The notes beneath the pieces were generated by a model. That model was not told the DNA's origin and did not search any database. It worked only from the letters and a program-made list of their open reading frames with translations. This document shows positions 1-64,000 of a stretch of 64,000 nt of DNA, in pieces. Origin of the DNA: Arthrobacter sp. Soc17.1.1.1 (GTDB lineage: Bacteria; Actinomycetota; Actinomycetes; Actinomycetales; Micrococcaceae); contig NZ_JBAJII010000001.1 of the NCBI RefSeq assembly GCF_036867195.1, positions 1,922,001 to 1,986,000 on the forward strand. Direction: 5' to 3'. The first letter of the stretch is position 1. Each line of letters begins with the position of its first letter. The translations under genes were made by a program, and so were the position numbers.

Positions 1-767
1 TCGGGTCCTCGTCCGCCGGTGGCCTCGCGGAGTTCGGCTGCCACGTCGACCTGCTCATAGTTCAGTGTCTCGGCACCGATGTGCTGTTCGACTTGTTGTA
101 GCCGGTTGGCGATCCGGTCGATCACGATCACACGTTCGGCACCTCTAAGCTGCGCGGCGGCCGCAGCCATCTGCCCCACCCCACCGGCACCCCACACGGC
201 GACGACGTCCCCGGCCTGGACCTCGGCCTGATCGACACCGGTCCACCCCGTCGGGGCAGCGTCGGAGGCGAACAGCGCGGTCAGGTCGGGCACGCCGTCC
301 GGGACCGAGAATGCCCCCTGATCGGCGTAGGGCACCCGGATGTAGTCGGCATGGCTGCCGGCGTACCCGCCAAGGGCGTGCGAGTAACCGAAGCACCCCC
401 CTGGCGCGAAGCCCCATAATGCTTCCGTGATCGCAGGGTTGGGGTTGCCGTTGTCACACAGCGAGAACAGCTTGTTCTGGCAGTACCAGCACTTGCCGCA
501 ACTGATGAACGAGCACACCACGACCCGGTCGCCGACCTTGTGCTTCTGGACGCCGGTACCGACCTCGACGACCTCGCCGAGGAACTCATGACCCAGTACG
601 TCCCCGCTGCGCATGAAGGGGATGTACCCGCCGAGCAGATGTAGGTCGGACCCACACGTGGTGGTGAGGATGACGCGTAGGATCACATCGTGGGAATTGA
701 GGATCTTAGGATCGGGGACCTCCTCGACGGAGGTTTCATTGACCCCGGTCCAGCACAGCGCCTTCAT
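1..767 (-). CDS. Zinc-dependent alcohol/formaldehyde dehydrogenase, C-terminus beyond window
   Basis: Medium-chain dehydrogenase of the threonine dehydrogenase/formaldehyde dehydrogenase type, NAD(P)- and zinc-dependent. About 255 residues are visible and the gene runs off the left edge. The N-terminus has TTCGSDLHLLGG with the catalytic-zinc Cys and the GHE motif. A cysteine-rich structural-zinc loop follows (SCGKCWYCQNKLFSLC), then a Rossmann nucleotide fold with GAGGVG. The ATG is preceded by AGGAAGG and overlaps the stop of the upstream SRPBCC-like gene as ATGA, so the two are translationally coupled. It is the third gene of a leftward operon led by a second zinc dehydrogenase. The exact substrate cannot be read from the sequence. 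Confidence 0.9.
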   Translation of the reverse strand, partial: MKALCWTGVNETSVEEVPDPKILNSHDVILRVILTTTCGSDLHLLGGYIPFMRSGDVLGHEFLGEVVEVGTGVQKHKVGDRVVVCSFISCGKCWYCQNKLFSLCDNGNPNPAITEALWGFAPGGCFGYSHALGGYAGSHADYIRVPYADQGAFSVPDGVPDLTALFASDAAPTGWTGVDQAEVQAGDVVAVWGAGGVGQMAAAAAQLRGAERVIVIDRIANRLQQVEQHIGAETLNYEQVDVAAELREATGGRGP

Positions 768-1240
768 AGGATTCCTTCCTTACCGGCTCGCTTGGTCGCA
801 GCCTTGAGCAGCAGTCCGCCAGGGGTGCGCCTGCGTGTACCGTGTGGTGCCGGATCGACCTGGAGGACCTCACCGACTTCGATGAGCTGCTTTGCCTGGC
901 GCAGCGCCGAGCGCAGCGCCTGCTGCGGGGTTTCGCCCTTGGCCCGGGATGTCGCGCCGCCCGATGTGGAGGGTCCGCGGTGACGCAGCCGGGCGGTCAG
1001 CTCGGTGCCCTTGCCCCCGGGAGCGGGCCGCGTCCTGACCTCGACCGTGTCGCCCAGCCTCGCGAGGGGCTCGGGCCACTGGCCCTGCGGCGCCACCTCC
1101 TGGGGCGGACGGTTGATGGTAACTGCCCACCGTCGATCCTGAGACTCCTCGCCCGACGTCCTACTCGAGGACTGGATGACGCGGCGGATGATGATCCCGC
1201 CTGCACCGGCCAGGACGGCCATGCTCATTACTCGCTTCAT
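764..1240 (-). CDS. Short SRPBCC/cyclase-dehydrase-like protein
   Basis: Protein of 158 residues with a glycine-rich hydrophobic N-terminus that could be a weak membrane anchor. The middle (RRWAVTINRPPQEV, then RPAPGGKGTELTARL) and the end (ALRQAKQLIEVGEV) resemble the first strand and last strand/helix of polyketide cyclase/dehydrase SRPBCC proteins. The central part of that fold is much shorter than usual. It sits 49 bp downstream of the formaldehyde dehydrogenase-like gene and its TGA overlaps the ATG of the next dehydrogenase. Co-expression with two dehydrogenases suggests an accessory role, but no reaction can be assigned. The family call is inferred from motif order only. Confidence 0.7.
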   Translation of the reverse strand: MKRVMSMAVLAGAGGIIIRRVIQSSSRTSGEESQDRRWAVTINRPPQEVAPQGQWPEPLARLGDTVEVRTRPAPGGKGTELTARLRHRGPSTSGGATSRAKGETPQQALRSALRQAKQLIEVGEVLQVDPAPHGTRRRTPGGLLLKAATKRAGKEGIL

Positions 1241-1289
1241 GTGTTGCCTACCTTTCGAGGGGCGATGACTCCGTCGGACGTCACGGCGC

Positions 1290-2438
1290 TCAGCCCCCGG
1301 CCGGGTGGAGGACGACTTTGGTCCAGCCGTCTTCGCGGTTGTCGAAGTTCCGGTAACCCTCGGGGGCCTGGTCGAGCGTGAGTTCGTGGCTGACGAGGAA
1401 GGAGGGTTTGGCTTTTCCGCCGGCGATGAGGTCGCGTAGGGCCCGGTTGTACTTCTTCACCGGGCACTGGCCCGAGCCCATCGTCTGTCCCTTGAACCAG
1501 TAGTTGCCGTAATCGAAGGCCACCTGGCCCTGCTGGGCGAGTTCGTCGGGGCCGCCGGGGTCATGGGGGAGGAACACACCGACCACGCCGAGGCCGCCGA
1601 CGAACCGGACGGAATCCACGAGCCGGTTCAGGGTTTGGTTGGGGTGCTCGGTGCCCGAGGGGTCGTGGGCTTGGTAGCCGACGCATTCGCAGCCCCGGTC
1701 CGCCCCGAAGCCCATGGTCTGGTCCTTGACGGATTTCACCGGATCGACCACCGAGTCGTCGACCGGGATTGCTCCGATCTGTTCCGCCAGCTGCAGGCGA
1801 TCGCGCTGGCGGTCCACGACCATGACCTTGCCGGCGCCCTTGATGATGGCGGAGTAGGCGGCCATCAGACCCACCGGACCGGCACCGTAGATGACCACCG
1901 AGTCCCCCGGGTACACCCCGGCCATCTCGGTCGCATGCCAACCCGTGGGGAAGATGTCGGCGAGCATCACGTAATCGAGCTCTTTCTCCACCGCGTCCTC
2001 GCCCAGCCGCAGGCAGTTGAAGTCCCCATAGGGCACGCGCAGGTACTCGGCCTGACCGCCCTGATAGGGGCCCATATCAGCGAAGCCGTACGCTGCTCCA
2101 GCGAGCTTGGGCTCGGGCTGCATGGTCAGGCAGTAGTTGGTGAAACCCCGTTCGCAGTTCTTGCAGAATCCGCAGGCGATGTTGAACGGCAGTACGACAC
2201 GCTCGCCCACCTGTACTTTTCGCACCGCCGGGCCGGCCTCGATCACTTCGCCGAGGTTCTCGTGCCCGAAGGTACGTCCGGGTTCGAAACTGGTGCGGCC
2301 CTCGTACATGTGCAGGTCCGAGCCGCAGATGTTCGCCGACGTGATGCGGACCAGCACGTCGGCGGGATGTTCGATCCTGGCGTCCGGCACGTCCTCGACG
2401 CTGACGTCGTTCGGTCCCTTATAAACCACTGCCTTCAC
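1290..2438 (-). CDS. Glutathione-independent formaldehyde dehydrogenase-like zinc dehydrogenase
   Basis: A 382-residue medium-chain zinc dehydrogenase. Seen in order: CGSDLHMYEGR (catalytic zinc Cys), GHENLGEV, the structural-zinc cysteine cluster ACGFCKNCERGFTNYC, and a nucleotide-binding segment VVIYGAGPVGLMAAYSAI. Length and motif set fit the formaldehyde dehydrogenase/dismutase group that oxidises aldehydes without added glutathione. A GTG start is chosen because a strong AGGAGG lies just upstream and the protein then begins VKAVVYKG, the normal family N-terminus; a longer reading frame adds unrelated residues. First gene of a leftward operon with the SRPBCC-like and second dehydrogenase genes, divergent from a LysR regulator that probably controls it. 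Confidence 0.9.
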   Translation of the reverse strand: MKAVVYKGPNDVSVEDVPDARIEHPADVLVRITSANICGSDLHMYEGRTSFEPGRTFGHENLGEVIEAGPAVRKVQVGERVVLPFNIACGFCKNCERGFTNYCLTMQPEPKLAGAAYGFADMGPYQGGQAEYLRVPYGDFNCLRLGEDAVEKELDYVMLADIFPTGWHATEMAGVYPGDSVVIYGAGPVGLMAAYSAIIKGAGKVMVVDRQRDRLQLAEQIGAIPVDDSVVDPVKSVKDQTMGFGADRGCECVGYQAHDPSGTEHPNQTLNRLVDSVRFVGGLGVVGVFLPHDPGGPDELAQQGQVAFDYGNYWFKGQTMGSGQCPVKKYNRALRDLIAGGKAKPSFLVSHELTLDQAPEGYRNFDNREDGWTKVVLHPAGG

Positions 2439-2612
2439 GGTGAGCCTCCTTGAATTGATGCGGCAACGGAGATGACGGCGACCCAGCGGCCTCCTCGCCT
2501 TCGGCGACCCATCGAGGCAACCCATCAACGCACAACACGATTGTTCGCCTCACCCCAGATGGCGACCACGACATAATTCCTCCGGCACGTGAGCCAGGGG
2601 CTAACGTAAATC

Positions 2613-3623
2613 ATGGAGTTGCGACACCTGCGGTACTTCGTGGCAGTGGCCGAGGAGCGGCACTTCGGGCGCGCAGCCAGCAGGCTGCGCATCGCTGCCC
2701 CTTCTCTGTCCCAACAGATCAAGGTCCTGGAGCGTGACCTGCACGTCACCCTGCTCGAGCGCAGCCCTCGCCGTGTGGTCCTCACCCCCGCCGGGGAGGT
2801 GCTGCTCGAACACGCCCACGTCCTGCTGGCCCGCGCCGACCGTGCCCGCTCCGAAGTCCGCTGCGCCAACGGCCGTCATCGGCATATCAGCCTGCGCGTC
2901 GCCCCGGGCGTGGAACACATCCTGAAAGATCCCCTGGGCCGCCTCTCCGGGCTGGCCTCCGAGCTAGAGGTCACCGCTGTGACCGCCACCGACAGCGACG
3001 CGATCCGCGCGGTCCGGGACGGGCACACTGACGCCGCCATCGTGTGGGTGCGCTGCGCGCAGGACCAGGACCTTCCGGGGCGGCTCCTGGCTCGCGTGCC
3101 GGTACATCTGGCCCTGTCGGCCGAGCACCGGCTCGCCGCCGCGGAAAGTGTCCCAGTCACCGACCTCGTCGAGGAGACGGTCGTGATGGTCCCCCGCGAT
3201 CAGTTCCCCGGCATCTGCGACTACCTCCTCGCCCACCTGCTCCCCGCGGGCCCGTCCCGTCCCGACCAGGTACTCACCCCGCCGAATCTCATCAATGCAC
3301 CTGAAGCCCTCCTTCGCGCGGTCGCCGCAGGCCATGGGGTGGCACCGGTCGCACCGGCGGTGGCCGAGCACTTAGCGGTACCCGGGATCGTCGTCCGCCC
3401 CGTGGCGCCCCCCTTGCTCGCTCCCCTCGAACTGATCTGGCACGAACCCGCCCACCCCGCTCTCCCCGACGTCATCGCACTGCTCACCGATGTCGAAGGA
3501 CAAGCACCCGCTAGTGACCAGGGCGATGGGCGGCACCAAACCCCGTCTATAGCAGACCCTGCAGAACCACCACACCGACCGGAGCCGTCTCACCTGACAG
3601 GACTCCACGCCAGCTGGAGATGA
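2613..3623 (+). CDS. LysR-family transcriptional regulator
   Basis: A 336-residue regulator. The N-terminal winged helix-turn-helix is canonical (MELRHLRYFVAVAEERHFGR, then SLSQQIKVLERDL and LLERSPRRVVLTPAG), followed by a periplasmic-binding-protein-like effector domain from about residue 90. The divergent arrangement, with about 175 bp to the dehydrogenase operon, is the usual LysR layout and suggests it senses an aldehyde or alcohol and autoregulates. The C-terminal 35 residues after the effector domain are rich in Pro, His and Glu and look like a non-conserved tail. The effector is unknown. Confidence 0.9.
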   Translation: MELRHLRYFVAVAEERHFGRAASRLRIAAPSLSQQIKVLERDLHVTLLERSPRRVVLTPAGEVLLEHAHVLLARADRARSEVRCANGRHRHISLRVAPGVEHILKDPLGRLSGLASELEVTAVTATDSDAIRAVRDGHTDAAIVWVRCAQDQDLPGRLLARVPVHLALSAEHRLAAAESVPVTDLVEETVVMVPRDQFPGICDYLLAHLLPAGPSRPDQVLTPPNLINAPEALLRAVAAGHGVAPVAPAVAEHLAVPGIVVRPVAPPLLAPLELIWHEPAHPALPDVIALLTDVEGQAPASDQGDGRHQTPSIADPAEPPHRPEPSHLTGLHASWR

Positions 3624-3768
3624 CCCGCAGCACGACCCGCCTGGTCAGCGCGGGTTGCCCTTGCGGTCGATCGCCCGGCGCCACTGCATCTCGCCGTTGG
3701 TGCAATAGGCGATCGATCATTGCCTTTGATACTTCGGGTGAAGTCATTCACAGCCACTTCCTCTCTGA

Positions 3769-4164
3769 TCAGACCGGCGTAAGGCAGGCGGTCAGCCAGG
3801 TCAGGGCTTCGTTCCGGTGGGGGAAGTAGCGGCTCGGGTAGGGCGGGTTATGGACCACGGTGAAGTGATCTGCGATTGTCTTGTCGACAGGGGACGGACC
3901 CACCAGGGCCAGCGCCCCAATGTTCAGTTCCTTCGCGAAGTGGTTCAGGGCTTTACTGCTCAAGGTCACCATCTCGTTGAGCTCGACGAGCATCGGCGGA
4001 CGGGTACTCCTGCAGATCGCCTCAGCATGCTCGATGAAGGCGACTGCATCTGCCTCAGTAACGCTCATCCCCTCGGCCCAACCGACCGACAGAATCCCGT
4101 TACGCAGTTCCATCGTGAACGGCCTCAGCAGTTCCACAGGAGTACCCAGCCTCTTGCTGCACAC
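3769..4164 (-). CDS. STAS/SEC14-like small protein
   Basis: A 131-residue protein with alternating strands and helices of a SpoIIAA-like STAS fold: a strand pair (MELRNGILSVGW), a helix around AVAFIEHAEAI, a strand PPMLVELNEMV, then helix ALNHFAKEL and strand IGALALVGPSP. It closes with NPPYPSRYF and EALTWL, a pattern I associate with small STAS/SEC14-type proteins common in Arthrobacter. No catalytic residues are evident. A GTG start at the 5' end gives the full length; an internal ATG 17 codons later is possible. No operon partner. Function unknown. Confidence 0.65.
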   Translation of the reverse strand: MCSKRLGTPVELLRPFTMELRNGILSVGWAEGMSVTEADAVAFIEHAEAICRSTRPPMLVELNEMVTLSSKALNHFAKELNIGALALVGPSPVDKTIADHFTVVHNPPYPSRYFPHRNEALTWLTACLTPV

Positions 4165-4866
4165 AATCTCTCACTTCCTCTCTGAAGCTCGTGTACGACC
4201 GTCTGATAATCCTGGGGTACGCCGACTGTACCGACACGCGTAAGGCATTCACGCGTCAGACGGGTGATTGGCTGGCCGTGTCAGGGCCTCGTGTTCGTCG
4301 GTGAAGAAGCCGACCTCCTGATCGGACTGTTGTACAGGCGCGACCATGCCCCAATCCAAGGGCGCCTGTACGTGCTTACCCCGATTCGGGACGTTCGCAA
4401 ACCCATCCACCAGCGGGCGGCCAGAAGGTCTAGATTCGGTCGTGCATGCGCCATTTAGCGATCACAGAATGCCGCCATGAAGCGCTGCGATCCACTCCGG
4501 GGGAGTGATTGCGCGGCGCCCGAGCCGTTCGGGTGTCTTGTAATGCTTTAGGTTTGCGAGACACGTCTCAGCAGACAGACGACGAGGATCAGCGTTGCAG
4601 TTGAGGTACCTGTGCGGCCGTTTTCATCGTTCAGGCTAAACATCCCTTCGCCGGTCTCGCGGGGCTGACCGCGGGAAGGGGTGTCAGGAGGTACGGAGGA
4701 CGACCGGCTTGCGGGCAGTAGAACCGACTAGCCAGCCAGAACATGAAACGCATTAAGGCTGTCGTGTCCCGGGGCTCCGGGTTATCTCCATCGGTATCCC
4801 TTGCGGATCCGTCGAGTATCCGCACCGATCACGCTTTGCTGAGACATATTCCCTTACTGTGGTCCT
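4165..4866. other. Gene-poor stretch
   Basis: About 700 bp with no convincing gene. Short open frames here lack ribosome binding sites and recognisable domains. Base composition is more mixed than in the flanking chromosome. The only clear structure is a 10-bp perfect inverted repeat at 4332-4371. It probably holds decayed accessory DNA and the promoter of the small membrane protein that follows. Confidence 0.5.
4332..4371. repeat. Inverted repeat, 10-bp arms
   Basis: GTACAGGCGC at 4332-4341 is mirrored by GCGCCTGTAC at 4362-4371 around a 20-nt loop. No T-run follows, so it is not a typical terminator; it could be a remnant end or protein-binding site. Confidence 0.45.
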
Positions 4867-5040
4867 GTGAGAAGAACATTGAGCTGGTTGATACTGGCAG
4901 GCATGCTCGGCGGACTCTTCCTCCTTACCGTCGTACTAGATCGACTGCTCATGTTCTTCGCATTCTGCATCCCATTCCTGATCATCCTTGTGCTGATCGA
5001 TCGCAAGTCATCCCGCAGGCAGGATGAGAACAAGAAGTAG
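4867..5040 (+). CDS. Small membrane protein, 57 aa
   Basis: A 57-residue frame starting at GTG: VRRTLSWLILAGMLGG, then two hydrophobic stretches separated by a single Asp-Arg pair, and a basic, charged C-terminus ending RKSSRRQDENKK. The topology reads as a two-helix hairpin membrane protein with a cytoplasmic positively charged tail. There is no Shine-Dalgarno; TTGCTG and TTACTG elements lie shortly upstream, so a leaderless transcript is plausible. No homologue recognised. The strongly amphiphilic, stop-terminated composition argues it is real, but it is short. Confidence 0.5.
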   Translation: MRRTLSWLILAGMLGGLFLLTVVLDRLLMFFAFCIPFLIILVLIDRKSSRRQDENKK

Positions 5041-5202
5041 CTGGTAAATCGGGTTTTGTCTGATCACCAACGTGAAGTTGCTCAGAGCTAGGCCGATCGA
5101 GGACCGGCTTGCTGGCAGACTAGAAGAACGAGAATCGCGACAGCATCAAGCCACGTCCGGTAGCGTGACCGGACAATGTTTCGCAGGGGGACCAGGAGCA
5201 AC

Positions 5203-6191
5203 ATGGCATACGATCTGGAAAAAATGCTTGTAGTGGGAGTAGCTTCAAGTGCACTCTTCAATCTGTCGGATGCTGACTCTGTCTTCCGCGAGCACGGGGA
5301 AGCGGTCTATCGCGAGTATCAGGAGACCCACATTGACGAGGCGCTGGAGCCAGGGGTGGCTTTCCCATTCATCAAGCGCCTTCTGTCACTGAATGACCTT
5401 GCGCAGGGCGAAACGCCGCTGGTGGAGGTGATCGTGCTCTCAAGTAATGACCCGGAGACTGGCCTTCGCGTTATGCGATCCATAGCGCACCATGACCTAC
5501 CCATATCGCGCGCAATCTTCATGCAAGGACGATCACCTTTTGCTTTCATGGGTGCTCTCAACATGTCCTTGTTTTTGTCTCAGAACAAGAACGACGTTCG
5601 CATTGCCATATCGAAGGGTTTCGCCGCCGGTCAGGTGCTGGGCTTGCCCGCAGCTGATCTTGACGGCACCGACCTTCGCATCGCATTCGACTTTGACGGA
5701 GTCCTCGCTGATGATTCCTCGGAACGGGTCATGCAAACCGAGGTCTACCAGCGTTTCACGCAAATGAGACAGAACGCCTTACGGAACCTCTCCCAGAGGG
5801 CCGACTATCCGAGTTCCTCCGCGGCATCAACCGCATTCAAGACATTGAGGAGAAACTCGTGGAAGACCAGCCCGACTATAACCGCCGAGTACACGTCGCC
5901 ATCGTCACAGCCCGCAACGCTCCGTCTCACGAGCGAGTGGTCAGAACGCTTCAATCGTGGGGTGTTCGCGTCAATGACGCGTTCTTCCTTGGTGGAGTCG
6001 AGAAGGCAAAAGTGTTGCGCGTTCTCAAACCACATGTGTTTTTCGACGACCAGCTGCGCCACCTTGAGGGTGCTGCCGATGAGATCCCGAGCGTTCATGT
6101 TCCGTTCGGAGTTGTGAATGAAGCATCGGATACCGAGCTCGAGGATGAACAGGATGCTGACAGGTTGGTTGCGTCAGGCGTTGGCAGTTGA
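5203..6191 (+). pseudogene. 5'-nucleotidase (NT5C1-type), interrupted by a frameshift
   Basis: Encodes a HAD-fold 5'-nucleotidase of the cytosolic NT5C1 family, which dephosphorylates nucleoside monophosphates. The first frame gives MAYDLEKMLVVGVASSALF and the nucleophile motif IAFDFDGVLADDSSE. The second part, one frame back, gives HVAIVTARNAPSHERV, GVRVNDAFFLGG and HVFFDDQ, all family motifs. The frames join in a three-A run at 5762-5764, where one extra A would restore a continuous protein of about 329 residues. The start is taken at the ATG with AGGAG just upstream. Either a true mutation or an assembly error in a short A-run; the protein is otherwise complete. Lower GC than the core genes suggests acquired DNA. 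Confidence 0.8.
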
Positions 6192-6433
6192 CGCCATACG
6201 ACATAACGAAGATCTAGCGGTGGAGGATCAGCTAACGGGACGGCTTGCAGGGCGAGGCCGGCACAACCCTTGGGCTGAGCTCAGTACCAGCCTCATTGCT
6301 TCTGGAAGATCCTCCTGTGGATGGTTGGAGGAGTGTCCACACCCGGGGTGGGATTAGTGCAATGTATCCGGGATCCGCGGGTGAAGGTGTGTCTATCATC
6401 GCACCGAGGCGGCGACCGCTTTTGGGGGGCTAC

Positions 6434-7051
6434 ATGAGTGACGTGAGTTCCGCGGCAAATTCTCGTTGGTCCAAAGCTGCGTCAAGGGCAGAGGGCTTGG
6501 CAGATCTGGGCAGTGGGGCCGCCGTGCGACGCTACTTCTTCGTCGTCTTCCCGTGGATGGTTGTAGTCGCACTGTTAGTTGGTTTCGCCGTAGCGGCCAT
6601 CTGGCCAGATCCGGAACAGAATATGCTGCGGTCGGGGATCTACTTTGGTTTGATTCTGACCGGAATCGGCACTCTGGTTGTCGGCCTTGTTTATGGCAAC
6701 AAAATGGTAGGCCCCTTAGTTCAGCCCCGGCGAATGGGGGTCACGGTAGGCCTTACGGCTGATGAGACGAAGTATGTGCGCCGCCAGGTCCTGACTGGCA
6801 AGTCGACCGATCTTGAGAAGCTGCCGGTTCTCCGAGGGGCAGCTGTTCAAATACGTGAGGGTCTAGCCAGGCATTTGCTCACGGCGCCCGCCTTGCCGGC
6901 ACTTCTCGGCGGGCAAGCAGTGTCCCACGGGATAACGTCCGCCCTCGATGTGGTGATGATGCTGCTCCTACTGGCCTTGACAGTCCTCTGGGTTTTTATC
7001 GCCCACCAGTTCCGGCGAACGGGTTCGTTCCTCAACTCAACTCGGTCCTGA
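6434..7051 (+). CDS. Membrane protein of unknown function
   Basis: A 205-residue protein. After about 30 hydrophilic residues come two adjacent transmembrane segments (FFVVFPWMVVVALLVGFAV and FGLILTGIGTLVVGLVYG), a soluble loop of about 75 residues with a charged stretch (TADETKYVRRQVLTGKSTDL), then one more transmembrane helix (VVMMLLLLALTVLWVFIA) and a short basic tail. The ATG follows a run of six G that can serve as a ribosome binding site. Not recognised as a known family. It lies between a broken nucleotidase and a convergent small membrane protein in the lower-GC accessory stretch. Confidence 0.7.
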   Translation: MSDVSSAANSRWSKAASRAEGLADLGSGAAVRRYFFVVFPWMVVVALLVGFAVAAIWPDPEQNMLRSGIYFGLILTGIGTLVVGLVYGNKMVGPLVQPRRMGVTVGLTADETKYVRRQVLTGKSTDLEKLPVLRGAAVQIREGLARHLLTAPALPALLGGQAVSHGITSALDVVMMLLLLALTVLWVFIAHQFRRTGSFLNSTRS

Positions 7052-7198
7052 TCGCCATATCGGACCAAATCCTTGTTCAGGATGGCCTGAGGCCAACGAC
7101 CTGCTGTCGTAGGGCCCTCCACACTTGCTCCATGGGGATTCTGCCGCTGCCGTGTTCGGCGCTCCTTGCAGGCGCCCGACCCGCGATCCCTTACTGGG

Positions 7199-7363
7199 CT
7201 ATTTGGGTTGGTGATCGTTCCGGGTCGGCGCATCCACGAGTTGCTCCAGCAAGGCGGCACTTCTCTCACCCGCATCGCGGATCCGATGCAGTGCACCGAT
7301 GATGCTGATGCTAGAGAACAGGATGACGAGTATGAGTACGGCCAGAAACCAGCGAAGAACCAT
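7199..7363 (-). CDS. Small single-pass membrane protein, 54 aa
   Basis: A 54-residue frame: MVLRWFLAVLILVILFSSIS forms a clear transmembrane helix, followed by a soluble tail of about 30 residues with a helical stretch (RIRDAGERSAALLEQL) and a polar end. AGGACAG nine bases before the ATG can be the ribosome binding site and lies at the edge of the tandem 16-bp repeat. Convergent with the 205-residue membrane protein. No known family; its small size makes the call tentative. Confidence 0.5.
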   Translation of the reverse strand: MVLRWFLAVLILVILFSSISIIGALHRIRDAGERSAALLEQLVDAPTRNDHQPK

Positions 7364-7368
7364 ACCGC

Positions 7369-7400
7369 TACTGTCCTATACGAGTACTGTCCTATACGAA
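7369..7400 (-). repeat. Two tandem 16-bp repeats upstream of the small membrane gene
   Basis: Two head-to-tail copies, TACTGTCCTATACGAG at 7369-7384 and TACTGTCCTATACGAA at 7385-7400, identical in 15 of 16 bases. They lie directly upstream of the leftward 54-residue gene, and the nearer copy contains its likely ribosome binding site (AGGACAG on the minus strand). Each contains TATAGG on the minus strand, so a duplicated promoter or operator is possible. Confidence 0.6.
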
Positions 7401-7458
7401 CCGCTGCGATCTTGGAAGTGGCTTTCCGAGCGTCGCGATTCGTGCGTTAACCGATCCT

Positions 7459-7773
7459 TCAGTGAGCATTCCGTCGGCGCGACGAGGCTGACACCTGGTC
7501 GGGGAAGTCCTCACCGATCCCATCAGGTTCGTAAAAGCCCTTCACGAAACCCCGCACCTCCGCCACGAGCTCGTCACGCGTCATGGAGGGCACGGAGATC
7601 GAGGGCTCGTCGGCCGAACTAGCGATGAATCGACTCGCGTTGAAACCGTAGGTTCCGTCAGCTGGTCCGTTCAACCAGGAGAAGTCGTAACTGAGCGCAC
7701 CGCTTGGCTGACGCCTCTCGCTGATACGAAATAGCTCATCATCGACGATGACCTCGAAGGGTGAACCGCCCTG
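7459..7773 (-). pseudogene. 3' fragment of an unknown gene cut by the IS element
   Basis: A leftward open frame that emerges from the left end of the IS element with no start of its own near that edge. Reading out of the IS it gives GGSPFEVIVDDELFRISE, then DFSWLNGPADGTYGFNASRF and DELVAEVRGFVKGFY, and stops normally. The 5' part is not found on the far side of the IS, so the gene is truncated rather than simply interrupted. Short acidic protein resembling small uncharacterised proteins of Arthrobacter; function unknown. An internal ATG at 7674 could start a 71-residue product. Confidence 0.55.
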
Positions 7774-7815
7774 GGTTTGATGGAGACTCCTGACCTTGGA
7801 AACGAGAATAGAGTC

Positions 7816-8160
7816 ATGGCATCAAGTCAGGGAGCTGGGAAGCCGACCGCTCGTCGGTATTCGCCGGAGGAGAAAGCCGCAGCGGTCCGGATGGTGCGGA
7901 CCTTGCGGGCAGAGCTCGGGACTGAGTACGGGACAGTTCACCGGGTCGCATCGCAGCTCGGGTACGGGACGGAATCGGTACGAGCATGGGTCCGGCAGGC
8001 CGACGTCGATGAAGGACAGGTCCCTGGTGTGAGTACCGCCGAGGCCAGACAGATGCGCGAGCTCGAGCAAGAGAATCGGGAACCACGTCGGGCGAACGAG
8101 ATCCTCAAACGGGCCGCGAGTTTCTTCGGGGCGGAGCTCGACCGCCAACACCGGAAATAG
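7816..8160 (+). CDS. IS3-family transposase OrfA
   Basis: A 114-residue DNA-binding subunit. It has the helix-turn-helix segment (RRYSPEEKAAAVRMVRTL, then VASQLGYGTESVRAWVRQAD) and the C-terminal leucine-zipper-like helix (MRELEQENREPRRANEILKR). The position usually occupied by Leu in ENRELRRAN is Pro here, which could disturb the coiled coil. The ATG giving MASSQG is preferred over a frame-open ATG 39 bases upstream next to the terminal repeat. Its stop lies inside the region overlapping orfB; the fused transposase is expected to arise by a -1 frameshift. Confidence 0.85.
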   Translation: MASSQGAGKPTARRYSPEEKAAAVRMVRTLRAELGTEYGTVHRVASQLGYGTESVRAWVRQADVDEGQVPGVSTAEARQMRELEQENREPRRANEILKRAASFFGAELDRQHRK

Positions 8161-9080
8161 TCGCCTCAATCGACGCGAACAAGAATGATGTCGTCGACGG
8201 CCGACCGCTTGGAGTCGAGCCCATCTGCGCGCTGCTGCAGGTGGCCCCGAGCACGTACTACGCCGCTAAGAACCGCGCCCCGTCCGCTCGTGCGGTCAGC
8301 GACGCGGTCCTCACCCCGGAGCTGGTCACTCTGTGGGAGGACAACTACCGCGTCTACGGGGTCCGCAAACTCTGGAAAGCCGCCCGTCGCGCCGGAATGG
8401 ACATCGGCCGGGACCAGACGGGCAGGTTGATGCGAGCCGCCAGCATCGAAGGCGCCACCCGTTCGAAGCGGGTGAAGACCACGCGACCGGATCCGGCCGC
8501 AACAAGACACCCTGATTTGGTGAAACGACAGTTCACCGCACCGGCGCCGAACCGGCTCTGGGTGACCGACCTGACCTTCGTCCTGACATGGGCCGGCGTC
8601 GCGTACGTCTGCTTCATCATCGACGCGTACTCGCGGATGATCCTCGGTTGGCGGTGCGCTAGTCATATGCGCACCGAGATGGTCCTCGACGCGATCGAGA
8701 TGGCTCGCTGGTCACGAGGCACTCACCACGAGGATCTTCGGTGCCACAGCGACGCGGGCAGCCAATTTACGTCGATTCGCTACGGCGAACGCCTCGCCGA
8801 GATCGGCGCGACGCCCTCCATCGGGACCGTCGGCGATAGCTATGACAACGCCCTGGCTGACACGGTGAACGGCTACTACAAAACCGAACTCGTCCGTGGT
8901 CCAGTCCGCCCTGGTCCGTGGAAGACGGTCGAGGACCTCGAGCTAGCGACCCTCGGATGGGTCCACTGGCACAACACGCAGCGCCTTCATGGCTACCTCG
9001 GCGATGTCCCGCAGGCGGAGTTCGAGCAGGCGTTCTATGCTGGCCAAACCATCCATAATCACCTGGTGGGAATCACATAA
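8121..9080 (+). CDS. IS3-family transposase OrfB (integrase domain)
   Basis: RNase H-like integrase. The reading frame is open from within the 3' end of orfA and has no good independent start before a GTG at 8241, so it is probably made as an OrfAB frameshift product; the coordinates give the in-frame extent. Motifs seen: APSTYYAAKNR, the HTH-like YGVRKLWKAARRAG, first Asp in RLWVTDLTFV, second Asp in CHSDAGSQFTS. The segment GDSYDNALADTVNGYYKTEL normally carries the catalytic Glu as ALAE; here the codon is GAC (Asp). This may leave the enzyme weak or inactive. Confidence 0.85.
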   Translation, partial: FLRGGARPPTPEIVASIDANKNDVVDGRPLGVEPICALLQVAPSTYYAAKNRAPSARAVSDAVLTPELVTLWEDNYRVYGVRKLWKAARRAGMDIGRDQTGRLMRAASIEGATRSKRVKTTRPDPAATRHPDLVKRQFTAPAPNRLWVTDLTFVLTWAGVAYVCFIIDAYSRMILGWRCASHMRTEMVLDAIEMARWSRGTHHEDLRCHSDAGSQFTSIRYGERLAEIGATPSIGTVGDSYDNALADTVNGYYKTELVRGPVRPGPWKTVEDLELATLGWVHWHNTQRLHGYLGDVPQAEFEQAFYAGQTIHNHLVGIT

Positions 9081-9340
9081 CGCGAGTCTCCATCAAACCT
9101 AGAGCGGTTCAGCTGGCGAAAATCTTCTAGATGGACGAGAGATGCTCAGGTGTTGCGCCAAGTACACGCATACGCAACTGTGCATAGTAGTCTGAAGGTG
9201 TTGTTTGAAGGTCGTTCGAGGCGTTGTGCAACACAAGCGTGCGAGGGTCTAGACACTATGCAACGCCGAAACGTCTTCAGCTGACCTGCAGCTCTGAAGC
9301 ATCTTCCTCTGGGGCTAGCGTCGATACCGACCTGTAGAGC

Positions 9341-9736
9341 CTAGGACTGCTGACCGATCTGGCGATCGAGTCGTTCGAGATCGGCTTCGACCAGGTTGAT
9401 GTCTCGAGCGAATTCTTCGTCGTCGAGCTCGATCTGGCGAACCGTGAAGACCACTTCAGCTCCATCCGGATGCGGGAGCACCCGGACGGGATTTGTGACC
9501 ACCGTTCCGGACGGCAACGTCACGTCGTGGTCAAGCACACCGTAGCGATTCCGTTCGACGAAGCGAACCTCCACGCGGCCCATCGGAGATTCCACAAGCA
9601 GCGTGTCACCATTTCTAGCTACTTCACTCTGCGCAAGTCCCGCTGCCCATTCGGGAAGGTTCTCGACGTTTGATGCGTACTCGTAGACGGCATCCGGGGA
9701 GGCGCTGATGACTCGGCTTACATGTTGGCTCCTCAT
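9341..9736 (-). CDS. SRPBCC-family protein
   Basis: About 131 residues with a START/SRPBCC-like plan: N-terminal strand and helix MRSQHVSRVISASPDAVYEYA, then VENLPEWAAGL, paired strands (VESPMGRVEVRFVERN, GVLDHDVTLPSG, AEVVFTVRQIEL) and a long C-terminal helix covering DEEFARDINLVEADLERLDRQI. Such proteins bind hydrophobic ligands; the ligand here is unknown. The ATG at 9736 is chosen because it begins the first strand; another in-frame start lies 13 codons upstream, and neither has a strong ribosome binding site. Stands alone downstream of the IS element. Confidence 0.75.
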   Translation of the reverse strand: MRSQHVSRVISASPDAVYEYASNVENLPEWAAGLAQSEVARNGDTLLVESPMGRVEVRFVERNRYGVLDHDVTLPSGTVVTNPVRVLPHPDGAEVVFTVRQIELDDEEFARDINLVEADLERLDRQIGQQS

Positions 9737-9841
9737 AGCGGCATCATGCGCCGTCTCGAGGCTGCCATCAAGCACCCATCCACCTACTGTATGAAGCGGC
9801 TTCCGCCGCTGAAGGCCGTCTTAGCAAAGGATGGCGGTCCC

Positions 9842-10825
9842 TCAACGCTGCACGAGCGCTTCGCTGACATTCCAAAGGTCGTTTGATTTCGCGGTGTCGT
9901 AGGACTCCTCCGAGGAGTTGATCGGGGTGCGTCCATCGAAGTAGGCGCCGGTGGTGTCGCTGAGAGATGGATCGATGGCGAGGGAGGCGAGGGCTGCCCC
10001 TGACTCTTCGGCGGTGTGCACGTTCGGGGTCATGACCCGTCGGACGAGCCACGTCATCCGGGGAAGGATGTGTTTGGCGATGATGCGTACGGGTGCCGGT
10101 GCGGAGCGTTGGAGTCCGGTGCCGGGGACGAGGCCGGGGTTGAAGGCGTTCGCGGTCACGCCAGCGGGCAGTCGTCGGGCGAGTTCGTAGGTGTAGAAAA
10201 TGTTCGCAAGCTTCGAAGTGCTGTAGCGGCGCTGGCCGGCGACGAAGGCCCCGTCCTTCGCGGCGGAGGCGCCGAGCTTGCCGTATGCCAGTTCCTGGGC
10301 GGTGCTCCATGCGGGTACGGGCACGCCGGCCTTCATGGCCGGGTCGTGGGTGTCGCTGGCGACGACGACGACACGAGCCGGTGCGGTCAAGACCGGACGG
10401 AGCTGCTCGACGAGGAAGAAGTGCGCGAGATGGTTCACCCCGAACGAGGACTCGTACCCGTCTTCGGTCGTTGTCATCGATGCGCCTGCCTGCACTCCGG
10501 CGTTGCACACGACCGCCTGGAACGGCGGCAAGGTTCCTGCTGTGATGCGGGCGACGAGATCCGTTGCGAACGTGCTCACGCTTTCGAGGGATGCGAGGTC
10601 CACGGAAAGTGACTCAACGGTGTTTCCAGCCGTCGCTGCCGCCCGCAGCTGGTCGACGGCAGGCTTGGCACGGGTCGCGTCACGGTTGGCGACGATGACG
10701 TGCCAAGGGCCGTCGGATCGCAGCACGCCCATGGCGGCGGCGAAGCCGATACCGCTGGTGCCGCCGGTGATGAGGACGGTTCGAGGCTGGCGGGGGGAGT
10801 TGGTTGTGAAAGCATCTGTTGGCAT
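9842..10825 (-). CDS. Short-chain dehydrogenase/reductase
   Basis: A 327-residue NAD(P)-dependent oxidoreductase of the extended protochlorophyllide-reductase-like SDR group. It has the cofactor motif TVLITGGTSGIGFAAAMG, the NAG-type motif VVCNAGVQAG, the catalytic YSTSK with an upstream Ser, and FNPGLVPGTGL after it. The start MPTDAF matches family length. It is divergent from an XRE/MmyB-type regulator, a pairing often seen in actinobacteria in which the regulator represses the SDR. A perfect 10-bp-armed palindrome lies between them. Substrate unknown. Confidence 0.9.
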   Translation of the reverse strand: MPTDAFTTNSPRQPRTVLITGGTSGIGFAAAMGVLRSDGPWHVIVANRDATRAKPAVDQLRAAATAGNTVESLSVDLASLESVSTFATDLVARITAGTLPPFQAVVCNAGVQAGASMTTTEDGYESSFGVNHLAHFFLVEQLRPVLTAPARVVVVASDTHDPAMKAGVPVPAWSTAQELAYGKLGASAAKDGAFVAGQRRYSTSKLANIFYTYELARRLPAGVTANAFNPGLVPGTGLQRSAPAPVRIIAKHILPRMTWLVRRVMTPNVHTAEESGAALASLAIDPSLSDTTGAYFDGRTPINSSEESYDTAKSNDLWNVSEALVQR

Positions 10826-10860
10826 ATCCACAGTATGGAAGCCGTGGGGAAAGCTAATAA

Positions 10861-10890
10861 GGGACAGGTTATGCGCGTACAACCTGTCCC
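10861..10890. promoter_or_regulatory. Palindromic operator between SDR and XRE regulator
   Basis: GGGACAGGTT at 10861-10870 is perfectly mirrored by AACCTGTCCC at 10881-10890 around a 10-nt centre, 35 bp from both divergent start codons. Size and placement fit a dimer-binding operator for the adjacent XRE-type regulator. Confidence 0.65.
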
Positions 10891-10924
10891 TGGTTGCGAT
10901 GCGACAGGAGAGGAGAATAGCGTG

Positions 10925-11782
10925 ATGATCGATCGCATCGGCCTGGCCGACTTCCTTCGTCGGCGCCGCGAAGCCTTGACTCCTGCCGACCTCGGGTTGC
11001 CCGGGGGTATGCGCCGGCGGGCCCCGGGGCTTCGACGGGACGAGGTCGCATCGCAGGCCGGTATTTCCTACGACTACTACGCCCGCTTGGAGCAGCACCG
11101 CGGCGCAAACCCGTCGGAATCAGTGATCGCCGGCCTCGCCCGAGGATTGCGGCTCAATGACGACCAACGCGATCACCTATTCCGCCTCGCCGGCTTCTCA
11201 GCTCCTGTGTCGGGTCCATCGCGGCATATCAGCCCTGGCCTGCTGCAGATGCTTGACCACCTTTCGGACGTTCCGACCTTGATCTGTACCGACCTCGGCG
11301 ACGTCCTGCACCAAAACGCTCTCGCCACCGTGGTGCTGGGCGATTTCACCGGCGGGAAGGACGCTCTCCTTCGTCATCCGAATAACCTTATTCGGGCGTG
11401 GTTCATCGACCAGGACACCCGGAGTCGGTTCCCGGTCGAGGACTGGGCGGCGCACTCCGCCGCGCACGTTCGCGACTTGCGTGCGACGACCTCCCGCCGT
11501 GGGGGTGAGCCCGATGTGGTTGCATTCGTGAAAGAACTGGCCGTAGGCAGTGAGGAGTTTCGGCTTTTGTGGGAACAGCACGATGTCGGTGGCCGGCGCT
11601 TTGCTCACAAACGGATCGCGCATCCCGAGGTCGGACTGATCGACCTGAACTGTGAAGTGATGCTCACCCCTGACCACGGACTGCAGGTCGTGGCGTTCTT
11701 TCCCGTCGAAGCTACCAATGCTCGTGAAAAACTCGACCTGCTGCAGGTCATCGGATTGCAGACCCTCACCGCCAACCCCTGA
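10925..11782 (+). CDS. XRE/MmyB-type transcriptional regulator
   Basis: A 285-residue regulator. The N-terminal helix-turn-helix is typical of the MmyB-like family (LADFLRRRREAL, GMRRRAPGLRRDEVASQAGI, YYARLEQHRG), followed by NDDQRDHLFRLAG and a PAS-like ligand domain of about 170 residues (TDLGDVLHQNALATVVLG, then a Trp/His-rich region and the closing GLQVVAFFP). AGGAGAGGAG precedes a GTG and ATG in tandem; the ATG is taken. Divergent from the SDR gene with the palindromic operator between them, so it probably represses that gene in response to a small molecule, possibly a fatty acid. Confidence 0.88.
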   Translation: MIDRIGLADFLRRRREALTPADLGLPGGMRRRAPGLRRDEVASQAGISYDYYARLEQHRGANPSESVIAGLARGLRLNDDQRDHLFRLAGFSAPVSGPSRHISPGLLQMLDHLSDVPTLICTDLGDVLHQNALATVVLGDFTGGKDALLRHPNNLIRAWFIDQDTRSRFPVEDWAAHSAAHVRDLRATTSRRGGEPDVVAFVKELAVGSEEFRLLWEQHDVGGRRFAHKRIAHPEVGLIDLNCEVMLTPDHGLQVVAFFPVEATNAREKLDLLQVIGLQTLTANP

Positions 11783-11840
11783 GCAGCACCGCTTGATTGC
11801 TCGCGTTCCTTAACAGGGCGCTTCATTGTGCCCGGGAAGC

Positions 11841-11984
11841 TCAGGCGAACAGGTCGGTGTGCTTTTGCGCCCACGTGCGGAACGGGGTCGCGGGGGTTCC
11901 AGTGAGGTTCTGGACGTCGTCGGTGACGACATCGGCACGGCCGGCATGGAACAGCAGCCGCCCTCCTCTTACAAATTCGCACAT
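11841..11984 (-). pseudogene. C-terminal remnant of an NAD(P)-binding NmrA/QorB-like protein
   Basis: About 47 codons ending in a normal stop: RLLFHAGRADVVTDDV, NLTGTPATPF and RTWAQKHTDLFA match the closing segment of NmrA/QorB-type NAD(P)-binding proteins, which otherwise run to about 280 residues. The Rossmann domain is absent upstream, and the sequence beyond the ATG loses similarity, so this is a decayed 3' end. Confidence 0.6.
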
Positions 11985-12436
11985 CACGAACGGTAACGGC
12001 CAGAGTTGATTGAAGTTGATTGCTAACTGACATCAATCCGCGTGCGGATCTACCCGGACGCCGGTTGTCCTGCATGTATTGGGTCAGGGGATCCCGTGGC
12101 ATATACGAGCGTTTTCGCTACAGAAGGCGCTAATCCTCGTTCGACACTCTGGAGGGCCCGCTCCTTGTAGCGATTCCCAGTGCCACAATCCATGCTCCAC
12201 TTCTACGGCCCGTCGATGAGATCCGCTACATCGGGAGGCATGGGATTCCTCCGTAGGCATTCTCGCGGACGGATAGAACAGACAGGCCTAGCCCTCCGGC
12301 CACTTGATCGGGGGCTAGGAGCCTGCCGTCAACCTGACGTCCATGGGCGCATCCTCGAATTCATTGCGGGCGCTGAATGGCTTGGTTCCAGTCGGGTCGG
12401 AGGGTTCTGCTTCCGAGAACGGCCCTGCTCACCAGG
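11985..12436. other. Intergenic stretch without a supported gene
   Basis: Roughly 450 bp between the NmrA remnant and the flavin reductase. Short open frames on both strands lack ribosome binding sites and family features. No repeat, RNA gene or clear terminator was seen. Likely decayed sequence continuing the remnant. Confidence 0.5.
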
Positions 12437-13009
12437 TCACGGTGACGTTGACGATGGCGCCAGGAGAGTCCTGTACCGGCTCTTGAAGTAGAGGAGCGGG
12501 CCGGGTTGTTCGGTGTGAGGTGTTCCCAGTCCGGTGACGCGCCCGATGACGATGACGTGGTCGCCGGCGTCGTGTTCGGCATGGATCGTGCAGTCCAGCC
12601 AGGCCAGGGTGCCGTCGAGGACGGGGTTGCCCCCTCGGGTCGGGTGCCAGGTGATGCCGGCCCATTTGTCGGAGCCCCGGCGGGCGAACTGGCCGGAGAT
12701 AGCGCCCTGACCTGCCGAGAGGATGTTGACGGCGAAGGCGCCGGTATCGCGGATGCGGGGGTAGGTGGTGCTGGTCTTCATGACACTGAAGGAGACGAGT
12801 GGCGGATCGACGGAGACGCTGTAGAACGATTGGCAGGTGAAGCCGGTCGGGCCCTCGGAGTCGTGGCCGGTGATGATGGTGATTCCGGAGGCGTAGTGAC
12901 CGGCGGTGTCGCGGAACTGTGGTTCGTCGAAGGTATCTGTTGAGCTGTCGCTAACTTCTGCGCTGGGTCCAGTGGTGGGTGTGCTGATTGATGTACTCGC
13001 GTGTGTCAT
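12437..13009 (-). CDS. Flavin reductase (DIM6/NTAB family)
   Basis: A 190-residue flavin reductase-like protein that would supply reduced FMN to the monooxygenase encoded immediately upstream. Family signs: FRDTAGHYASGITIITGHD, GFTCQSFYSVSVDPPLVSFSV, then FAVNILSAGQ and a conserved closing block with CTIHAEHDAGDHVIVIGRV. The start MTHAST overlaps the monooxygenase stop as ATGA, indicating translational coupling. The first 30 residues are a Ser/Thr-rich low-complexity extension before the domain. Second gene of a leftward two-gene operon behind a MerR-type operator. Confidence 0.9.
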   Translation of the reverse strand: MTHASTSISTPTTGPSAEVSDSSTDTFDEPQFRDTAGHYASGITIITGHDSEGPTGFTCQSFYSVSVDPPLVSFSVMKTSTTYPRIRDTGAFAVNILSAGQGAISGQFARRGSDKWAGITWHPTRGGNPVLDGTLAWLDCTIHAEHDAGDHVIVIGRVTGLGTPHTEQPGPLLYFKSRYRTLLAPSSTSP

Positions 13010-14340
13010 GTCGTTGGGTCCGTGAGGCGTGTATCCAGCCCGTATTGCGCGGGGGCGCCGAGATGGTCGCGGAGTGTGGCGCCGTCGTAGTCGTGGTGGT
13101 AGACGCCGCGCTCCTGCAGGAGGGGGACGACGTCGTCGACGAAGGTGTCGATGCCGTCTTCGTTGACGTCGATGGAGACCCAGAACCCGTCGCAGGCGCC
13201 GGCTTCGAACCATTCCTGCAGGTGGTCCGCGGTGACGGACGCTTCACCGACCGGGGTGGGGTGGTAGTCGATGACGCCGTGGGCGATGATGTCTCGGATG
13301 GTCCATCCTTCGCGTGCGACCTCCAGTGCCCGGGGGGAGCGGGGATCGAACGGGCTCGGGGACGCAGCAGCCAGCTGAGCGGGTGTGAGGGGTTGGTCGA
13401 GCTGGCCCTGGTCGAGCTGGAGGTTCAGCATCGAGCCGAGGTAGGGCACACGCGATGCTGCTGTGAGCTCGGCCAGTTGCACGCGTCGGTCCAAAGCAGC
13501 GCGTTTGGTCTTGCCGATGGCCGGCATGACTCCGGCGAAGAACTTGATCTCGTCCGGGTTCCGTCCTGCCCGGCGGGCGGCGTCGCGGTAGGCCTGGCGT
13601 TGCCTGCGGGCGTCGTCGATGGTGAACGTGGCCCCGATGACCCCGTTGGCGTAGCGCCCGGCCAGGTCGAGTCCGTTGGCGCCTCCTCCAGCGGAGAAGA
13701 TGACGGGCTGGCCCTGCTCGGACGGGGGGATGGGCAGCGGCCCGCGGGAGGCGACGAACTCGCCCTGCATGTTGATGGGCTGGATCTTGTCGGGGTGGGC
13801 GAAGCGGCCGGTCGTCTGGTCCTTGATCCATGCGTCCTGCTGCCAACTTCCCCAGAGAGCCTGGGCGATCTGGATGGTCTCGTGGGCGCGCTGGTAGCGC
13901 TGCGGCCGGGGAGCGATGCCCTGGCCGAAGTTCGCTGCAGCGTTCGGGTCGCTGGTGGTGACCGCGTTCCATCCGGCGCGTCCGTGGCTCATCACATCCA
14001 GGGCCTTGAACTGGCGGGCGATGTTGAAGGGCTCACCGAAGGTCGTGGAACCGGTGGCGACGAGGCCGATGCGCTCTGTGGCCCGGGCGATCGCCGCGAG
14101 GGTCATCATCGGATCGAGGGTGATCTGTGGTGCCTCGTGGTCGACATCAGCCATCAGGCCGGGGAAGTCCGGGAGGAACAGGAAGGCGAACTTCCCGCGT
14201 TCAGCGGCCTGCGCGTACCGGACCTGCGCATCGAAACTCGCGTAGTTCGAAGGATCGACGCCGGGGGCGCGCCAGGCCGAACTCTGGGATCCGTATCCGT
14301 TGCCCAGGTGCATACCCAGGATCATCTGCGGCTTGGTCAT
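13006..14340 (-). CDS. FMN-dependent monooxygenase (LLM class, NtaA/SnaA/DszA family)
   Basis: A 444-residue bacterial luciferase-like flavin monooxygenase of the NtaA/SnaA/DszA/SoxA type, which use FMNH2 from a partner reductase to oxygenate chelators, sulfur compounds or similar xenobiotics. Seen: MILGMHLGNG, AERGKFAFLFLPDF, TERIGLVATGSTTFGEP, GRAGWNAVTTSDPNAAANFG, and the insertion with QGQPVIFSAGGGANG. The partner reductase is the next gene, overlapping by four bases. A MerR-like palindrome sits about 80 bp upstream. The MFS exporter and NADP oxidoreductase nearby share that operator. Substrate not determinable. Confidence 0.92.
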   Translation of the reverse strand: MTKPQMILGMHLGNGYGSQSSAWRAPGVDPSNYASFDAQVRYAQAAERGKFAFLFLPDFPGLMADVDHEAPQITLDPMMTLAAIARATERIGLVATGSTTFGEPFNIARQFKALDVMSHGRAGWNAVTTSDPNAAANFGQGIAPRPQRYQRAHETIQIAQALWGSWQQDAWIKDQTTGRFAHPDKIQPINMQGEFVASRGPLPIPPSEQGQPVIFSAGGGANGLDLAGRYANGVIGATFTIDDARRQRQAYRDAARRAGRNPDEIKFFAGVMPAIGKTKRAALDRRVQLAELTAASRVPYLGSMLNLQLDQGQLDQPLTPAQLAAASPSPFDPRSPRALEVAREGWTIRDIIAHGVIDYHPTPVGEASVTADHLQEWFEAGACDGFWVSIDVNEDGIDTFVDDVVPLLQERGVYHHDYDGATLRDHLGAPAQYGLDTRLTDPTT

Positions 14341-14421
14341 GGCTTCTCCTCGTGCTGCTGTCGGTGCTGCTGTTCGTGGCGCAAGCCGGCACTCTCGTTT
14401 CCGGTCGCTTGGCTGGTTTGA

Positions 14422-14443
14422 ACATTGCCATTAGTGTGAAGGT
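14422..14443. promoter_or_regulatory. MerR-type operator, monooxygenase/merR intergenic
   Basis: Imperfect palindrome with arms ACATT and AAGGT around CATTAGTG. It matches 20 of 22 positions of the perfect site at 16540-16561. It lies between the leftward monooxygenase gene and the rightward MerR gene. On the minus strand a CTGACC hexamer abuts it, as in MerR promoters where the regulator binds within a long spacer. Confidence 0.65.
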
Positions 14444-14479
14444 CAGATCCGCGGTGAGCATCGAGACCCAGGAGGTCGT

Positions 14480-14872
14480 ATGCGTATTGGTGAGCTGGCG
14501 AAGGAGACCGGGGTTCCGTCCCGGATGCTGCGCTATTACGAGGAGCAGGGGCTGATCTCACCCCGCCGTCTGGAGAACGGGTACCGGACGTATGACGACT
14601 ATCTGGTCGATCGGGTGCGGAAGATCCGTGGGCTGGTCGATTCCGGCATACCGACGCGCATCATCTCGGACATCCTGCCGTGCCTTGACCAGCCCCAGAC
14701 CATCGTCGTGAGGAACGCCGAGCCCGGGCTGCGGGAGCTCCTGGTGACGGAGCGGGACCGCATGACGGAGAAGATCGACTTCCTGATCCACAACCGGGAC
14801 TCGATCACCCGGTACATTGAAGCCATCGACCGCGCCGCCACCTCTCCACGCGAGACGTCCAGGGCCGGCTAG
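14480..14872 (+). CDS. MerR-family transcriptional regulator
   Basis: A 130-residue regulator: winged helix MRIGELAKETGVPSRMLRYY, EEQGLISPRR, NGYRTYDDYLVDRV, then the dimerisation helix and a C-terminal region with one Cys (ILPCLDQPQ). AGGAGG lies four bases before the ATG. Divergent from the monooxygenase operon and convergent with the MFS gene, sharing a CTAG that supplies both stop codons. Three related palindromes in front of the monooxygenase, the MFS gene and the NADP oxidoreductase make it the probable regulator of all three. The inducer is unknown; a single conserved Cys is not enough to call a metal sensor. Confidence 0.92.
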   Translation: MRIGELAKETGVPSRMLRYYEEQGLISPRRLENGYRTYDDYLVDRVRKIRGLVDSGIPTRIISDILPCLDQPQTIVVRNAEPGLRELLVTERDRMTEKIDFLIHNRDSITRYIEAIDRAATSPRETSRAG

Positions 14873-16365
14873 CGTTCATCCGGTGCGGGAGGGTTCCTGC
14901 TGACGAACAGGGTGCCGACGACTGCACCGAGGGCGAGGATCGCGGCGACGGTGAAGGCGGCCTGTCCGGCGTCGATGCTCTGGGCGGCGCTGAGGGCGCC
15001 GGTTTCGGTGGCGTCCGCTCCGATGGTGAAGGCGGAGATGAGGATCGCGCCTCCCGCTGCTCCAGCGAGCTGCTGGACGGTGGAAAACGCTGCGGTGCCA
15101 TGTGCGTACAGGTCCGCCGGCAGGGCACCGAGTGCCGAGGTGGTCATCGGAGCCCACATCAATGCCTGCGTCCCGGTGATCACCAGGTAGGTGCCCAGGG
15201 CCAGCCAGACGCTGGTGTTCTCGTCGATGGTGGTCAGGAACCAGATGGCCGCCGCCCAGACGATCGAACCGGGGATCGCCAGGGGCTTGGGCCCGACCCT
15301 GTCGTAGATGCGTCCGCCGAGTGCGGAGACGATCGCGATCATCGCTCCGCCGGGGAAGAGGAACAGGCCCATCTGCAGGGTGTCCAGTCCGAGGACCGCC
15401 GTCAGGATGAGCGGGAGGACGAGGACGACGCCGAAGCCGTTCATCGCGACGAAGACCATCACGATCGTGGGCAGGACGTAGGCGCGCGTGTGGAAGATCC
15501 GCAGGTCCAGGAACGGGTCCCGGTGGCGCTGAAGCCGGACCTGACGGTAGGCGAACGCTCCCACGCCGATCAGGCCGACGAGGATGGGGATGGAGGGGGC
15601 GACGGGTGCGTGGCCGGAGACCGACTCACCGATGGCTGCCAGCCCGAAGACCAGTCCGCCGAACCCGATGATGGACAGCAGCAGGGACACCACGTCGAGG
15701 GTCACCCGTTCCGGTACGGTGACGTTCCGCAGCTTCACGGCCGCGAGAACCAGTGTCGCAGCGATGATCGGCAGCATGAGGATGAACAGCCACCGCCAGG
15801 GGAGTTGGGACAGGATCAGCCCGGAGAGTGCCGGGCCTACAGCCGGCGCGATCGCCGGGACCGCCGTGACGAGGGCCATCATCCTGCCCCGCCGCGAGGC
15901 CGGCACGAGGCGCATGGTCGTCGTGATCAGCAAGGGGACGAACACGGCAGTGCCGATCGCCTGGATGATCCGGCCCGCGAAGAGCACGCCGAAACCAGGA
16001 GCAATCGCGGCGGTGACCGTGCCGAGAAGGAACAGCGTCATCGAACCCAGGAAGATGGCGCGGGTGGTGAACCTGCGCATGACGAACCCGGTGGCAGGAA
16101 TGAGCACAGCCAGGGTCAGCAGGTACCCCGTCGTCAGCCACTGACCGGTCGTCGGAGTGATGTCCAGGGCGGTGATCAGCGTCGGCAGGGCGACGCCGAG
16201 CATCATCTCGTTCAGCAGGACGACGAAGGTCGAGACCATCAGCAGCCCGATGATCATCGCGCTCCCCGGGGCCAACCGGTCATCGGTCGGCCCCGCAGGG
16301 GTGCTGACGGCCGGCCCGGGGGAAGCGGCTTCCAGGGTGGACTCGTTCGGACTAGCGACCGACAT
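14869..16365 (-). CDS. MFS drug/proton antiporter, DHA2-type
   Basis: A 498-residue integral membrane exporter with about 14 hydrophobic helices starting at SAMIIGLLMVSTFVVLL. Family motifs include GVALPTLITALDI and QWLTTGYLLTLAV in the first helices, MRRFTTRAIF in loop 2-3 and VPAIAPAVGPALSGLI (motif C of antiporters) in helix 5. A disordered N-terminus of about 35 residues precedes the membrane part. It ends within the merR stop codon and starts just upstream of a perfect copy of the MerR-type operator, so it is likely induced together with the monooxygenase; it may export the same toxic compound or its product. Confidence 0.92.
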   Translation of the reverse strand: MSVASPNESTLEAASPGPAVSTPAGPTDDRLAPGSAMIIGLLMVSTFVVLLNEMMLGVALPTLITALDITPTTGQWLTTGYLLTLAVLIPATGFVMRRFTTRAIFLGSMTLFLLGTVTAAIAPGFGVLFAGRIIQAIGTAVFVPLLITTTMRLVPASRRGRMMALVTAVPAIAPAVGPALSGLILSQLPWRWLFILMLPIIAATLVLAAVKLRNVTVPERVTLDVVSLLLSIIGFGGLVFGLAAIGESVSGHAPVAPSIPILVGLIGVGAFAYRQVRLQRHRDPFLDLRIFHTRAYVLPTIVMVFVAMNGFGVVLVLPLILTAVLGLDTLQMGLFLFPGGAMIAIVSALGGRIYDRVGPKPLAIPGSIVWAAAIWFLTTIDENTSVWLALGTYLVITGTQALMWAPMTTSALGALPADLYAHGTAAFSTVQQLAGAAGGAILISAFTIGADATETGALSAAQSIDAGQAAFTVAAILALGAVVGTLFVSRNPPAPDER

Positions 16366-16539
16366 AGGGCTCTCCTGAGAGTGGGATGGTTGTGGCGACG
16401 GGGATCAGGCGCACACCTGCAGGCCCGAAGCCGGCGATGCGGCTCCAGTGCAGGAGGGTGCATACGGAGGCCGGCCAGGAACGAGCAGTTGTGCCGGGTG
16501 GTCCGGACGGAAGAGAAGAACTCACCGGATCATCGTGCA

Positions 16540-16561
16540 ACCTTGCCACTAGTGTGAAGGT
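16540..16561. promoter_or_regulatory. MerR-type operator upstream of the MFS gene
   Basis: Palindrome with perfect arms ACCTT and AAGGT and a palindromic core CACTAGTG. On the minus strand TTGACC abuts it, giving a -35-like element in front of the MFS gene. Best of the three sites. Confidence 0.7.
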
Positions 16562-16583
16562 CAAGCCCACCGAGCGGATGTGA

Positions 16584-16611
16584 CGGACTGCACTCCAGGG
16601 AGTGCAGTCCG
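16584..16611. repeat. Perfect 12-bp inverted repeat
   Basis: CGGACTGCACTC at 16584-16595 mirrored by GAGTGCAGTCCG at 16600-16611 with a 4-nt loop. It sits between two MerR-type sites in the divergent region of the MFS and NADP oxidoreductase genes. No T-run follows. It could be an operator for a second regulator or an insulating hairpin. Confidence 0.6.
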
Positions 16612-16628
16612 TCCGGTGTCGTCGCTTG

Positions 16629-16649
16629 ACCTTGACACTGCTGGAAGGT
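16629..16649. promoter_or_regulatory. MerR-type operator upstream of the NADP oxidoreductase
   Basis: Arms ACCTT and AAGGT separated by 11 bp, one base shorter than the site at 16540, with TTGACC overlapping its left edge. It lies about 40 bp before the rightward start codon at 16691. Confidence 0.6.
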
Positions 16650-16690
16650 TGGACACTTGGAGGACTCAACCACTCCACGGAAGGATTCTC

Positions 16691-17425
16691 ATGAGAATCG
16701 GTATTCTCGGCGCAGGCTCGATCGGTTCGACGCTGGCACGCAAGCTCGCTGCCGCAGGGCACGACGTCAAGGTCGCCAACTCACGCGGACCGGAGACGAT
16801 CGATTCCGACGTCCTCGCAACAGGCGCGACTGCAGTGGAAGCCTCAGCCGTCGTGCACGACGTCGAGGTCCTCATCACGTCGATCCCGCTCAGCGCCATG
16901 CCGGGAATCAAGCCCCTCGTCACAGGGCTTCCCGCGGACGTCGTCGTCATCGACACCTCGAACTACTACCCGGCCAGGGACGGGCAGCTACAGGCGCTCG
17001 ACGAGGGACAGGTGGAGAGTGTCTGGGTCGCCGAGCAGATCGGCCGTCCCGTCGTGAAGGCGTGGAACGCGATCCTGTCCGGGACCTTCGAAGCCAAGGG
17101 GGTCGCGGCAGGAGACGCAGGCCGTCTCGCCATCCCGGTGGCAGCCGACCACGCGACAGATCAGCAGACGGCCATGAGTCTGGTGGAGGACACAGGGTTC
17201 GATGCCGTCGACGCCGGCCGTCTTGCTGATTCCTGGCGCCAGCAGCCCGGTGCACCTGCCTACTGCACCGAACTCACCCGTGACGAGCTTCCCGGTGCCC
17301 TGGCCCGTGCGGACAAGGACCTCCTGCCGGGTCGGCGTGATCAGGCCATGGCAACCATCGGTAGCAGATTCGGCTCTCTCACCACCGATGACGTCGTCAC
17401 CCTCAACCGGACCACTTACGCCTAG
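16691..17425 (+). CDS. NADPH-dependent F420 reductase-like oxidoreductase
   Basis: A 244-residue NAD(P)-binding protein of the NADP oxidoreductase/coenzyme F420-dependent superfamily. N-terminal Rossmann motif MRIGILGAGSIGSTLARKLA with ANSRGPET (an NADP-preferring pattern), then VLITSIPLSAMPGI, VVVIDTSNYYPARDGQ and VVKAWNAILSGTF. AAGGATTCTC upstream serves as the ribosome binding site. Position behind a MerR-type operator and next to a flavin monooxygenase system suggests it feeds or finishes that chemistry, but the true cofactor partner (F420, flavin or a carbonyl substrate) is unproven. Confidence 0.85.
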   Translation: MRIGILGAGSIGSTLARKLAAAGHDVKVANSRGPETIDSDVLATGATAVEASAVVHDVEVLITSIPLSAMPGIKPLVTGLPADVVVIDTSNYYPARDGQLQALDEGQVESVWVAEQIGRPVVKAWNAILSGTFEAKGVAAGDAGRLAIPVAADHATDQQTAMSLVEDTGFDAVDAGRLADSWRQQPGAPAYCTELTRDELPGALARADKDLLPGRRDQAMATIGSRFGSLTTDDVVTLNRTTYA

Positions 17426-17503
17426 GGAAGCTGAGGGCTTCGCTGCGTCCTGTCCCGGCGGGAACTCTGATGCTGGCCTCGAGTATGCAGTAGGTGCAGC
17501 AGC

Positions 17504-18175
17504 TTATCGGCGTCTTCGCCGCATGCTGACGTCTCGAGCGAATCCGTCCAGCGCTGAAGCAACGCCGGCCGGGTTGCTCAAGGTGACGTAGTGCCCACCA
17601 GGAATCTCCTCCGGCTCGATCGCGAGCCGCTCGATGATGTGGCGTCTCATGAAGGGCGCGGGGAAGAATCGGTCGTCCTGGCAGAGGATTGCGGTGGTGG
17701 GGACATCGGGGTGGCTCTGCGCAGGCCAGGCCAGCGACATCCACGCGCCTCGTTGGTCGCGGGTCCGTGCTCGGGCTTCGCGCGCGAGATGATCGGGAAC
17801 ATCGTTATAGAAGGCAACATCGTCGTTCTGCTCGACGCTTTCGCGGTCGTAGCCTGTGTTCGTCCACCACTGGCTGAATGACTCGCCGGGAAGCGGGATC
17901 ATTCCTGCCAGGTACACGAGGCCGTCGGCTTGTAGTTCCTCGCAGGCAAGCGGCGCCGTGAATCCCCCCAACGAATGGCCGACGACGATGGGGTGCTTCG
18001 CGCCGTCGGCAGCAGTGCTCACCGCCGCGCTGTAGTCGCTGAGTCCGGCGTCGTCGTCCTCGATCGGTAGGTCGACCGCCACTACAGCGTGGCCCGAGTC
18101 TTCCAGCAGCGGTGCGACCAGGTGCCAGTCCCAGCTCGTCGAACCGCCTCCATGAATCAGGACGAACGTCGCCAT
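17504..18175 (-). CDS. Alpha/beta hydrolase
   Basis: A 223-residue serine hydrolase of the esterase/salicylate-esterase-like group. It begins with the strand and oxyanion region ATFVLIHGGGSTSWDWHLVA. The nucleophile elbow is VVGHSLGGF, the acid is in ILCQDDRFFP, and the His is in PGGHYVTLSNP, so the triad is complete. An upstream TTG in frame could add three residues; the ATG is preferred. No operon partner. Substrate unknown. Confidence 0.88.
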   Translation of the reverse strand: MATFVLIHGGGSTSWDWHLVAPLLEDSGHAVVAVDLPIEDDDAGLSDYSAAVSTAADGAKHPIVVGHSLGGFTAPLACEELQADGLVYLAGMIPLPGESFSQWWTNTGYDRESVEQNDDVAFYNDVPDHLAREARARTRDQRGAWMSLAWPAQSHPDVPTTAILCQDDRFFPAPFMRRHIIERLAIEPEEIPGGHYVTLSNPAGVASALDGFARDVSMRRRRR

Positions 18176-18326
18176 GCTTCCCAACCCCTTCGGTCATGCC
18201 GTAGCGGATCAACGTCACACCCCTTGAGACGGGAGTCGGCACGGAAAGTCATCGGTGGCCGACGAGCTCTGCCGCGGCGGGGATCGAGGCATTGTCCGTC
18301 CTCGTGCCGATCGGCATACTCGATGC

Positions 18327-18932
18327 ATGTCCTCGTTGTTCGCGTGGCGTGGAATTGATGACCCGCAGCGCTTCGATGTTGCTTCCTTATCGCTGGAAGC
18401 CGACAGCATGAGGGCGCACGGCACGTCCATCACGCGCTCCTATGCCAGCTCCTGGTCGCTCGAGGTCGGCCGGGGATGGGTCACGCGATCACTCGCGGTA
18501 CAGGTCCACGGCGGCGATTGGAGGCGCTCACTCCTTCTGGAGCGCGACGAGCACGGTCGGTGGCATGCGGCGGCCAGCACGTCAGGTGACGCGGACTATC
18601 CGGCCCCCGGTCTCGTGAACCCCTCGGACGTCGAAGACGCGCTCGACTGTGACCTCGCCCTGTGCCCGGTCACGAACACCATGCCGATCAGGCGCCTCTC
18701 GCTCCGGGATCGTGCCGTTCCTGCAACAGCGCTGATCATGGCGTGGGTCGATGTGCCCACGCTGCAGGTCGTCCGCAGCGATCAGACCTACGCCGCTGAT
18801 CCCGCCGCATCCCCTGGAAAGGTGCAGTTCGCCAGCGATGGTGGCGACTTCCGTTCCGAGTTGACGATTGATGACGATGGGATTGTGATCGACTACCCGC
18901 AGTTGGCGCGAAGAGCGCGGCTCCCGCGATAG
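18327..18932 (+). CDS. Putative glycolipid-binding domain protein (DUF1089 type)
   Basis: A 201-residue soluble protein. The opening W-R-G-x-D (FAWRGIDDPQRFDVASLSLEAD) followed by a strand-rich body (YASSWSLEVGRGWVTRSLAV, RSLLLERDEHGRWHA), DCDLALCPVTNTMPIRRL and a closing EL-IDDDGIVIDYP are the pattern of the putative glycolipid-binding family. No signal peptide. The biochemical role of this family is poorly known. Divergent from the hydrolase with about 150 bp between starts. Confidence 0.8.
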   Translation: MSSLFAWRGIDDPQRFDVASLSLEADSMRAHGTSITRSYASSWSLEVGRGWVTRSLAVQVHGGDWRRSLLLERDEHGRWHAAASTSGDADYPAPGLVNPSDVEDALDCDLALCPVTNTMPIRRLSLRDRAVPATALIMAWVDVPTLQVVRSDQTYAADPAASPGKVQFASDGGDFRSELTIDDDGIVIDYPQLARRARLPR

Positions 18933-19088
18933 GTTCTGCCGCCGATGGACGTGCCTGACCGGTGATGGCTCCAGAGCCCGTAGCAGGCCCAAGTGCTTCA
19001 GGCCGAAGGGTGGGTCCGGGCACTCCGGGCTCGAGAGCCGGGCAGAAGGTGCTGGCCGAGGAACCTCGATGATCGTTAGTCTCGGCCC

Positions 19089-19502
19089 ATGACGGAATTC
19101 CCTCGGATCCTTCACGCTGTTCTCGACACGACTGATGTGCGAGGACTGGCGGAGTTCTACCGTCAGCTGCTCGGACTCCAGTACCGGCCGGGCGATGAGC
19201 CCACCGCTGAGGGCATGCGGGACGATGCCGACTGGTTGGTCCTCACTGATGGGCAGGGCAACCGCAAGCTCGCTTTCCAACAGGTCGATCACCTGAAGCG
19301 GACCACATGGCCGTTGCCCGACGTACCGATGCAGATGCACCTGGATCTGACCGTCGCTGACCGGGAAACGCTCGAGCATCACCATTCCAGGGCCCTGGCA
19401 CTAGGGGCGGAGCTCCGCCTCGACCGTACGGACGATCCGAACGAGCCACTGTACGTCTACGCCGATCCGGCCGGTCATCCGTTCTGCATCTTCGTAGCCT
19501 GA
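19089..19502 (+). CDS. VOC-family (glyoxalase-like) protein
   Basis: A 137-residue protein with the two beta-alpha-beta-beta-beta modules of the vicinal oxygen chelate fold. The first module is ILHAVLDTTDVRGLAEFYRQ with LLGLQYRPGDE, the second starts MQMHLDLTVADRETLEHHH and ends YVYADPAGHPFCIFVA. Metal-ligand candidates are the His in LHAVLD and in QMHLDLT. Dioxygenase, lyase or resistance activities all occur in this family, so no substrate is assigned. Alone in its strand context. Confidence 0.85.
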   Translation: MTEFPRILHAVLDTTDVRGLAEFYRQLLGLQYRPGDEPTAEGMRDDADWLVLTDGQGNRKLAFQQVDHLKRTTWPLPDVPMQMHLDLTVADRETLEHHHSRALALGAELRLDRTDDPNEPLYVYADPAGHPFCIFVA

Positions 19503-19575
19503 TGTGAGCATGAGGTCGCTGTAACCCCCGTACCGGCTCGACTGCACCGCTTGCTGGTGCGCTTGTCGGGACAGG

Positions 19576-19710
19576 TCATGGGTAACCGCGACGCGCCCTG
19601 CCCGTGAGGCGACGGAGCATCTGCTCTCGAAGCGGGTTGTCCTTCCGCAGCTCCGGCATATCCGGGCCGGGTGCTGCGAGCGCTTCGAGTGTCAGAGGAC
19701 CTGGCGTCAC
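19576..19710 (-). CDS. Possible small protein, 44 aa
   Basis: A 44-codon frame from a GTG with GGAGG just upstream to a stop, ending in a basic helix (ELRKDNPLREQMLRRL, then GRARRGY). It lies directly downstream of the YegP-like gene in another frame, and the frame stays open upstream of the GTG. No family recognised; could be chance in GC-rich DNA. Confidence 0.25.
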   Translation of the reverse strand: MTPGPLTLEALAAPGPDMPELRKDNPLREQMLRRLTGRARRGYP

Positions 19711-19753
19711 TCGGGCCTCCTCGCGGGCGGCCTTGCTCGGGCCGAAGCGTCCC

Positions 19754-19993
19754 TTACGCGGCCCCAGCGGCCGGTCGGGGGTTCTGCTCCGTCACTGCTT
19801 CACAGGGCGTTTGTGGGCAGAGGTCCGTGATCAGCCCCGTCCCAGCGCACTCACGGACCATGCGAATACCCTCGACTGCTGATGCTTTATCGGGGAACTG
19901 CTCGGATACGGCGACGACCCTCCCGCCCGCCGCTTTCAACCTGAACCTGAAGGAGACTCTTCCGTCATGAAAAAGCTCGAATGTTCCGCCCAT
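19754..19993 (-). CDS. YegP-family protein (DUF1508)
   Basis: A 79-residue protein. GTFELFHDGRVSFRFRLKA followed by AGGRVVAVSEQFPDKASAVEGI and a hydrophobic closing strand is the single DUF1508 repeat found in YegP-like proteins. The role of the family is not established. GGGG near the ATG may act as ribosome binding site. The last dozen residues (Pro/Ala-rich) go beyond the domain. Confidence 0.75.
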   Translation of the reverse strand: MGGTFELFHDGRVSFRFRLKAAGGRVVAVSEQFPDKASAVEGIRMVRECAGTGLITDLCPQTPCEAVTEQNPRPAAGAA

Positions 19994-20789
19994 TACCAGC
20001 CCCTCATCACCGCGGCAGGGGACCTGCCCGGTTCGTCATCGAATCCGGAACTCAGCGCTGCGTTCCGGTTGGCCCGGAAATGGGATAGGGCTTCGCCTAC
20101 GTGACCCCAGCCACACCCAATGCACCTAGGGTAGGGGTCGGATGCCGTACTGGCGAGTAACCGCTATATGGTCCGTCGAATCAGTGCTTTGAAGGCGTTT
20201 TTTCACTAGATAAACTAGATTTTCCCTTCTTCTTGCTAAGCCGCCTAGCTTTTCGCTTCCTTGATTCTTTTATTTCTCGCCCCTCACGGACGACGGGCAA
20301 TACGTGCGCCCACCATGTCCATTTCATGCCTCAAAGAACCTTGCTGCGTCTTGCGACCCCACCTCGAAAGACAGCTGCGAGAAACGGATCGAGCGCCGCC
20401 ATGGGCGTGCTCTCCCAGCTCCTGAACCGGCGGACGGCACCAGCCGTTGCGAAACCTGCGCGAGCACCGTCCGGGCTGATACCGGCGATCCTAGGACCAG
20501 CCCTCCTCCGAGTCGACCTTCCTGTCGTGAGGTGCTCGTGCCACGTGCGAATCAGGGCGGCAGGACACGACGGGAGTAGTAGTGGCGGAGAAAGCATTCT
20601 GTCTCGACGAGTTGTCCTGCCGCTGGACCGAGGCCGCGGTATGCGCCGAACTTCGCTACGTGACAGCAGGAGAGCCCTCGATGTTCGACCCTCAGCCCCG
20701 TCCTGTTGCCGGGTCGGCCATCGTTCCGCCCGTTCACGCCGTGGAAAGCTGTGCTACGGGGCCGCTGTCATCGCCGCCTGGGTGTCATG
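19994..20789. other. Long intergenic stretch with an AT-rich segment
   Basis: About 800 bp without a convincing gene. The part from about 20190 to 20285 is unusually AT-rich for this genome and includes CTAGATAAACTAGAT, a near-palindrome. A GTG at 20582 with GGGAG five bases upstream opens a 73-codon frame to 20803, but it overlaps the Lrp gene and has no recognisable domain. I regard the region as decayed accessory DNA with possible regulatory content. Confidence 0.45.
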
Positions 20790-21248
20790 TCAGGCGGGAG
20801 TGATGTGTCGTGAGGGGATGGGGCTGGAGTAGACCACGCTTGTGGTGATTCCACCGAGGGTGGCAAGGCTACCGGTGATGCGTTCGAGGTCGCGCATGGA
20901 ACGAGCGATGACTTTGATGATGAAGCAGTCTGCTCCGGTGACGTGGTGGGCTTCGATGATCTCGGGCATCGAGTCGACGAGGTCGTGGAACGGCTTGTAG
21001 TTGCCGGTGGGGTAGGCCAGTCGCACGAACGCCGTCACCGCGTATCCGAGGGCTTCGGGGTCCACCGTGATCGAGTACCCGGTGATGACTCCACCGTCCG
21101 TGAGGCGTCGGAGGCGATCACCGGTGGCGCTCGGAGAGAGGTTGATGGCTCGGGCGAGTTGGGCGACGCTTGTCCGTCCGTCCTGCTGCAGATGACGGAT
21201 GATCGCGTGATCGGTGGTATCCAGCTCTATCCGTGCCTTCAGTGGCAT
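20790..21248 (-). CDS. Lrp/AsnC-family transcriptional regulator
   Basis: A 152-residue regulator. The helix-turn-helix is standard (ELDTTDHAIIRHLQQDGRTS, LARAINLSPSATGDRLRRL, GVITGYSITVDPEALGY), followed by the RAM/AsnC ligand-binding domain (AFVRLAYPTGNYKPFHDL, then EIIEAHHVTGADCFIIKV). Such regulators sense amino acids. It is divergent from a rhodanese gene, which is its likely target together with itself. Confidence 0.92.
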   Translation of the reverse strand: MPLKARIELDTTDHAIIRHLQQDGRTSVAQLARAINLSPSATGDRLRRLTDGGVITGYSITVDPEALGYAVTAFVRLAYPTGNYKPFHDLVDSMPEIIEAHHVTGADCFIIKVIARSMRDLERITGSLATLGGITTSVVYSSPIPSRHITPA

Positions 21249-21341
21249 AACGGCGAATGTACCGTGGAATCGCGCGGAGCAGCCCGTTGACAGCCTCGAT
21301 GTACTGTTCCCGAGAAGCGCCGGAGCAGCTTCGATAGAGGT

Positions 21342-21770
21342 ATGTCTACTTCCCTTTCCGCCGCGGACTTCTTCGCCGCGAAACTCGCCTACGAGACGGA
21401 CCCTGCAGACCTCGCGGCTGAGCGTGCATCCGGGGCCGGTCCGATCGTGATCGATACCCGCTCGGCCGCCTCATGGAGTCAGGGCCGTATCCCGGGCGCC
21501 GTCCACCTCCCGACTGCAGAGCTCGAAGCACGGATCACCGGGGTCGCACCCTCCCTGGGAACTGCGATCGTCGTCTACTGCTGGGGGCCGGGATGCAACG
21601 GAAGCACCCGTGGCGCGTTGATCCTGGCGTCACTGGGCTATACGAATGTCCGCGAACTCATCGGAGGCTTCGAGTACTGGTCACGGGAGGGGTTCGCCAC
21701 TGTGAGCGATGAGGGGCGTCGGCGTGGCTCACCGGATCCGCTGACAGCACCCGTTCACGCCTCGACATGA
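21342..21770 (+). CDS. Rhodanese-like sulfurtransferase
   Basis: A 142-residue single-domain rhodanese. The substrate loop begins with the catalytic Cys (IVVYCWGPGCNGSTRGA), preceded by VIDTRSAASWSQGRIPGAVHLP and followed by LASLGYTNVRELIGGFEYW. The CWGPGC loop carries a second Cys, a variant seen in cytosolic actinobacterial members. It transfers sulfane sulfur to an acceptor such as a thiol. Divergent from the Lrp/AsnC regulator with about 90 bp between starts. Confidence 0.88.
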   Translation: MSTSLSAADFFAAKLAYETDPADLAAERASGAGPIVIDTRSAASWSQGRIPGAVHLPTAELEARITGVAPSLGTAIVVYCWGPGCNGSTRGALILASLGYTNVRELIGGFEYWSREGFATVSDEGRRRGSPDPLTAPVHAST

Positions 21771-21784
21771 CGGATGCGGTGCGG

Positions 21785-22736
21785 TCAGGTCCGGGCGGGT
21801 GACGCCGCGGCCAGGTCTGCCTGCCACCACCGCACGGTCTCACCGGCGGCCGTCACGAGGGACGTCGGCGAGAGACCCAGGAGCTGCTCCGATGCGGTGG
21901 AATCCATGACGAACGGCCGGTCGAACTGGTAGGCCAGCTCCCCGATCTCGCGCATGGACGGCATCACGACGCCGAGTGCACGGACGACCCTGCCCGGTGT
22001 GCCGGTGAGCCTGGGGGCGCCGACGCCGGCCGCAGCGGCGAAGGCATCAACGAGCAGGCGTTGTGTCAGCGGTGGGAGGGTGGGCGCGTGCAGCACGCGG
22101 TCCGGCGTCCGCGGCAGGCCGGCCGCCTCGATCATGGCGGCGGCGAGATCGGGCACGTAGGTGAACGAGTGGGGGGGCGTCAGGATCCCCGATCAGCCGG
22201 ATCGGCGTGCCCTTCAGCACCGACGGCACCATCCGCTCCCCGGCATGCGCCGTGCGCACCCTGGGGCCGTAGAAGTCGGAGGCGACGACGGAGACGGTGT
22301 CCGTCGCCGATGCCGCCCGGGCCGCCAGGAGCGCCGCACGCACGCCGCGCTTGCCCGATCCCGCGGCGCGCTCCGAGTCCTCGGTCATCACCTCCTCGGG
22401 ACGGGTGTAGGAGTAGAGGCTCTCGGGGAAGACGACGGCGGCGTCCTGCCGGCCGGCGGCCTCGAGGACGACCGCCTCGGCCGCGGGCAGCTCGCGTCTC
22501 CACGCCGCCACGGAGTAGGCGCTCCCGTGGATGCAGTGGAACACGGCCGCGGCCCCGGCGACGGCGGCTGCGAGCGCTGCAGCATCCGACGCGTCGACGC
22601 CCCGCTTCTCGATGAGCGGGTGTTCGGGGCCGCTTCCGCTCCTGGTGAGGATGCGGACGGAGTCCCCGCGAGCGGCGAGCTGTTCGGCGAGCGTCCAACC
22701 GACGGGACCTGCTCCGGTGACGATGTACAGGGTCAT
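21785..22736 (-). pseudogene. NAD-dependent epimerase/NmrA-like protein, frameshifted
   Basis: Would encode a 316-residue NAD(P)-binding sugar-epimerase-like protein. The first part has MTLYIVTGAGPVGWTLAEQL, AVAGAAAVFHCIHGSAY and VFPESLYSY; in the other frame PDLAAAMIEAAGLPRT and onward complete the C-terminal domain. The frames meet in a run of seven G at 22171-22177; six would give the expected DAPHSFTYVPDL junction. The start is the ATG at 22736. Divergent from a TetR regulator whose paired operators lie just upstream, a common repressor-target layout. Real frameshift or homopolymer miscount cannot be separated from this sequence. Confidence 0.8.
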
Positions 22737-22770
22737 GATCGTGCCTTTCGGGGGAGGTAATCCAGAAGCA

Positions 22771-22831
22771 AGAGCAGTGCTCTCACATGAAGAGTGCGCT
22801 GCTTCCTGTCCATAGTCAAGAGCACTGCTCT
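22771..22831. promoter_or_regulatory. Two TetR-type operators
   Basis: AGAGCAGTGCTCT at 22771-22783 and AGAGCACTGCTCT at 22819-22831. Each is a palindrome about one central base; the two are reverse complements of each other with centres 48 bp apart. They occupy the divergent promoter region of the epimerase-like gene and the TetR gene. Confidence 0.75.
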
Positions 22832-22873
22832 CTAATGTTGGTGATGCTCTCGACGAGGTGCGAGAGTGGGGAC

Positions 22874-23602
22874 ATGCCAGCAACACCACGACAGCGGGCC
22901 CGCGAGCAGACGCTCGACGACATCACCCGTATCGGCCGCCGCCAGCTCGCCGAGGTAGGTGCCGCAGCACTCTCCCTCCGGGCCGTCGCACGGGAGCTCG
23001 GTGTCGTGTCCTCGGCGGTGTACCGGTACGTGGCGAACCGCGACGACCTCCTGACCCTCCTGGTGGTGGATGCCTTCACGGAGCTCGGGGACGAGGTGGA
23101 GGCCGCCGTCGGAGCGGCCGGATCCACCGCGGTGGACCGGTTCTCCGCCCTCGCCCACGCCGTCCGCGCCTGGGCGGTGCGGGAGCCTGCCCGGTGGGCG
23201 CTGCTCTACGGCAGTCCCGTGCCGGGGTACGCGGCCCCAGCGGAGCGCACGACGGCCCAGGAGACCCGCGTCATCACGCTCTTCGCGCACATCATGGATG
23301 ACGCCTGGCGGGCCGGGGAACTCGGGGTCGGTGACCACCCGGCGCCGGGCGCGCTCGCCGAGGACTACCAGGCCATCCGCGACCAGTTGTCTCTGTCGGT
23401 CCCGGACGGGGTGGTCGCGGCCACCGTGCAGGCATGGTCGGCCCTGTTCGGCGCCATATCGTTCGAGGTGTTCGGGCAGTACGGAGCTGATACCTTCTCC
23501 GACCCGGACGCTCTCCACGACTACACGGTCGGGCGCCTCGCCGTGCAGCTGGGCTTCGGCGCCGGCGCGGGGGGCGGCCGGGGTGCCGGCAGGAGAGCCT
23601 GA
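22874..23602 (+). CDS. TetR-family transcriptional repressor
   Basis: A 242-residue repressor. The DNA-binding domain covers about residues 10-55 (TLDDITRIGRRQLAEVGAAA, LSLRAVARELGVVSSAVYRY, VANRDDLLTLLV), followed by an all-helical ligand domain of the TetR_C type with RFSALAHAVRAWAVREPARW and a Gly/Arg-rich tail. The ATG at 22874 is selected because the helix-turn-helix starts soon after. The twin palindromes upstream are its probable operators. Inducer unknown. Confidence 0.9.
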   Translation: MPATPRQRAREQTLDDITRIGRRQLAEVGAAALSLRAVARELGVVSSAVYRYVANRDDLLTLLVVDAFTELGDEVEAAVGAAGSTAVDRFSALAHAVRAWAVREPARWALLYGSPVPGYAAPAERTTAQETRVITLFAHIMDDAWRAGELGVGDHPAPGALAEDYQAIRDQLSLSVPDGVVAATVQAWSALFGAISFEVFGQYGADTFSDPDALHDYTVGRLAVQLGFGAGAGGGRGAGRRA

Positions 23603-23703
23603 GCTGTTGGCGCTGCCGTGGCCACGGCACGCGGCACGCGGCCGCGCGCGCGCCGGGCACGAACCTCAGTAGGCTGGGAGAAACCGCAACCCAGGAGGAC
23701 CAC

Positions 23704-25005
23704 GTGGGCATCTCACCCGACGATGAAGTTGTCAGGATCTGCCAGGAACTGATCCGGATCGATACCTCGAACTTCGGGGACAACGAGGGCCCGGGGGAGC
23801 GCAGGGCCGCCGAGTACACGGCGGGCCTGATCGATGAGGTGGGGCTCTCCACGCAACTCTTCGAGTCCGCCCCGGGCCGCACGTCCGTCGTCGCACGCAT
23901 GGAAGGCTCCGATCCGTCGCTGCCCGCACTCGTGGTCCACGGCCACCTCGACGTGGTGCCGGCGCAGAAGGAGGACTGGACGGTCGACCCGTTCGGCGGC
24001 GAGGAGAAGGACGGCCTCATCTGGGGCCGCGGCGCCGTCGACATGAAGGACATGGACGCCATGATCCTGTCCGTCCTGCGGTCCATGCAGCGGGACGGCG
24101 TCAAGCCGCAGCGCGACCTGATCTTCGGGTTCTTCGCCGACGAGGAGGCAGGCGGGGCGTACGGGGCGTCCTGGCTCGTCGACAACAAGCCGGAGGTGTT
24201 CGAGGGTGCCACGGAGGCCATCTCCGAGGTCGGCGGCTTCTCGGCGACCATCGGGGGGCAGCGGACATACCTCCTGCAGACCGCGGAGAAGGGCATCTCC
24301 TGGCTGCGCCTCGTCGCCCACGGCCGCGCGGGCCACGGATCCCAGATCAACACCGACAACGCAGTGACCGCACTGGCCCGCGCCGTCACCCGCATCGGCG
24401 AGCACTCCTGGCCCATCGAGCTCACGCCCACCACGCGCCAGTTCCTCGACGGCGTCACCGAGCTCACCGGCGTGGAGTTCGACCCGGACAACCCCGACAT
24501 CATCCTCAAGGAACTGGGGACCGTGGCGCGCTTCGTCGGGGCGACCCTGCAGAACACCGCCAACCCGACCGTCCTCAAGGGCGGCTACAAGCACAACGTC
24601 ATCCCCGGCACGGCCGAGGCGCTCATCGACGTGCGCACCCTGCCGGGCCAGCAGGACCAGGTCCTGGAGATCATCCGCGGGCTCGCCGGTGAGGGGGTGG
24701 ACGTGAGCTACGAGCACAAGGACACCTCGCTCGAAGTGCCGTTCGCCGGCAACCTGGTCGACTCGATGATCGACGCCCTGCAGGCGGAGGACCCCGGGGC
24801 GAAGGTGCTGCCCTACACGCTCTCGGGCGGCACCGACAACAAGTCGCTGAGCCGCCTGGGCATCACCGGATACGGCTTCGCGCCCCTGCAGCTGCCCGAC
24901 GAGCTCGACTTCACGGGCATGTTCCACGGCGTCGACGAACGCGTGCCGGCGGATTCCCTGCGCTTCGGCGCCAAGGTGCTCTCCCGACTGCTGACCACCT
25001 ACTGA
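23704..25005 (+). CDS. M20-family metallopeptidase
   Basis: A 433-residue di-zinc peptidase/deacylase of the M20 family. Zinc ligands and catalytic residues are seen in VVHGHLDVVPAQ, WGRGAVDMKDMDA, FFADEEAGG and the late GMFHGVDERV. The dimerisation (lid) domain occupies about residues 195-320 with AHGRAGHGSQ. GTG start with AGGAGG eight bases upstream. The next gene begins 12 bases after the stop, so the two are co-transcribed. Dipeptidase, succinyl-diaminopimelate or acyl-amino-acid hydrolysis are all possible within this family. Confidence 0.9.
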   Translation: MGISPDDEVVRICQELIRIDTSNFGDNEGPGERRAAEYTAGLIDEVGLSTQLFESAPGRTSVVARMEGSDPSLPALVVHGHLDVVPAQKEDWTVDPFGGEEKDGLIWGRGAVDMKDMDAMILSVLRSMQRDGVKPQRDLIFGFFADEEAGGAYGASWLVDNKPEVFEGATEAISEVGGFSATIGGQRTYLLQTAEKGISWLRLVAHGRAGHGSQINTDNAVTALARAVTRIGEHSWPIELTPTTRQFLDGVTELTGVEFDPDNPDIILKELGTVARFVGATLQNTANPTVLKGGYKHNVIPGTAEALIDVRTLPGQQDQVLEIIRGLAGEGVDVSYEHKDTSLEVPFAGNLVDSMIDALQAEDPGAKVLPYTLSGGTDNKSLSRLGITGYGFAPLQLPDELDFTGMFHGVDERVPADSLRFGAKVLSRLLTTY

Positions 25006-25016
25006 GCGGACCGGCG

Positions 25017-26180
25017 ATGACGGCGACGACGGAAGCGGGCAGACTGCTGCCCGCGGACCTGCTGGAGCGCTTCCGGGCGCGGGCTGCCGGCTACGATGCG
25101 GCGAACACCTTCTTCGCGGAGGACTTCGCCGACCTCGAGGAGGCGGGCTACCTCCGCATCCTGGCGGACACGCGGCCGGGGGACGCAGGCGGCATGGCCG
25201 GGGCCGCGGCCGCCCAGCGCCGGCTCGCCGCGGCCGCTCCCGCGACGGCGCTCGGCATCAACATGCACCTGGTGTGGACGGCGGTCGCGGGCCTGCTCGC
25301 GGATCGTGGGGACGCGTCGCTGGAATCTGTCCTCGACGAGGCCGGGCGGGGCGAGGTGTTCGCCTTCGGTGTCTCGGAGCCGGGCAACGACGCCGTCCTG
25401 TTCGACTCGCTGACCCGCGTGGACCGCCTGCCCGACGGCGGGTACAGCTTCACCGGCACCAAGGTCTTCACCAGCCTGTCGCCGGTGTGGACCCGCCTCG
25501 GGATCTTCGGCAAGCTGCACGGGCGAGACGGCGACGACGTGATCCTCCATGCCTTCGTGCCCCGCGGGACGCCCGGCGTGGAGATCGTCGAGGACTGGGA
25601 TCCGCTCGGCATGCGCGCCACGCAGTCCCACACGACGCGGCTCTCCGGCGTCCGCGTGCCGGCCGATGCGGTGTTCCGGCGTGTCCCGGTGGGACCGAAT
25701 GCCGATCTCCTGGTGTTCGGGATCTTCGCGGCGTTCGAGACCCTCATCGCCGCGGTGTACCTCGGGATCGCGGACCGGGCACTCGATCTCTCGGCGCAGG
25801 CGCTCGGCCGACGGCGGAGCATGGTCGCGGACCGTCCGCTGTCCGACGATCCGGTCCTGCGGAACACGCTCGCGGCCGCAGCGATGCAGCGTACCGCGGC
25901 CGAGGCGCAGCTTCGCGGCGTGGTGCAGGATCTGGACGCCAGGGTCGATGAGGGGCCCGCCTGGTTCTCCCGCCTCGTGACCCTGAAGACCCACGCGGTG
26001 GAGGCAGCGGTCGCTGCGACGCGGACCGCGCTGCACGTGGGCGGGGGATCGGGTTTCGCGGCGTCGTCGGAAGTGGTGCGGCTGCACCGCGACGCCCTCG
26101 CCGGGCAGTTCCATCCCTCCACCGAGGAATCGGCGCGGGCCACGGTGGCCACGGCCCTCCTCGGGCCGCCCTCCGCCTGA
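25017..26180 (+). CDS. Acyl-CoA dehydrogenase-like flavoprotein
   Basis: A 387-residue FAD-dependent acyl-CoA dehydrogenase-fold protein with the N-terminal helical domain, a middle beta domain (FAFGVSEPGNDAVLFDS, YSFTGTKVFTSLSPVWTRLG) and the C-terminal helical domain (AAFETLIAAVYLGIADRALDL, HVGGGSGFAASSEVVRLHRD). The late GGSG-F and RD signature fits the family. Starts 12 bp after the M20 gene. Members of this branch also act in monooxygenation of sulfur compounds, so fatty acid oxidation is not certain. Confidence 0.85.
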   Translation: MTATTEAGRLLPADLLERFRARAAGYDAANTFFAEDFADLEEAGYLRILADTRPGDAGGMAGAAAAQRRLAAAAPATALGINMHLVWTAVAGLLADRGDASLESVLDEAGRGEVFAFGVSEPGNDAVLFDSLTRVDRLPDGGYSFTGTKVFTSLSPVWTRLGIFGKLHGRDGDDVILHAFVPRGTPGVEIVEDWDPLGMRATQSHTTRLSGVRVPADAVFRRVPVGPNADLLVFGIFAAFETLIAAVYLGIADRALDLSAQALGRRRSMVADRPLSDDPVLRNTLAAAAMQRTAAEAQLRGVVQDLDARVDEGPAWFSRLVTLKTHAVEAAVAATRTALHVGGGSGFAASSEVVRLHRDALAGQFHPSTEESARATVATALLGPPSA

Positions 26181-26252
26181 GCCGGCCCCCGGCCTCGCTG
26201 GGCTCGTCGTCGGCGTCGGCGTTGGCGTTGGGATCGTGGTCGGGTGCCGGTG

Positions 26253-26486
26253 CTACGCCGTGCGTTCGACCCGGAGGACCTTGCGCCGCAGCCAGTACCG
26301 TCTGCCGCCGCCCATGTAGATACAGCTGCGTTCTAGTTCCCACTTGCCGTATTCTGCGTGCTCGGTCAATAGTTTCCGGGCCGCGGGCAGTGGTTCTCCG
26401 GCGCTCACGGTGAGCACGAGGTACTCGTACTGCCGCCCGTAATCACGCTTGCGGACGGCGCTTGCATTCAGAAAATGTTCTCGCAT
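26253..26486 (-). CDS. DUF5703-family protein
   Basis: A 77-residue basic protein: MREHFLNASAVRKRDYGRQY, YLVLTVSAGEPLPAARK, then EYGKWELERSCIYMGGGRRY and a closing WLRRKVLRV. This ordered pattern is the small conserved actinobacterial family DUF5703. No enzymatic residues are evident. Divergent from the acidic protein that follows; the short distance (41 bp) implies overlapping promoters. Confidence 0.8.
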   Translation of the reverse strand: MREHFLNASAVRKRDYGRQYEYLVLTVSAGEPLPAARKLLTEHAEYGKWELERSCIYMGGGRRYWLRRKVLRVERTA

Positions 26487-26527
26487 ATCCCTCCAATTCT
26501 GATCACTTTACCGATAACGTCTAGGCC

Positions 26528-26830
26528 ATGAGCATAGATCCGCGTGTCGCGCTCCAGTCCCTCGTGACGGCCCTCGAAGAGCACCTGGCGGCCGCGGCGT
26601 CATCGCGGGACGACAACGATCCCGCGGTGGAAGCGGCGTACCTCGGGATCGCGGACGCCTTCGAGGTCTACGAGGAGGCCCTCTACGACGCCTTCGGTGA
26701 GGTGACCCCGCTCGAGATCTACGAGGACACCGACGAGGACGACTCCGACGACGAGGACTCCGACGAGGGTCCTGACGACGAGGACTCCGACTACGCGTCC
26801 GATCTGGTCGATGCCGAAGTGGAGCACTGA
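26528..26830 (+). CDS. Acidic protein of unknown function
   Basis: A 100-residue protein in two parts: a helical N-terminal half (VALQSLVTALEEHLAAAASS, EAAYLGIADAFEVYEEALYD) and a C-terminal run almost entirely of Asp, Glu and Ser. The acidic tail suggests a protein-binding or nucleic-acid-mimic surface. Helical part conserved-looking, tail low complexity. Adjacent to DUF5703, an arrangement I associate with Micrococcaceae. Function unknown. Confidence 0.75.
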   Translation: MSIDPRVALQSLVTALEEHLAAAASSRDDNDPAVEAAYLGIADAFEVYEEALYDAFGEVTPLEIYEDTDEDDSDDEDSDEGPDDEDSDYASDLVDAEVEH

Positions 26831-26880
26831 CCGGACCCGACCCGCCGGCTCCAACGGCACCGCGTGCCGGGGCAGGGGCG

Positions 26881-27813
26881 TCAGAGCAGGGCGGAGACCT
26901 CGTCCAGGACCTCCGCGATGGGCTCCGCCACGGGGGCGCTGCCCGTCTGCAGGATCTCCTTGAGTTGCTGGGGGGTCCGTGCGCCCACGATCGCGGCGGC
27001 CACGCCCGGCCGGTGGAGCAGCCAGCGCAGCGCGAGTTCGTGCGGCTGCAGGTCGAGCCCCCGGGCCGCCGTGCACAGTGCCTCCGTGATGCGCTGGGGT
27101 TTCCCGGTGAGGTATGGCTCCACGTAGGGGGCCCACACCTCGGACGCGCCGCGGGACTCCGACGGGATCCTGCCACGGTACTTGCCGGTGAGGACGCCGC
27201 GGCCCAGCGGACCCCACGCCAGGATCGCCGCGCCGAAGGCCGCGGCGGCCGGCAGGACGTCGCGCTCGGCGCCACGGCTGAGGAGGGAGTACTCGACGTC
27301 GTTCACCAGCAGCGGGAACGACGCCGTCGCGGCCGCCCGCGCGAACTCCCAGCCCGCGTAGTTGGAGACGCCCACGTAGCGTGCGCGGCCGCTGGCATAG
27401 GCGACCTCGAGCGCGCTCAGGGTCTCCTCCAGCGGAACGGCCGCGTCGGGTGACGGCGCGAGCCACACGTCGACGTGGTCCGTGCCGAGCAGCGAGAGGG
27501 ATGCGTCGAGCGAGTCCAGCAGTCCCCGGCGTGAGCCGTCGAGGCGCCGGCTGCCCGAACGCGTGGTGCCGCCCTGCACCACCAGCACGAGCTCCGACCG
27601 CGCCACGGTGTCGCCGATGAATCCGCCCAGCATCGCCTCGGCCTGGCCCTCGCCGTAGCGGGCCGCGGTCTCCACGAGCGTGCCCCCGGCATCGGTGAAG
27701 AGACGGAGCTGCTCGCGGGCCGCCTCCTCGCCGACCTCCTGCCCCCAGGTCATGGTCCCGAGTCCCAGCGCCGAGACCGTCAGGCCGCTCGCTCCCACGT
27801 TTCGCCGTTGCAT
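26881..27813 (-). CDS. Aldo/keto reductase-fold protein with altered catalytic tetrad
   Basis: A 310-residue TIM-barrel of the aldo/keto reductase superfamily: QRRNVGASGLTVSALGLGT, GRARYVGVSNYAGWEFARA, ILAWGPLGRGVLTGKY and GVAAAIVGARTPQQL. Of the usual Asp-Tyr-Lys-His tetrad only Tyr53 is kept. The Asp position reads Glu48 (LVETAARYG), the Lys position Gln80 (LVLVVQGG) and the His position Pro120 (VDVWLAPSPD). Cofactor-loop motifs near the C-terminus remain. It may be inactive, or bind NADPH without the standard reduction. Start at MQRRN because family members begin there. Divergent from uppP. Confidence 0.85.
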   Translation of the reverse strand: MQRRNVGASGLTVSALGLGTMTWGQEVGEEAAREQLRLFTDAGGTLVETAARYGEGQAEAMLGGFIGDTVARSELVLVVQGGTTRSGSRRLDGSRRGLLDSLDASLSLLGTDHVDVWLAPSPDAAVPLEETLSALEVAYASGRARYVGVSNYAGWEFARAAATASFPLLVNDVEYSLLSRGAERDVLPAAAAFGAAILAWGPLGRGVLTGKYRGRIPSESRGASEVWAPYVEPYLTGKPQRITEALCTAARGLDLQPHELALRWLLHRPGVAAAIVGARTPQQLKEILQTGSAPVAEPIAEVLDEVSALL

Positions 27814-27863
27814 GGAGCCAAGCCTAAAGCCTGGGCCCCGCCGCATGGCTTAGGGTCGTAAGG

Positions 27864-28688
27864 GTGCATTGGATAGAAGCAGTCATCCTGGGGTTCGTCC
27901 AGGGCCTCACCGAATTCCTGCCCATCTCCTCGAGTGCGCACCTGCGCATCGTCGGCGAGCTCCTGCCGAACGCGCAGGACCCGGGTGCGGCGTTCACGGC
28001 GATCACCCAGCTGGGCACGGAGACCGCCGTCGTCGTCTTCTTCTGGCGGGACATCGTCCGGATCATCAGGGCCTGGTTCGGCGCCCTCGCGGGCAGGGTC
28101 CCGCGGAACCACCCGGATGTCCGCATGGGCTGGCTGGTCATCCTCGGCAGCGTGCCGATCGTGCTGCTCGGGCTCCTCTTCCAGGACCAGATCGAGAGCA
28201 CGTTCCGCAGCATGTGGCTCGTGGCGACGATGCTGATCGTGTTCGGGCTGATCCTCGCCGTCGCCGACCATGTGGGACGCCAGACGCGCGACCTCCAGAG
28301 CCTCACCTACGGGCACGGCATCCTGTTCGGACTGGCGCAGGCCCTGGCCCTCGTCCCGGGCGTGTCGCGGTCCGGCGGGACCATCACGGCCGGCCTGCTG
28401 ATGGGATACACCCGTGAGGCGGCGGCCCGCTACTCGTTCCTCCTCGCCATCCCCGCCGTGTTCGGCAGCGGCGTATACCAGCTGGTGAAGAGCTACGACG
28501 AGGCAGGACCGTACTCCCTCCCGGAGACGGCCCTCGCCACGGTGGTCGCCTTCCTCGTCGGCTTCGCGATCATCGGCTGGTTCCTCCGGTACGTCACGAC
28601 CCGCGGCTACGGACTGTTCGTCTGGTACCGCATCCTGCTCGGTCTCGCGCTCTACGTGCTCCTCGGACTCGGCGTCATCAGCGCCTGA
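27864..28688 (+). CDS. uppP: Undecaprenyl-diphosphatase
   Basis: A 274-residue membrane phosphatase (BacA/UppP) that recycles the lipid carrier undecaprenyl diphosphate for peptidoglycan and other envelope polymers. The two signature motifs are present: [20 protein letters not shown] near the N-terminus and [13 protein letters not shown] with the [15 protein letters not shown] that follows. About eight transmembrane helices. GTG start 51 bp from the divergent reductase. mshC begins 23 bp downstream, so they probably form one transcript. Confidence 0.95.
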
Positions 28689-28711
28689 CGCCGGGCCGTA
28701 AGGTAGAACGT

Positions 28712-30013
28712 GTGATTGCGTGGAACTCGACTCCTGTCCCAGAACTCGACGGCACCCAGTCGGACATCACCCTGTTCGACACCGCCCGCCAGGAGCCGGC
28801 ACTCCTCCCCGGCCGACCCGAGCAGAGCCTCTACGTCTGCGGCATCACCCCCTACGACGCGACCCACCTCGGCCACGCGGCCACCTACGTGGCCTTCGAC
28901 CTGCTGAACAGGACCTGGCGTGATGCCGGGTCCGCCGTGCACTACGTCCAGAACGTCACCGACGTCGACGACCCCCTCCTCGAACGTGCGACCGCCACCG
29001 GGGTGGACTGGCGCGACCTCGCCGCAGGGCAGATCGCCCTCTTCCGGGAGGACATGGAGGCACTGAACGTGCTGCCGCCGGAGCAGTACGTGGGAGCGGT
29101 GGAGGCGATCGACTGGATCGTGCCCGTCGTCGAGGACCTCGTGGCCCGAGGCCTCGCCTACCCCGTGCCCGGCGCGGACGGCGAGCCCGACGGTGACGTC
29201 TACTTCTCCCTGGACGCCTGCGCCGCGCTCGACGAGGCGGACGAGGCCCGCTGGTTCCTCGGCCAGGTCTCGCACCTGGACGGCAGCACGATGCTCGAAC
29301 TCTCGGCGGAGCGCGGCGGCGACCCGGCCCGCCCCGGGAAGCGCAACGCCCTCGATCCGCTCCTCTGGCGGTCCGCCCGCGAGGGCGAGCCCAGCTGGCC
29401 CGGCGGGTCACTGGGCGACGGCAGGCCCGGCTGGCACATCGAGTGCTCGGTGATCGCCCAGCGCTTCCTCCCGTCCCCCTTCACGGTGCAGGGCGGCGGC
29501 TCCGACCTCGTGTTCCCCCACCACGAGATGAGTGCCTCCCACGCCTGGGCGGCCGCCGGCACCCCGCTCGCGCGGCACTACGCCCACGCCGGCATGGTGG
29601 GCTACGACGGCGGGAAGATGAGCAAGTCCCGCGGGAACCTCGTGCTCGTCTCCGTGCTCCGCCGCGCCGGCGTCGACCCCGCTGCCATCCGCCTCGCCAT
29701 CCTCGCGCACCACTACCGCGGTGACTGGTCGTGGACCGACGGCGTGCTGGACAGCGCCGTCGACCGCCTCGCCACCTGGCGGGCGGCCGCCGGCGCGGCG
29801 ACGCAGGACGACGTCGATGCCGTGCGCGACCGGATCCGGGCCCACCTGGCGGACGATCTCGACGCGCCGTCCGCCCTGGCCGCAGTGGATGCCCTGGCGG
29901 CGGAGATCCGTCACCGGTCAGCATCCGGGGAACCGGCGGAGCAGCCCGCCGAGGGGGGAGCGCGGCGCGGCCTGGCCGACGTCGTCGACGCGCTGCTCGG
30001 CGTCCGGCTCTAG
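28712..30013 (+). CDS. mshC: Mycothiol ligase MshC (cysteine:GlcN-Ins ligase)
   Basis: A 433-residue ATP-dependent ligase joining cysteine to glucosaminyl-inositol in mycothiol synthesis, derived from cysteinyl-tRNA synthetase. Class I synthetase motifs are present: [19 protein letters not shown] (HIGH equivalent), [12 protein letters not shown] with [11 protein letters not shown] (zinc/cysteine site), and KMSKSRGN. The tRNA-binding C-terminal domain is short, and YDATHLGHA with no anticodon domain sets it apart from CysS. GTG start, 23 bp after uppP. Marks the organism as a mycothiol-producing actinobacterium. Confidence 0.95.
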
Positions 30014-30092
30014 CCGGTCCGCGCCCGGGGGAGTCCGGGCGGTACCGGGGAACGGACCGACGGGTCGTCCCCGGGCGCCCGGTGTACCAGGA

Positions 30093-30356
30093 CTACTGCA
30101 GCACGATCCTCAGGATGCCGAACACCAGCGCGGCCACGCCGAGGATCGTCGCGATCCAGCCCAGCACGCGCCCGGCGCTGGAACGCTCGCCGAGGCGCTC
30201 GGCCTTATTGGCCTGCATGATGGCGAGCGGCCCGAGGACGATGCCGAGGAAGAAGATCCCGACGATCCCCAGGACGAGGGACGCCGTCCTGGCCTTCCCC
30301 GCCTCCGGGGGAAGGGGTCCGGCACCGGACGCGTGCTCGTACGGCTGCTGTGACAC
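30093..30356 (-). CDS. DUF4190-like small membrane protein
   Basis: An 87-residue protein with about 22 polar residues then two transmembrane helices (ASLVLGIVGIFFLGIVLGPL and LGWIATILGVAALVFGILRI) separated by a basic loop (MQANKAERLGERSSAGR). This A-N-K-A loop between two helices is the DUF4190 pattern. Convergent with mshC. Role unknown. Confidence 0.8.
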   Translation of the reverse strand: MSQQPYEHASGAGPLPPEAGKARTASLVLGIVGIFFLGIVLGPLAIMQANKAERLGERSSAGRVLGWIATILGVAALVFGILRIVLQ

Positions 30357-30501
30357 GAGGGCCTCCGATCAGCCCGGCCGGCACGGGTCCCGGCCCGGGG
30401 TGGGTGGGTGCTGGCGCGGCGGTTCGTCCGCGCGCCGTGCCGCGACTCTACTCCGCTCCGCCGTCCGATGCCCTGGGGTGGGGGAGCTGTACGCTCACCG
30501 C

Positions 30502-31089
30502 ATGAGCAGACTCGTGGTCTCGGTGCTGACATCGCTCGACGGCTACTTCCAGGGCCCCGAGGGTGACCTCGGTGTGATGCCCTTCGAGGACGCGTTCAAC
30601 ACGCACAACCTGGAGTTGCTGAGGAGCGCCGGGACCCTCGTGTACGGGAGTACCTGGTTCACGGAGAACTGGGATTTCTGGTCGGAGGTCGCGGCGGATC
30701 CGTCCGCGGACGCCCGGGAACACGACATCGCCCGCTTCGTCACCACGCTGCCCTCGATCGTCATCAGCGATTCGATGGCCGCGGAGCCGGACGCCCCCTG
30801 GGCGCGGTCCACCCGGATCATCCCCAGGGCCTCGGCGCCGGCGGAGCTCGCCCGCCTCAAGGAGGAAGGCGGCGGTGGCGGTGACCTGGTGATGTTCGGC
30901 AGCGCGACGACCTGGAACCCGCTGCTCGAGCGGGGGCTGGTCGACGAGCTGATCGTCCTGGTCGGCGCCGCACTGCTCGGGACCGGGAACAAGCTGTACG
31001 CCGGTCCCCGCACCGGCCTGCGACTGGCTGATGCACGCATCCTGCCGGGGTCGGAGCTCGTGAGGATCCGCTACCTCACCACCGGCTAG
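30502..31089 (+). CDS. Dihydrofolate reductase/RibD-like reductase
   Basis: A 195-residue protein of the RibD C-terminal/dihydrofolate reductase-like fold: SRLVVSVLTSLDGYFQGPEG, AGTLVYGSTWFTENWDFW, SIVISDSMAAEP, GDLVMFGSATTWNPLLERGL and VDELIVLVGAALLGTGNKLY. Members of this small stand-alone branch bind NADPH; substrates are mostly unknown. The ATG is followed immediately by the first strand. Convergent with the PAC2 gene. Confidence 0.85.
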   Translation: MSRLVVSVLTSLDGYFQGPEGDLGVMPFEDAFNTHNLELLRSAGTLVYGSTWFTENWDFWSEVAADPSADAREHDIARFVTTLPSIVISDSMAAEPDAPWARSTRIIPRASAPAELARLKEEGGGGGDLVMFGSATTWNPLLERGLVDELIVLVGAALLGTGNKLYAGPRTGLRLADARILPGSELVRIRYLTTG

Positions 31090-31128
31090 GGGTTTCCCCG
31101 ACGTGCTCCTGACGGATCGATACTCGCG

Positions 31129-32019
31129 CTACTGCTCGCGGCGCCGCTTCTTCAGGTAACGCTCGAACTCCCGCGCGATCGATTCGCCGCTCGCCTCCGG
31201 CAGGTCCACCGTGTCCTTCGCCTCCTCGAGCTGGCGCACGTAGGCGGCAACCTCCGGGTCCTCGGTGGCGAGCTCGTCGACGCCGCGTTCCCAGGCTTCG
31301 GATTCCTCCGTCAGGACGTGGGTGTCCACCGTGATCTGCAGGATCTCCTCCAGCTTGTTGAGCAGGGCGAGCTGCGCCTTGGGGGAGGGGGACTGCCCCA
31401 CGTAGTGCGGGACGGCCGCCCAGAGCGACATCGTGGGGATGTCCGCGAGCAGCCCCATCTCCGCCAGGACGCCCACGATCCCGATCGGCCCCTCGTAGGT
31501 GGAGGGCTCCACGTCCAGGCTCTCGCGCACGAGGTCGTCGTCGGAGGTCACGGTCACCGGGATGGGACGGGAATGCGGGACATCCGCGAGCAGCGCACCC
31601 ACCAGGACGATGCAGTCCACGCTCAACTCCTTGGCCAGCGCGACCAGCTCGGCGGTGTACGCACGCCACTTGTACGACGGCTCCACGCCGTTGACGAGGA
31701 TCAGGTCCACGTTGGAGTCCGGGACCACCGTCTTGCTGATGCGGGTGTTGGGCCACTTGATCCGGCGCTGGCCCGTGGAGTTGCGCTTGATCATGGGGCG
31801 CGTGAACTGGAAGTCGTAGAACTCGTCGGCGTCGATCGTCGAGATCCGCTCGCTGCCGAAGAACCGGCCCATGTACTTCAACGCGTCACTGGCGGCCTCG
31901 CCGGCATCGTTCCAGCCCTCGAACGCGGCGAGCAGGATCGTGGTCCGCCGCTCGGGCTCGCCGGCATCCTGGAAAAGGTCCTGTATGCCGTTCGGCTGGT
32001 TCTCTTCGAAGCTGTCCAC
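31129..32019 (-). CDS. PAC2-family protein
   Basis: A 296-residue protein of the PAC2 (proteasome assembly chaperone 2-like) superfamily: TTILLAAFEGWNDAGEAASD, DADEFYDFQFTRPMI, VDLILVNGVEPSYKWRAYTA, VLVGALLADVPHSRPIPVT and EGPIGIVGVLAEM. The C-terminal 60 residues form a charged helical tail. GTG start. The eukaryotic relatives chaperone 20S assembly, and this copy lies 7 kb from the 20S genes, but a proteasome role in actinobacteria is unproven and I infer nothing beyond the family. Confidence 0.85.
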   Translation of the reverse strand: MDSFEENQPNGIQDLFQDAGEPERRTTILLAAFEGWNDAGEAASDALKYMGRFFGSERISTIDADEFYDFQFTRPMIKRNSTGQRRIKWPNTRISKTVVPDSNVDLILVNGVEPSYKWRAYTAELVALAKELSVDCIVLVGALLADVPHSRPIPVTVTSDDDLVRESLDVEPSTYEGPIGIVGVLAEMGLLADIPTMSLWAAVPHYVGQSPSPKAQLALLNKLEEILQITVDTHVLTEESEAWERGVDELATEDPEVAAYVRQLEEAKDTVDLPEASGESIAREFERYLKKRRREQ

Positions 32020-32124
32020 GTTCTCACCCTAAACCCCGGTGCGCGGGCATGTCAGGCGGGCTTCGGCCGCTATGCGCACAGCTGACGTACGGCCCTCCCG
32101 GGGCCCCACCGTAGACTTGGGAGC

Positions 32125-32955
32125 ATGGCCAACCACCCCACCGGCACCGTCCGCACCCTGTCCCGCACGGACCCCGACGGCGACGGCCGGGCCCCCGAGG
32201 GGAACCTCCGAGGCCTCCAGGGCGTGCTGTGGGACATGGACGGGACGATCGTCGACACCGAGCCGTACTGGATCAGGGCCGAGAAGGACCTCGTCGAGTC
32301 ATACGGCGGGTCATGGACGACCGAGCAGGCCACGGCGCTCGTGGGCCAGGCGCTGGAGTACTCCGCAGGGCGCCTCCAGGAGGCAGGGGTGGCGCTGGGC
32401 ATCCGCGCCATCATCGAGCACCTCACCGAGCGGGTGGCCGCGGACGTACGCGCCGCCGTCCCGTGGCGCCCGGGCGCCAGGGAGCTCCTGGCCGCGCTCC
32501 GCGAGGAGGGCATCCCCTGTGCGATGGTGACGATGTCGGAGACCCTGCTCGCCACGGCCGTCGCCTCCCGGCTCCCCGAGGGCACCTTCCAGCATCTCGT
32601 GACGGGTGACCGCGTGAGCGCCGGCAAGCCCGACCCCGAGGCGTACCAGCTCGGATTCGACCTGCTCGCCGCCGACCACCCGGGCCTGAGCAAGGACCGC
32701 GTGGTCGCCGTCGAGGACTCCCTGCCGGGCGTGACGTCCGCGCTCGCCGCGGGGCTCGTCACGCTCGCGGTCCCGCACTTCGTCCCCCTGCCCCCCGACG
32801 GCCGGCGCACGGACTGGGACACCCTGGCCGGCCACACGCCGGCCGATCTCGCGGCGCTCCTGCCCACCAGGACAGGGGCCGACGCCGGGACGGGCACCGG
32901 GCACGACGCCGGACACGCCGACCTGCGCGAGGGGGGAGGGGCGGCCCATGAGTGA
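32125..32955 (+). CDS. HAD-superfamily hydrolase (beta-phosphoglucomutase-like)
   Basis: A 276-residue phosphatase-like enzyme. Motif I is GVLWDMDGTIVDTEPYW with the nucleophile and acid Asp pair, motif II is CAMVTMSE, motif III includes SAGKPDPEAY and motif IV is VVAVEDSLPGV. The helical cap lies between motifs I and II. The last 35 residues are low-complexity Gly/His/Asp. The stop overlaps the M50 start by 8 bp, so the two are coupled. Substrate unknown. Confidence 0.88.
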   Translation: MANHPTGTVRTLSRTDPDGDGRAPEGNLRGLQGVLWDMDGTIVDTEPYWIRAEKDLVESYGGSWTTEQATALVGQALEYSAGRLQEAGVALGIRAIIEHLTERVAADVRAAVPWRPGARELLAALREEGIPCAMVTMSETLLATAVASRLPEGTFQHLVTGDRVSAGKPDPEAYQLGFDLLAADHPGLSKDRVVAVEDSLPGVTSALAAGLVTLAVPHFVPLPPDGRRTDWDTLAGHTPADLAALLPTRTGADAGTGTGHDAGHADLREGGGAAHE

Positions 32956-34102
32956 CGCCGAGCAGCCGGTCCGGTCCCAGCCGAGCCCCGGCCTGTCCCT
33001 CGGCCGGATCGCCGGCATCCCCGTCGTCCTGGCCTGGTCCTGGTTCGTCATCACCCTCTTCATCGTCGTGGTGTTCGGACCCCGCGTCGCCGACGCCTTC
33101 CCGGGGATCGGGGCCGGCGCCTACGGCGTCGCCCTGGGCTACGCCCTGCTCCTCGCCGCCTCAGTGCTGCTCCACGAGCTCTCCCACGCCCTCACGGCGC
33201 GCGCCTTCGGGTGGCCCACCACGCGGATCGTGCTCAACCTCTGGGGCGGCCACACGCAGTTCGCCAGCTTCAACGCCTCACCCGGCCGGTCGCTCCTCGT
33301 GGCCCTCGCCGGCCCGGCGGCCAACTTCGTGCTCGCGGGGATCGGCTGGGGTGCCCTGCAGGCCATGGCCCCCGGGTCGGTCACCTACCTGCTGACCACG
33401 ATCCTCGTCTGGGCGAACCTCCTGGTCGCCCTGTTCAACGTGCTGCCGGGCCTTCCGCTCGACGGCGGACGCCTCGTGGAGAGCGCCGTCTGGAAGGCGA
33501 CCGGGAGCCAGGAGAAGGGGACCGTGGCGGCCGGCTGGGCCGGCCGCATCATCGTGATCCTCCTCCTCGGCGTCGTGATCGGCATCCCGCTGGTCCGCGG
33601 GCTGCAGCCCGACCTCACGGTCATCGTCATCGCCGTCGTCATGGGCGCCTTCCTCTGGATGGGTGCGTCGGCGGCCATCGAGAACGCCCGCATGCGCCTG
33701 CGCCTGCCCGCGATCAGCGCCGGACGGCTGCAGCAGCGCGCCGTCGGGCTGCCCGCGGGCACGACTGTCGCCGCCGCCCGCCGCCTGCTGCGCGAGAACC
33801 CCGGTGCCGCCGTCGTCGTCACTGGGGCCTCGGGCATGCCGGAGGCCGTCGTCGACGAAACCGCGCTGCTCGCCGTCCCGGAGGAGGCCGAAGGCACGAC
33901 GCCGGTCAACGCCGCCGCGCGCCGCCTCGCCGCAGGCGCCTACGTGCCCGAATGGGCGGAGGGGCAGGAGCTCGTCCAGTTCCTCGCGCGGCTCGAGGGC
34001 AACGAGTACGCCGTCATCAACCGGCAGGGCGCCGTCACCGGACTCCTGCACCAGCGGACCGTCGTCCACGCCATCACCGGCAAGGGCACCCCCGGTCCCT
34101 GA
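32948..34102 (+). CDS. Site-2 protease-type M50 zinc metalloprotease
   Basis: A 384-residue intramembrane protease. Zinc motif HELSH lies in a transmembrane helix (LLHELSHALTARAFG) and the second motif is VLPGLPLDGGRLVES. Six or so helices occupy residues 15-235, and a soluble regulatory region follows that resembles a degenerate CBS pair (LLRENPGAAVVVTGASG, YAVINRQGAVTGLLHQ). Coupled to the preceding HAD gene. Substrates of this branch are not known; anti-sigma factors are typical for site-2 proteases. Confidence 0.9.
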   Translation: MSDAEQPVRSQPSPGLSLGRIAGIPVVLAWSWFVITLFIVVVFGPRVADAFPGIGAGAYGVALGYALLLAASVLLHELSHALTARAFGWPTTRIVLNLWGGHTQFASFNASPGRSLLVALAGPAANFVLAGIGWGALQAMAPGSVTYLLTTILVWANLLVALFNVLPGLPLDGGRLVESAVWKATGSQEKGTVAAGWAGRIIVILLLGVVIGIPLVRGLQPDLTVIVIAVVMGAFLWMGASAAIENARMRLRLPAISAGRLQQRAVGLPAGTTVAAARRLLRENPGAAVVVTGASGMPEAVVDETALLAVPEEAEGTTPVNAAARRLAAGAYVPEWAEGQELVQFLARLEGNEYAVINRQGAVTGLLHQRTVVHAITGKGTPGP

Positions 34103-34156
34103 CGGCCGCTCAGCGTCCTCCCGAGCCCGAGCCATGATCTCCCCGAGTCGACCCGC

Positions 34157-34192
34157 CGTTCTTCCCGTTCTCCCCGTTCTCCCCGTTCGCCC
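34157..34192. repeat. Four tandem 9-bp repeats
   Basis: Four units of the form CGTTCTCCC (the outer two with one mismatch each) lie in the short gap before the tRNA methylase gene. Their pyrimidine-rich strand could slip; no regulatory role is evident. Confidence 0.6.
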
Positions 34193-34238
34193 ACCGCTTG
34201 TTCGCGCCGGTTCCGCCGGCCCCTGCCGAAGGACCTCC

Positions 34239-35318
34239 ATGAGCACTGTCCCCGCATCCCCCACCCCCGAGACCCCGTCCACGCCGCACGGAGCGGCCGC
34301 CCGGCGCGGCCCGTTCCGCGCCGGCGAGCGGGTGCAGCTGACCGACGAGAAGGGCCGGATGAACACGATCACCCTCACGCCCGGCGGCGCGTTCCACACG
34401 CACAAGGGATTCCTGCAGCACGACACCCTCATCGGCGCCACCGAGGGCACCATCCTCGAGAACACCACCGGGCAGCTCTACCAGGCGCTGCGGCCCCTCC
34501 TGTCCGACTTCGTGCTGTCCATGCCGCGCGGCGCGGCCGTGGTGTACCCGAAGGACGCCGGGCAGATCGTGACCATGGCCGACATCTATCCCGGAGCGCG
34601 CGTCGTCGAAGCCGGCGTCGGCTCCGGCGCCCTGTCCATCTCGCTCCTGCGTGCCGTCGGCGACGCCGGCTCCCTCCACTCCTTCGAGCGGCGTGAGGAG
34701 TTCGCGGACATCGCGCGCGGCAACGTGGAGACGATCTTCGGCGGACCCCACCCGGCCTGGCAGATCACGCTCGGCGATTTCCAGGAGCAGGTGCTGGAGC
34801 ACGAGGAACCGGGCACCGTGGACCGGGTGGTGCTCGACATGCTGGCACCCTGGGAGTGCCTGGACGCCGTCGCCACCGTCCTCGCCGCCGGCGGCGTGTG
34901 GATCAGCTATGTGGCCACGGTCACGCAGCTCTCCCGGACGGCCGAGGCCATCCGCGCGGACGGGCGCTTCACCGAACCCGAGGGGTGGGAGTCCATGGTG
35001 CGCGGCTGGCACCTCGAGGGCCTCGCCGTCCGCCCCGACCACCGCATGGTCGCCCACACGGGCTTCCTCATCACCACGCGGAGGCTCGCCCCCGGCGCCA
35101 CGGGGTTCACCCCGAAGCGCAGGCCGTCCAAGACCGGCTTCAGTGAGGAGGACCTCAACGCGTGGACGCCGCAGGCCGTCGGGGAGCGCGACGTGTCCGA
35201 CAAGCGCCTCCGCCGGGTGGCCCGCGACGCGGCATCCACCATCCAGCGCGGGTCCCTGCCCCCGGAAGAGGCCCAGGCCCGGCGCGACGCGATCGCCGAC
35301 GGCGGTTCCGTCGAGTAG
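34239..35318 (+). CDS. trmI: tRNA (adenine-N1)-methyltransferase TrmI
   Basis: A 359-residue SAM-dependent methylase that makes m1A58 in the T-loop of tRNA. N-terminal beta domain [14 protein letters not shown] with [13 protein letters not shown], then the Rossmann fold with [17 protein letters not shown] (SAM motif I), [14 protein letters not shown] and the catalytic [13 protein letters not shown]. The C-terminal extension (about 75 residues, ending GGSVE) is common in actinobacteria. The start at 34239 has GAAGGA upstream; an upstream frame without family similarity is rejected. The arc gene follows after about 265 bp. Confidence 0.93.
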
Positions 35319-35418
35319 ACGCGGGCACCGAGCGGGGGCGGGGCGCGCGAGGATTCCTTTCCCCGCACGCCCCCGATCGATGCGGTACGAGACCCGTCCG
35401 ACGCGTGGGATCGACTAC

Positions 35419-35462
35419 GGTCGGACTGAGGTCGGACTGAGGTCGGACCGAGGGTCGACTGC
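35419..35462. repeat. Tandem 11-bp repeats upstream of arc
   Basis: Two perfect copies of GGTCGGACTGA (35419-35429, 35430-35440), a third with one change (GGTCGGACCGA, 35441-35451) and a degenerate fourth. The period is close to one helical turn, so the copies face the same side of DNA, 120-165 bp ahead of the arc start codon. A multi-site operator is possible. Confidence 0.65.
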
Positions 35463-35583
35463 GGGCCGGCTGCGGGCTGATAGTGCACCGGAAGACTCCG
35501 GACGCAACTCGGCACACCGGGGGCCCGGCTCTGCGCTAAGGTCGAAAGACAGCCGAACGTCGATCACGAGGTGGCGAACCAGA

Positions 35584-37353
35584 ATGCCGGAATCAGACGA
35601 CTACGCTCCTGCCGCCGACCAGCGCGGCCCCAACCCGCCTGCCGCCGAGCTCCCCGCCGACCACTCGATCACCCAGCGCCAGCTGAACGTGCTGCGGGAC
35701 AAGCTCCGCCACATCGACCGGCAGCTCGCCGCGGCCACCCAGAACAACGCCAAGCTCGTCTCCGCGCTCGAGTCCGCCCGCACGGAGATCGTCCGGCTGA
35801 AGGCGGCCCTCGAGAAGGAGGGCGCCGCCCCGTTCAGCTTCGCCACCGTGATGCAGGTGAACCCGAAGCGCCCCGCCGAGCCCGGGACCACCACAGAGGC
35901 GACCGTGCAGGACACGGCCGACATCCTGCAGTCGGGGCGCAAGCTCCGCGTCACCGTCAGCCCTCTCATCAACGTCCGCCAGCTCGCCCCCGGCCAGGAG
36001 GTGCTGCTCAACGAGTCGCTCACCATCGTCGCCGCGCTCGGCTTCGAGCGGGCCGGGGAGATCGTCACCGTCAAGGAGCTCCTCGGCGCGGACCGCGCGC
36101 TCGTGGTGGGCCGCACCGACGACGAGCGTGTCATCAGGCTCAGCGGGCCGCTGCGCGCGGAGAAAATCCGGGTGGGCGACGCCCTCGCCGTCGACACGAA
36201 ATCCGGGTACGGGCTCGAGAAGGTCCCCCGCAGCGAGGTGGAGAACCTCGTGCTCGAGGAAGTACCGGACATCGCGTACGGCGACATCGGCGGGCTCGGC
36301 CCCCAGATCGAGCAGATCCGCGACGCCGTCGAGCTGCCCTTCCTGCACCCCGACCTCTACCGCGAGCACGGGCTCAAGCCGCCCAAGGGGATCCTGCTCT
36401 ACGGTCCGCCCGGCTGCGGCAAGACGCTGATCGCCAAGGCCGTGGCCAACTCGCTCGCGGCGCGGGCCGCCGAGCGCGCCGGCGTCGAGCAGATCCGCAG
36501 CTACTTCCTCAACATCAAGGGACCGGAGCTGCTGGACAAGTACGTGGGCGAGACCGAACGCCACATCCGGCTCATCTTCGCCCGGGCGCGTGAGAAGGCG
36601 TCCGACGGCAGCCCCGTCGTCGTCTTCTTCGACGAGATGGATTCGCTCTTCCGCACCCGCGGCACCGGGGTGTCCTCCGACGTGGAGACCACCATTGTGC
36701 CGCAGCTGCTGAGCGAGATCGACGGCGTCGAGAAGCTCGAGAACGTGATCGTCATCGGTGCCTCCAACCGCGAGGACATGATCGACCCGGCCATCCTGCG
36801 GCCGGGCCGGCTGGACGTGAAGATCAAGATCCAGCGGCCCGACGCGGAGGGCGCCGCGGAGATCTTCGCGAAGTACGTCACCGCCGACCTGCCGCTGCAC
36901 GCCGACGACCTCGCCGAGAATGGCAACGATCCGCAGAGCACCATCTCCGAGATGATCCGCCGCACGGTGGAGCAGATGTACTCGACCGACAAGTCCAACG
37001 AGTACCTCGAGGTCACCTACGCCAACGGCGACACCGAGATGCTGTACTTCAAGGACTTCAACTCCGGGGCCGTCATCCAGAACGTGGTCGACCGCGCCAA
37101 GAAGTACGCCATCAAGGACCTCCTCCTCGACGGCAGCCGGGGCCTGCGCATCGAACACCTCATGCGGGCCGTGGTGGACGAGTTCCGTGAGCACGAGGAC
37201 ATGCCGAACACCACGAACCCCGACGACTGGGCGCGCATCTCCGGCAAGAAGGGCGAGCGCATCACGTACATCCGCACCATCGTGCAGGGCAAGGCGGGCC
37301 AGGAACCCGGCAAGTCGATCGAGACGACGGCGAACACCGGCCAGTATCTGTGA
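35584..37353 (+). CDS. arc: Proteasomal AAA ATPase ARC/Mpa
   Basis: A 589-residue ring ATPase that recognises pupylated proteins and feeds them into the 20S core. An N-terminal coiled coil (about residues 29-80) binds Pup, tandem OB domains follow, then the AAA module with Walker A GPPGCGKT at 274-281, Walker B VVFFDEMD (Asp350-Glu351) and [18 protein letters not shown]. The C-terminus GQYL carries the penultimate Tyr that docks on and opens the 20S gate. Overlaps the dop start by 4 bp. Long open reading upstream of the ATG is not part of the protein. Confidence 0.97.
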
Positions 37354-38996
37354 TCGGAACCGGGGGACGACGCACCGCTGCGGGCTCCTCGCTGCCCGCC
37401 GTCGGTGAGGGGATCTCCGTCCACCGCGTCATGGGGACGGAGACGGAGTACGGCATCATCGCGCCGGCCCTGCCGTCGGCGAACCCGACGCTGCTGTCCT
37501 CTCAGGTGGTCAACGCCTACGCGGCGACCCTGCGCGAGGGACTCGGCAACCTCGCGGGCACGCGGTGGGACTACACGGACGAGACGCCGCTGACGGATGC
37601 CCGGGGCTTCCGGATGGACCGCGAGAGCGCGCACCCGAGCCAGCTCACCGACGAGCCGCCCGAGCTCAGCGCCGAGCAGATCGCACTCGAACGCGGCGAG
37701 CCCACCGAGACCGCCGTGCTCATGAACCTCGTCCTCAACAACGGGGCGCGGCTCTACGTCGACCACGCGCACCCGGAGTACTCGTCGCCCGAGGTGACCA
37801 ACCCGCTCGACGCCGTCCTGTGGGACCGGGCGGGCGATCACGTCGCCGTCACCGCCATGCAGCGGATCAGCGCGATGCCGGGCTTCTCACCCGTGATCCT
37901 CTACAAGAACAACACGGACAACAAGAGCGTCTCCTACGGATCCCACGAGAACTACCTCGTGCCCCGCAGGGTCCCGTTCTCGAAGCTCGCCGAGGCACTG
38001 ATCCCGTTCTTCGTCTCCCGCCAGGTGATCTGCGGCGCGGGACGCGTGGGCCTCGGACCCCTGAACCAGGAGTCGGGGTTCCAGATCAGCCAGCGCGCCG
38101 ACTTCTTCGAGAACGAGATCGGCCTCGAGACCACGGTCCGGCGGCCCATCATCAACACCCGCGACGAACCGCACGCGGTCGCCGAGAAGTACCGGCGGCT
38201 GCACGTGATCATCGGCGACGCGAACCTCAACGAGGTGTCCAACTACCTGAAGGTGGGCACCACCGCCCTCGTCCTGTCCCTCATCGAGCGGGGCGTCGCG
38301 CCGGTGCCCGTGCTCGAGGATCCGGTCGGTGCGCTGCACGCCATCAGCCACGACCCGTCGCTGCGGACCACGGTGCGCCTCACCGACGGGCGGAGCGTCA
38401 CCGGGCTCGACCTGCAGGACCTGTACTGCGACGCCGTGCTCGCGGCCCTCCCGGCGGACGCCGACGAGCAGACGCGCGACGTCGTCGACCGCTGGCAGGC
38501 GCTCCTCGCCACGCTGCGCCGCGACCCCTCCGATGCCGCCCGGCAGGTGGACTGGATCGCGAAGCTGAAGGTGCTGGACGCGTACCGCGCACGGGACCGG
38601 CTCGCCTGGACCGATCCCCGCCTGGCGCTGATCGACCTGCAGTACGCCGACCTGCGGCCCGAGAAGGGCATCTACCAGCGGCTCGCACGCCGGGGCGACG
38701 TCGACCTGCTCGTGCCGCCCGCCGAGGTGTCCCGGGCCGCCGTCCAGCCGCCGAGGGACACCCGCGCGTACTTCCGGGGCCGCTGCATCGCGGAGTACCC
38801 CGCGGAGGTGGTCGGTGCCAGCTGGGACTCGCTGATCTTCGAGCTCGCGGGGGAGCGGCGCCTGCAGCGGGTCCAGACCCGCGAGCCGCTCCGGGGAACG
38901 GCGGCCCTCACGGAGGAGTTGTTCGACGTAGCAGCGGGCGCCGAGGATTTCCTCGCCCGATTGTTGAGCGGGCCCGATCGGCGCGTGGCACCATAG
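37350..38996 (+). CDS. dop: Deamidase/depupylase of Pup
   Basis: Converts the C-terminal Gln of Pup to Glu for ligation and removes Pup from conjugates. A glutamine-synthetase-like fold: [12 protein letters not shown] (ATP/metal site), [40 protein letters not shown] and [20 protein letters not shown]. An insertion around residues 65-100 ([10 protein letters not shown] to ALERGE) corresponds to the Dop-specific loop absent from PafA. The GTG at 37350 overlaps the arc stop as GTGA and implies coupling. An alternative ATG at 37431 begins MGTETEYG, close to the usual N-terminus, and either may be used. Confidence 0.96.
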
Positions 38997-39041
38997 GATT
39001 GCGATCCCACAACGGGTCGCGGATACGGGAGGGGAGCCATC

Positions 39042-39245
39042 ATGGCGACGCAGGACCGCATGAACACCAGCGGATCGGCAACGGAGGCGGAGGAGGAGAC
39101 ACCTGAGCCCGCCCCCGCCGCCCCGGAAGCCCAGGGCTCCACGCAGACGCAGGGCGTGGACGACCTCCTCGACGAGATCGACGGTGTGCTGGAATCCAAC
39201 GCCGAGGAGTTCGTCCGTGGATTCGTGCAGAAGGGCGGCCAGTAG
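39042..39245 (+). CDS. pup: Prokaryotic ubiquitin-like protein Pup
   Basis: A 67-residue, largely disordered acidic protein, the covalent degradation tag. The conserved C-terminal segment is DDLLDEIDGVLESNAEEFVR followed by GFVQKGGQ. The terminal residue is Gln, so deamidation by Dop is needed before ligation by PafA. GGAGGGGAGCC upstream gives a strong ribosome binding site. prcB starts 3 bp after its stop, and the gene lies between dop and prcB as usual. Confidence 0.98.
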   Translation: MATQDRMNTSGSATEAEEETPEPAPAAPEAQGSTQTQGVDDLLDEIDGVLESNAEEFVRGFVQKGGQ

Positions 39246-39248
39246 CGG

Positions 39249-40076
39249 ATGCTCCCGGACGATGCAGCAGCAGCGGTTCCCCGGGCCGCCTCGACCTCCT
39301 TCGCCGACTATCTCGACGTGCACCACCCCGGACTGCTGCCGTCCAACCGCACGCTCGGACCCGTGACACCCTCCACCGACGCCGGCCACCTGGCCCCCCA
39401 CGCCACGACGATCGTCTCCCTGACCTTCCCCGGCGGCGTCCTGATGGCGGGGGACCGGCGCGCCACCATGGGCAACGTCATCGCGAGCCGCCACATCGAG
39501 AAGGTCTTCCCCGCCGACCGCTCCTCGGTGCTCGGCATCGCGGGGAGCGCCGGCATCGGGCTGGACCTGACCCGGCTGTTCCAGGTGGAGCTCGAGCACT
39601 ACGAGAAGATCGAGGCCACGATGATGAGCCTCGACGGCAAGGCCAACCGCCTCGCGGCGATGGTCCGGCAGAACCTCCCCATGGCGATGCAGGGCCTCGC
39701 CGTCGTGCCGCTCTTCGCCGGGTTCGACGCCGAGCGCCACGTCGGTCGACTGTTCTCCTTCGACGTGACCGGCGGGCGGTACGAGGAGCAGGAGCACCAC
39801 TCGGTGGGCTCGGGCTCCGTGTTCGCCCGCGGGTCGCTGAAGAAGCTGTGGAACCCGCGCCTGGACGAGGCGTCCGCGGTGCGCGTGGCCGTGGAGGCCC
39901 TCTACGATGCGGCCGACGACGACTCCGCGACGGGCGGCCCCGACGCCGTGCGTTCGCTGTGGCCCGTGGTCTACGTGGTGGACGCGGCCGGTGCGCGGCG
40001 CATCCCCGAGCGTGAGCTCGAGGCCGTGGCACACGCCATCATCGATGCCCGCTCCGCTGCGGGCCGGGAGGCATAG
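39249..40076 (+). CDS. prcB: 20S proteasome beta subunit
   Basis: A 275-residue N-terminal nucleophile hydrolase that forms the inner catalytic rings of the 20S core. A propeptide of 52 residues ends HLAPHA and is cleaved autocatalytically to expose Thr53 ([11 protein letters not shown]). The other active-site positions are Asp in [10 protein letters not shown] and Lys in [10 protein letters not shown]; the SxGS equivalent is SAGIG. Starts 3 bp after pup and ends 3 bp before prcA. The set of four genes here supplies the whole core and its tag. Confidence 0.97.
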
Positions 40077-40079
40077 GCC

Positions 40080-40823
40080 ATGACGCAACAGTTCTACGTC
40101 TCGCCGGAACAGCTCATGAAGGACCGCGCGGATTTCGCGCGGAAAGGCATCGGCCGCGGCCGGTCGGTCGTGGTCATGAGCTGCCGGGACGGGATCGCCC
40201 TCGTGGCGGAGAACCCCTCGCCCTCACTGCACAAGCTGGGGGAGATCTACGACCGCATCGCGTTCGCGGCCGTGGGGAAGTACAACGAGTTCGAGAGCCT
40301 CCGGCAGGCAGGTGTGCGCTACGCGGACGTCCGCGGCTACTCGTACGCACGGGAGGACGTGACGGCCCGCGGTCTCGCGAGCGTGTACGCGCAGAGCCTC
40401 GGCGCCGTGTTCACCGCGGAGAGCAAGCCCTTCGAGGTGGAACTCGTGGTGGCCGAGGTGGGCCGCAGCCAGGACGCCGACCACCTGTACCGGCTCACCT
40501 TCGACGGCTCGATCGCGGACGAATCCGGGTTCGTGGTCATGGGCGGCGCGGCCGACGTCGTCGTCGACGCCCTGCGGGGCACCTGGTCCGCGGATCTGAA
40601 CCTCCCCGAGGGCGTCCGGGCCGCCGCGCGCGCCCTGCGGAACGGCGGGACCGCTGGCACGACCGCGGAGGGTGACCGACCCGGGCCCGCCCTCGATCCG
40701 TCGGTCCTCGAAGTCGCCTTCCTCGAACGCGATCCCGACATCCTGCGCGGCAGCCGCCGCGCCTTCCGCCGCATCGGCGGCCCCGAGCTCGAGAACCTCC
40801 TGCAGCACGGACAGGACACCTGA
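40080..40823 (+). CDS. prcA: 20S proteasome alpha subunit
   Basis: A 247-residue non-catalytic subunit forming the outer gating rings. The N-terminal gating peptide is [20 protein letters not shown], followed by [40 protein letters not shown] and [18 protein letters not shown]. The Lys in the [10 protein letters not shown] region corresponds to the pocket for ATPase C-termini such as GQYL. The C-terminal 60 residues are the usual variable tail. Its TGA shares one base with the pafA ATG. Confidence 0.96.
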
Positions 40824-42184
40824 TGGACCGGCGCATCTTCGGAGTCGAGACCGAATTCGGCATCTCCTACTCGGGCCCGAACTCGCGCCCGCTCTCGCCC
40901 GAGGAGGTAGCCCGCTACCTGTTCCGCAAGGTGGTCAGCTGGGGGCGGTCCTCCAACGTGTTCCTGACGAACGGCTCGCGCCTGTACCTCGACGTCGGCT
41001 CCCACCCCGAGTACGCCACCGCGGAGTGCGACGACCTCGCCCAGCTCGTTGCCCACGACCGCGCGGGTGAGCTGATCCTCGAGGACCTCGTGTCCGAGGC
41101 GCAGCGCAAGCTGGCCCAGGAGGGCTACGACGGCAAGATCTACCTCTTCAAGAACAACACCGACTCCGCCGGCAACTCCTACGGCAGCCACGAGAACTAC
41201 CTCATCCCGCGCAAGCTCGAGTTCGCCCGGCTCGCCGACATCCTCATCCCGTTCCTCGTGACACGGCAGCTCCTCGTCGGGGCCGGCAAGGTCCTGAAGA
41301 CGCAGACCGGCTCCGTCTACGCCTTCTCGCAGCGCGCCGACCACCTGTGGGAGGGCATCTCGTCGGCCACCACGCGGTCCCGGCCCATCATCAACACACG
41401 CGACGAGCCGCACGCCGACGCCGAGCACTACCGCCGGCTGCACGTGATCGCCGGCGACTCCAACATGTCCGAGACCACGATGCTGCTGAAGATCGGGTCG
41501 GTGGACCTGCTGCTGCGCATGGTCGAGGCCGGCGAGGTGATGCGCGACTTCCGGCTGGAGAACCCGATCCGCAGCATCCGCGAGATCTCGCACGACCTCA
41601 CGGGCCGACAGGTGCTGAAGCTCGCGAACGGCCGGCACATGACGGCGCTCGAGATGCAGCGCGAGTACCTGGCCCGCGTGACGGCGTTCGTCGGCCGGCA
41701 CGGCGCGCACAACGACCACGTGCCCGCGATCCTCGACCTGTGGGAGCGGGTGCTCGACGCCGTCGAGACCGGCGACACCTCCGGCATCGACACGGAGGTG
41801 GACTGGGCCATCAAGAAGAAGCTGATCGACCGCTACCTCGCGCGCTCCGGCGGCGACCTCGATTCCGCCCGGGCGGCGCAGCTCGACCTGACGTACCACG
41901 ACATCTCCCGTTCGCGCGGGCTTTTCTTCCTGCTGCAGGCCCGCGGGGAGGCGGCGCGCGTCGTCGACGACACCGCGGTGAAGGAGGCCGTGGACGTGCC
42001 TCCGCAGACCACGCGCGCACGGCTGCGCGGGGAATTCGTCCGCCGGGCCAAGGAGGCGAACCGCGACTACACGGTCGACTGGGTGCACCTCAAGCTCAAC
42101 GACCGCGCCCAGCAGACCATCCTCTGCAAGGACCCCTTCACCTCCGTCGACGAACGCGTCGAGGCCCTGCTCCAGCAGCTCTGA
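40823..42184 (+). CDS. pafA: Pup-protein ligase
   Basis: A 453-residue ligase that joins the Glu side chain of Pup to lysines of target proteins using ATP. Homologous to Dop: [76 protein letters not shown]. The insertion that marks Dop is missing. The C-terminal domain has the usual closing segment [20 protein letters not shown]. Its first base overlaps the prcA stop, indicating coupling. Ends the core proteasome operon; a 190-bp gap follows. Confidence 0.97.
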
Positions 42185-42374
42185 CACGGCTCCGGCCCGA
42201 CCGGGGCGCGGCCTGCCGGCCCGTTCCCCGGTGCTCACCGGTCCCACCGCGGGCACCTGGCCGCCCGTCAACGGCGCGGGCGGAGGAGAAACCGTGCGGC
42301 CAGAGCCGTTAGGCTTGGCAGGGCCCTTTGTTCCGCGGGCAGCCCGACCTGGACACCAACCTGAAAGTGGTTCT

Positions 42375-43337
42375 GTGCGAAAAGTACTGACAATCCTTCT
42401 TCCGCTGCTGTTGCTGCTGCTGACGGCGTGCGGCGGCCCGACGACGGACTCCTTCGAGGGGAACGGGTCGGGGAAGTCCGCGGGAGCCGCCGAGATCTTC
42501 GACAGTGTCGAGGTCAGCGGGGGCTCCGACGAGGAGGCGCCCACCGTGGAGTTCGACGAGCCGCTGGACACCAGCGCCGCGGCGGCCAAGACGGTCGCCG
42601 AGGGCGACGGCGACGAGATCCAGGAGGGCGAGCAGATCCGCGTGCAGCTCGTGGCCCTCAACGCCGAGGACGGCTCGGTGCTCGGTGAGACCTACAGCCA
42701 GGGCGAGCCGCAGGTCCTGCCCCTGGACGACACCTTCAAGGGTGAGTTCCCCGAACTGTTCGAGGTCCTCATCGGCACGAAGGTCGGCTCGCAGGTCGCC
42801 TTCGCGGCGCCCGCCCCCGAGCAGGCCGAGGGAGCGCCCGAGAGCCCCAAGCAGATCCTCGTCCTGAAGGTCATCTCCGCCGAGCAGCCCCCGCCGGAGC
42901 CCGAGGTCATGTCCCCGGAGGACGTCAAGAAGCTCGACGACGAGGGGCAGCTGCCCACCTTCACGTTCGGTGAGAACGGCGCCCCCGAGGTCACCATCCC
43001 CGAGAACGACCCCTCCGACGACCTCGTCGTGAAGGTGCTCGAGGAGGGCGACGGCGAGGTCATCGCCGAGAGCGACACCATCACCGCGAACTACACCGGC
43101 TGGACCTACGCCGACGGCGAGAAGTTCGACTCGAGCTTCGACCGCGGCGAGGCCGCCAGCTTCCCCCTGAACGGCGTCATCACCGGCTGGACCAAGGGCC
43201 TCACGGGCCAGAAGGTCGGCTCCAAGGTACTGCTGGTCATCCCCGAGCCGTGGGCCTACCCCAACGCCGGGCAGGGCCAGCCCTCGGGCACGCTCGTGTT
43301 CTACGTCGAGATCGTCGGCAAGGAAGCCGCCCAGTAG
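42375..43337 (+). CDS. FKBP-type peptidyl-prolyl isomerase lipoprotein
   Basis: A 320-residue secreted lipoprotein. Its signal peptide has a basic start (VRKVLT), a leucine-rich core and a lipobox LTAC-G. A Ser/Gly/acidic linker leads to two FKBP-like regions. The first (about residues 90-165) is degenerate; the second (about 210-315) is complete: DTITANYTGWTYADGEKFDS, VITGWTKGLTGQKVGSKVLL and TLVFYVEIV. The GTG start is chosen for the signal peptide; a longer frame upstream lacks one. It is expected to fold proteins outside the membrane. Commonly located next to pafA in Micrococcaceae. Confidence 0.9.
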   Translation: MRKVLTILLPLLLLLLTACGGPTTDSFEGNGSGKSAGAAEIFDSVEVSGGSDEEAPTVEFDEPLDTSAAAAKTVAEGDGDEIQEGEQIRVQLVALNAEDGSVLGETYSQGEPQVLPLDDTFKGEFPELFEVLIGTKVGSQVAFAAPAPEQAEGAPESPKQILVLKVISAEQPPPEPEVMSPEDVKKLDDEGQLPTFTFGENGAPEVTIPENDPSDDLVVKVLEEGDGEVIAESDTITANYTGWTYADGEKFDSSFDRGEAASFPLNGVITGWTKGLTGQKVGSKVLLVIPEPWAYPNAGQGQPSGTLVFYVEIVGKEAAQ

Positions 43338-43407
43338 TACCGGGCACACCCCTGCGGCCGGACGACCCGGCACACCATCCCCACGCCCTTCCCACGAGAG
43401 GAAAACC

Positions 43408-43803
43408 ATGTCCTTCGGACAGCGCAGCTTCGACCGGCAGAAGCCGGAGATCGACTTCCCCGCCCACGACGCCCCCACCGACCTCGTCATCGAGGACATC
43501 ATCGAGGGGACCGGCGACGAGGCGAAGCCCGGGAACACCGTGTCCACGCACTACGTGGGCGTCGCGTTCTCGACGGGCGAGGAGTTCGATGCGTCCTGGA
43601 ACCGCGGATCCCCGCTCGACTTCCGCGTCGGCGTGGGCCAGGTCATCCAGGGCTGGGACCAGGGCCTGCTCGGCATGAAGGTCGGCGGGCGCCGCCGCCT
43701 GGAGATCCCGTCGCACCTCGCCTACGGGCCGAGCGGTGCGGGCTCGGCGATCGGCCCCAACGAGGCGCTGATCTTCGTGGTGGACCTGCTCGCCGTCCGC
43801 TAG
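43408..43803 (+). CDS. Cytosolic FKBP-type peptidyl-prolyl isomerase
   Basis: A 131-residue single-domain isomerase with no signal peptide. Domain signatures: TVSTHYVGVAFSTGEEFDAS, VGVGQVIQGWDQGLLGMKVG and RRRLEIPSHLAYG. The catalytic-pocket aromatic and Ile/Trp residues of FKBPs are in place. GAGAGGAAAACC gives the ribosome binding site. 70 bp after the lipoprotein isomerase, hence likely the same transcript; followed by two hairpins. Confidence 0.93.
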   Translation: MSFGQRSFDRQKPEIDFPAHDAPTDLVIEDIIEGTGDEAKPGNTVSTHYVGVAFSTGEEFDASWNRGSPLDFRVGVGQVIQGWDQGLLGMKVGGRRRLEIPSHLAYGPSGAGSAIGPNEALIFVVDLLAVR

Positions 43804-43813
43804 CACCGCGCCG

Positions 43814-43833
43814 ACCGGAGCGCCTGCTCCGGT
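43814..43833. terminator. Short GC hairpin after the FKBP gene
   Basis: ACCGGAGC and GCTCCGGT pair around a GCCT loop, 10 bp after the FKBP stop. No clear T-run, so termination strength is uncertain. Confidence 0.55.
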
Positions 43834-43868
43834 CCGTCCACCCAGCAGCATCGCCCAGCAGCATCGTC

Positions 43869-43912
43869 CAGGAGGGACGCAGGTCAGCCCCGGTTGACGT
43901 GCGTCCCTCCTG
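43869..43912. promoter_or_regulatory. 13-bp perfect inverted repeat upstream of pafBC
   Basis: CAGGAGGGACGCA at 43869-43881 pairs perfectly with TGCGTCCCTCCTG at 43900-43912 around an 18-nt loop. It ends 28 bp before the pafBC start. It could be a second terminator or a leader structure controlling pafBC. Confidence 0.55.
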
Positions 43913-43940
43913 CCGCTCCGAGGAAAGGTAGGGTTTTCCC

Positions 43941-45929
43941 GTGTCCGCCAAACGAACCGAACGCCTCCTCACCCTCGTGATCATGCTGCTGTCGAGCCGC
44001 CGCGGGTTCACGAAGGACGAACTGTTCGAGGAGATCGACCTGTACCGCGAGGCGACGTCCGTGGCAGCACGGGAGAAGCTCTTCGACCGGGACAAGGCGG
44101 CCCTGCGCGAACAGGGCATCCCGCTCGAATCCTTCAGCGAGGACGCCCTGTTCGACAACGACAACACGGTGCAGCGCTACCGGATCGACGCTGAGGACTA
44201 CCGCCTCGGCGGAGTCACCTTCCAGCCCGAGGAGTACGCCGTCCTGAACCTCGCCGCCGGCGTGTGGGACCAGGGCTCCCTCGACTCCGCGGCATCCCGT
44301 GCCCTGCGCAAGCTCAGCTCCCGCAGCACCGACGGCGGCATCGAGCTCACGCCCCTCATCCAGCCGCGCATTACCACCGACGCGCCCTACTGGGACGTCG
44401 TGTGGCAGGCCCTCACCTCCCGGGCGCCCCTCCGCTTCCCGTACCGCGCGGCCAGCACCGGACGCGAGGAGGTCCGCACCGTCCACCCGTGGGGGATGGG
44501 CGCGCGCTTCGGCCACTGGTACCTGGTGGGCTTCGACACCACGCGGAACGCCGAACGCTTCTTCCGCCTCTCCCGCATGACGGGCGAGCCGGTGATCCTG
44601 CCGGGCACGTCCGACGTCCCGCCGTCCTTCGACATGAACCAGACACTCTCCTCGCTCTCGCGCCGCGAACCCGACCGCACGGCTCTCATCGCCGTGCGCC
44701 CCGGTTCGTGCCAGGTGCTCCGGGTCCGGAAGGACACGGAGGTCCTGCAGACGGGGGAGGAGTGGGACCTCCTGCGGGTACCGTACGCGGCGGCCAGCCC
44801 CATGGCGGCCACGGTGGCGGGACTCGGCACCAACGCGAGGGTGCGCGAGCCCCAGGAGCTCGCCGTGGAGGTCGGGCGGCTGCTCGACGGCGCCTACGAG
44901 GCTGCCGTCGCCGCACCGCACGGCCTCGAGATCACCCAGGGCGTGCGGCCCGCGCCGCGCCGGAAGTCCTCCGCCCAGGACCATCTGCTCCGCCTGCTGG
45001 ACCTCGTGCCCTACCTCCTGGCGCACCCTGGCGCGGAGGTGGGCGAGACGGCGCGGAAGTTCGACGTCAGCGAGAGCCAGCTGACCAAGGACCTCGACCT
45101 GCTGTTCGTCAGCGGTCCGCGCCACTACCCCGACGGCCTGATGGACGTGAACATCGAGGACGGCCGCATCTACCTCACCAACGCACGCGACCTCGCGGAG
45201 CCCGTGAAGCTGAGCATGGACGAGGCCTGCTCCCTGATCGTCGGGCTCCAGGCGCTGCGCGAGCTGCCCGGCATGCGCAACAACGAGGCGATCGTGAGCG
45301 CCCAGACGAAGCTCACCGCCGCCGCGGGCGATGCCGCCCGCATCGGCACCGCGGTGGCGACGAAGCTGACGGAGGACGATATCGACCCCACGCTCGAGGT
45401 GCTGCAGGCCGCCCTGCACTCCCGGGTCCGGGTGGAGGTCGACTACTTCGTGCCCACGCGCGACGAGATCACGCACCGCCTGCTCGAGCCCATCAGGATC
45501 TTCCTGCACCAGGACACCTGGTACCTCGAGGCGTGGAGCGTGGACTCGGACGGGCTGCGCAACTTCCGCCTGGACCGCATCCAGCGCGCGGTACTGACGG
45601 ACCAGCCGGCCACGGCCCTCGTGGACGAGGAGTCCCTCGCCCGGGACCGGCACGCGGTCCTGCCGTACCGGTCCGGTGACACGGACCAGGCCGTCACGCT
45701 CCTGCTGGAGCCGCGTGCGCGCTGGATCGCCGCCCAGTACAACGCGGACGCCGTCGAGGAACTCGGCGAGGACCGCCTGGCGGCGCGTCTCAAGGTCGCA
45801 TCGAGCGCCTGGATCCCGGGCCTGGTGGCAGGACTCGGTGGGTCCGCCGCGGTCGTCGCACCGGAGCAGCTGCGCGAGGAGACCCTCCGCTGGCTGGAGG
45901 CAGCCAGGGCGCACCAGGCCCTGGCCTAG
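43941..45929 (+). CDS. pafBC: PafBC, fused WYL-domain DNA-damage regulator
   Basis: A 662-residue single polypeptide that replaces separate PafB and PafC; such fusions are known from Arthrobacter. Each half has a winged helix (ERLLTLVIMLLSSRRGFTKD; LLDLVPYLLAHPGAEVGETA), a WYL domain (FGHWYLVGFDTTRN; QDTWYLEAWSVDSDG) and a C-terminal extension. In actinobacteria PafBC activates DNA-damage genes independently of LexA. GTG start with AGGAAAGG upstream. About 140 bp with two hairpins separate it from the FKBP gene, so it may have its own promoter. Confidence 0.95.
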   Translation: MSAKRTERLLTLVIMLLSSRRGFTKDELFEEIDLYREATSVAAREKLFDRDKAALREQGIPLESFSEDALFDNDNTVQRYRIDAEDYRLGGVTFQPEEYAVLNLAAGVWDQGSLDSAASRALRKLSSRSTDGGIELTPLIQPRITTDAPYWDVVWQALTSRAPLRFPYRAASTGREEVRTVHPWGMGARFGHWYLVGFDTTRNAERFFRLSRMTGEPVILPGTSDVPPSFDMNQTLSSLSRREPDRTALIAVRPGSCQVLRVRKDTEVLQTGEEWDLLRVPYAAASPMAATVAGLGTNARVREPQELAVEVGRLLDGAYEAAVAAPHGLEITQGVRPAPRRKSSAQDHLLRLLDLVPYLLAHPGAEVGETARKFDVSESQLTKDLDLLFVSGPRHYPDGLMDVNIEDGRIYLTNARDLAEPVKLSMDEACSLIVGLQALRELPGMRNNEAIVSAQTKLTAAAGDAARIGTAVATKLTEDDIDPTLEVLQAALHSRVRVEVDYFVPTRDEITHRLLEPIRIFLHQDTWYLEAWSVDSDGLRNFRLDRIQRAVLTDQPATALVDEESLARDRHAVLPYRSGDTDQAVTLLLEPRARWIAAQYNADAVEELGEDRLAARLKVASSAWIPGLVAGLGGSAAVVAPEQLREETLRWLEAARAHQALA

Positions 45930-45938
45930 ACTGGTCCC

Positions 45939-46298
45939 ATGCTCTGGTGGATGTGGATCGTGCTCTGGGTGGCACTGGTGGCGGTCGGTGCGATCTTCCT
46001 GGCCGTCGTCGGGTTCCGTGTGTTCCGTCGCGGAATGCGAACTCTCGGTGAATTCGGGGAAGCGATGGACCGCCTCGAGGTGAACGTCCCGCCGGATGAT
46101 GCCGACGGTGCCGCCGCCGCGAGCTCGCCGGGAGTCCCCGGGATCCCCGTGCCCGCCGTGTTCTCCCGGCCCGAGGACGTCCGCGCCGCTCGCGAGCTCG
46201 CCCGGCTGCGCCGCGCCTCCGACCGACGCAGCAGGCGTGTGGTCAGGCGCTCCCGTCGCGGGCAGCCCCAACTCCTGCAGGACATGCCCCACCTGTGA
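45939..46298 (+). CDS. Single-pass membrane protein, unknown
   Basis: A 119-residue protein with an N-terminal helix (WMWIVLWVALVAVGAIFLAV), a cytoplasmic region with PDDADGAAAASSPGVPGI and a very basic C-terminus (RRASDRRSRRVVRRSRRG). The start lies 9 bp after the pafBC stop and the gene sits directly before tatA. Type and position suggest an envelope helper, but no family is recognised. Confidence 0.75.
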   Translation: MLWWMWIVLWVALVAVGAIFLAVVGFRVFRRGMRTLGEFGEAMDRLEVNVPPDDADGAAAASSPGVPGIPVPAVFSRPEDVRAARELARLRRASDRRSRRVVRRSRRGQPQLLQDMPHL

Positions 46299-46335
46299 CC
46301 TAAACTGGTGGGGGGATCAACGAGAGGAATTGGGC

Positions 46336-46698
46336 ATGAGGCTCGAAGGCTGGCACATCGTCATCATCATCGTTCTTGCGATCGTCCTGTTCGGCGCACC
46401 GAAGCTGCCGGGCCTGGCGCGCAGCGTGGGGCAGTCACTGCGGATCTTCAAGTCCGAGGTGAAGCAGATGAAGGACGAGAACAACACCCCGGACGCCGGG
46501 ACCGATCCCGTCGAGGGCCGCGTGGTCAACAACCCCGTCCCACAGGCCACCACGCAGACCTACGCGCCCACGTACCAGGCGCCCGTGCAGCACCCGGGGC
46601 AGCCCGGGCAGTCACCCCACCCGGCCGACGGCCGCGCTGACGGCCACACCGCGGCCGGCCCCTCGCAGCACGGCAGTTCCCCCTCGACCAGCCAGTAG
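46336..46698 (+). CDS. tatA: Twin-arginine translocase subunit TatA
   Basis: A 120-residue pore-forming subunit of the Tat system, which exports folded proteins. Short N-terminal transmembrane helix HIVIIIVLAIVLFGAPKLPG with the FGAPKLPG hinge, then the amphipathic helix (LARSVGQSLRIFKSEVKQM) and a long Pro/Gln-rich tail. GAGAGGAATTGGGC precedes the ATG. tatC follows 15 bp later, a standard pair; no tatB is seen here. Confidence 0.95.
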   Translation: MRLEGWHIVIIIVLAIVLFGAPKLPGLARSVGQSLRIFKSEVKQMKDENNTPDAGTDPVEGRVVNNPVPQATTQTYAPTYQAPVQHPGQPGQSPHPADGRADGHTAAGPSQHGSSPSTSQ

Positions 46699-46712
46699 GC
46701 CGGGACGTCCCG

Positions 46713-47552
46713 GTGTCACCATCCAAGGTCCGCCCGCGCGGCAGGAAGGCCAACCCCGAGGGGCGCATGGCCCTGAAGGAGCATCTGCGGGAGGCGCGCA
46801 ACCGACTCTTCAAGTCCGCCATCGCGGTCATCCTCGGGACGGTCGCCGGGTTCTTCGTCTACGAACCGGTGCTGCGTGCGCTGGCCGCACCGATCATCGC
46901 GATCAACGCCCAGGACGGCAGGACGGCGTCGCTGAACTTCGACAGCGCCGCCTCGCCGTTCGACCTACTCATCCAGGTCTCCGTGTTCCTCGGCCTGGTG
47001 CTCTCCAGCCCTGTCTGGCTGTACCAGCTGTGGGCGTTCATCACGCCGGGCCTGAAGACCAAGGAGCGCCGGATCGCACTGGCGTTCATCGCCGTCGCCG
47101 TCCCGCTCTTCCTCGCGGGCATCTACCTGGCCTGGCTGATCCTGCCCAACGCGGTGCGCGTGCTGACCGAGTTCACGCCGGAGGACTTCTCCAACTACAT
47201 CAGCGTCACCGTGTACTTCACGTTCGTCCTGCGCCTCATGCTCGCGTTCGGCATCGCCTTCCTGCTGCCCGTGGTGCTGGTGGGCCTGAACATGGTGGGT
47301 CTGGTCTCCGGCAGGCAGATCCTCAAGGCGTGGCGGATCACCGTGTTCCTGGTCTGCCTGTTCGCCGCGATGGCAGCACCGGGCGGCGACGCGCTGAGCA
47401 TGTTCTACCTGGCGGTGCCGCTGCTGCTGCTGTTCTTCATCGCGATCGGGCTATGCCTGCTCAACGACAAGCGCCGCGCCCGGCGTTCCGCCGCCCGTGA
47501 AGCCGCCGTCGAGGCCACCGCCGACACCGCATCCCCCCTCGACGCCCTCTAG
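46713..47552 (+). CDS. tatC: Twin-arginine translocase subunit TatC
   Basis: A 279-residue polytopic receptor for twin-arginine signal peptides. Motifs: EHLREARNRLFKSAIAVIL, FVYEPVLRALAAPI, LSSPVWLYQLWAFITPGLKT, LWAFITPGLK-KERR, and FGIAFLLPVVLVGLNMVGLV; six hydrophobic helices. The conserved cytoplasmic Glu in the first-loop region (EHLREAR) is present. GTG start. The C-terminus is a basic, Ala-rich tail. Confidence 0.95.
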   Translation: MSPSKVRPRGRKANPEGRMALKEHLREARNRLFKSAIAVILGTVAGFFVYEPVLRALAAPIIAINAQDGRTASLNFDSAASPFDLLIQVSVFLGLVLSSPVWLYQLWAFITPGLKTKERRIALAFIAVAVPLFLAGIYLAWLILPNAVRVLTEFTPEDFSNYISVTVYFTFVLRLMLAFGIAFLLPVVLVGLNMVGLVSGRQILKAWRITVFLVCLFAAMAAPGGDALSMFYLAVPLLLLFFIAIGLCLLNDKRRARRSAAREAAVEATADTASPLDAL

Positions 47553-47711
47553 GCGACCCGGCCGCGTCCCGGTCGAACCACCGGAAAGCCACACGGTCGG
47601 CGGACCCGTCCACAGGACACGCTGCGGCCCCTCCTGCAAGCATCACGGGTGCCCGAAGGGTGTCGACAGGCTCGGCGTGCCCGCTCCGGGCCGAGCGTCT
47701 AGGGTGGACAG

Positions 47712-50534
47712 ATGACCACCCCCGCGGAGAGATACGCCGCTGCAAAGGCCCGGACAGAGCGCTCACGGACCCAGCTGTTCCAGTTCGCGCAGACCCTCGG
47801 CTTCGAGCTCGACCCGTTCCAGCAGGAGGCCTGCACGGCCCTCGAGGCAGGCCGGGGAGTGCTCGTCGCGGCGCCGACGGGCGCCGGCAAGACGGTGGTC
47901 GGCGAGTTCGCCGTCTTCATGGCGCTGCAGCAGGGCCTGAAGGCCTTCTACACCACGCCCATCAAGGCCCTCAGCAACCAGAAGTACTCGGAACTGGCTG
48001 CGGTGCATGGCGCCGACCGCGTGGGGCTGCTCACGGGTGACACGAGCATCAACGGTGATGCGGACGTGATCGTGATGACCACCGAGGTCCTGCGGAACAT
48101 GCTGTACGCGAACTCGGACGCCCTCGACAACCTCGGCTACGTGGTGATGGACGAGGTGCACTACCTCGCCGACCGGTTCCGCGGGGCGGTGTGGGAGGAA
48201 GTGATCATCCACCTGCCCACCGAGGTCAAACTGGTCTCCCTCAGCGCCACGGTGTCCAACGCGGAGGAGTTCGGCGCCTGGCTCGACACCGTCCGCGGGG
48301 ACACGGACGTGGTCGTGTCCGAGCACCGCCCGGTCCCGCTGTGGCAGCACGTCATGGTCGGGCAGAACCTCATCGACCTGTTCGCCGGTGACGTCGCCTT
48401 CGACGAGGCGGCACCCGCCGGGGCGGGGAGCGGCGCCCGGGACCAGTACGACGTGAATCCCGAGCTGCTGGAACTGGCGAGCAACGAGATCCGGCTGAAC
48501 CAGCGGGCGAACTGGGGCGGCGGCGGGCGGCGCGGCCGGCAGCGCAACGGCCGCGGCGGCCCTCCGCAGGTGAGCGCGGTACGGCGCGCCACCCGGCCCC
48601 AGGTGATCAGCGCCCTGGACCGCGCGGACCTGCTGCCCGCCATCACCTTCATCTTCTCCCGGGCCGGGTGCGAGGCCGCCGTGACCCAGTGCTTGCACGC
48701 CGGGCTCTGGCTGACCACGGAGGACGAACGCGACGAGATCAGCGAGACCATCGATCAGGCCACGCTGGACATCCCCCGCGACGACCTCGAGATCCTCGGA
48801 TTCTGGACGTGGCGGGAGGGCCTGATCCGCGGCTTCACGGCGCACCATGCCGGGATGCTGCCCACCTTCAAGGAGATCGTCGAGCGCCTGTTCGCCGCAG
48901 GCCTCGTGAAGGCGGTCTTCGCCACCGAGACACTCGCGCTCGGCGTGAACATGCCCGCCCGGACCGTCGTGCTCGAGAAGCTCGACAAGTTCAACGGCGA
49001 GGCGCACGTGGACGTGACGGCGGGGGAGTACACGCAGCTCACCGGCCGCGCCGGACGACGCGGCATCGACGTCGAGGGCCACGCCGTCGTCCTGTGGCAA
49101 CCGGGCACGGACCCCGGCGCCGTCGCAGGGCTCGCCTCACGGCGCACCTACCCGCTGAACTCGAGCTTCCGGCCGACCTACAACATGAGCATCAACCTCA
49201 TGGCGCAGTTCGGGCAGGAGCGTTCACGCGAGATCCTCGAGACGTCCTTCGCCCAGTTCCAGGCGGACCGGTCCGTCGTCGGGCTCGCCAAGCAGGTGCG
49301 CAGCCGGGAGGAATCGCTCAAGGGCTACGAGAAGTCCATGACCTGCCACCTCGGGGACTTCCGCGAGTACGCGAACCTCAGGCGCGAGCTGACCGACCTG
49401 GAGTCGCGGGCGTCGCGGGACCGGTCGCGGACCCTGCGCTCCGCCGCGGAGACCTCGCTGGAGGCCCTCCGTCCGGGCGACGTGATCGACGTCCCGGGCG
49501 GGCGGAGCCAGGGCTACGCCGTGGTCCTCGACAGCGACACGTCCCGTGAACCGCGGCCCACGGTCCTCACCCTCGAGACGCAGATCCGGCGCGTCGGCGT
49601 CCAGGACCTCGACGGCCCCGTGGAGGTCCTCTCCCGTGTCCGCATCCCGAAGCACTTCAGCGCGCGCAGCCCGAAGGACCGCCGCGACCTGACCTCGTCC
49701 CTGCGCAACGCGCTCGAGGAGAAGCGACCGCCCCGGCGGGGCGCAGACCGGGTCTCGGCCGGGCACTCCGCATCCGCCGCCGCGGAGGAGCGCGCGATCA
49801 CGGAGCTCCGCCGGCGCCTCCGCGCCCACCCCTGCCACGGGTGCAGCGAGCGGGAGCAGCACGCCCGCTGGGCCGAGCGGTGGTGGAAGCTGCGCCGGGA
49901 GACCGACAACCTCGCCGGGCAGATCCGGGGGCGCACGAACACGATCGCCAAGACCTTCGACCGAGTCTCGGAGGTCCTCGGCCACTACGGGTACCTGGAG
50001 TACACCGACGAGGGCGTGTCCGTCAGCGCATCGGGGCAGAAGCTCCGCCGCATCTACGGTGAGAAGGACCTCCTGATCGCGCTGTGCATCGAGCAGGGGG
50101 CATTCAGCGACCTCGACGCCGCCGAGCTCGCCGCCCTGACCACCGTGCTGGTCTACCAGGCGAAGCGCGAGGAGCGGGGCGTGCGGCCCGTCATGCCGAG
50201 CGTCTCGCTCGAGGGCTCCGTCGAGACGATCATCCGGCAGTGGTCCCAGCTCAACGACGTCGAGGAGCAGCACCGGCTCCCCGTCACCAGCGAACCCGAG
50301 CTGTCGCTCGTCTGGCCGATGTTCAAGTGGGCGCAGGGCCGGTCCCTGCAGGCAGCCCTGAGCGGCACCGAACTCGCGGCCGGTGACTTCGTGCGCTGGT
50401 CCAAGCAGGTCATCGACCTCCTCGATCAGATGGCGAAGGTGCCGGACCTGCCGGGCAACCTGCAGCAGACCTGCGCGCGGGCCATCAGGCTGGTGCGCCG
50501 CGGCGTGGTGGCATACTCGAACATCAGTGAGTAG
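47712..50534 (+). CDS. helY: Ski2-like DEAD/DEAH-box RNA helicase HelY
   Basis: A 940-residue superfamily 2 helicase, usually beside tatC in actinobacteria. Motif I APTGAGKTVVGEF, motif II MDEVHYLADRFRG, motif III SLSATVSNAEEFG, then TAHHAGMLPTFKEIVERLF and motif VI QLTGRAGRRGIDVEGH. Residues 255-300 hold a Gly/Arg-rich insertion. The C-terminal DSHCT domain has EKDLLIALCIEQGAFSDLDA. Likely acts on structured RNA in decay or ribosome maturation; partners unknown. Confidence 0.93.
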   Translation: MTTPAERYAAAKARTERSRTQLFQFAQTLGFELDPFQQEACTALEAGRGVLVAAPTGAGKTVVGEFAVFMALQQGLKAFYTTPIKALSNQKYSELAAVHGADRVGLLTGDTSINGDADVIVMTTEVLRNMLYANSDALDNLGYVVMDEVHYLADRFRGAVWEEVIIHLPTEVKLVSLSATVSNAEEFGAWLDTVRGDTDVVVSEHRPVPLWQHVMVGQNLIDLFAGDVAFDEAAPAGAGSGARDQYDVNPELLELASNEIRLNQRANWGGGGRRGRQRNGRGGPPQVSAVRRATRPQVISALDRADLLPAITFIFSRAGCEAAVTQCLHAGLWLTTEDERDEISETIDQATLDIPRDDLEILGFWTWREGLIRGFTAHHAGMLPTFKEIVERLFAAGLVKAVFATETLALGVNMPARTVVLEKLDKFNGEAHVDVTAGEYTQLTGRAGRRGIDVEGHAVVLWQPGTDPGAVAGLASRRTYPLNSSFRPTYNMSINLMAQFGQERSREILETSFAQFQADRSVVGLAKQVRSREESLKGYEKSMTCHLGDFREYANLRRELTDLESRASRDRSRTLRSAAETSLEALRPGDVIDVPGGRSQGYAVVLDSDTSREPRPTVLTLETQIRRVGVQDLDGPVEVLSRVRIPKHFSARSPKDRRDLTSSLRNALEEKRPPRRGADRVSAGHSASAAAEERAITELRRRLRAHPCHGCSEREQHARWAERWWKLRRETDNLAGQIRGRTNTIAKTFDRVSEVLGHYGYLEYTDEGVSVSASGQKLRRIYGEKDLLIALCIEQGAFSDLDAAELAALTTVLVYQAKREERGVRPVMPSVSLEGSVETIIRQWSQLNDVEEQHRLPVTSEPELSLVWPMFKWAQGRSLQAALSGTELAAGDFVRWSKQVIDLLDQMAKVPDLPGNLQQTCARAIRLVRRGVVAYSNISE

Positions 50535-50580
50535 TCCCCGCCCGGGACCCGCCGACCACAGAAAGCCGCCCAGCACCCCC

Positions 50581-52218
50581 ATGCCCAGCCCCCGCCCCGC
50601 ACCCGTCCTCTACCGCAACGGCTCCGTCTACAGTCCCGCCGATCCCTTCGCCACCGCCATGCTCGTCGACGGCGGCACGATCGCCTGGGTGGGCACCGAA
50701 CACGCGGCAGCGAACCTCGAGGGGCCGGACGTACGCAGCGTCGACCTCGACGGCGCGCTCGTCACGCCCGGCTTCGTGGACGCGCACACCCATACCACGG
50801 AGACGGGCATCGCCCTCGGGTCGATCGACCTGACGGCATGCCGTTCGCTCGCGGGACTGCTGGACGCCGTCGCCGCCGCGTCCGCCGCCGGGTCGGCGAC
50901 CATCCTCGGCTTCGGCTGGGACGAGTCGCAGTGGCCGGAGAACCGCGTGCCCACGGCCGCGGAGCTGGACCGCGCCGGCGGCGGCGCCCTCGTATACCTG
51001 GTGCGGGCCGACATTCACTCCGCCGTGGTCTCCGGCACGCTCGCCGCAGCGCTCGGCCTCGCCGCCCTGGACGGCTGGGACGACGGGTTCGTGGTCCGCG
51101 CGGCGCACGAGGCGTCGCGGCAGGCCACGCGCAGTCTCACGCCGGACCAGCGCGCCACCTACCAGCGCGCCGCGCTGCTCCACGCCGCGAGCCGCGGGTA
51201 CGTGGCGGTCACGGAGATGGCGGCGCCGCACATCGCCCCGCGCGAGGATCTCGAGACGCTGCTGTCCCTCGACGGTCCCGGTCACGAGGTCCCCCTTCCC
51301 GAGGTCATCCCGTACTGGGCGCAGCTGACCTCGTCCCATGACGAGGTGCGCGAGCTCATGCAGGGTTTCGGCGGCCGCCTCGCGGGCCTCGCCGGTGACC
51401 TCAACGTGGACGGCTCCATCGGCTCGCGTACCGCCGCCCTCCGCGAGCCCTACAGCGATGATCCCGGCAACCGCGGCACGCTCTACCTGGACGCGGACGC
51501 GGTCGGAGCGCACCTGCTCGCCACCACGGCCGAGACCGTCCAGGCCGGCTTCCATGTGATCGGCGACGCGGGGCTCGATGTCGTCCTGCAGGGCCTCGAC
51601 CTGGCCGCCCGTGAACTCGGCGTGGAGGAGGTCCGCCGGGCGCGGCACCGGCTGGAACACGTGGAGCTCGCCGACGACGCCGCCATCGCGGCGCTGGTGC
51701 ACTACGGCGTCGCCGTGAGCGGGCAGCCGGCGTTCGACGCCCTGTGGGGCGTCGAGGACGGCCTCTACGGGCAGCGGCTGGGGGAGCGCAGCGCCGGCAT
51801 GAACCGCTTCGCGTCCCTGCTCTCCGCCGGCGTCCTCGTGGCGCTCGGCTCCGACAGCCCCGTCACCCCCCTCGACCCCTGGGCGTCCGTCCGCGCGTGC
51901 CTGCAGCACAGCAACCCGGGAGAGAACATCTCCGCCCGGGCCGCGTTCATCGCCCACACGCGGGCGAGCTGGCGGCTCTCGGGCCGCAGCCCCATGATGG
52001 GCCAGCTCGCGCCCGGCACCCCGGCGTCGTTCGCCGTGTGGAAGGTCGACGAGCTGATGGTGCAGACCCCCGACAACCGGGTCCAGTCCTGGAGCACCGA
52101 TCCGCGCGCCGGCACACCGCTGCTGCCCGCCCTGGACACCGAGAACGCCCCGCTCTGCCTCGAGACCGTGCACGACGGGCGGCGCCTCTACGCCGCCGAG
52201 GGCTTCGCCGCGGCCTAG
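50581..52218 (+). CDS. Amidohydrolase-family metal-dependent hydrolase (YtcJ-like)
   Basis: A 545-residue amidohydrolase with the composite beta domain plus TIM barrel. Metal motif GFVDAHTHTTETG, further ligands in FHVIGDAG and in HRLEHVELAD, and the late ALGSDSPVTPLDP with the catalytic Asp. YtcJ-type enzymes are typically deacetylases or amidases of unknown substrate. The ATG at 50581 is used because family members start near VLYRNGSVYSP. Follows helY by 46 bp, so co-transcription is likely. Confidence 0.88.
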   Translation: MPSPRPAPVLYRNGSVYSPADPFATAMLVDGGTIAWVGTEHAAANLEGPDVRSVDLDGALVTPGFVDAHTHTTETGIALGSIDLTACRSLAGLLDAVAAASAAGSATILGFGWDESQWPENRVPTAAELDRAGGGALVYLVRADIHSAVVSGTLAAALGLAALDGWDDGFVVRAAHEASRQATRSLTPDQRATYQRAALLHAASRGYVAVTEMAAPHIAPREDLETLLSLDGPGHEVPLPEVIPYWAQLTSSHDEVRELMQGFGGRLAGLAGDLNVDGSIGSRTAALREPYSDDPGNRGTLYLDADAVGAHLLATTAETVQAGFHVIGDAGLDVVLQGLDLAARELGVEEVRRARHRLEHVELADDAAIAALVHYGVAVSGQPAFDALWGVEDGLYGQRLGERSAGMNRFASLLSAGVLVALGSDSPVTPLDPWASVRACLQHSNPGENISARAAFIAHTRASWRLSGRSPMMGQLAPGTPASFAVWKVDELMVQTPDNRVQSWSTDPRAGTPLLPALDTENAPLCLETVHDGRRLYAAEGFAAA

Positions 52219-52693
52219 CACCGGATGCGGGAAGCAGCCGTCCGAGGTCGGTGCGGAACGCCGCCCTGCCACGCCGCCCTGACCTGCGACGAAACACATC
52301 GCCGCAGGTCAGGCGGCCATTGACTCTCACTCCACAGCACGTAAGATTTTGCTTTACGGGTTGGATGACCTCCTGCGGGAGGGAACCTGGCTGGTCTCCT
52401 GAGCGCAATGCATCGGCCTTCCGAACGGCGCGTGTTGCCCATCCAGGCGGAGCTGGCACTCAAGGGCAGGTCCACGTGTCGTTAGAAAACGGTGGCGCCA
52501 TCCGTGCCGACGCCGGTCCGAAGGTACGTGGATCTGCCCGCCCGTCCCGCCGCCCGTCCCGCGCCCGGAGTCGGGGTCGGCGTCGGCCTCCCGTGGGGGA
52601 CGCGGCCGGTCGCCTATACTTGCACACTGGCTCCGCTGCGTGCGGGGCGGTCCCTGCGCGATGCGCACCCCTTGATGGAAAGGCCCCAGCTGC
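52219..52693. other. 475-bp gap with hairpins before the mannosyltransferase
   Basis: No coding frame with support. A bulged GC hairpin at 52273-52317 closes the amidohydrolase transcript. Further on are a small stem CGTAA-TTACG near 52341 and a CCTCC-GGGAGG stem near 52370. A TATACT hexamer at 52613 can serve as a -10 for the next gene. A small RNA in the middle is possible but not supported by any family I recognise. Confidence 0.5.
52273..52317 (+). terminator. Transcription terminator after the amidohydrolase
   Basis: GCCGCCCTGACCTGCG at 52273-52288 pairs with CGCAGGTCAGGCGGC at 52303-52317 with one bulged base and a 14-nt loop. GC-rich stem, no T-run, as often in actinobacteria. Confidence 0.6.
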
Positions 52694-53419
52694 GTGCGAG
52701 TCGTCACGATCATCCCCACCTACAACGAGGTCGAGTCCCTGCCACGGACCCTGGCCCGGCTGCGCTCGGCCGTGCCGGCCTCCGACGTCCTGATCGTCGA
52801 CGACAACAGCCCCGACGGCACCGGTGATCTCGCCGACCGCGCCGCGGCCGCCGACGCGCAGGTGCACGTGCTGCACCGCACCGGCAAGGAGGGTCTGGGC
52901 GCCGCGTACATCGCGGGCTTCCGGTGGGCGCTGGAGCGTGACTACGACGTCCTGGTGGAGATGGACGCGGACGGCTCGCACCGGCCCGAGCAGCTGCAGG
53001 GCCTGCTGGATGCGGTGGACCGGGCGGACCTGGTGATCGGCAGCCGCTGGGTGAGTGGCGGCAGCGTGGTGAACTGGCCCGCGCACCGCAAGCTGCTCTC
53101 CCGTGCCGGCAGCACCTACTCGCGGTTCATGCTGGGCCTGCCGGTCCGCGACATCACCGCCGGGTTCCGGGCGTTCCGGCGCTCCACCCTCGAGGCCCTG
53201 GACCTGTCCGCGGTCGAGTCCGTGGGCTACGGCTTCCAGGTGGACATGACCTTCCGCGTCGCCCGGCTGGGCCTGACCATCGTGGAGGTGCCCATCACGT
53301 TCGTGGAGCGCGAGCTCGGGGACTCGAAGATGAGCGGGAACATCGTGTTCGAGGCCATCGCGAACGTCACGCGCTGGGGCCTGGGCGCCCGCTGGGCCAA
53401 GCTCACCGGCCGCGCCTGA
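52694..53419 (+). CDS. Polyprenol-phosphate mannosyltransferase
   Basis: A 241-residue family-2 glycosyltransferase that would transfer mannose from GDP-mannose to polyprenyl phosphate, giving the donor for lipoglycans and glycoproteins. Seen: [52 protein letters not shown] (metal DAD motif) and [17 protein letters not shown]. No C-terminal membrane part, so a soluble Ppm1/DPM1-like catalytic unit. GTG start at the first strand. Ends just before a strong bidirectional terminator. Confidence 0.9.
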
Positions 53420-53498
53420 CAGACCCCGCCGGCCGGCACGCCACCCGGCGCGTCAACCTCCTGGCACCTCCCGGCACGTCCCGGCACCCGACGCACCT

Positions 53499-53538
53499 AC
53501 GACGAAGGCACCCACCATCTGGCGGGTGCCTTCGTCGT
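53499..53538. terminator. Bidirectional terminator
   Basis: Perfect 15-bp stem ACGACGAAGGCACCC with GGGTGCCTTCGTCGT around a 10-nt loop, between the convergent mannosyltransferase and rbpA genes. Serves both directions. Confidence 0.85.
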
Positions 53539-53558
53539 GTGCGTGATGCTCCTGGCGG

Positions 53559-53906
53559 TCAGGCGGAGCGGCGCTCCCCGCGACGCTCGCGCAGGATCGT
53601 CAGGCGGTCCTGGAGGATCTGCTCGAGTTCCTCGACGGAGCGGCGCTCGAGCAGCATGTCCCAGTGGGTACGGACGGGCTTGTCGTTCGAGGTGTCGGGC
53701 TTCTCCCCGTCGACCAGGAGCGCTTCCTTGCCGGTCTTGGAGACCCAGGTCGCCGGGATCTCCGCCTCGGACGAGAAGGTCACGAAGACCCGCTCACCGT
53801 CCTCGCACCGGTACTCGACCCGCTGCCGGGGAGCGGGCTCGACGCCGGATTCCGTCTCCATCGACTGCGCTCCGAGGCGCATGCCGCGCAGGCTGCGATC
53901 GCTCAT
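53559..53906 (-). CDS. rbpA: RNA polymerase-binding protein RbpA
   Basis: A 115-residue actinobacterial transcription factor that contacts RNA polymerase and group-1 and some group-2 sigma factors to stabilise open complexes. Typical landmarks: SDRSLRGMRLGAQSME, the core VEYRCEDGERVFVTFSSEAE with IPATWVSKTGKEALL and the sigma-interacting C-terminal helix (RTHWDMLLERRSVEELEQIL). AGGAGATCATC precedes the ATG. A SigR/SigH-type promoter and a sigma-A-like TATACT lie upstream. Confidence 0.95.
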   Translation of the reverse strand: MSDRSLRGMRLGAQSMETESGVEPAPRQRVEYRCEDGERVFVTFSSEAEIPATWVSKTGKEALLVDGEKPDTSNDKPVRTHWDMLLERRSVEELEQILQDRLTILRERRGERRSA

Positions 53907-54032
53907 GATGATCTCCTCATTCCCGTGGCCCGTGGGGCCGTTGCCGCTGTGTTCACCGGGGGTCTGGCGGGCCGTGCCGCTGATCCGCCCGGTACTTCTC
54001 CCGCCGAAGGGACGGAAGGGAAGCTGTCTGTA

Positions 54033-54060
54033 CAACACCGTCCGCCGCAGGGATGTTCCC
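54033..54060 (-). promoter_or_regulatory. SigR/SigH-type promoter of rbpA
   Basis: On the minus strand GGGAAC (54060-54055) is followed after exactly 18 nt by GTTG (54036-54033). This matches the known GGAAY-N18/19-GTT consensus of the thiol-oxidative-stress sigma factors. It lies about 130 nt before the rbpA start codon. A second, housekeeping-like TATACT -10 is farther upstream near 54090. Confidence 0.7.
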
Positions 54061-54182
54061 GCGGGCGGAGGGGTAAACACCTAAGTATACAGGGCGGTCC
54101 GCCGGGCTCCGCGAGGGCGGGCGGACGGCGATGGGCCGCCACCGGAGCGGTAGCGACCCATCGTGGTCCGCGGCAGGGGGCC

Positions 54183-55115
54183 TCAGGAGCGCGACACCAT
54201 CTCCGGCCCGTCCGAGGGGGAGTCGGGCGTGGTGGTGCCGAGGACGTTGCCGATGCCCTTCAGCGCCTCGCCGACCTCGCTGGGGATGATCCAGAGCTTG
54301 TTCGCGGAGCCTTCGGCCAGCTTGGGGAGGGTCTGGAGGTACTGGTAGGCGAGCAGCTTCTGCGTGGGGTTGCCCTTGTGGATGGCGTCGAAGACCTTGT
54401 GGATGGCCTGCGCCTCGCCGTCGGCTCGCAGGATCGCGGCCTTCGCGTCACCCTCGGCGGCGAGGATGGCGGCCTGGCGCTGGCCCTCCGCCGTGAGGAT
54501 CTGGGACTGCTTGGTGCCCTCGGCGGTCAGGATCGCGGCGCGGCGGTCACGCTCGGCGCGCATCTGCTTCTCCATGGAGTCCTGGATGGAGTGGGGCGGG
54601 TCGATCGCCTTGAGTTCCACGCGGCCCACCCGGATGCCCCAGCGGCCGGTGGCCTCGTCGAGGACACCGCGGAGCTGGCCGTTGATCTGGTCGCGGGAGG
54701 TGAGGGCCTCCTCGAGGTTGAGGCCGCCGACGACGTTCCTCAGGGTGGTGGTGGTCAGCTGCTCGACGGCCTGGATGTAGTTGGCGATCTCGTAGGTCGC
54801 CGCCCGGGGGTCGGTGACCTGGAAGTAGACCACGGTGTCGATGGACACCACGAGGTTGTCCTCGGTGATGACGGGCTGGGGCGGGAAGGAGACCACCTGC
54901 TCGCGGAGGTCGAGGAGCGGCAGCAGGCGATCGACGAACGGGATCAGGATCGTCAGCCCCGGATTCAGGGTCCGCTGGTACTTGCCGAGCCGCTCGACGA
55001 CTCCCGCGCGGGCCTGCGGGATGATCCGCACGGACTTCACGAGGACGACGAGGACGAAGATGATGAGGGCGATCAGGACTACTGCGAGTCCGATCGTTCC
55101 GGCGGAGCCGTTCAT
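54183..55115 (-). CDS. SPFH/band 7 (stomatin-like) membrane protein
   Basis: A 310-residue stomatin/paraslipin-like protein, one N-terminal helix (AVVLIALIIFVLVVLVKSVR) then the SPFH domain (RLGKYQRTLNPGLTILIPFV, VITEDNLVVSIDTVVYFQV, ERDRRAAILTAEGTKQSQIL). The Ala/Glu-rich repeats of the coiled coil (EGTKQSQILTAEGQRQAAIL) are present. Its partner gene nfeD-like lies 72 bp upstream on the same strand, the usual operon. Forms oligomeric assemblies at the membrane. Confidence 0.92.
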   Translation of the reverse strand: MNGSAGTIGLAVVLIALIIFVLVVLVKSVRIIPQARAGVVERLGKYQRTLNPGLTILIPFVDRLLPLLDLREQVVSFPPQPVITEDNLVVSIDTVVYFQVTDPRAATYEIANYIQAVEQLTTTTLRNVVGGLNLEEALTSRDQINGQLRGVLDEATGRWGIRVGRVELKAIDPPHSIQDSMEKQMRAERDRRAAILTAEGTKQSQILTAEGQRQAAILAAEGDAKAAILRADGEAQAIHKVFDAIHKGNPTQKLLAYQYLQTLPKLAEGSANKLWIIPSEVGEALKGIGNVLGTTTPDSPSDGPEMVSRS

Positions 55116-55187
55116 GAATCCCCTTTGTTGTGGTGGTTGCCCTCCGGCCGCGGGTCGGCCGGCGAGCGGGAAGCGGGATGGTCCGCG

Positions 55188-55670
55188 CTAGTCCGCGGCG
55201 GTCGGCGCGGTGCGCTCGGCGTCGGGACCGGCGGGCTCGACGACGGCGGTGGCACCGTCGATCCTCGCGACGGACAGGCGGGTGCCCGCGGGCAGGGCGG
55301 CGCCGTCCGACGAGCGGGCCGTCCAGGTGTCCCCGCCGATCTTCACGGTGCCGGAGTGGGCCGTGACCGGTTCCAGGGCGACAGCCGACGCGCCGACGAG
55401 CCGGTCGATGTTGTTGAGCTGGTCCCGCGGACCCTTGCGCAGGTGCCGCACGGCCACGGGCCGGACGAGCAGGATCATGAGCAGCGAGACGACGGCGAAC
55501 ACGACGATCTGCAGCACGAACCCCGCGCCGACGAACGTGGCGACCAGGGCGGCCAGGGCGCCGACCGAGAGCATGAGGAAGAGCAGGTCGAGGGTCAGGG
55601 TCTCCACTGCCGCGAGCCCCAGGAACAGGACCAGCCACAGGATCCAGCCGTTGTCGAGCAACCACTCCAT
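55188..55670 (-). CDS. NfeD-like membrane protein
   Basis: A 160-residue protein with several transmembrane helices near the N-terminus (MEWLLDNGWILWLVLFLGLA, LDLLFLMLSVGALAALVATF, LQIVVFAVVSLLMILLVRPV) and a C-terminal OB-fold of NfeD (LVGASAVALEPVTAHSGTVK, DTWTARSSDGAALPAGTRLS). The start at MEWLL has GGGGGA upstream; an upstream frame extension is polar and unlike the family. Gene order nfeD then stomatin-like is typical. Confidence 0.9.
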   Translation of the reverse strand: MEWLLDNGWILWLVLFLGLAAVETLTLDLLFLMLSVGALAALVATFVGAGFVLQIVVFAVVSLLMILLVRPVAVRHLRKGPRDQLNNIDRLVGASAVALEPVTAHSGTVKIGGDTWTARSSDGAALPAGTRLSVARIDGATAVVEPAGPDAERTAPTAAD

Positions 55671-55823
55671 CAGCCATCCCCCTCGTGTGCGTGCCGCAGC
55701 AAGCGGCCGTCGGTCCCATTCTGGCAAAGCGGTCCGACAATACCTAGGGTGCCGGCCCGTGTACCCGTGAGTCGTTACCCTTCCGTGCCGTCCGTGCGGC
55801 GGGCGGCGCGGGCCCGGCGGCGA

Positions 55824-56684
55824 TCAGGGGCGGGCCAGGACCTGGACGGTGAAGCGCGCCGCGACCTCCAGCGGGGCTGCGCCGGCCGCTTCCGCCACCT
55901 CTGCCGCGTCCTCCGCCCGTGCATGCCGCGCCGCGGGCCCCATGACCAGGGCGGAGCGGGCGAGGTCCCGGGGGAGGGACATGGCGTAGTCCAGGTCCTC
56001 CCGGCCGGTCTCCACCAGCGCCCCCTCGAAGGATGCGAGGACGTCGTCGGCCTTGTGCGCCGGGACGGACAGCAGCGGACCCACCGCTTCCAGCCCGGCG
56101 AGGTGTCCGGGCCGGGGGGTGACGACGACGAGGCACCCGCCCGGCGCGAGGATGCGCACGAACTCGCCGGGGTTCCGCGGTGCGAAGACGTTCAGGAGCA
56201 CGTCGACCGACGCGTCGGCGAGCGGGAGCCGCCGCCAGACGTCCCAGACCAGGCTGATCCCGCCGGGCAGCCTCCGGGCGGCCCGGCGCAGGGCCATCTT
56301 CGAGAGGTCGAGCGCCACGGGATAGCACGCGGGCGCCTCGGCCACGAGTCCTTCCAGGTAGTAGCCCGTGCCCGCCCCCGCGTCGAGGGCCACGGCGGGG
56401 TCCGCCGTCCGGCCGCGGACGGCCCGGACCACCGCCCGGCGGAGCGGGTCGTAGGCACCCGAGCCGAGGAACCGCTCCCGGGCATCGACCATGTCGGCGG
56501 TGTCGCTCTCGAAGGGCGTCCCCTTGCCGGTGAGCAGGTTGTAGTAGCCCTGGCGGGCGGCGTCGAAGCGGTGCCCGAGCGCACACGCCAGGGACCGGTC
56601 CCCCTCCGCGAGCGCGGAGGAGCAGACGGGGCAGACCAGGAGGGGATGGGGGAGGGAGCGGGGTACGGGGGACACGGGGGACAC
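55824..56684 (-). CDS. RlmA-like 23S rRNA guanine-N1 methyltransferase
   Basis: A 286-residue SAM-dependent methylase with an N-terminal zinc finger (LVCPVCSSALAEGDRSLACA and LGHRFDAARQGYYNLL). This is followed by a class I methylase domain (VALDAGAGTGYYLEGLVA, YPVALDLSKMALRRA, VDVLLNVFAPRNPGEFVRIL). The finger plus Q-G-Y-x-NLL match the RlmA family, whose members methylate 23S rRNA near G745/748 and influence macrolide response. GTG start; further in-frame GTG codons nearby make the exact N-terminus uncertain. Confidence 0.88.
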   Translation of the reverse strand: MSPVSPVPRSLPHPLLVCPVCSSALAEGDRSLACALGHRFDAARQGYYNLLTGKGTPFESDTADMVDARERFLGSGAYDPLRRAVVRAVRGRTADPAVALDAGAGTGYYLEGLVAEAPACYPVALDLSKMALRRAARRLPGGISLVWDVWRRLPLADASVDVLLNVFAPRNPGEFVRILAPGGCLVVVTPRPGHLAGLEAVGPLLSVPAHKADDVLASFEGALVETGREDLDYAMSLPRDLARSALVMGPAARHARAEDAAEVAEAAGAAPLEVAARFTVQVLARP

Positions 56685-56717
56685 CGTCCCATCCTAGGGA
56701 GAGCACGCCCCGCACCG

Positions 56718-56746
56718 TTGACTCAGGCCACTATTTCGGTTCTGAT
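56718..56746 (+). promoter_or_regulatory. Sigma-A-like promoter, leaderless start of the S9 peptidase
   Basis: TTGACT at 56718-56723 and TCTGAT at 56741-56746 are separated by 17 bp. The GTG start codon at 56754 begins 8 nt after the -10, where transcription would start, which predicts a leaderless mRNA. Confidence 0.6.
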
Positions 56747-56753
56747 CGGGAGG

Positions 56754-58832
56754 GTGAAACCAGACCAGATCGAACTCCTGACCACCACCGGCACACCGAC
56801 ACTCCATCCGGACGGCTCCCGCCTGGTGGTCGCCGCGACCCGCCCCGACCTCCGCGCCGACAGCTACGTGGGCCAGCTGTGGGAGATCACGCTCGACGGC
56901 GAGCGACGCCGGCTCACGCGCGGCTTCCGTGACACCGCCCCCCGGTACTCGCACGACGGCGCGCTGCTCGTCTTCCTCCGGGCCGCGCCGGGCGGCAAGC
57001 CGCAGCTGTTCGCCGTGCGCGCCTCGGGCGGCGAGCCCGTGCAGCTCACCGACCAGCCCCTCGGCGTCGCGCACTTCGACATCTCCCCGGATGCGGGGAC
57101 CATCGTCTTCGCGGCACGCGTACCCGAGCACGGGCGCTACGGCACCGTCGACGGCGTGAACGGTGCACTGGAGGACCCCCGCCTGATCACCGGGTACAAG
57201 TACCGCATGAACGGCCTCGGCTACACGACGGACAAGCGCTCCCAGCTGTTCAGCGTCCCGGTGCCCAGCCTCGACGCCGAGCCGTACATCGCCGCCGTCG
57301 GCAGGATGAAGCAGGAGCACGCGGACGGCCCGGGCGCGCTCGAGGAGCAGGGCGCGGTGCCGCCCGCGACACAGCTGACGACGGCGGACGCCGACCACCT
57401 CGAGCCGGTGTTCTCCGCCGACGGGCAGCGCATCCTCTTCACGGCCGCGCTCGCGGAGGACGCCGACTCCACCCTCGTGTCCGACATCCACTCGATAGCA
57501 CTCGACGGCGGCGACCACCGGACGCTGACCAACCTCGGCGGGGACACGCGCCTCGGGTGCAGCGCACCACGCCCGAGCGCCGACGGCGCGTGGCTGTTCT
57601 TCCTGGCATCGGACCTCTCGCCCTCGGGCCTGGACTTCGTGGCCCGGAACACGGCGCTCCACGTCCTGCCGATCGGGGACCCGCAGGACGTGCGGCGGCT
57701 CACCGACCCGGAGACCGTGGACGTCGGCGACGTCCAGGAGATCGTCGCGGACGGGCCCGACTCCGTGCTCGTCGTCAACCGCACGCGCGGCATGGGCGAA
57801 CTCCTCCGCGTCTCGGCCGCGGGGGAGAGCGAGACCCTCGTCGCCGGCTCCACCGTGGTGACGGGAGCCGCGGCGGCCGGCGGCACCGTCGTCGTCTCCT
57901 ACACCGACCCGGCCACCTCCGGCGACGCCGCGGTCGTCGAGAGCGGCGCGCTGCGTCGTGTCTCGGACTTCTCGGCTGCCCTGCGCGACGCCACGCGTGT
58001 CGCGGAGCCGCAGGAGCGCACCTACCCTGCGCCCGACGGGACGCCCGTGCACGGGTGGGTCGTCCTGCCCGAGGGCGAGGGCCCGCACCCGGTGCTGCTC
58101 GTCATCCACGGAGGGCCCTTCGCGCAGTACGGGTGGGGCTACTTCGACGAGGCCCAGGTGTACGCTGCCGCGGGGTATGCGGTGCTGCTGTGCAACCCAC
58201 GCGGCGCCGCCGGCTACGGGCAGGCACACGGCCGCGTCATCAAGGAGGCGATGGGCACGGTGGACCTCGACGACGTCCTCGCCTTCCTCGACGGCGCGCT
58301 CGCCGGCCACGGCGTCATGGACCACGGGCGGCTCGGGGTCATGGGCGGCTCCTACGGCGGCTACCTGACGGCCTGGACGATCGCCCACGACCACCGCTTC
58401 GAAGCCGCGATCGTCGAGCGCGGGTACCTGGACCCGCCGTCGTTCGTGGGCTCCTCCGACATCGGCTGGTTCTTCTCGGAGCAGTACACCGGGACTGACC
58501 CGGCGCGGGTGTCGGAGCAGAACCCGTTCGCGAAGATCGGGCAGGTGCGGACGCCCGCGTTCGTCATCCACTCGGAGGAGGACCTGCGGTGCCCCATCGA
58601 GCAGGCCCAGCGGTACTACACGGCCCTGAAGAAGCAGGGGGTCGAGACGGAGCTGCTCGTGTTCCCGGGTGAGACCCACGAGCTGTCGAGGTCGGGGTCC
58701 CCGTGGCACCGCAGGCAGCGCTTCGAGCACATCCTGCGGTGGTGGGCACGCTACCTGCCCACGGCAGCGAATCCGGCGCCCTCCCCGGCGCCCTCCCCGG
58801 CGCCCTCCCCGGCGCCCTCTCCGGCGCAGTAG
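56754..58832 (+). CDS. S9-family prolyl oligopeptidase-like serine peptidase
   Basis: A 692-residue cytoplasmic peptidase: an N-terminal beta-propeller of WD-like repeats (about residues 10-420) gating a C-terminal alpha/beta hydrolase domain. Active site: Ser in LGVMGGSYGGYLTAW, Asp in IHSEEDLRCPIEQA and His in PGETHELSRSG. Members are dipeptidyl or acylaminoacyl peptidases. The GTG at 56754 is favoured because it lies at the expected transcription start and gives the family N-terminus KPDQIELLTTTGTP. The last 20 or so residues are Pro-Ala-Pro-Ser repeats. Confidence 0.9.
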   Translation: MKPDQIELLTTTGTPTLHPDGSRLVVAATRPDLRADSYVGQLWEITLDGERRRLTRGFRDTAPRYSHDGALLVFLRAAPGGKPQLFAVRASGGEPVQLTDQPLGVAHFDISPDAGTIVFAARVPEHGRYGTVDGVNGALEDPRLITGYKYRMNGLGYTTDKRSQLFSVPVPSLDAEPYIAAVGRMKQEHADGPGALEEQGAVPPATQLTTADADHLEPVFSADGQRILFTAALAEDADSTLVSDIHSIALDGGDHRTLTNLGGDTRLGCSAPRPSADGAWLFFLASDLSPSGLDFVARNTALHVLPIGDPQDVRRLTDPETVDVGDVQEIVADGPDSVLVVNRTRGMGELLRVSAAGESETLVAGSTVVTGAAAAGGTVVVSYTDPATSGDAAVVESGALRRVSDFSAALRDATRVAEPQERTYPAPDGTPVHGWVVLPEGEGPHPVLLVIHGGPFAQYGWGYFDEAQVYAAAGYAVLLCNPRGAAGYGQAHGRVIKEAMGTVDLDDVLAFLDGALAGHGVMDHGRLGVMGGSYGGYLTAWTIAHDHRFEAAIVERGYLDPPSFVGSSDIGWFFSEQYTGTDPARVSEQNPFAKIGQVRTPAFVIHSEEDLRCPIEQAQRYYTALKKQGVETELLVFPGETHELSRSGSPWHRRQRFEHILRWWARYLPTAANPAPSPAPSPAPSPAPSPAQ
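58773..58827 (+). repeat. 12-bp tandem repeat at the 3' end of the S9 gene
   Basis: More than four copies of CCGGCGCCCTCC encode a Pro-Ala-Pro-Ser tail. Copy number could vary by slippage, changing only tail length. Confidence 0.75.
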
Positions 58833-58857
58833 CGGATCGGGTCGGCGCGCGGCGGGG

Positions 58858-59514
58858 TCAGAAGCCGAGACCCCGTCGCGCGGCGTCGACGGTCGGCTGC
58901 GCCCACCGGTGGTGTTCGGCGTCGGCGGTGAGGGACCGCAGGAGGGCCCGGTCCAGGTACAGCTGCCCGTTCAGGTGGTCGGTCTCGTGCTGCACTATCC
59001 GGGCGGGCCAGCCCTCGAACCCGGCGGTGACCGTGATGCCGCCGGGCTGCGTGTAGGTCGCCGTGATACGGGCGTGCCGCTCGACGACGGCCTGGTAGCC
59101 GGGCACCGAGAGGCAGCCCTCGTAGAACGCCGCCAGGGCGCCGTCCGCGGCCTCGTAGCGGGGGTTGATGAGCACGGTGAAGGGCAGGGGCGTGCGGCCA
59201 CGTGCCTCGGCGACCGCCGGGTCCTGGACACCGCGGTCCTCGAGCACGGCGATCCGCAGCGGGATGCCGATCTGCGGCGCGGCGAGACCCACGCCCGGCG
59301 CCTCGTGCATCACGCGCCGCATGGTGGCGATCAGCCGCCCCAGCGTCCCGTCGTCGAGCTGGCCCTCGAAGTCCTGGGCCGGTCGCCGCAGCACCGGGTG
59401 CCCTGCACGGACGATCGCGGGCAGGTCCTGGGCCAGGACGGCCTCGACCCGCTCCACGAGGGCCCCGGGTGGGAGCATCGCAGGGACGTCGTCGGCTGGA
59501 GCAGCTGCAGTCAT
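58858..59514 (-). CDS. def: Peptide deformylase
   Basis: A 218-residue zinc/iron hydrolase removing the formyl group from nascent proteins. All three motifs are present: GVGLAAPQIG, EGCLSVPG and QHETDHLNG, with catalytic Glu and metal ligands Cys and His. The first 40 residues extend beyond the catalytic core (GALVERVEAVLAQDLPAIVR). The upstream GGAGGG abuts the ATG with unusually short spacing, so a start a few codons further in is possible. Convergent with the S9 peptidase gene. Confidence 0.94.
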   Translation of the reverse strand: MTAAAPADDVPAMLPPGALVERVEAVLAQDLPAIVRAGHPVLRRPAQDFEGQLDDGTLGRLIATMRRVMHEAPGVGLAAPQIGIPLRIAVLEDRGVQDPAVAEARGRTPLPFTVLINPRYEAADGALAAFYEGCLSVPGYQAVVERHARITATYTQPGGITVTAGFEGWPARIVQHETDHLNGQLYLDRALLRSLTADAEHHRWAQPTVDAARRGLGF

Positions 59515-59679
59515 CCCTCCAGCAAAGCACAATCGCGGACAGGAACGGGTGCGCGCCCCATTGCCGCCTGCCGGGCGACCACGGAGAATCAGACGTGCTG
59601 CCCGCGGCCGGACCCGTGGCGGCTTCCCGGACGCACACCGGCCACCCGCGAGGGCGGGAGGCCGGAGGATGGAGGCACC

Positions 59680-62067
<2,388 letters not shown>

Positions 62068-62257
62068 GGCCTCCGGGGCCGTTTCCCCGACGCGGCGTCC
62101 CGGTCAGCCGAGCCCGCTGCTTGGGCGTCGGTCGCGCCCGGGGGACCCGGGAGCGAGTATCGACCCGCGCCGGGCAAGTAGTCGCCACGGTTGTAGGAGT
62201 GGTGTCCCACCCGTCAAATGAGAATCACGCATCACCGCACATCGTGAGGGATACACC

Positions 62258-63640
62258 GTGATTACTCTGGAACTACCGAACACCACCGGCCCTGCAGTCG
62301 ACGCCCCGTACCTGAAGCCACGGACGGCCACGCTGCAGATCTCGGTGTTCGGCGCGCTGAGGATCCGCCGCGGTGACGTACAGCTGGGCGCAGGCGACCT
62401 GGGTGGACCGAAGCCTCGCCAGGTCCTGGAGATACTCCTCGTGAACTTCGGCTCGGCGGTGTCCAAGACCCGCATCATGGACCTGCTGTGGGGCGGCAAC
62501 CGTCCTGCCGGCGCACTGCCGACGCTCGAGACCTACGTGAGCGTCCTCCGGCGCCACCTGCAGCCGGGCACCGGGCGCACGGGCCCCCTGCGGACGGTGA
62601 CGGGAGGATACGCGCTCGACCGGTCCCTCGTCGACCTGGATCTGGACCGGTTCGCGACCCTCACCCGGCGGGCCGGCCACGCGCAGCCCCGTGCGGCGCT
62701 CGCCCTGCTGACGGAGGCACTCGACCTGGCGTCCGCTCCACTGCTCGGTGACGAACTGCTCCCCGCGTGGGCCGAGGAGGAACGAGCCGCGCATGCAGTG
62801 CGGGTCGGCCGGGTCCGCGTGCTGGCCGCGGAAGCGGCGCTGTCCGTCGGGGACGCAGGCCTGGCGATCGCGCTCGCAGGAGCTGCGGCACAGGATGACG
62901 CCCTCGACGAGAGGGCATGGACCGCGCTGGTGCTCGGGCTCGAACGGAACGGCGAGTACACCGAAGCACTGCGGACCTTCGACCGCTGCCGCAGGATCAT
63001 GGACCGCGAGCTCGGCTGCGCCCCCGGATCGGCGCTGCGGGAAGCGCAGGCACGGCTCCTGACCAGCACCGGCGAGGGGGAGAGACCCGGGCCCTCCGCC
63101 GTCCGGAGCTCCACCGCCCCCGCAGGTGCCGGGACCAGCGTGGCCTCCGGGACGACCGGGCGGGAGGCGGAGCGCCTGCGGATCCTGCTCGTCGACGACC
63201 ACACGATGTTCTCGGACCTGCTGGCCGGAGCGCTCGACCGCGAACCGGACCTGAGGAGCGTCGGAGCGGCGACGTCGGTGGCCTCGGCCGTGGCGATGTT
63301 CCAGGATCTCCGGCCCGACATCGTCATGATGGACCTCCATCTCCCCGACGGATCGGGGCTCGCCGCCGCCGAGCGCATCCTCATGATCGCCCCCGGTACC
63401 CGGATCGTGATGCTGACGGGGAATCCCTCCCCGCAGGCGCTGGACGAGGCAGCCCGCCTCGGTGTCTGCGGGTTCCTCCCGAAGGACGGCGCCCTGGGCG
63501 TGATGCTGGATACCCTGAGGCACGCGGAGACCGGGCGCCTGACCATGAGCCCCTCCCTCGAGGCGAGATGGGGTCACGGGGCCTCGTCGGTGCGGGACCC
63601 GCGGGACAGCGACCGGGCAGAATCCGATGCGCGGACCTGA
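62258..63640 (+). CDS. SARP-type regulator with a C-terminal receiver domain
   Basis: A 460-residue protein with three parts. First is an OmpR-type winged helix (about 25-115: LQISVFGALRIRRGD, KPRQVLEILLVNFGSAVSKT, DLLWGG, LETYVSVLRRHL). Second is a bacterial transcriptional activation domain of helical repeats (about 120-270, DLDLDRFATLTRRAGHAQPR, YTEALRTFDRCRRIMDREL). Third is a NarL-type receiver (309-430) with Asp313-Asp314 in ILLVDDH, phospho-acceptor Asp359 in VMMDLHLPDG, VMLTGNPS and Lys409 in FLPKDG. No LuxR helix-turn-helix follows. GTG start with GAGGGAT. The kinase gene overlaps by 14 bp. Confidence 0.85.
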   Translation: MITLELPNTTGPAVDAPYLKPRTATLQISVFGALRIRRGDVQLGAGDLGGPKPRQVLEILLVNFGSAVSKTRIMDLLWGGNRPAGALPTLETYVSVLRRHLQPGTGRTGPLRTVTGGYALDRSLVDLDLDRFATLTRRAGHAQPRAALALLTEALDLASAPLLGDELLPAWAEEERAAHAVRVGRVRVLAAEAALSVGDAGLAIALAGAAAQDDALDERAWTALVLGLERNGEYTEALRTFDRCRRIMDRELGCAPGSALREAQARLLTSTGEGERPGPSAVRSSTAPAGAGTSVASGTTGREAERLRILLVDDHTMFSDLLAGALDREPDLRSVGAATSVASAVAMFQDLRPDIVMMDLHLPDGSGLAAAERILMIAPGTRIVMLTGNPSPQALDEAARLGVCGFLPKDGALGVMLDTLRHAETGRLTMSPSLEARWGHGASSVRDPRDSDRAESDART

Positions 63641-64000
63641 CGCGGGGGAGCCCGCACAGGGCACCGCCATCACCCCTGGTCCCCTGGAACGGCGGGCGGT
63701 GAAGGCGGCGGTCGCACGGTTCCTCGCGGCGGGCTTCGCGGCACTCCTCCTGGTGGCCCTGCCCATCGTCCTCTGGGTCTGGGCCGAGGCGGAGCGCCAC
63801 GCACTGGCCACTGCGCGGGACGTCACCCAGCGCCTGGCCGACAATGTCGTCGGGCCGCATATCACCGACGAGGTCCTCGCCCGCGAGACGGCCGCCCTGG
63901 AACTCCTCCGACAGGGACTCGCGCCGTGGCTCGACGAAATGGGCGTGACAGGGATCGCGATCCGGGACCAGCACGGCCGCGCGGTCTACTGGGACGGCGA
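63627..64000 (+). CDS. Sensor histidine kinase, N-terminal part
   Basis: At least 124 residues before the window ends. A short polar N-terminus leads to a transmembrane helix (FLAAGFAALLLVALPIVLWV) and an extracytoplasmic sensor segment with ATARDVTQRLADNVVGPHIT and TGIAIRDQHGRAVYWDG, as in NarL-partner kinases with a CHASE-like or single-Cache sensor. The kinase core is outside the window. The start overlaps the regulator gene by 14 bp, so the two are translationally coupled and probably form a phosphorelay pair. Confidence 0.7.
   Translation, partial: MRGPDAGEPAQGTAITPGPLERRAVKAAVARFLAAGFAALLLVALPIVLWVWAEAERHALATARDVTQRLADNVVGPHITDEVLARETAALELLRQGLAPWLDEMGVTGIAIRDQHGRAVYWDG

Follow-up and report, generated by a model that had tools for sequence, protein, structure and literature searches.

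A SARP regulator ending in a receiver domain, its partner kinase and its relatives in Arthrobacter-type bacteria

As a rule, response regulators carry the receiver first. Towards the end of the window (the whole stretch of 64,000 nucleotides of Arthrobacter sp. Soc17.1.1.1 DNA analysed here), a single gene places a receiver behind a SARP module, and the gene that overlaps it is the beginning of a sensor kinase. How did this arrangement arise, and does the receiver still control the DNA-binding part? Our preferred answer, with a probability of roughly 0.75, is that two neighbouring genes in an ancestral operon fused once, that the GerE domain was then lost and that the product acts as response regulator in a two-component system.

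The fusion protein and its partner kinase

The features of the locus are collected in Table 1. The fusion gene starts with a GTG codon in a context common to several relatives. All three Pfam domains of its product score above the curated cut-off. The AF2 model (mean pLDDT 86.2, pTM 0.58) has two loose regions, residues 280-303 and 442-460. Structure matches relate the SARP part to AfsR (8k60, 8hvr) and EmbR (2fez, 2ff4) and the receiver to VraR and DesR. An OmpR-type winged helix followed by BTAD is the order that defines a SARP (PMC10972967), and the receiver includes the acidic pair, phospho-Asp, Thr/Ser and Lys of two-component receivers.

A previous, sequence-only reading had described an OmpR-like winged helix and BTAD joined to a C-terminal NarL-type receiver in which the phosphorylation residues (Asp313/314, Asp359 and Lys409) are all retained. 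The Pfam domains, the fold matches and the residue table, which adds T387, bear this out, and a domain search of the full protein places a receiver fold after residue 300. The LuxR helix-turn-helix was said to be missing, and this agrees with the search: neither GerE nor FHA is among the seven Pfam families reported for the protein with E values up to 1 (the HMMER filters discard most matches with E above about 0.1, which bears on both absences).

Table 1. Features of the fusion locus (window positions)
Feature	Position	Strand	Evidence or remark
SARP-receiver fusion gene, wHTH-BTAD-REC, 460 aa	62258..63640	+	ORF and Pfam
OmpR-type winged helix (Trans_reg_C), residues 51-117	62408..62608	+	Pfam 1.3e-7, 32 bits, cut-off 26.2
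BTAD, residues 127-268	62636..63061	+	Pfam 1.5e-16, 61.5 bits; fold match AfsR 8k60, EmbR 2ff4
Low-confidence linker, residues 280-303	63095..63166	+	AF2; position of the C-terminal tail of unfused SARPs
NarL-type receiver (Response_reg), residues 309-418 of 460	63182..63511	+	Pfam 4.6e-18
Acidic pair D313 D314	63194..63199	+	Receiver residue table
Predicted phosphoacceptor D359	63332..63334	+	Receiver residue table
T387	63416..63418	+	Receiver residue table
K409	63482..63484	+	Receiver residue table
Start of partner HisKA_3 sensor kinase, 482 aa	63627..64000	+	Continues to G000:C1:1987075 (L003 5628-7076)
CGAGTA promoter element 1	62154..62159	+	CRAGTA scan
CAAGTA promoter element 2, 21 bases past element 1	62175..62180	+	CRAGTA scan

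The longest frame of the kinase gene begins at 63627 (a predicted start) and overlaps the fusion gene by 14 bases. The overlapping gene had been proposed to encode a sensor kinase. Once the contig was extended beyond the window end to the kinase core, it proved to be a histidine kinase of 482 aa with HisKA_3 (4.9e-11) and HATPase_c (6.2e-7) domains. The H, N and G1 boxes are present in 52 of 52 aligned kinase cores, that of the window included, so that the fusion gene is adjoined by a histidine kinase with the boxes expected of a two-component system. The kinase of a relative gave a weak model (mean pLDDT 68.5). Foldseek with this model retrieves kinases, either whole or as cores, and DesK enters at rank 12, below other kinases; judged by eye from how its elements are ordered in the weak model, the sensor domain reads as PAS-like. 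The observation of a SARP-receiver fusion beside a sensor kinase is confirmed and, by its anatomy (the domains and the paired kinase), its description as a two-component system with a SARP output was right.

The gene just 5' of the fusion gene (58669-62067, + strand) resembles, by eye, a UvrA-type ABC ATPase. A homologue is also found 5' of the fused gene in locus L004.

Relatives and the origin of the fusion

Three protein searches with fused queries gave 391, 452 and 429 matches, and the best 120 of each amount to 167 different proteins. Among these matches listed, local profiles distinguish 132 SARP-REC from 35 SARP-REC-GerE proteins. The receiver follows the SARP part in all 167 proteins; with fused queries and the best 120 of each search, the figure is a measure of conservation, not of frequency. 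As the queries were fused proteins, independent fusions may also exist elsewhere. Named relatives include Arthrobacter, Pseudarthrobacter and Paenarthrobacter, and databases label relatives as SARP or two-component regulators. Genomes matching the fusion query (not all of them with a fused gene) number 21 of 38 in the same genus and 59 of 150 in genus g10 (both at 1e-60) and 17 of 149 in the family (at 1e-30); an unfused SARP query matches 12 of 396 genomes of the order at 1e-50. A search for plasmid carriage gave no match to the query at 1e-20.

Merging rows with identical SARP and receiver sequences reduces 98 locus rows to 84 unique loci: 36 three-domain fusions, 12 four-domain fusions, 16 split systems and 20 with a SARP only. 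The last category includes L020 and L021, which are cut by contig ends, are probably fused and were excluded from the SARP tree. The family survey often matched the halves of the query at two adjoining places. In relatives from this family and this order, the genes for SARP, NarL-type regulator and kinase adjoin one another and share a strand. Nine of the ten regulators scanned from relatives have both receiver and GerE above the cut-off, which is the NarL/FixJ arrangement, and the tenth (L056) is a stand-alone receiver. Locus L053 combines winged helix, BTAD, receiver and GerE in a single chain of 527 residues, and a kinase adjoins the fused gene in all 12 of the four-domain (SARP-REC-GerE) loci.

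Both the occurrence of the two halves as adjoining genes and the intermediates that retain the LuxR-type helix-turn-helix lay outside the view of the sequence-only reading. Two further arrangements were encountered. In genome G116, a second fused copy is adjoined by two frames (L056, 7326-8072 on the - strand and 11325-11729 on the + strand), a stand-alone receiver 69% identical to that of the window and a 134-aa ORF matching kinase residues 17-89 only. In L114 (genome G376), which comes from a different family within the order, SARP and receiver-GerE regulator occupy opposite overlapping frames (6059-8356 and 6422-8677; these run from stop to stop and may be over-long).

In a tree built from kinase core and receiver (52 rows), all 34 fused rows form one clade (support 100/98) with the split systems outside, and a single fusion is the simplest reading of this topology. 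Its root is unsure since the two outgroup rows do not fall on one side of a branch. In the SARP tree (94 rows), the distant outgroup attaches within the fused group, and monophyly of the fused proteins is neither rejected (AU p 0.453) nor shown. Loci with the split order were fetched from three families of the order (f1, f17 and f19), those with the fusion from a single family. The fewest changes among the fused rows are two for GerE, two for an intact receiver and seven for kinase adjacency, counts that carry no direction. As GerE occurs in the split regulators as well as in the four-domain forms, we infer that it was lost. The ancestral operon would then have comprised a SARP gene, a gene for a NarL-type regulator (REC-GerE) and a HisKA_3 kinase gene.

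The opposite course, in which the split operon is derived and an ancestral fused gene broke into separate SARP and regulator genes, would account for the position of the distant outgroup inside the fused group of the SARP tree. It is very unlikely in view of the single fused clade, with split rows spread outside it, in the tree of kinase and receiver; the distribution among fetched loci (three families against one) and the four-domain form, which holds both DNA-binding domains complete, also argue against it.

What the fusion replaced is suggested by the unfused SARPs. In the 34 that are not truncated, the C-terminus is formed by a tail, roughly 55-60 residues long, in which two helix-like blocks are conserved; the blocks are at their weakest in L114 and L154. 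A profile of block 1 finds 34 of the 36 unfused SARPs (both misses are truncated) and a profile of block 2 finds 33; the profiles were trained on those same 34 sequences, so that only the misses among fused proteins are informative. Neither block is found at E<1e-3 in the 48 fused loci or in the 167 proteins among the matches listed. Faint matches occur for block 1 (E 0.05-0.09) in five four-domain loci and 3 of the 167 listed proteins, and for block 2 (E 0.03-0.08) in 2 of these 167. The receiver stands at the position of the tail and may have taken over its role. On balance we favour an account in which the SARP tail gave way to a receiver taken from the adjoining gene, GerE was discarded and the switch later wore out in two lineages, mostly kinase-less.

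Signalling, receiver state and candidate targets

The scheme that we propose for the single-fusion regulator is drawn from the DesK-DesR, VraR and AfsR mechanisms. The membrane kinase would sense an extracytoplasmic signal, autophosphorylate on the histidine of its H box and hand the phosphate to D359 of the receiver. Phosphorylated receivers would then pair, as those of VraR and DesR do, and bring two SARP modules together on DNA. The winged helix would bind DNA and BTAD would recruit RNA polymerase as AfsR does. Since the GerE DNA-binding domain has been lost, the SARP module would be the only output. The families and the retained residues are the basis on which phosphotransfer to D359, receiver pairing and activation through BTAD are predicted; DNA binding, the sign of regulation and the targets of the protein are likewise predictions, made by analogy.

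The sign could be the reverse: phosphorylation may turn the SARP off, or the protein may be a repressor like GSU1771, for which PMC10599522 reports that exopolysaccharide genes rise in the deletion strain. The structure matches of the SARP half, however, include AfsR within complexes that activate transcription (8k60, 8hvr), and the domain order of GSU1771 differs. We regard this alternative as doubtful, though it deserves some weight.

The state of the receiver was compared with the presence of an adjoining kinase (same strand, -1000 to 4000 bases, within the fetched stretches); loci scored as lacking one may have a kinase elsewhere. Fused loci with such a kinase have 33 intact receivers and one altered; those without have four intact and ten altered (Fisher p 1.5e-6, kinship ignored). 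Each of the four intact cases (L011, L056, L129 and L131) comes from a genome with a second fused copy that has a kinase. When kinship is counted there are two independent decays (two pairs agree, none disagree and five show no difference) and the association is not significant. With two independent decays only, we treat the joint decay of kinase and receiver as a pattern and have rejected it as a statistical result. In one type of decay, D-D becomes G-H or G-P and the phospho-Asp is lost (L015, L016, L018, L054 and L146); in the other, D-D becomes N-R, N-G or N-S and the phospho-Asp is retained (L137, L139, L143, L148, L149 and L150). L143 combines an altered receiver with an adjoining kinase whose boxes are intact, so here the receiver seems to have decayed first.

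Such decay raises the question of whether the receiver is simply a passenger, with a SARP module that acts alone and phosphorylation that no longer matters. The two lineages that dropped active-site residues (11 of 36 three-domain loci are altered) did keep the protein, and SARPs without an adjoining receiver occur in 20 of the 84 loci (contig ends truncate two of these). We nevertheless find a passenger receiver quite improbable: the window type retains D-D-D-T-K together with a complete kinase, and the full residue set is present in 175 of 201 tabulated receivers (the 167 proteins among the matches listed plus 34 locus receivers, duplicates included).

Neighbouring genes provide candidate targets. 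A multicopper oxidase is encoded in 34 of the 84 loci, an animal-type haem peroxidase in 26 and either one in 45 (at least 40% identity); these are raw counts without a random-locus comparison, and many of the loci are related. The oxidase is bilirubin oxidase/CotA-like (6iqz, E 5.4e-100). It lies close behind the kinase on the same strand in split (L019, L063, L107 and L108) and four-domain loci (L123, L124 and L125), lies behind the SARP gene in the SARP-only loci L099-L102 and is convergent in L112 and L113; the peroxidase gene and the fused gene diverge in the six N-type altered loci. In near relatives the targets are probably the multicopper (laccase-like) oxidase, the animal-type haem peroxidase or both. 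For the window genome the oxidase was rejected as a target, there being no Cu-oxidase_2 match at E<=0.001. A search of this genome for the secreted fn3 protein, run without a positive control, gave no match, and its one animal-type peroxidase lies about 1 Mb from the fusion gene. None of these three genes occurs in the 18 kb around the window gene.

Other neighbours were also recorded. A protein with fn3 and CHB_HEX_C domains (L008 9160-11493, - strand), whose N-terminal 400 residues are unassigned, has homologues in 17 of the 84 loci and is found near 14 of 25 intact three-domain fusions. Of the intact three-domain loci, 12 of 25 have an OmpR-type kinase/regulator pair 5' of the fused gene, as do 9 of 12 four-domain loci (for example, L007, L008, L010, L012-L014 and L017; L053 and L115-L122). 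The pair is divergent from the fused gene where orientation was checked, so that the promoter region may be shared. A defence association was rejected, as the PADLOC matches are weak (8.6e-4 and 1.3e-3) and confined to the receiver part.

The two promoter elements of the window (Table 1) belong to a CRAGTA pattern. Its mean number in the 300 bases 5' of the SARP gene, 0.18 being expected, is 2.2 in intact three-domain loci (25 loci), 4.83 in four-domain loci (12) and 2.0 in SARP-only loci (20), with further means of 1.2 (5 loci) and 1.83 (6 loci). Split operons, with a mean of 0.31 (16 loci), are hardly enriched. Of same-strand spacings, 20 of 45 are 21-24 bases. There is no enrichment 5' of oxidase or fn3 genes, and that 5' of the peroxidase is confined to the six divergent loci (0.67 versus 0.21). 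The OmpR-type kinase gene that precedes four-domain fusions has a mean of 2.2, which probably reflects the same shared stretch as the fused-gene promoter.

SARPs bind direct repeats with a period of about 11 bases and recruit RNA polymerase. CRAGTA could represent the binding sites of the window SARP, implying autoregulation and a surface-polysaccharide regulon. The enrichment before SARP genes and the spacings are consistent with this, as are paired elements in the window genome before a glycosyltransferase operon, an SGNH acyltransferase gene and the gene of a signal-peptide-like protein (no Pfam match). However, genomes G079, G671 and G659 carry the elements before a LuxR-ATPase gene and have no BTAD match at E<=0.001, which argues against CRAGTA as SARP sites. 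At least two elements precede this gene in 5 of 20 cases from genomes without a matched SARP of this family, whereas fusion genomes (3 cases), SARP-only genomes (6) and split genomes (1) gave none. The low value for split operons also counts against such sites, as does a reversed-pattern control that exceeded the pair pattern (27 versus 11 in the window genome, 66 versus 39 in four relatives), although the reversed pattern differs in composition and neither number is proof. Binding by the window SARP is therefore unlikely; the fusion gene may bear a promoter element that some other regulator reads.

Two near-identical promoter-like stretches with paired CRAGTA lie 13 kb apart in a polysaccharide region of the window genome (L171, about 6525-6590, and L172, about 6254-6320; G000:C1:1087.5 kb and 1100.3 kb). 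Arrays before a large ATP-binding LuxR-type regulator are seen in L225, L227 and L228 (genomes G031, G079 and G658) at about -211/-237, -177/-181 and -146/-150. The LuxR-ATPase arrays possibly mark a regulon.

Comparison with known systems

The window type has its receiver captured behind the output, contrary to the usual layout. Relatives keep unfused, half-trimmed and worn-out versions, and the steps of an output change can therefore be compared side by side. If the single-fusion account is true, three genes, four-domain, three-domain and pseudo-receiver forms make up a living series for the swap of a two-component output, which would also show a switch-controlled regulator reverting to a stand-alone one. 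These natural proteins address which DNA-binding domain of the four-domain form takes the signal, the role of the SARP tail and the control that remains after kinase loss. Arthrobacter-type soil bacteria would possess a SARP paired with a kinase, and in some relatives its output is likely to be a laccase-like oxidase.

Members of COG3947 have the order REC-wHTH-BTAD. The window protein has the same three parts but in the order wHTH-BTAD-REC, its receiver being situated after the SARP part. COG3947 is named as the SAPR family of response regulators in PMC7046781. GSU1771 of Geobacter sulfurreducens, a characterised regulator (PMC10599522), also unites receiver and SARP in one chain, its receiver being N-terminal and that of the window protein C-terminal. 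A SARP behind a receiver is thus not new, and the earlier claim of an undescribed architecture was too strong; the part that stands concerns the order wHTH-BTAD-REC, which we did not find in the open-licence literature searched. Within the accessible parts of the sources, a receiver behind its effector is termed unusual (PMC4395418), BTAD accounts for 0.6% of response regulators in a gene-cluster study (PMC10663231), a survey of LuxR proteins in Actinobacteria presents other kinds of fusion with no mention of 'BTAD' (PMC3466318) and a review recognizes small, medium, large and SARP-LAL classes with no use of 'receiver' in its main text (PMC10972967). None of these four classes fits a protein that ends in a receiver. 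As far as the accessible parts of the open-licence literature extend, we found neither a SARP with its receiver at the C-terminus nor a fusion series described. A receiver and a SARP in one chain were already known; the order wHTH-BTAD-REC and the living fusion series appear, from this literature, to be new.

The remaining comparisons concern the two ends of the chain. EmbR ends in an FHA domain, whereas the window protein ends in a receiver. AfsR continues with NB-ARC and TPR parts where the window protein has its receiver. In contrast to the NarL, DesR and VraR regulators that act with HisKA_3 kinases, and to the NarL/FixJ arrangement of an N-terminal receiver followed by GerE, the receiver of the window protein comes last, with no GerE output reported behind it. 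The relatives L015, L016, L018, L054 and L146 are like the aspartate-less receivers (PMC4395418), unlike the window protein, which keeps its phospho-Asp, D359.
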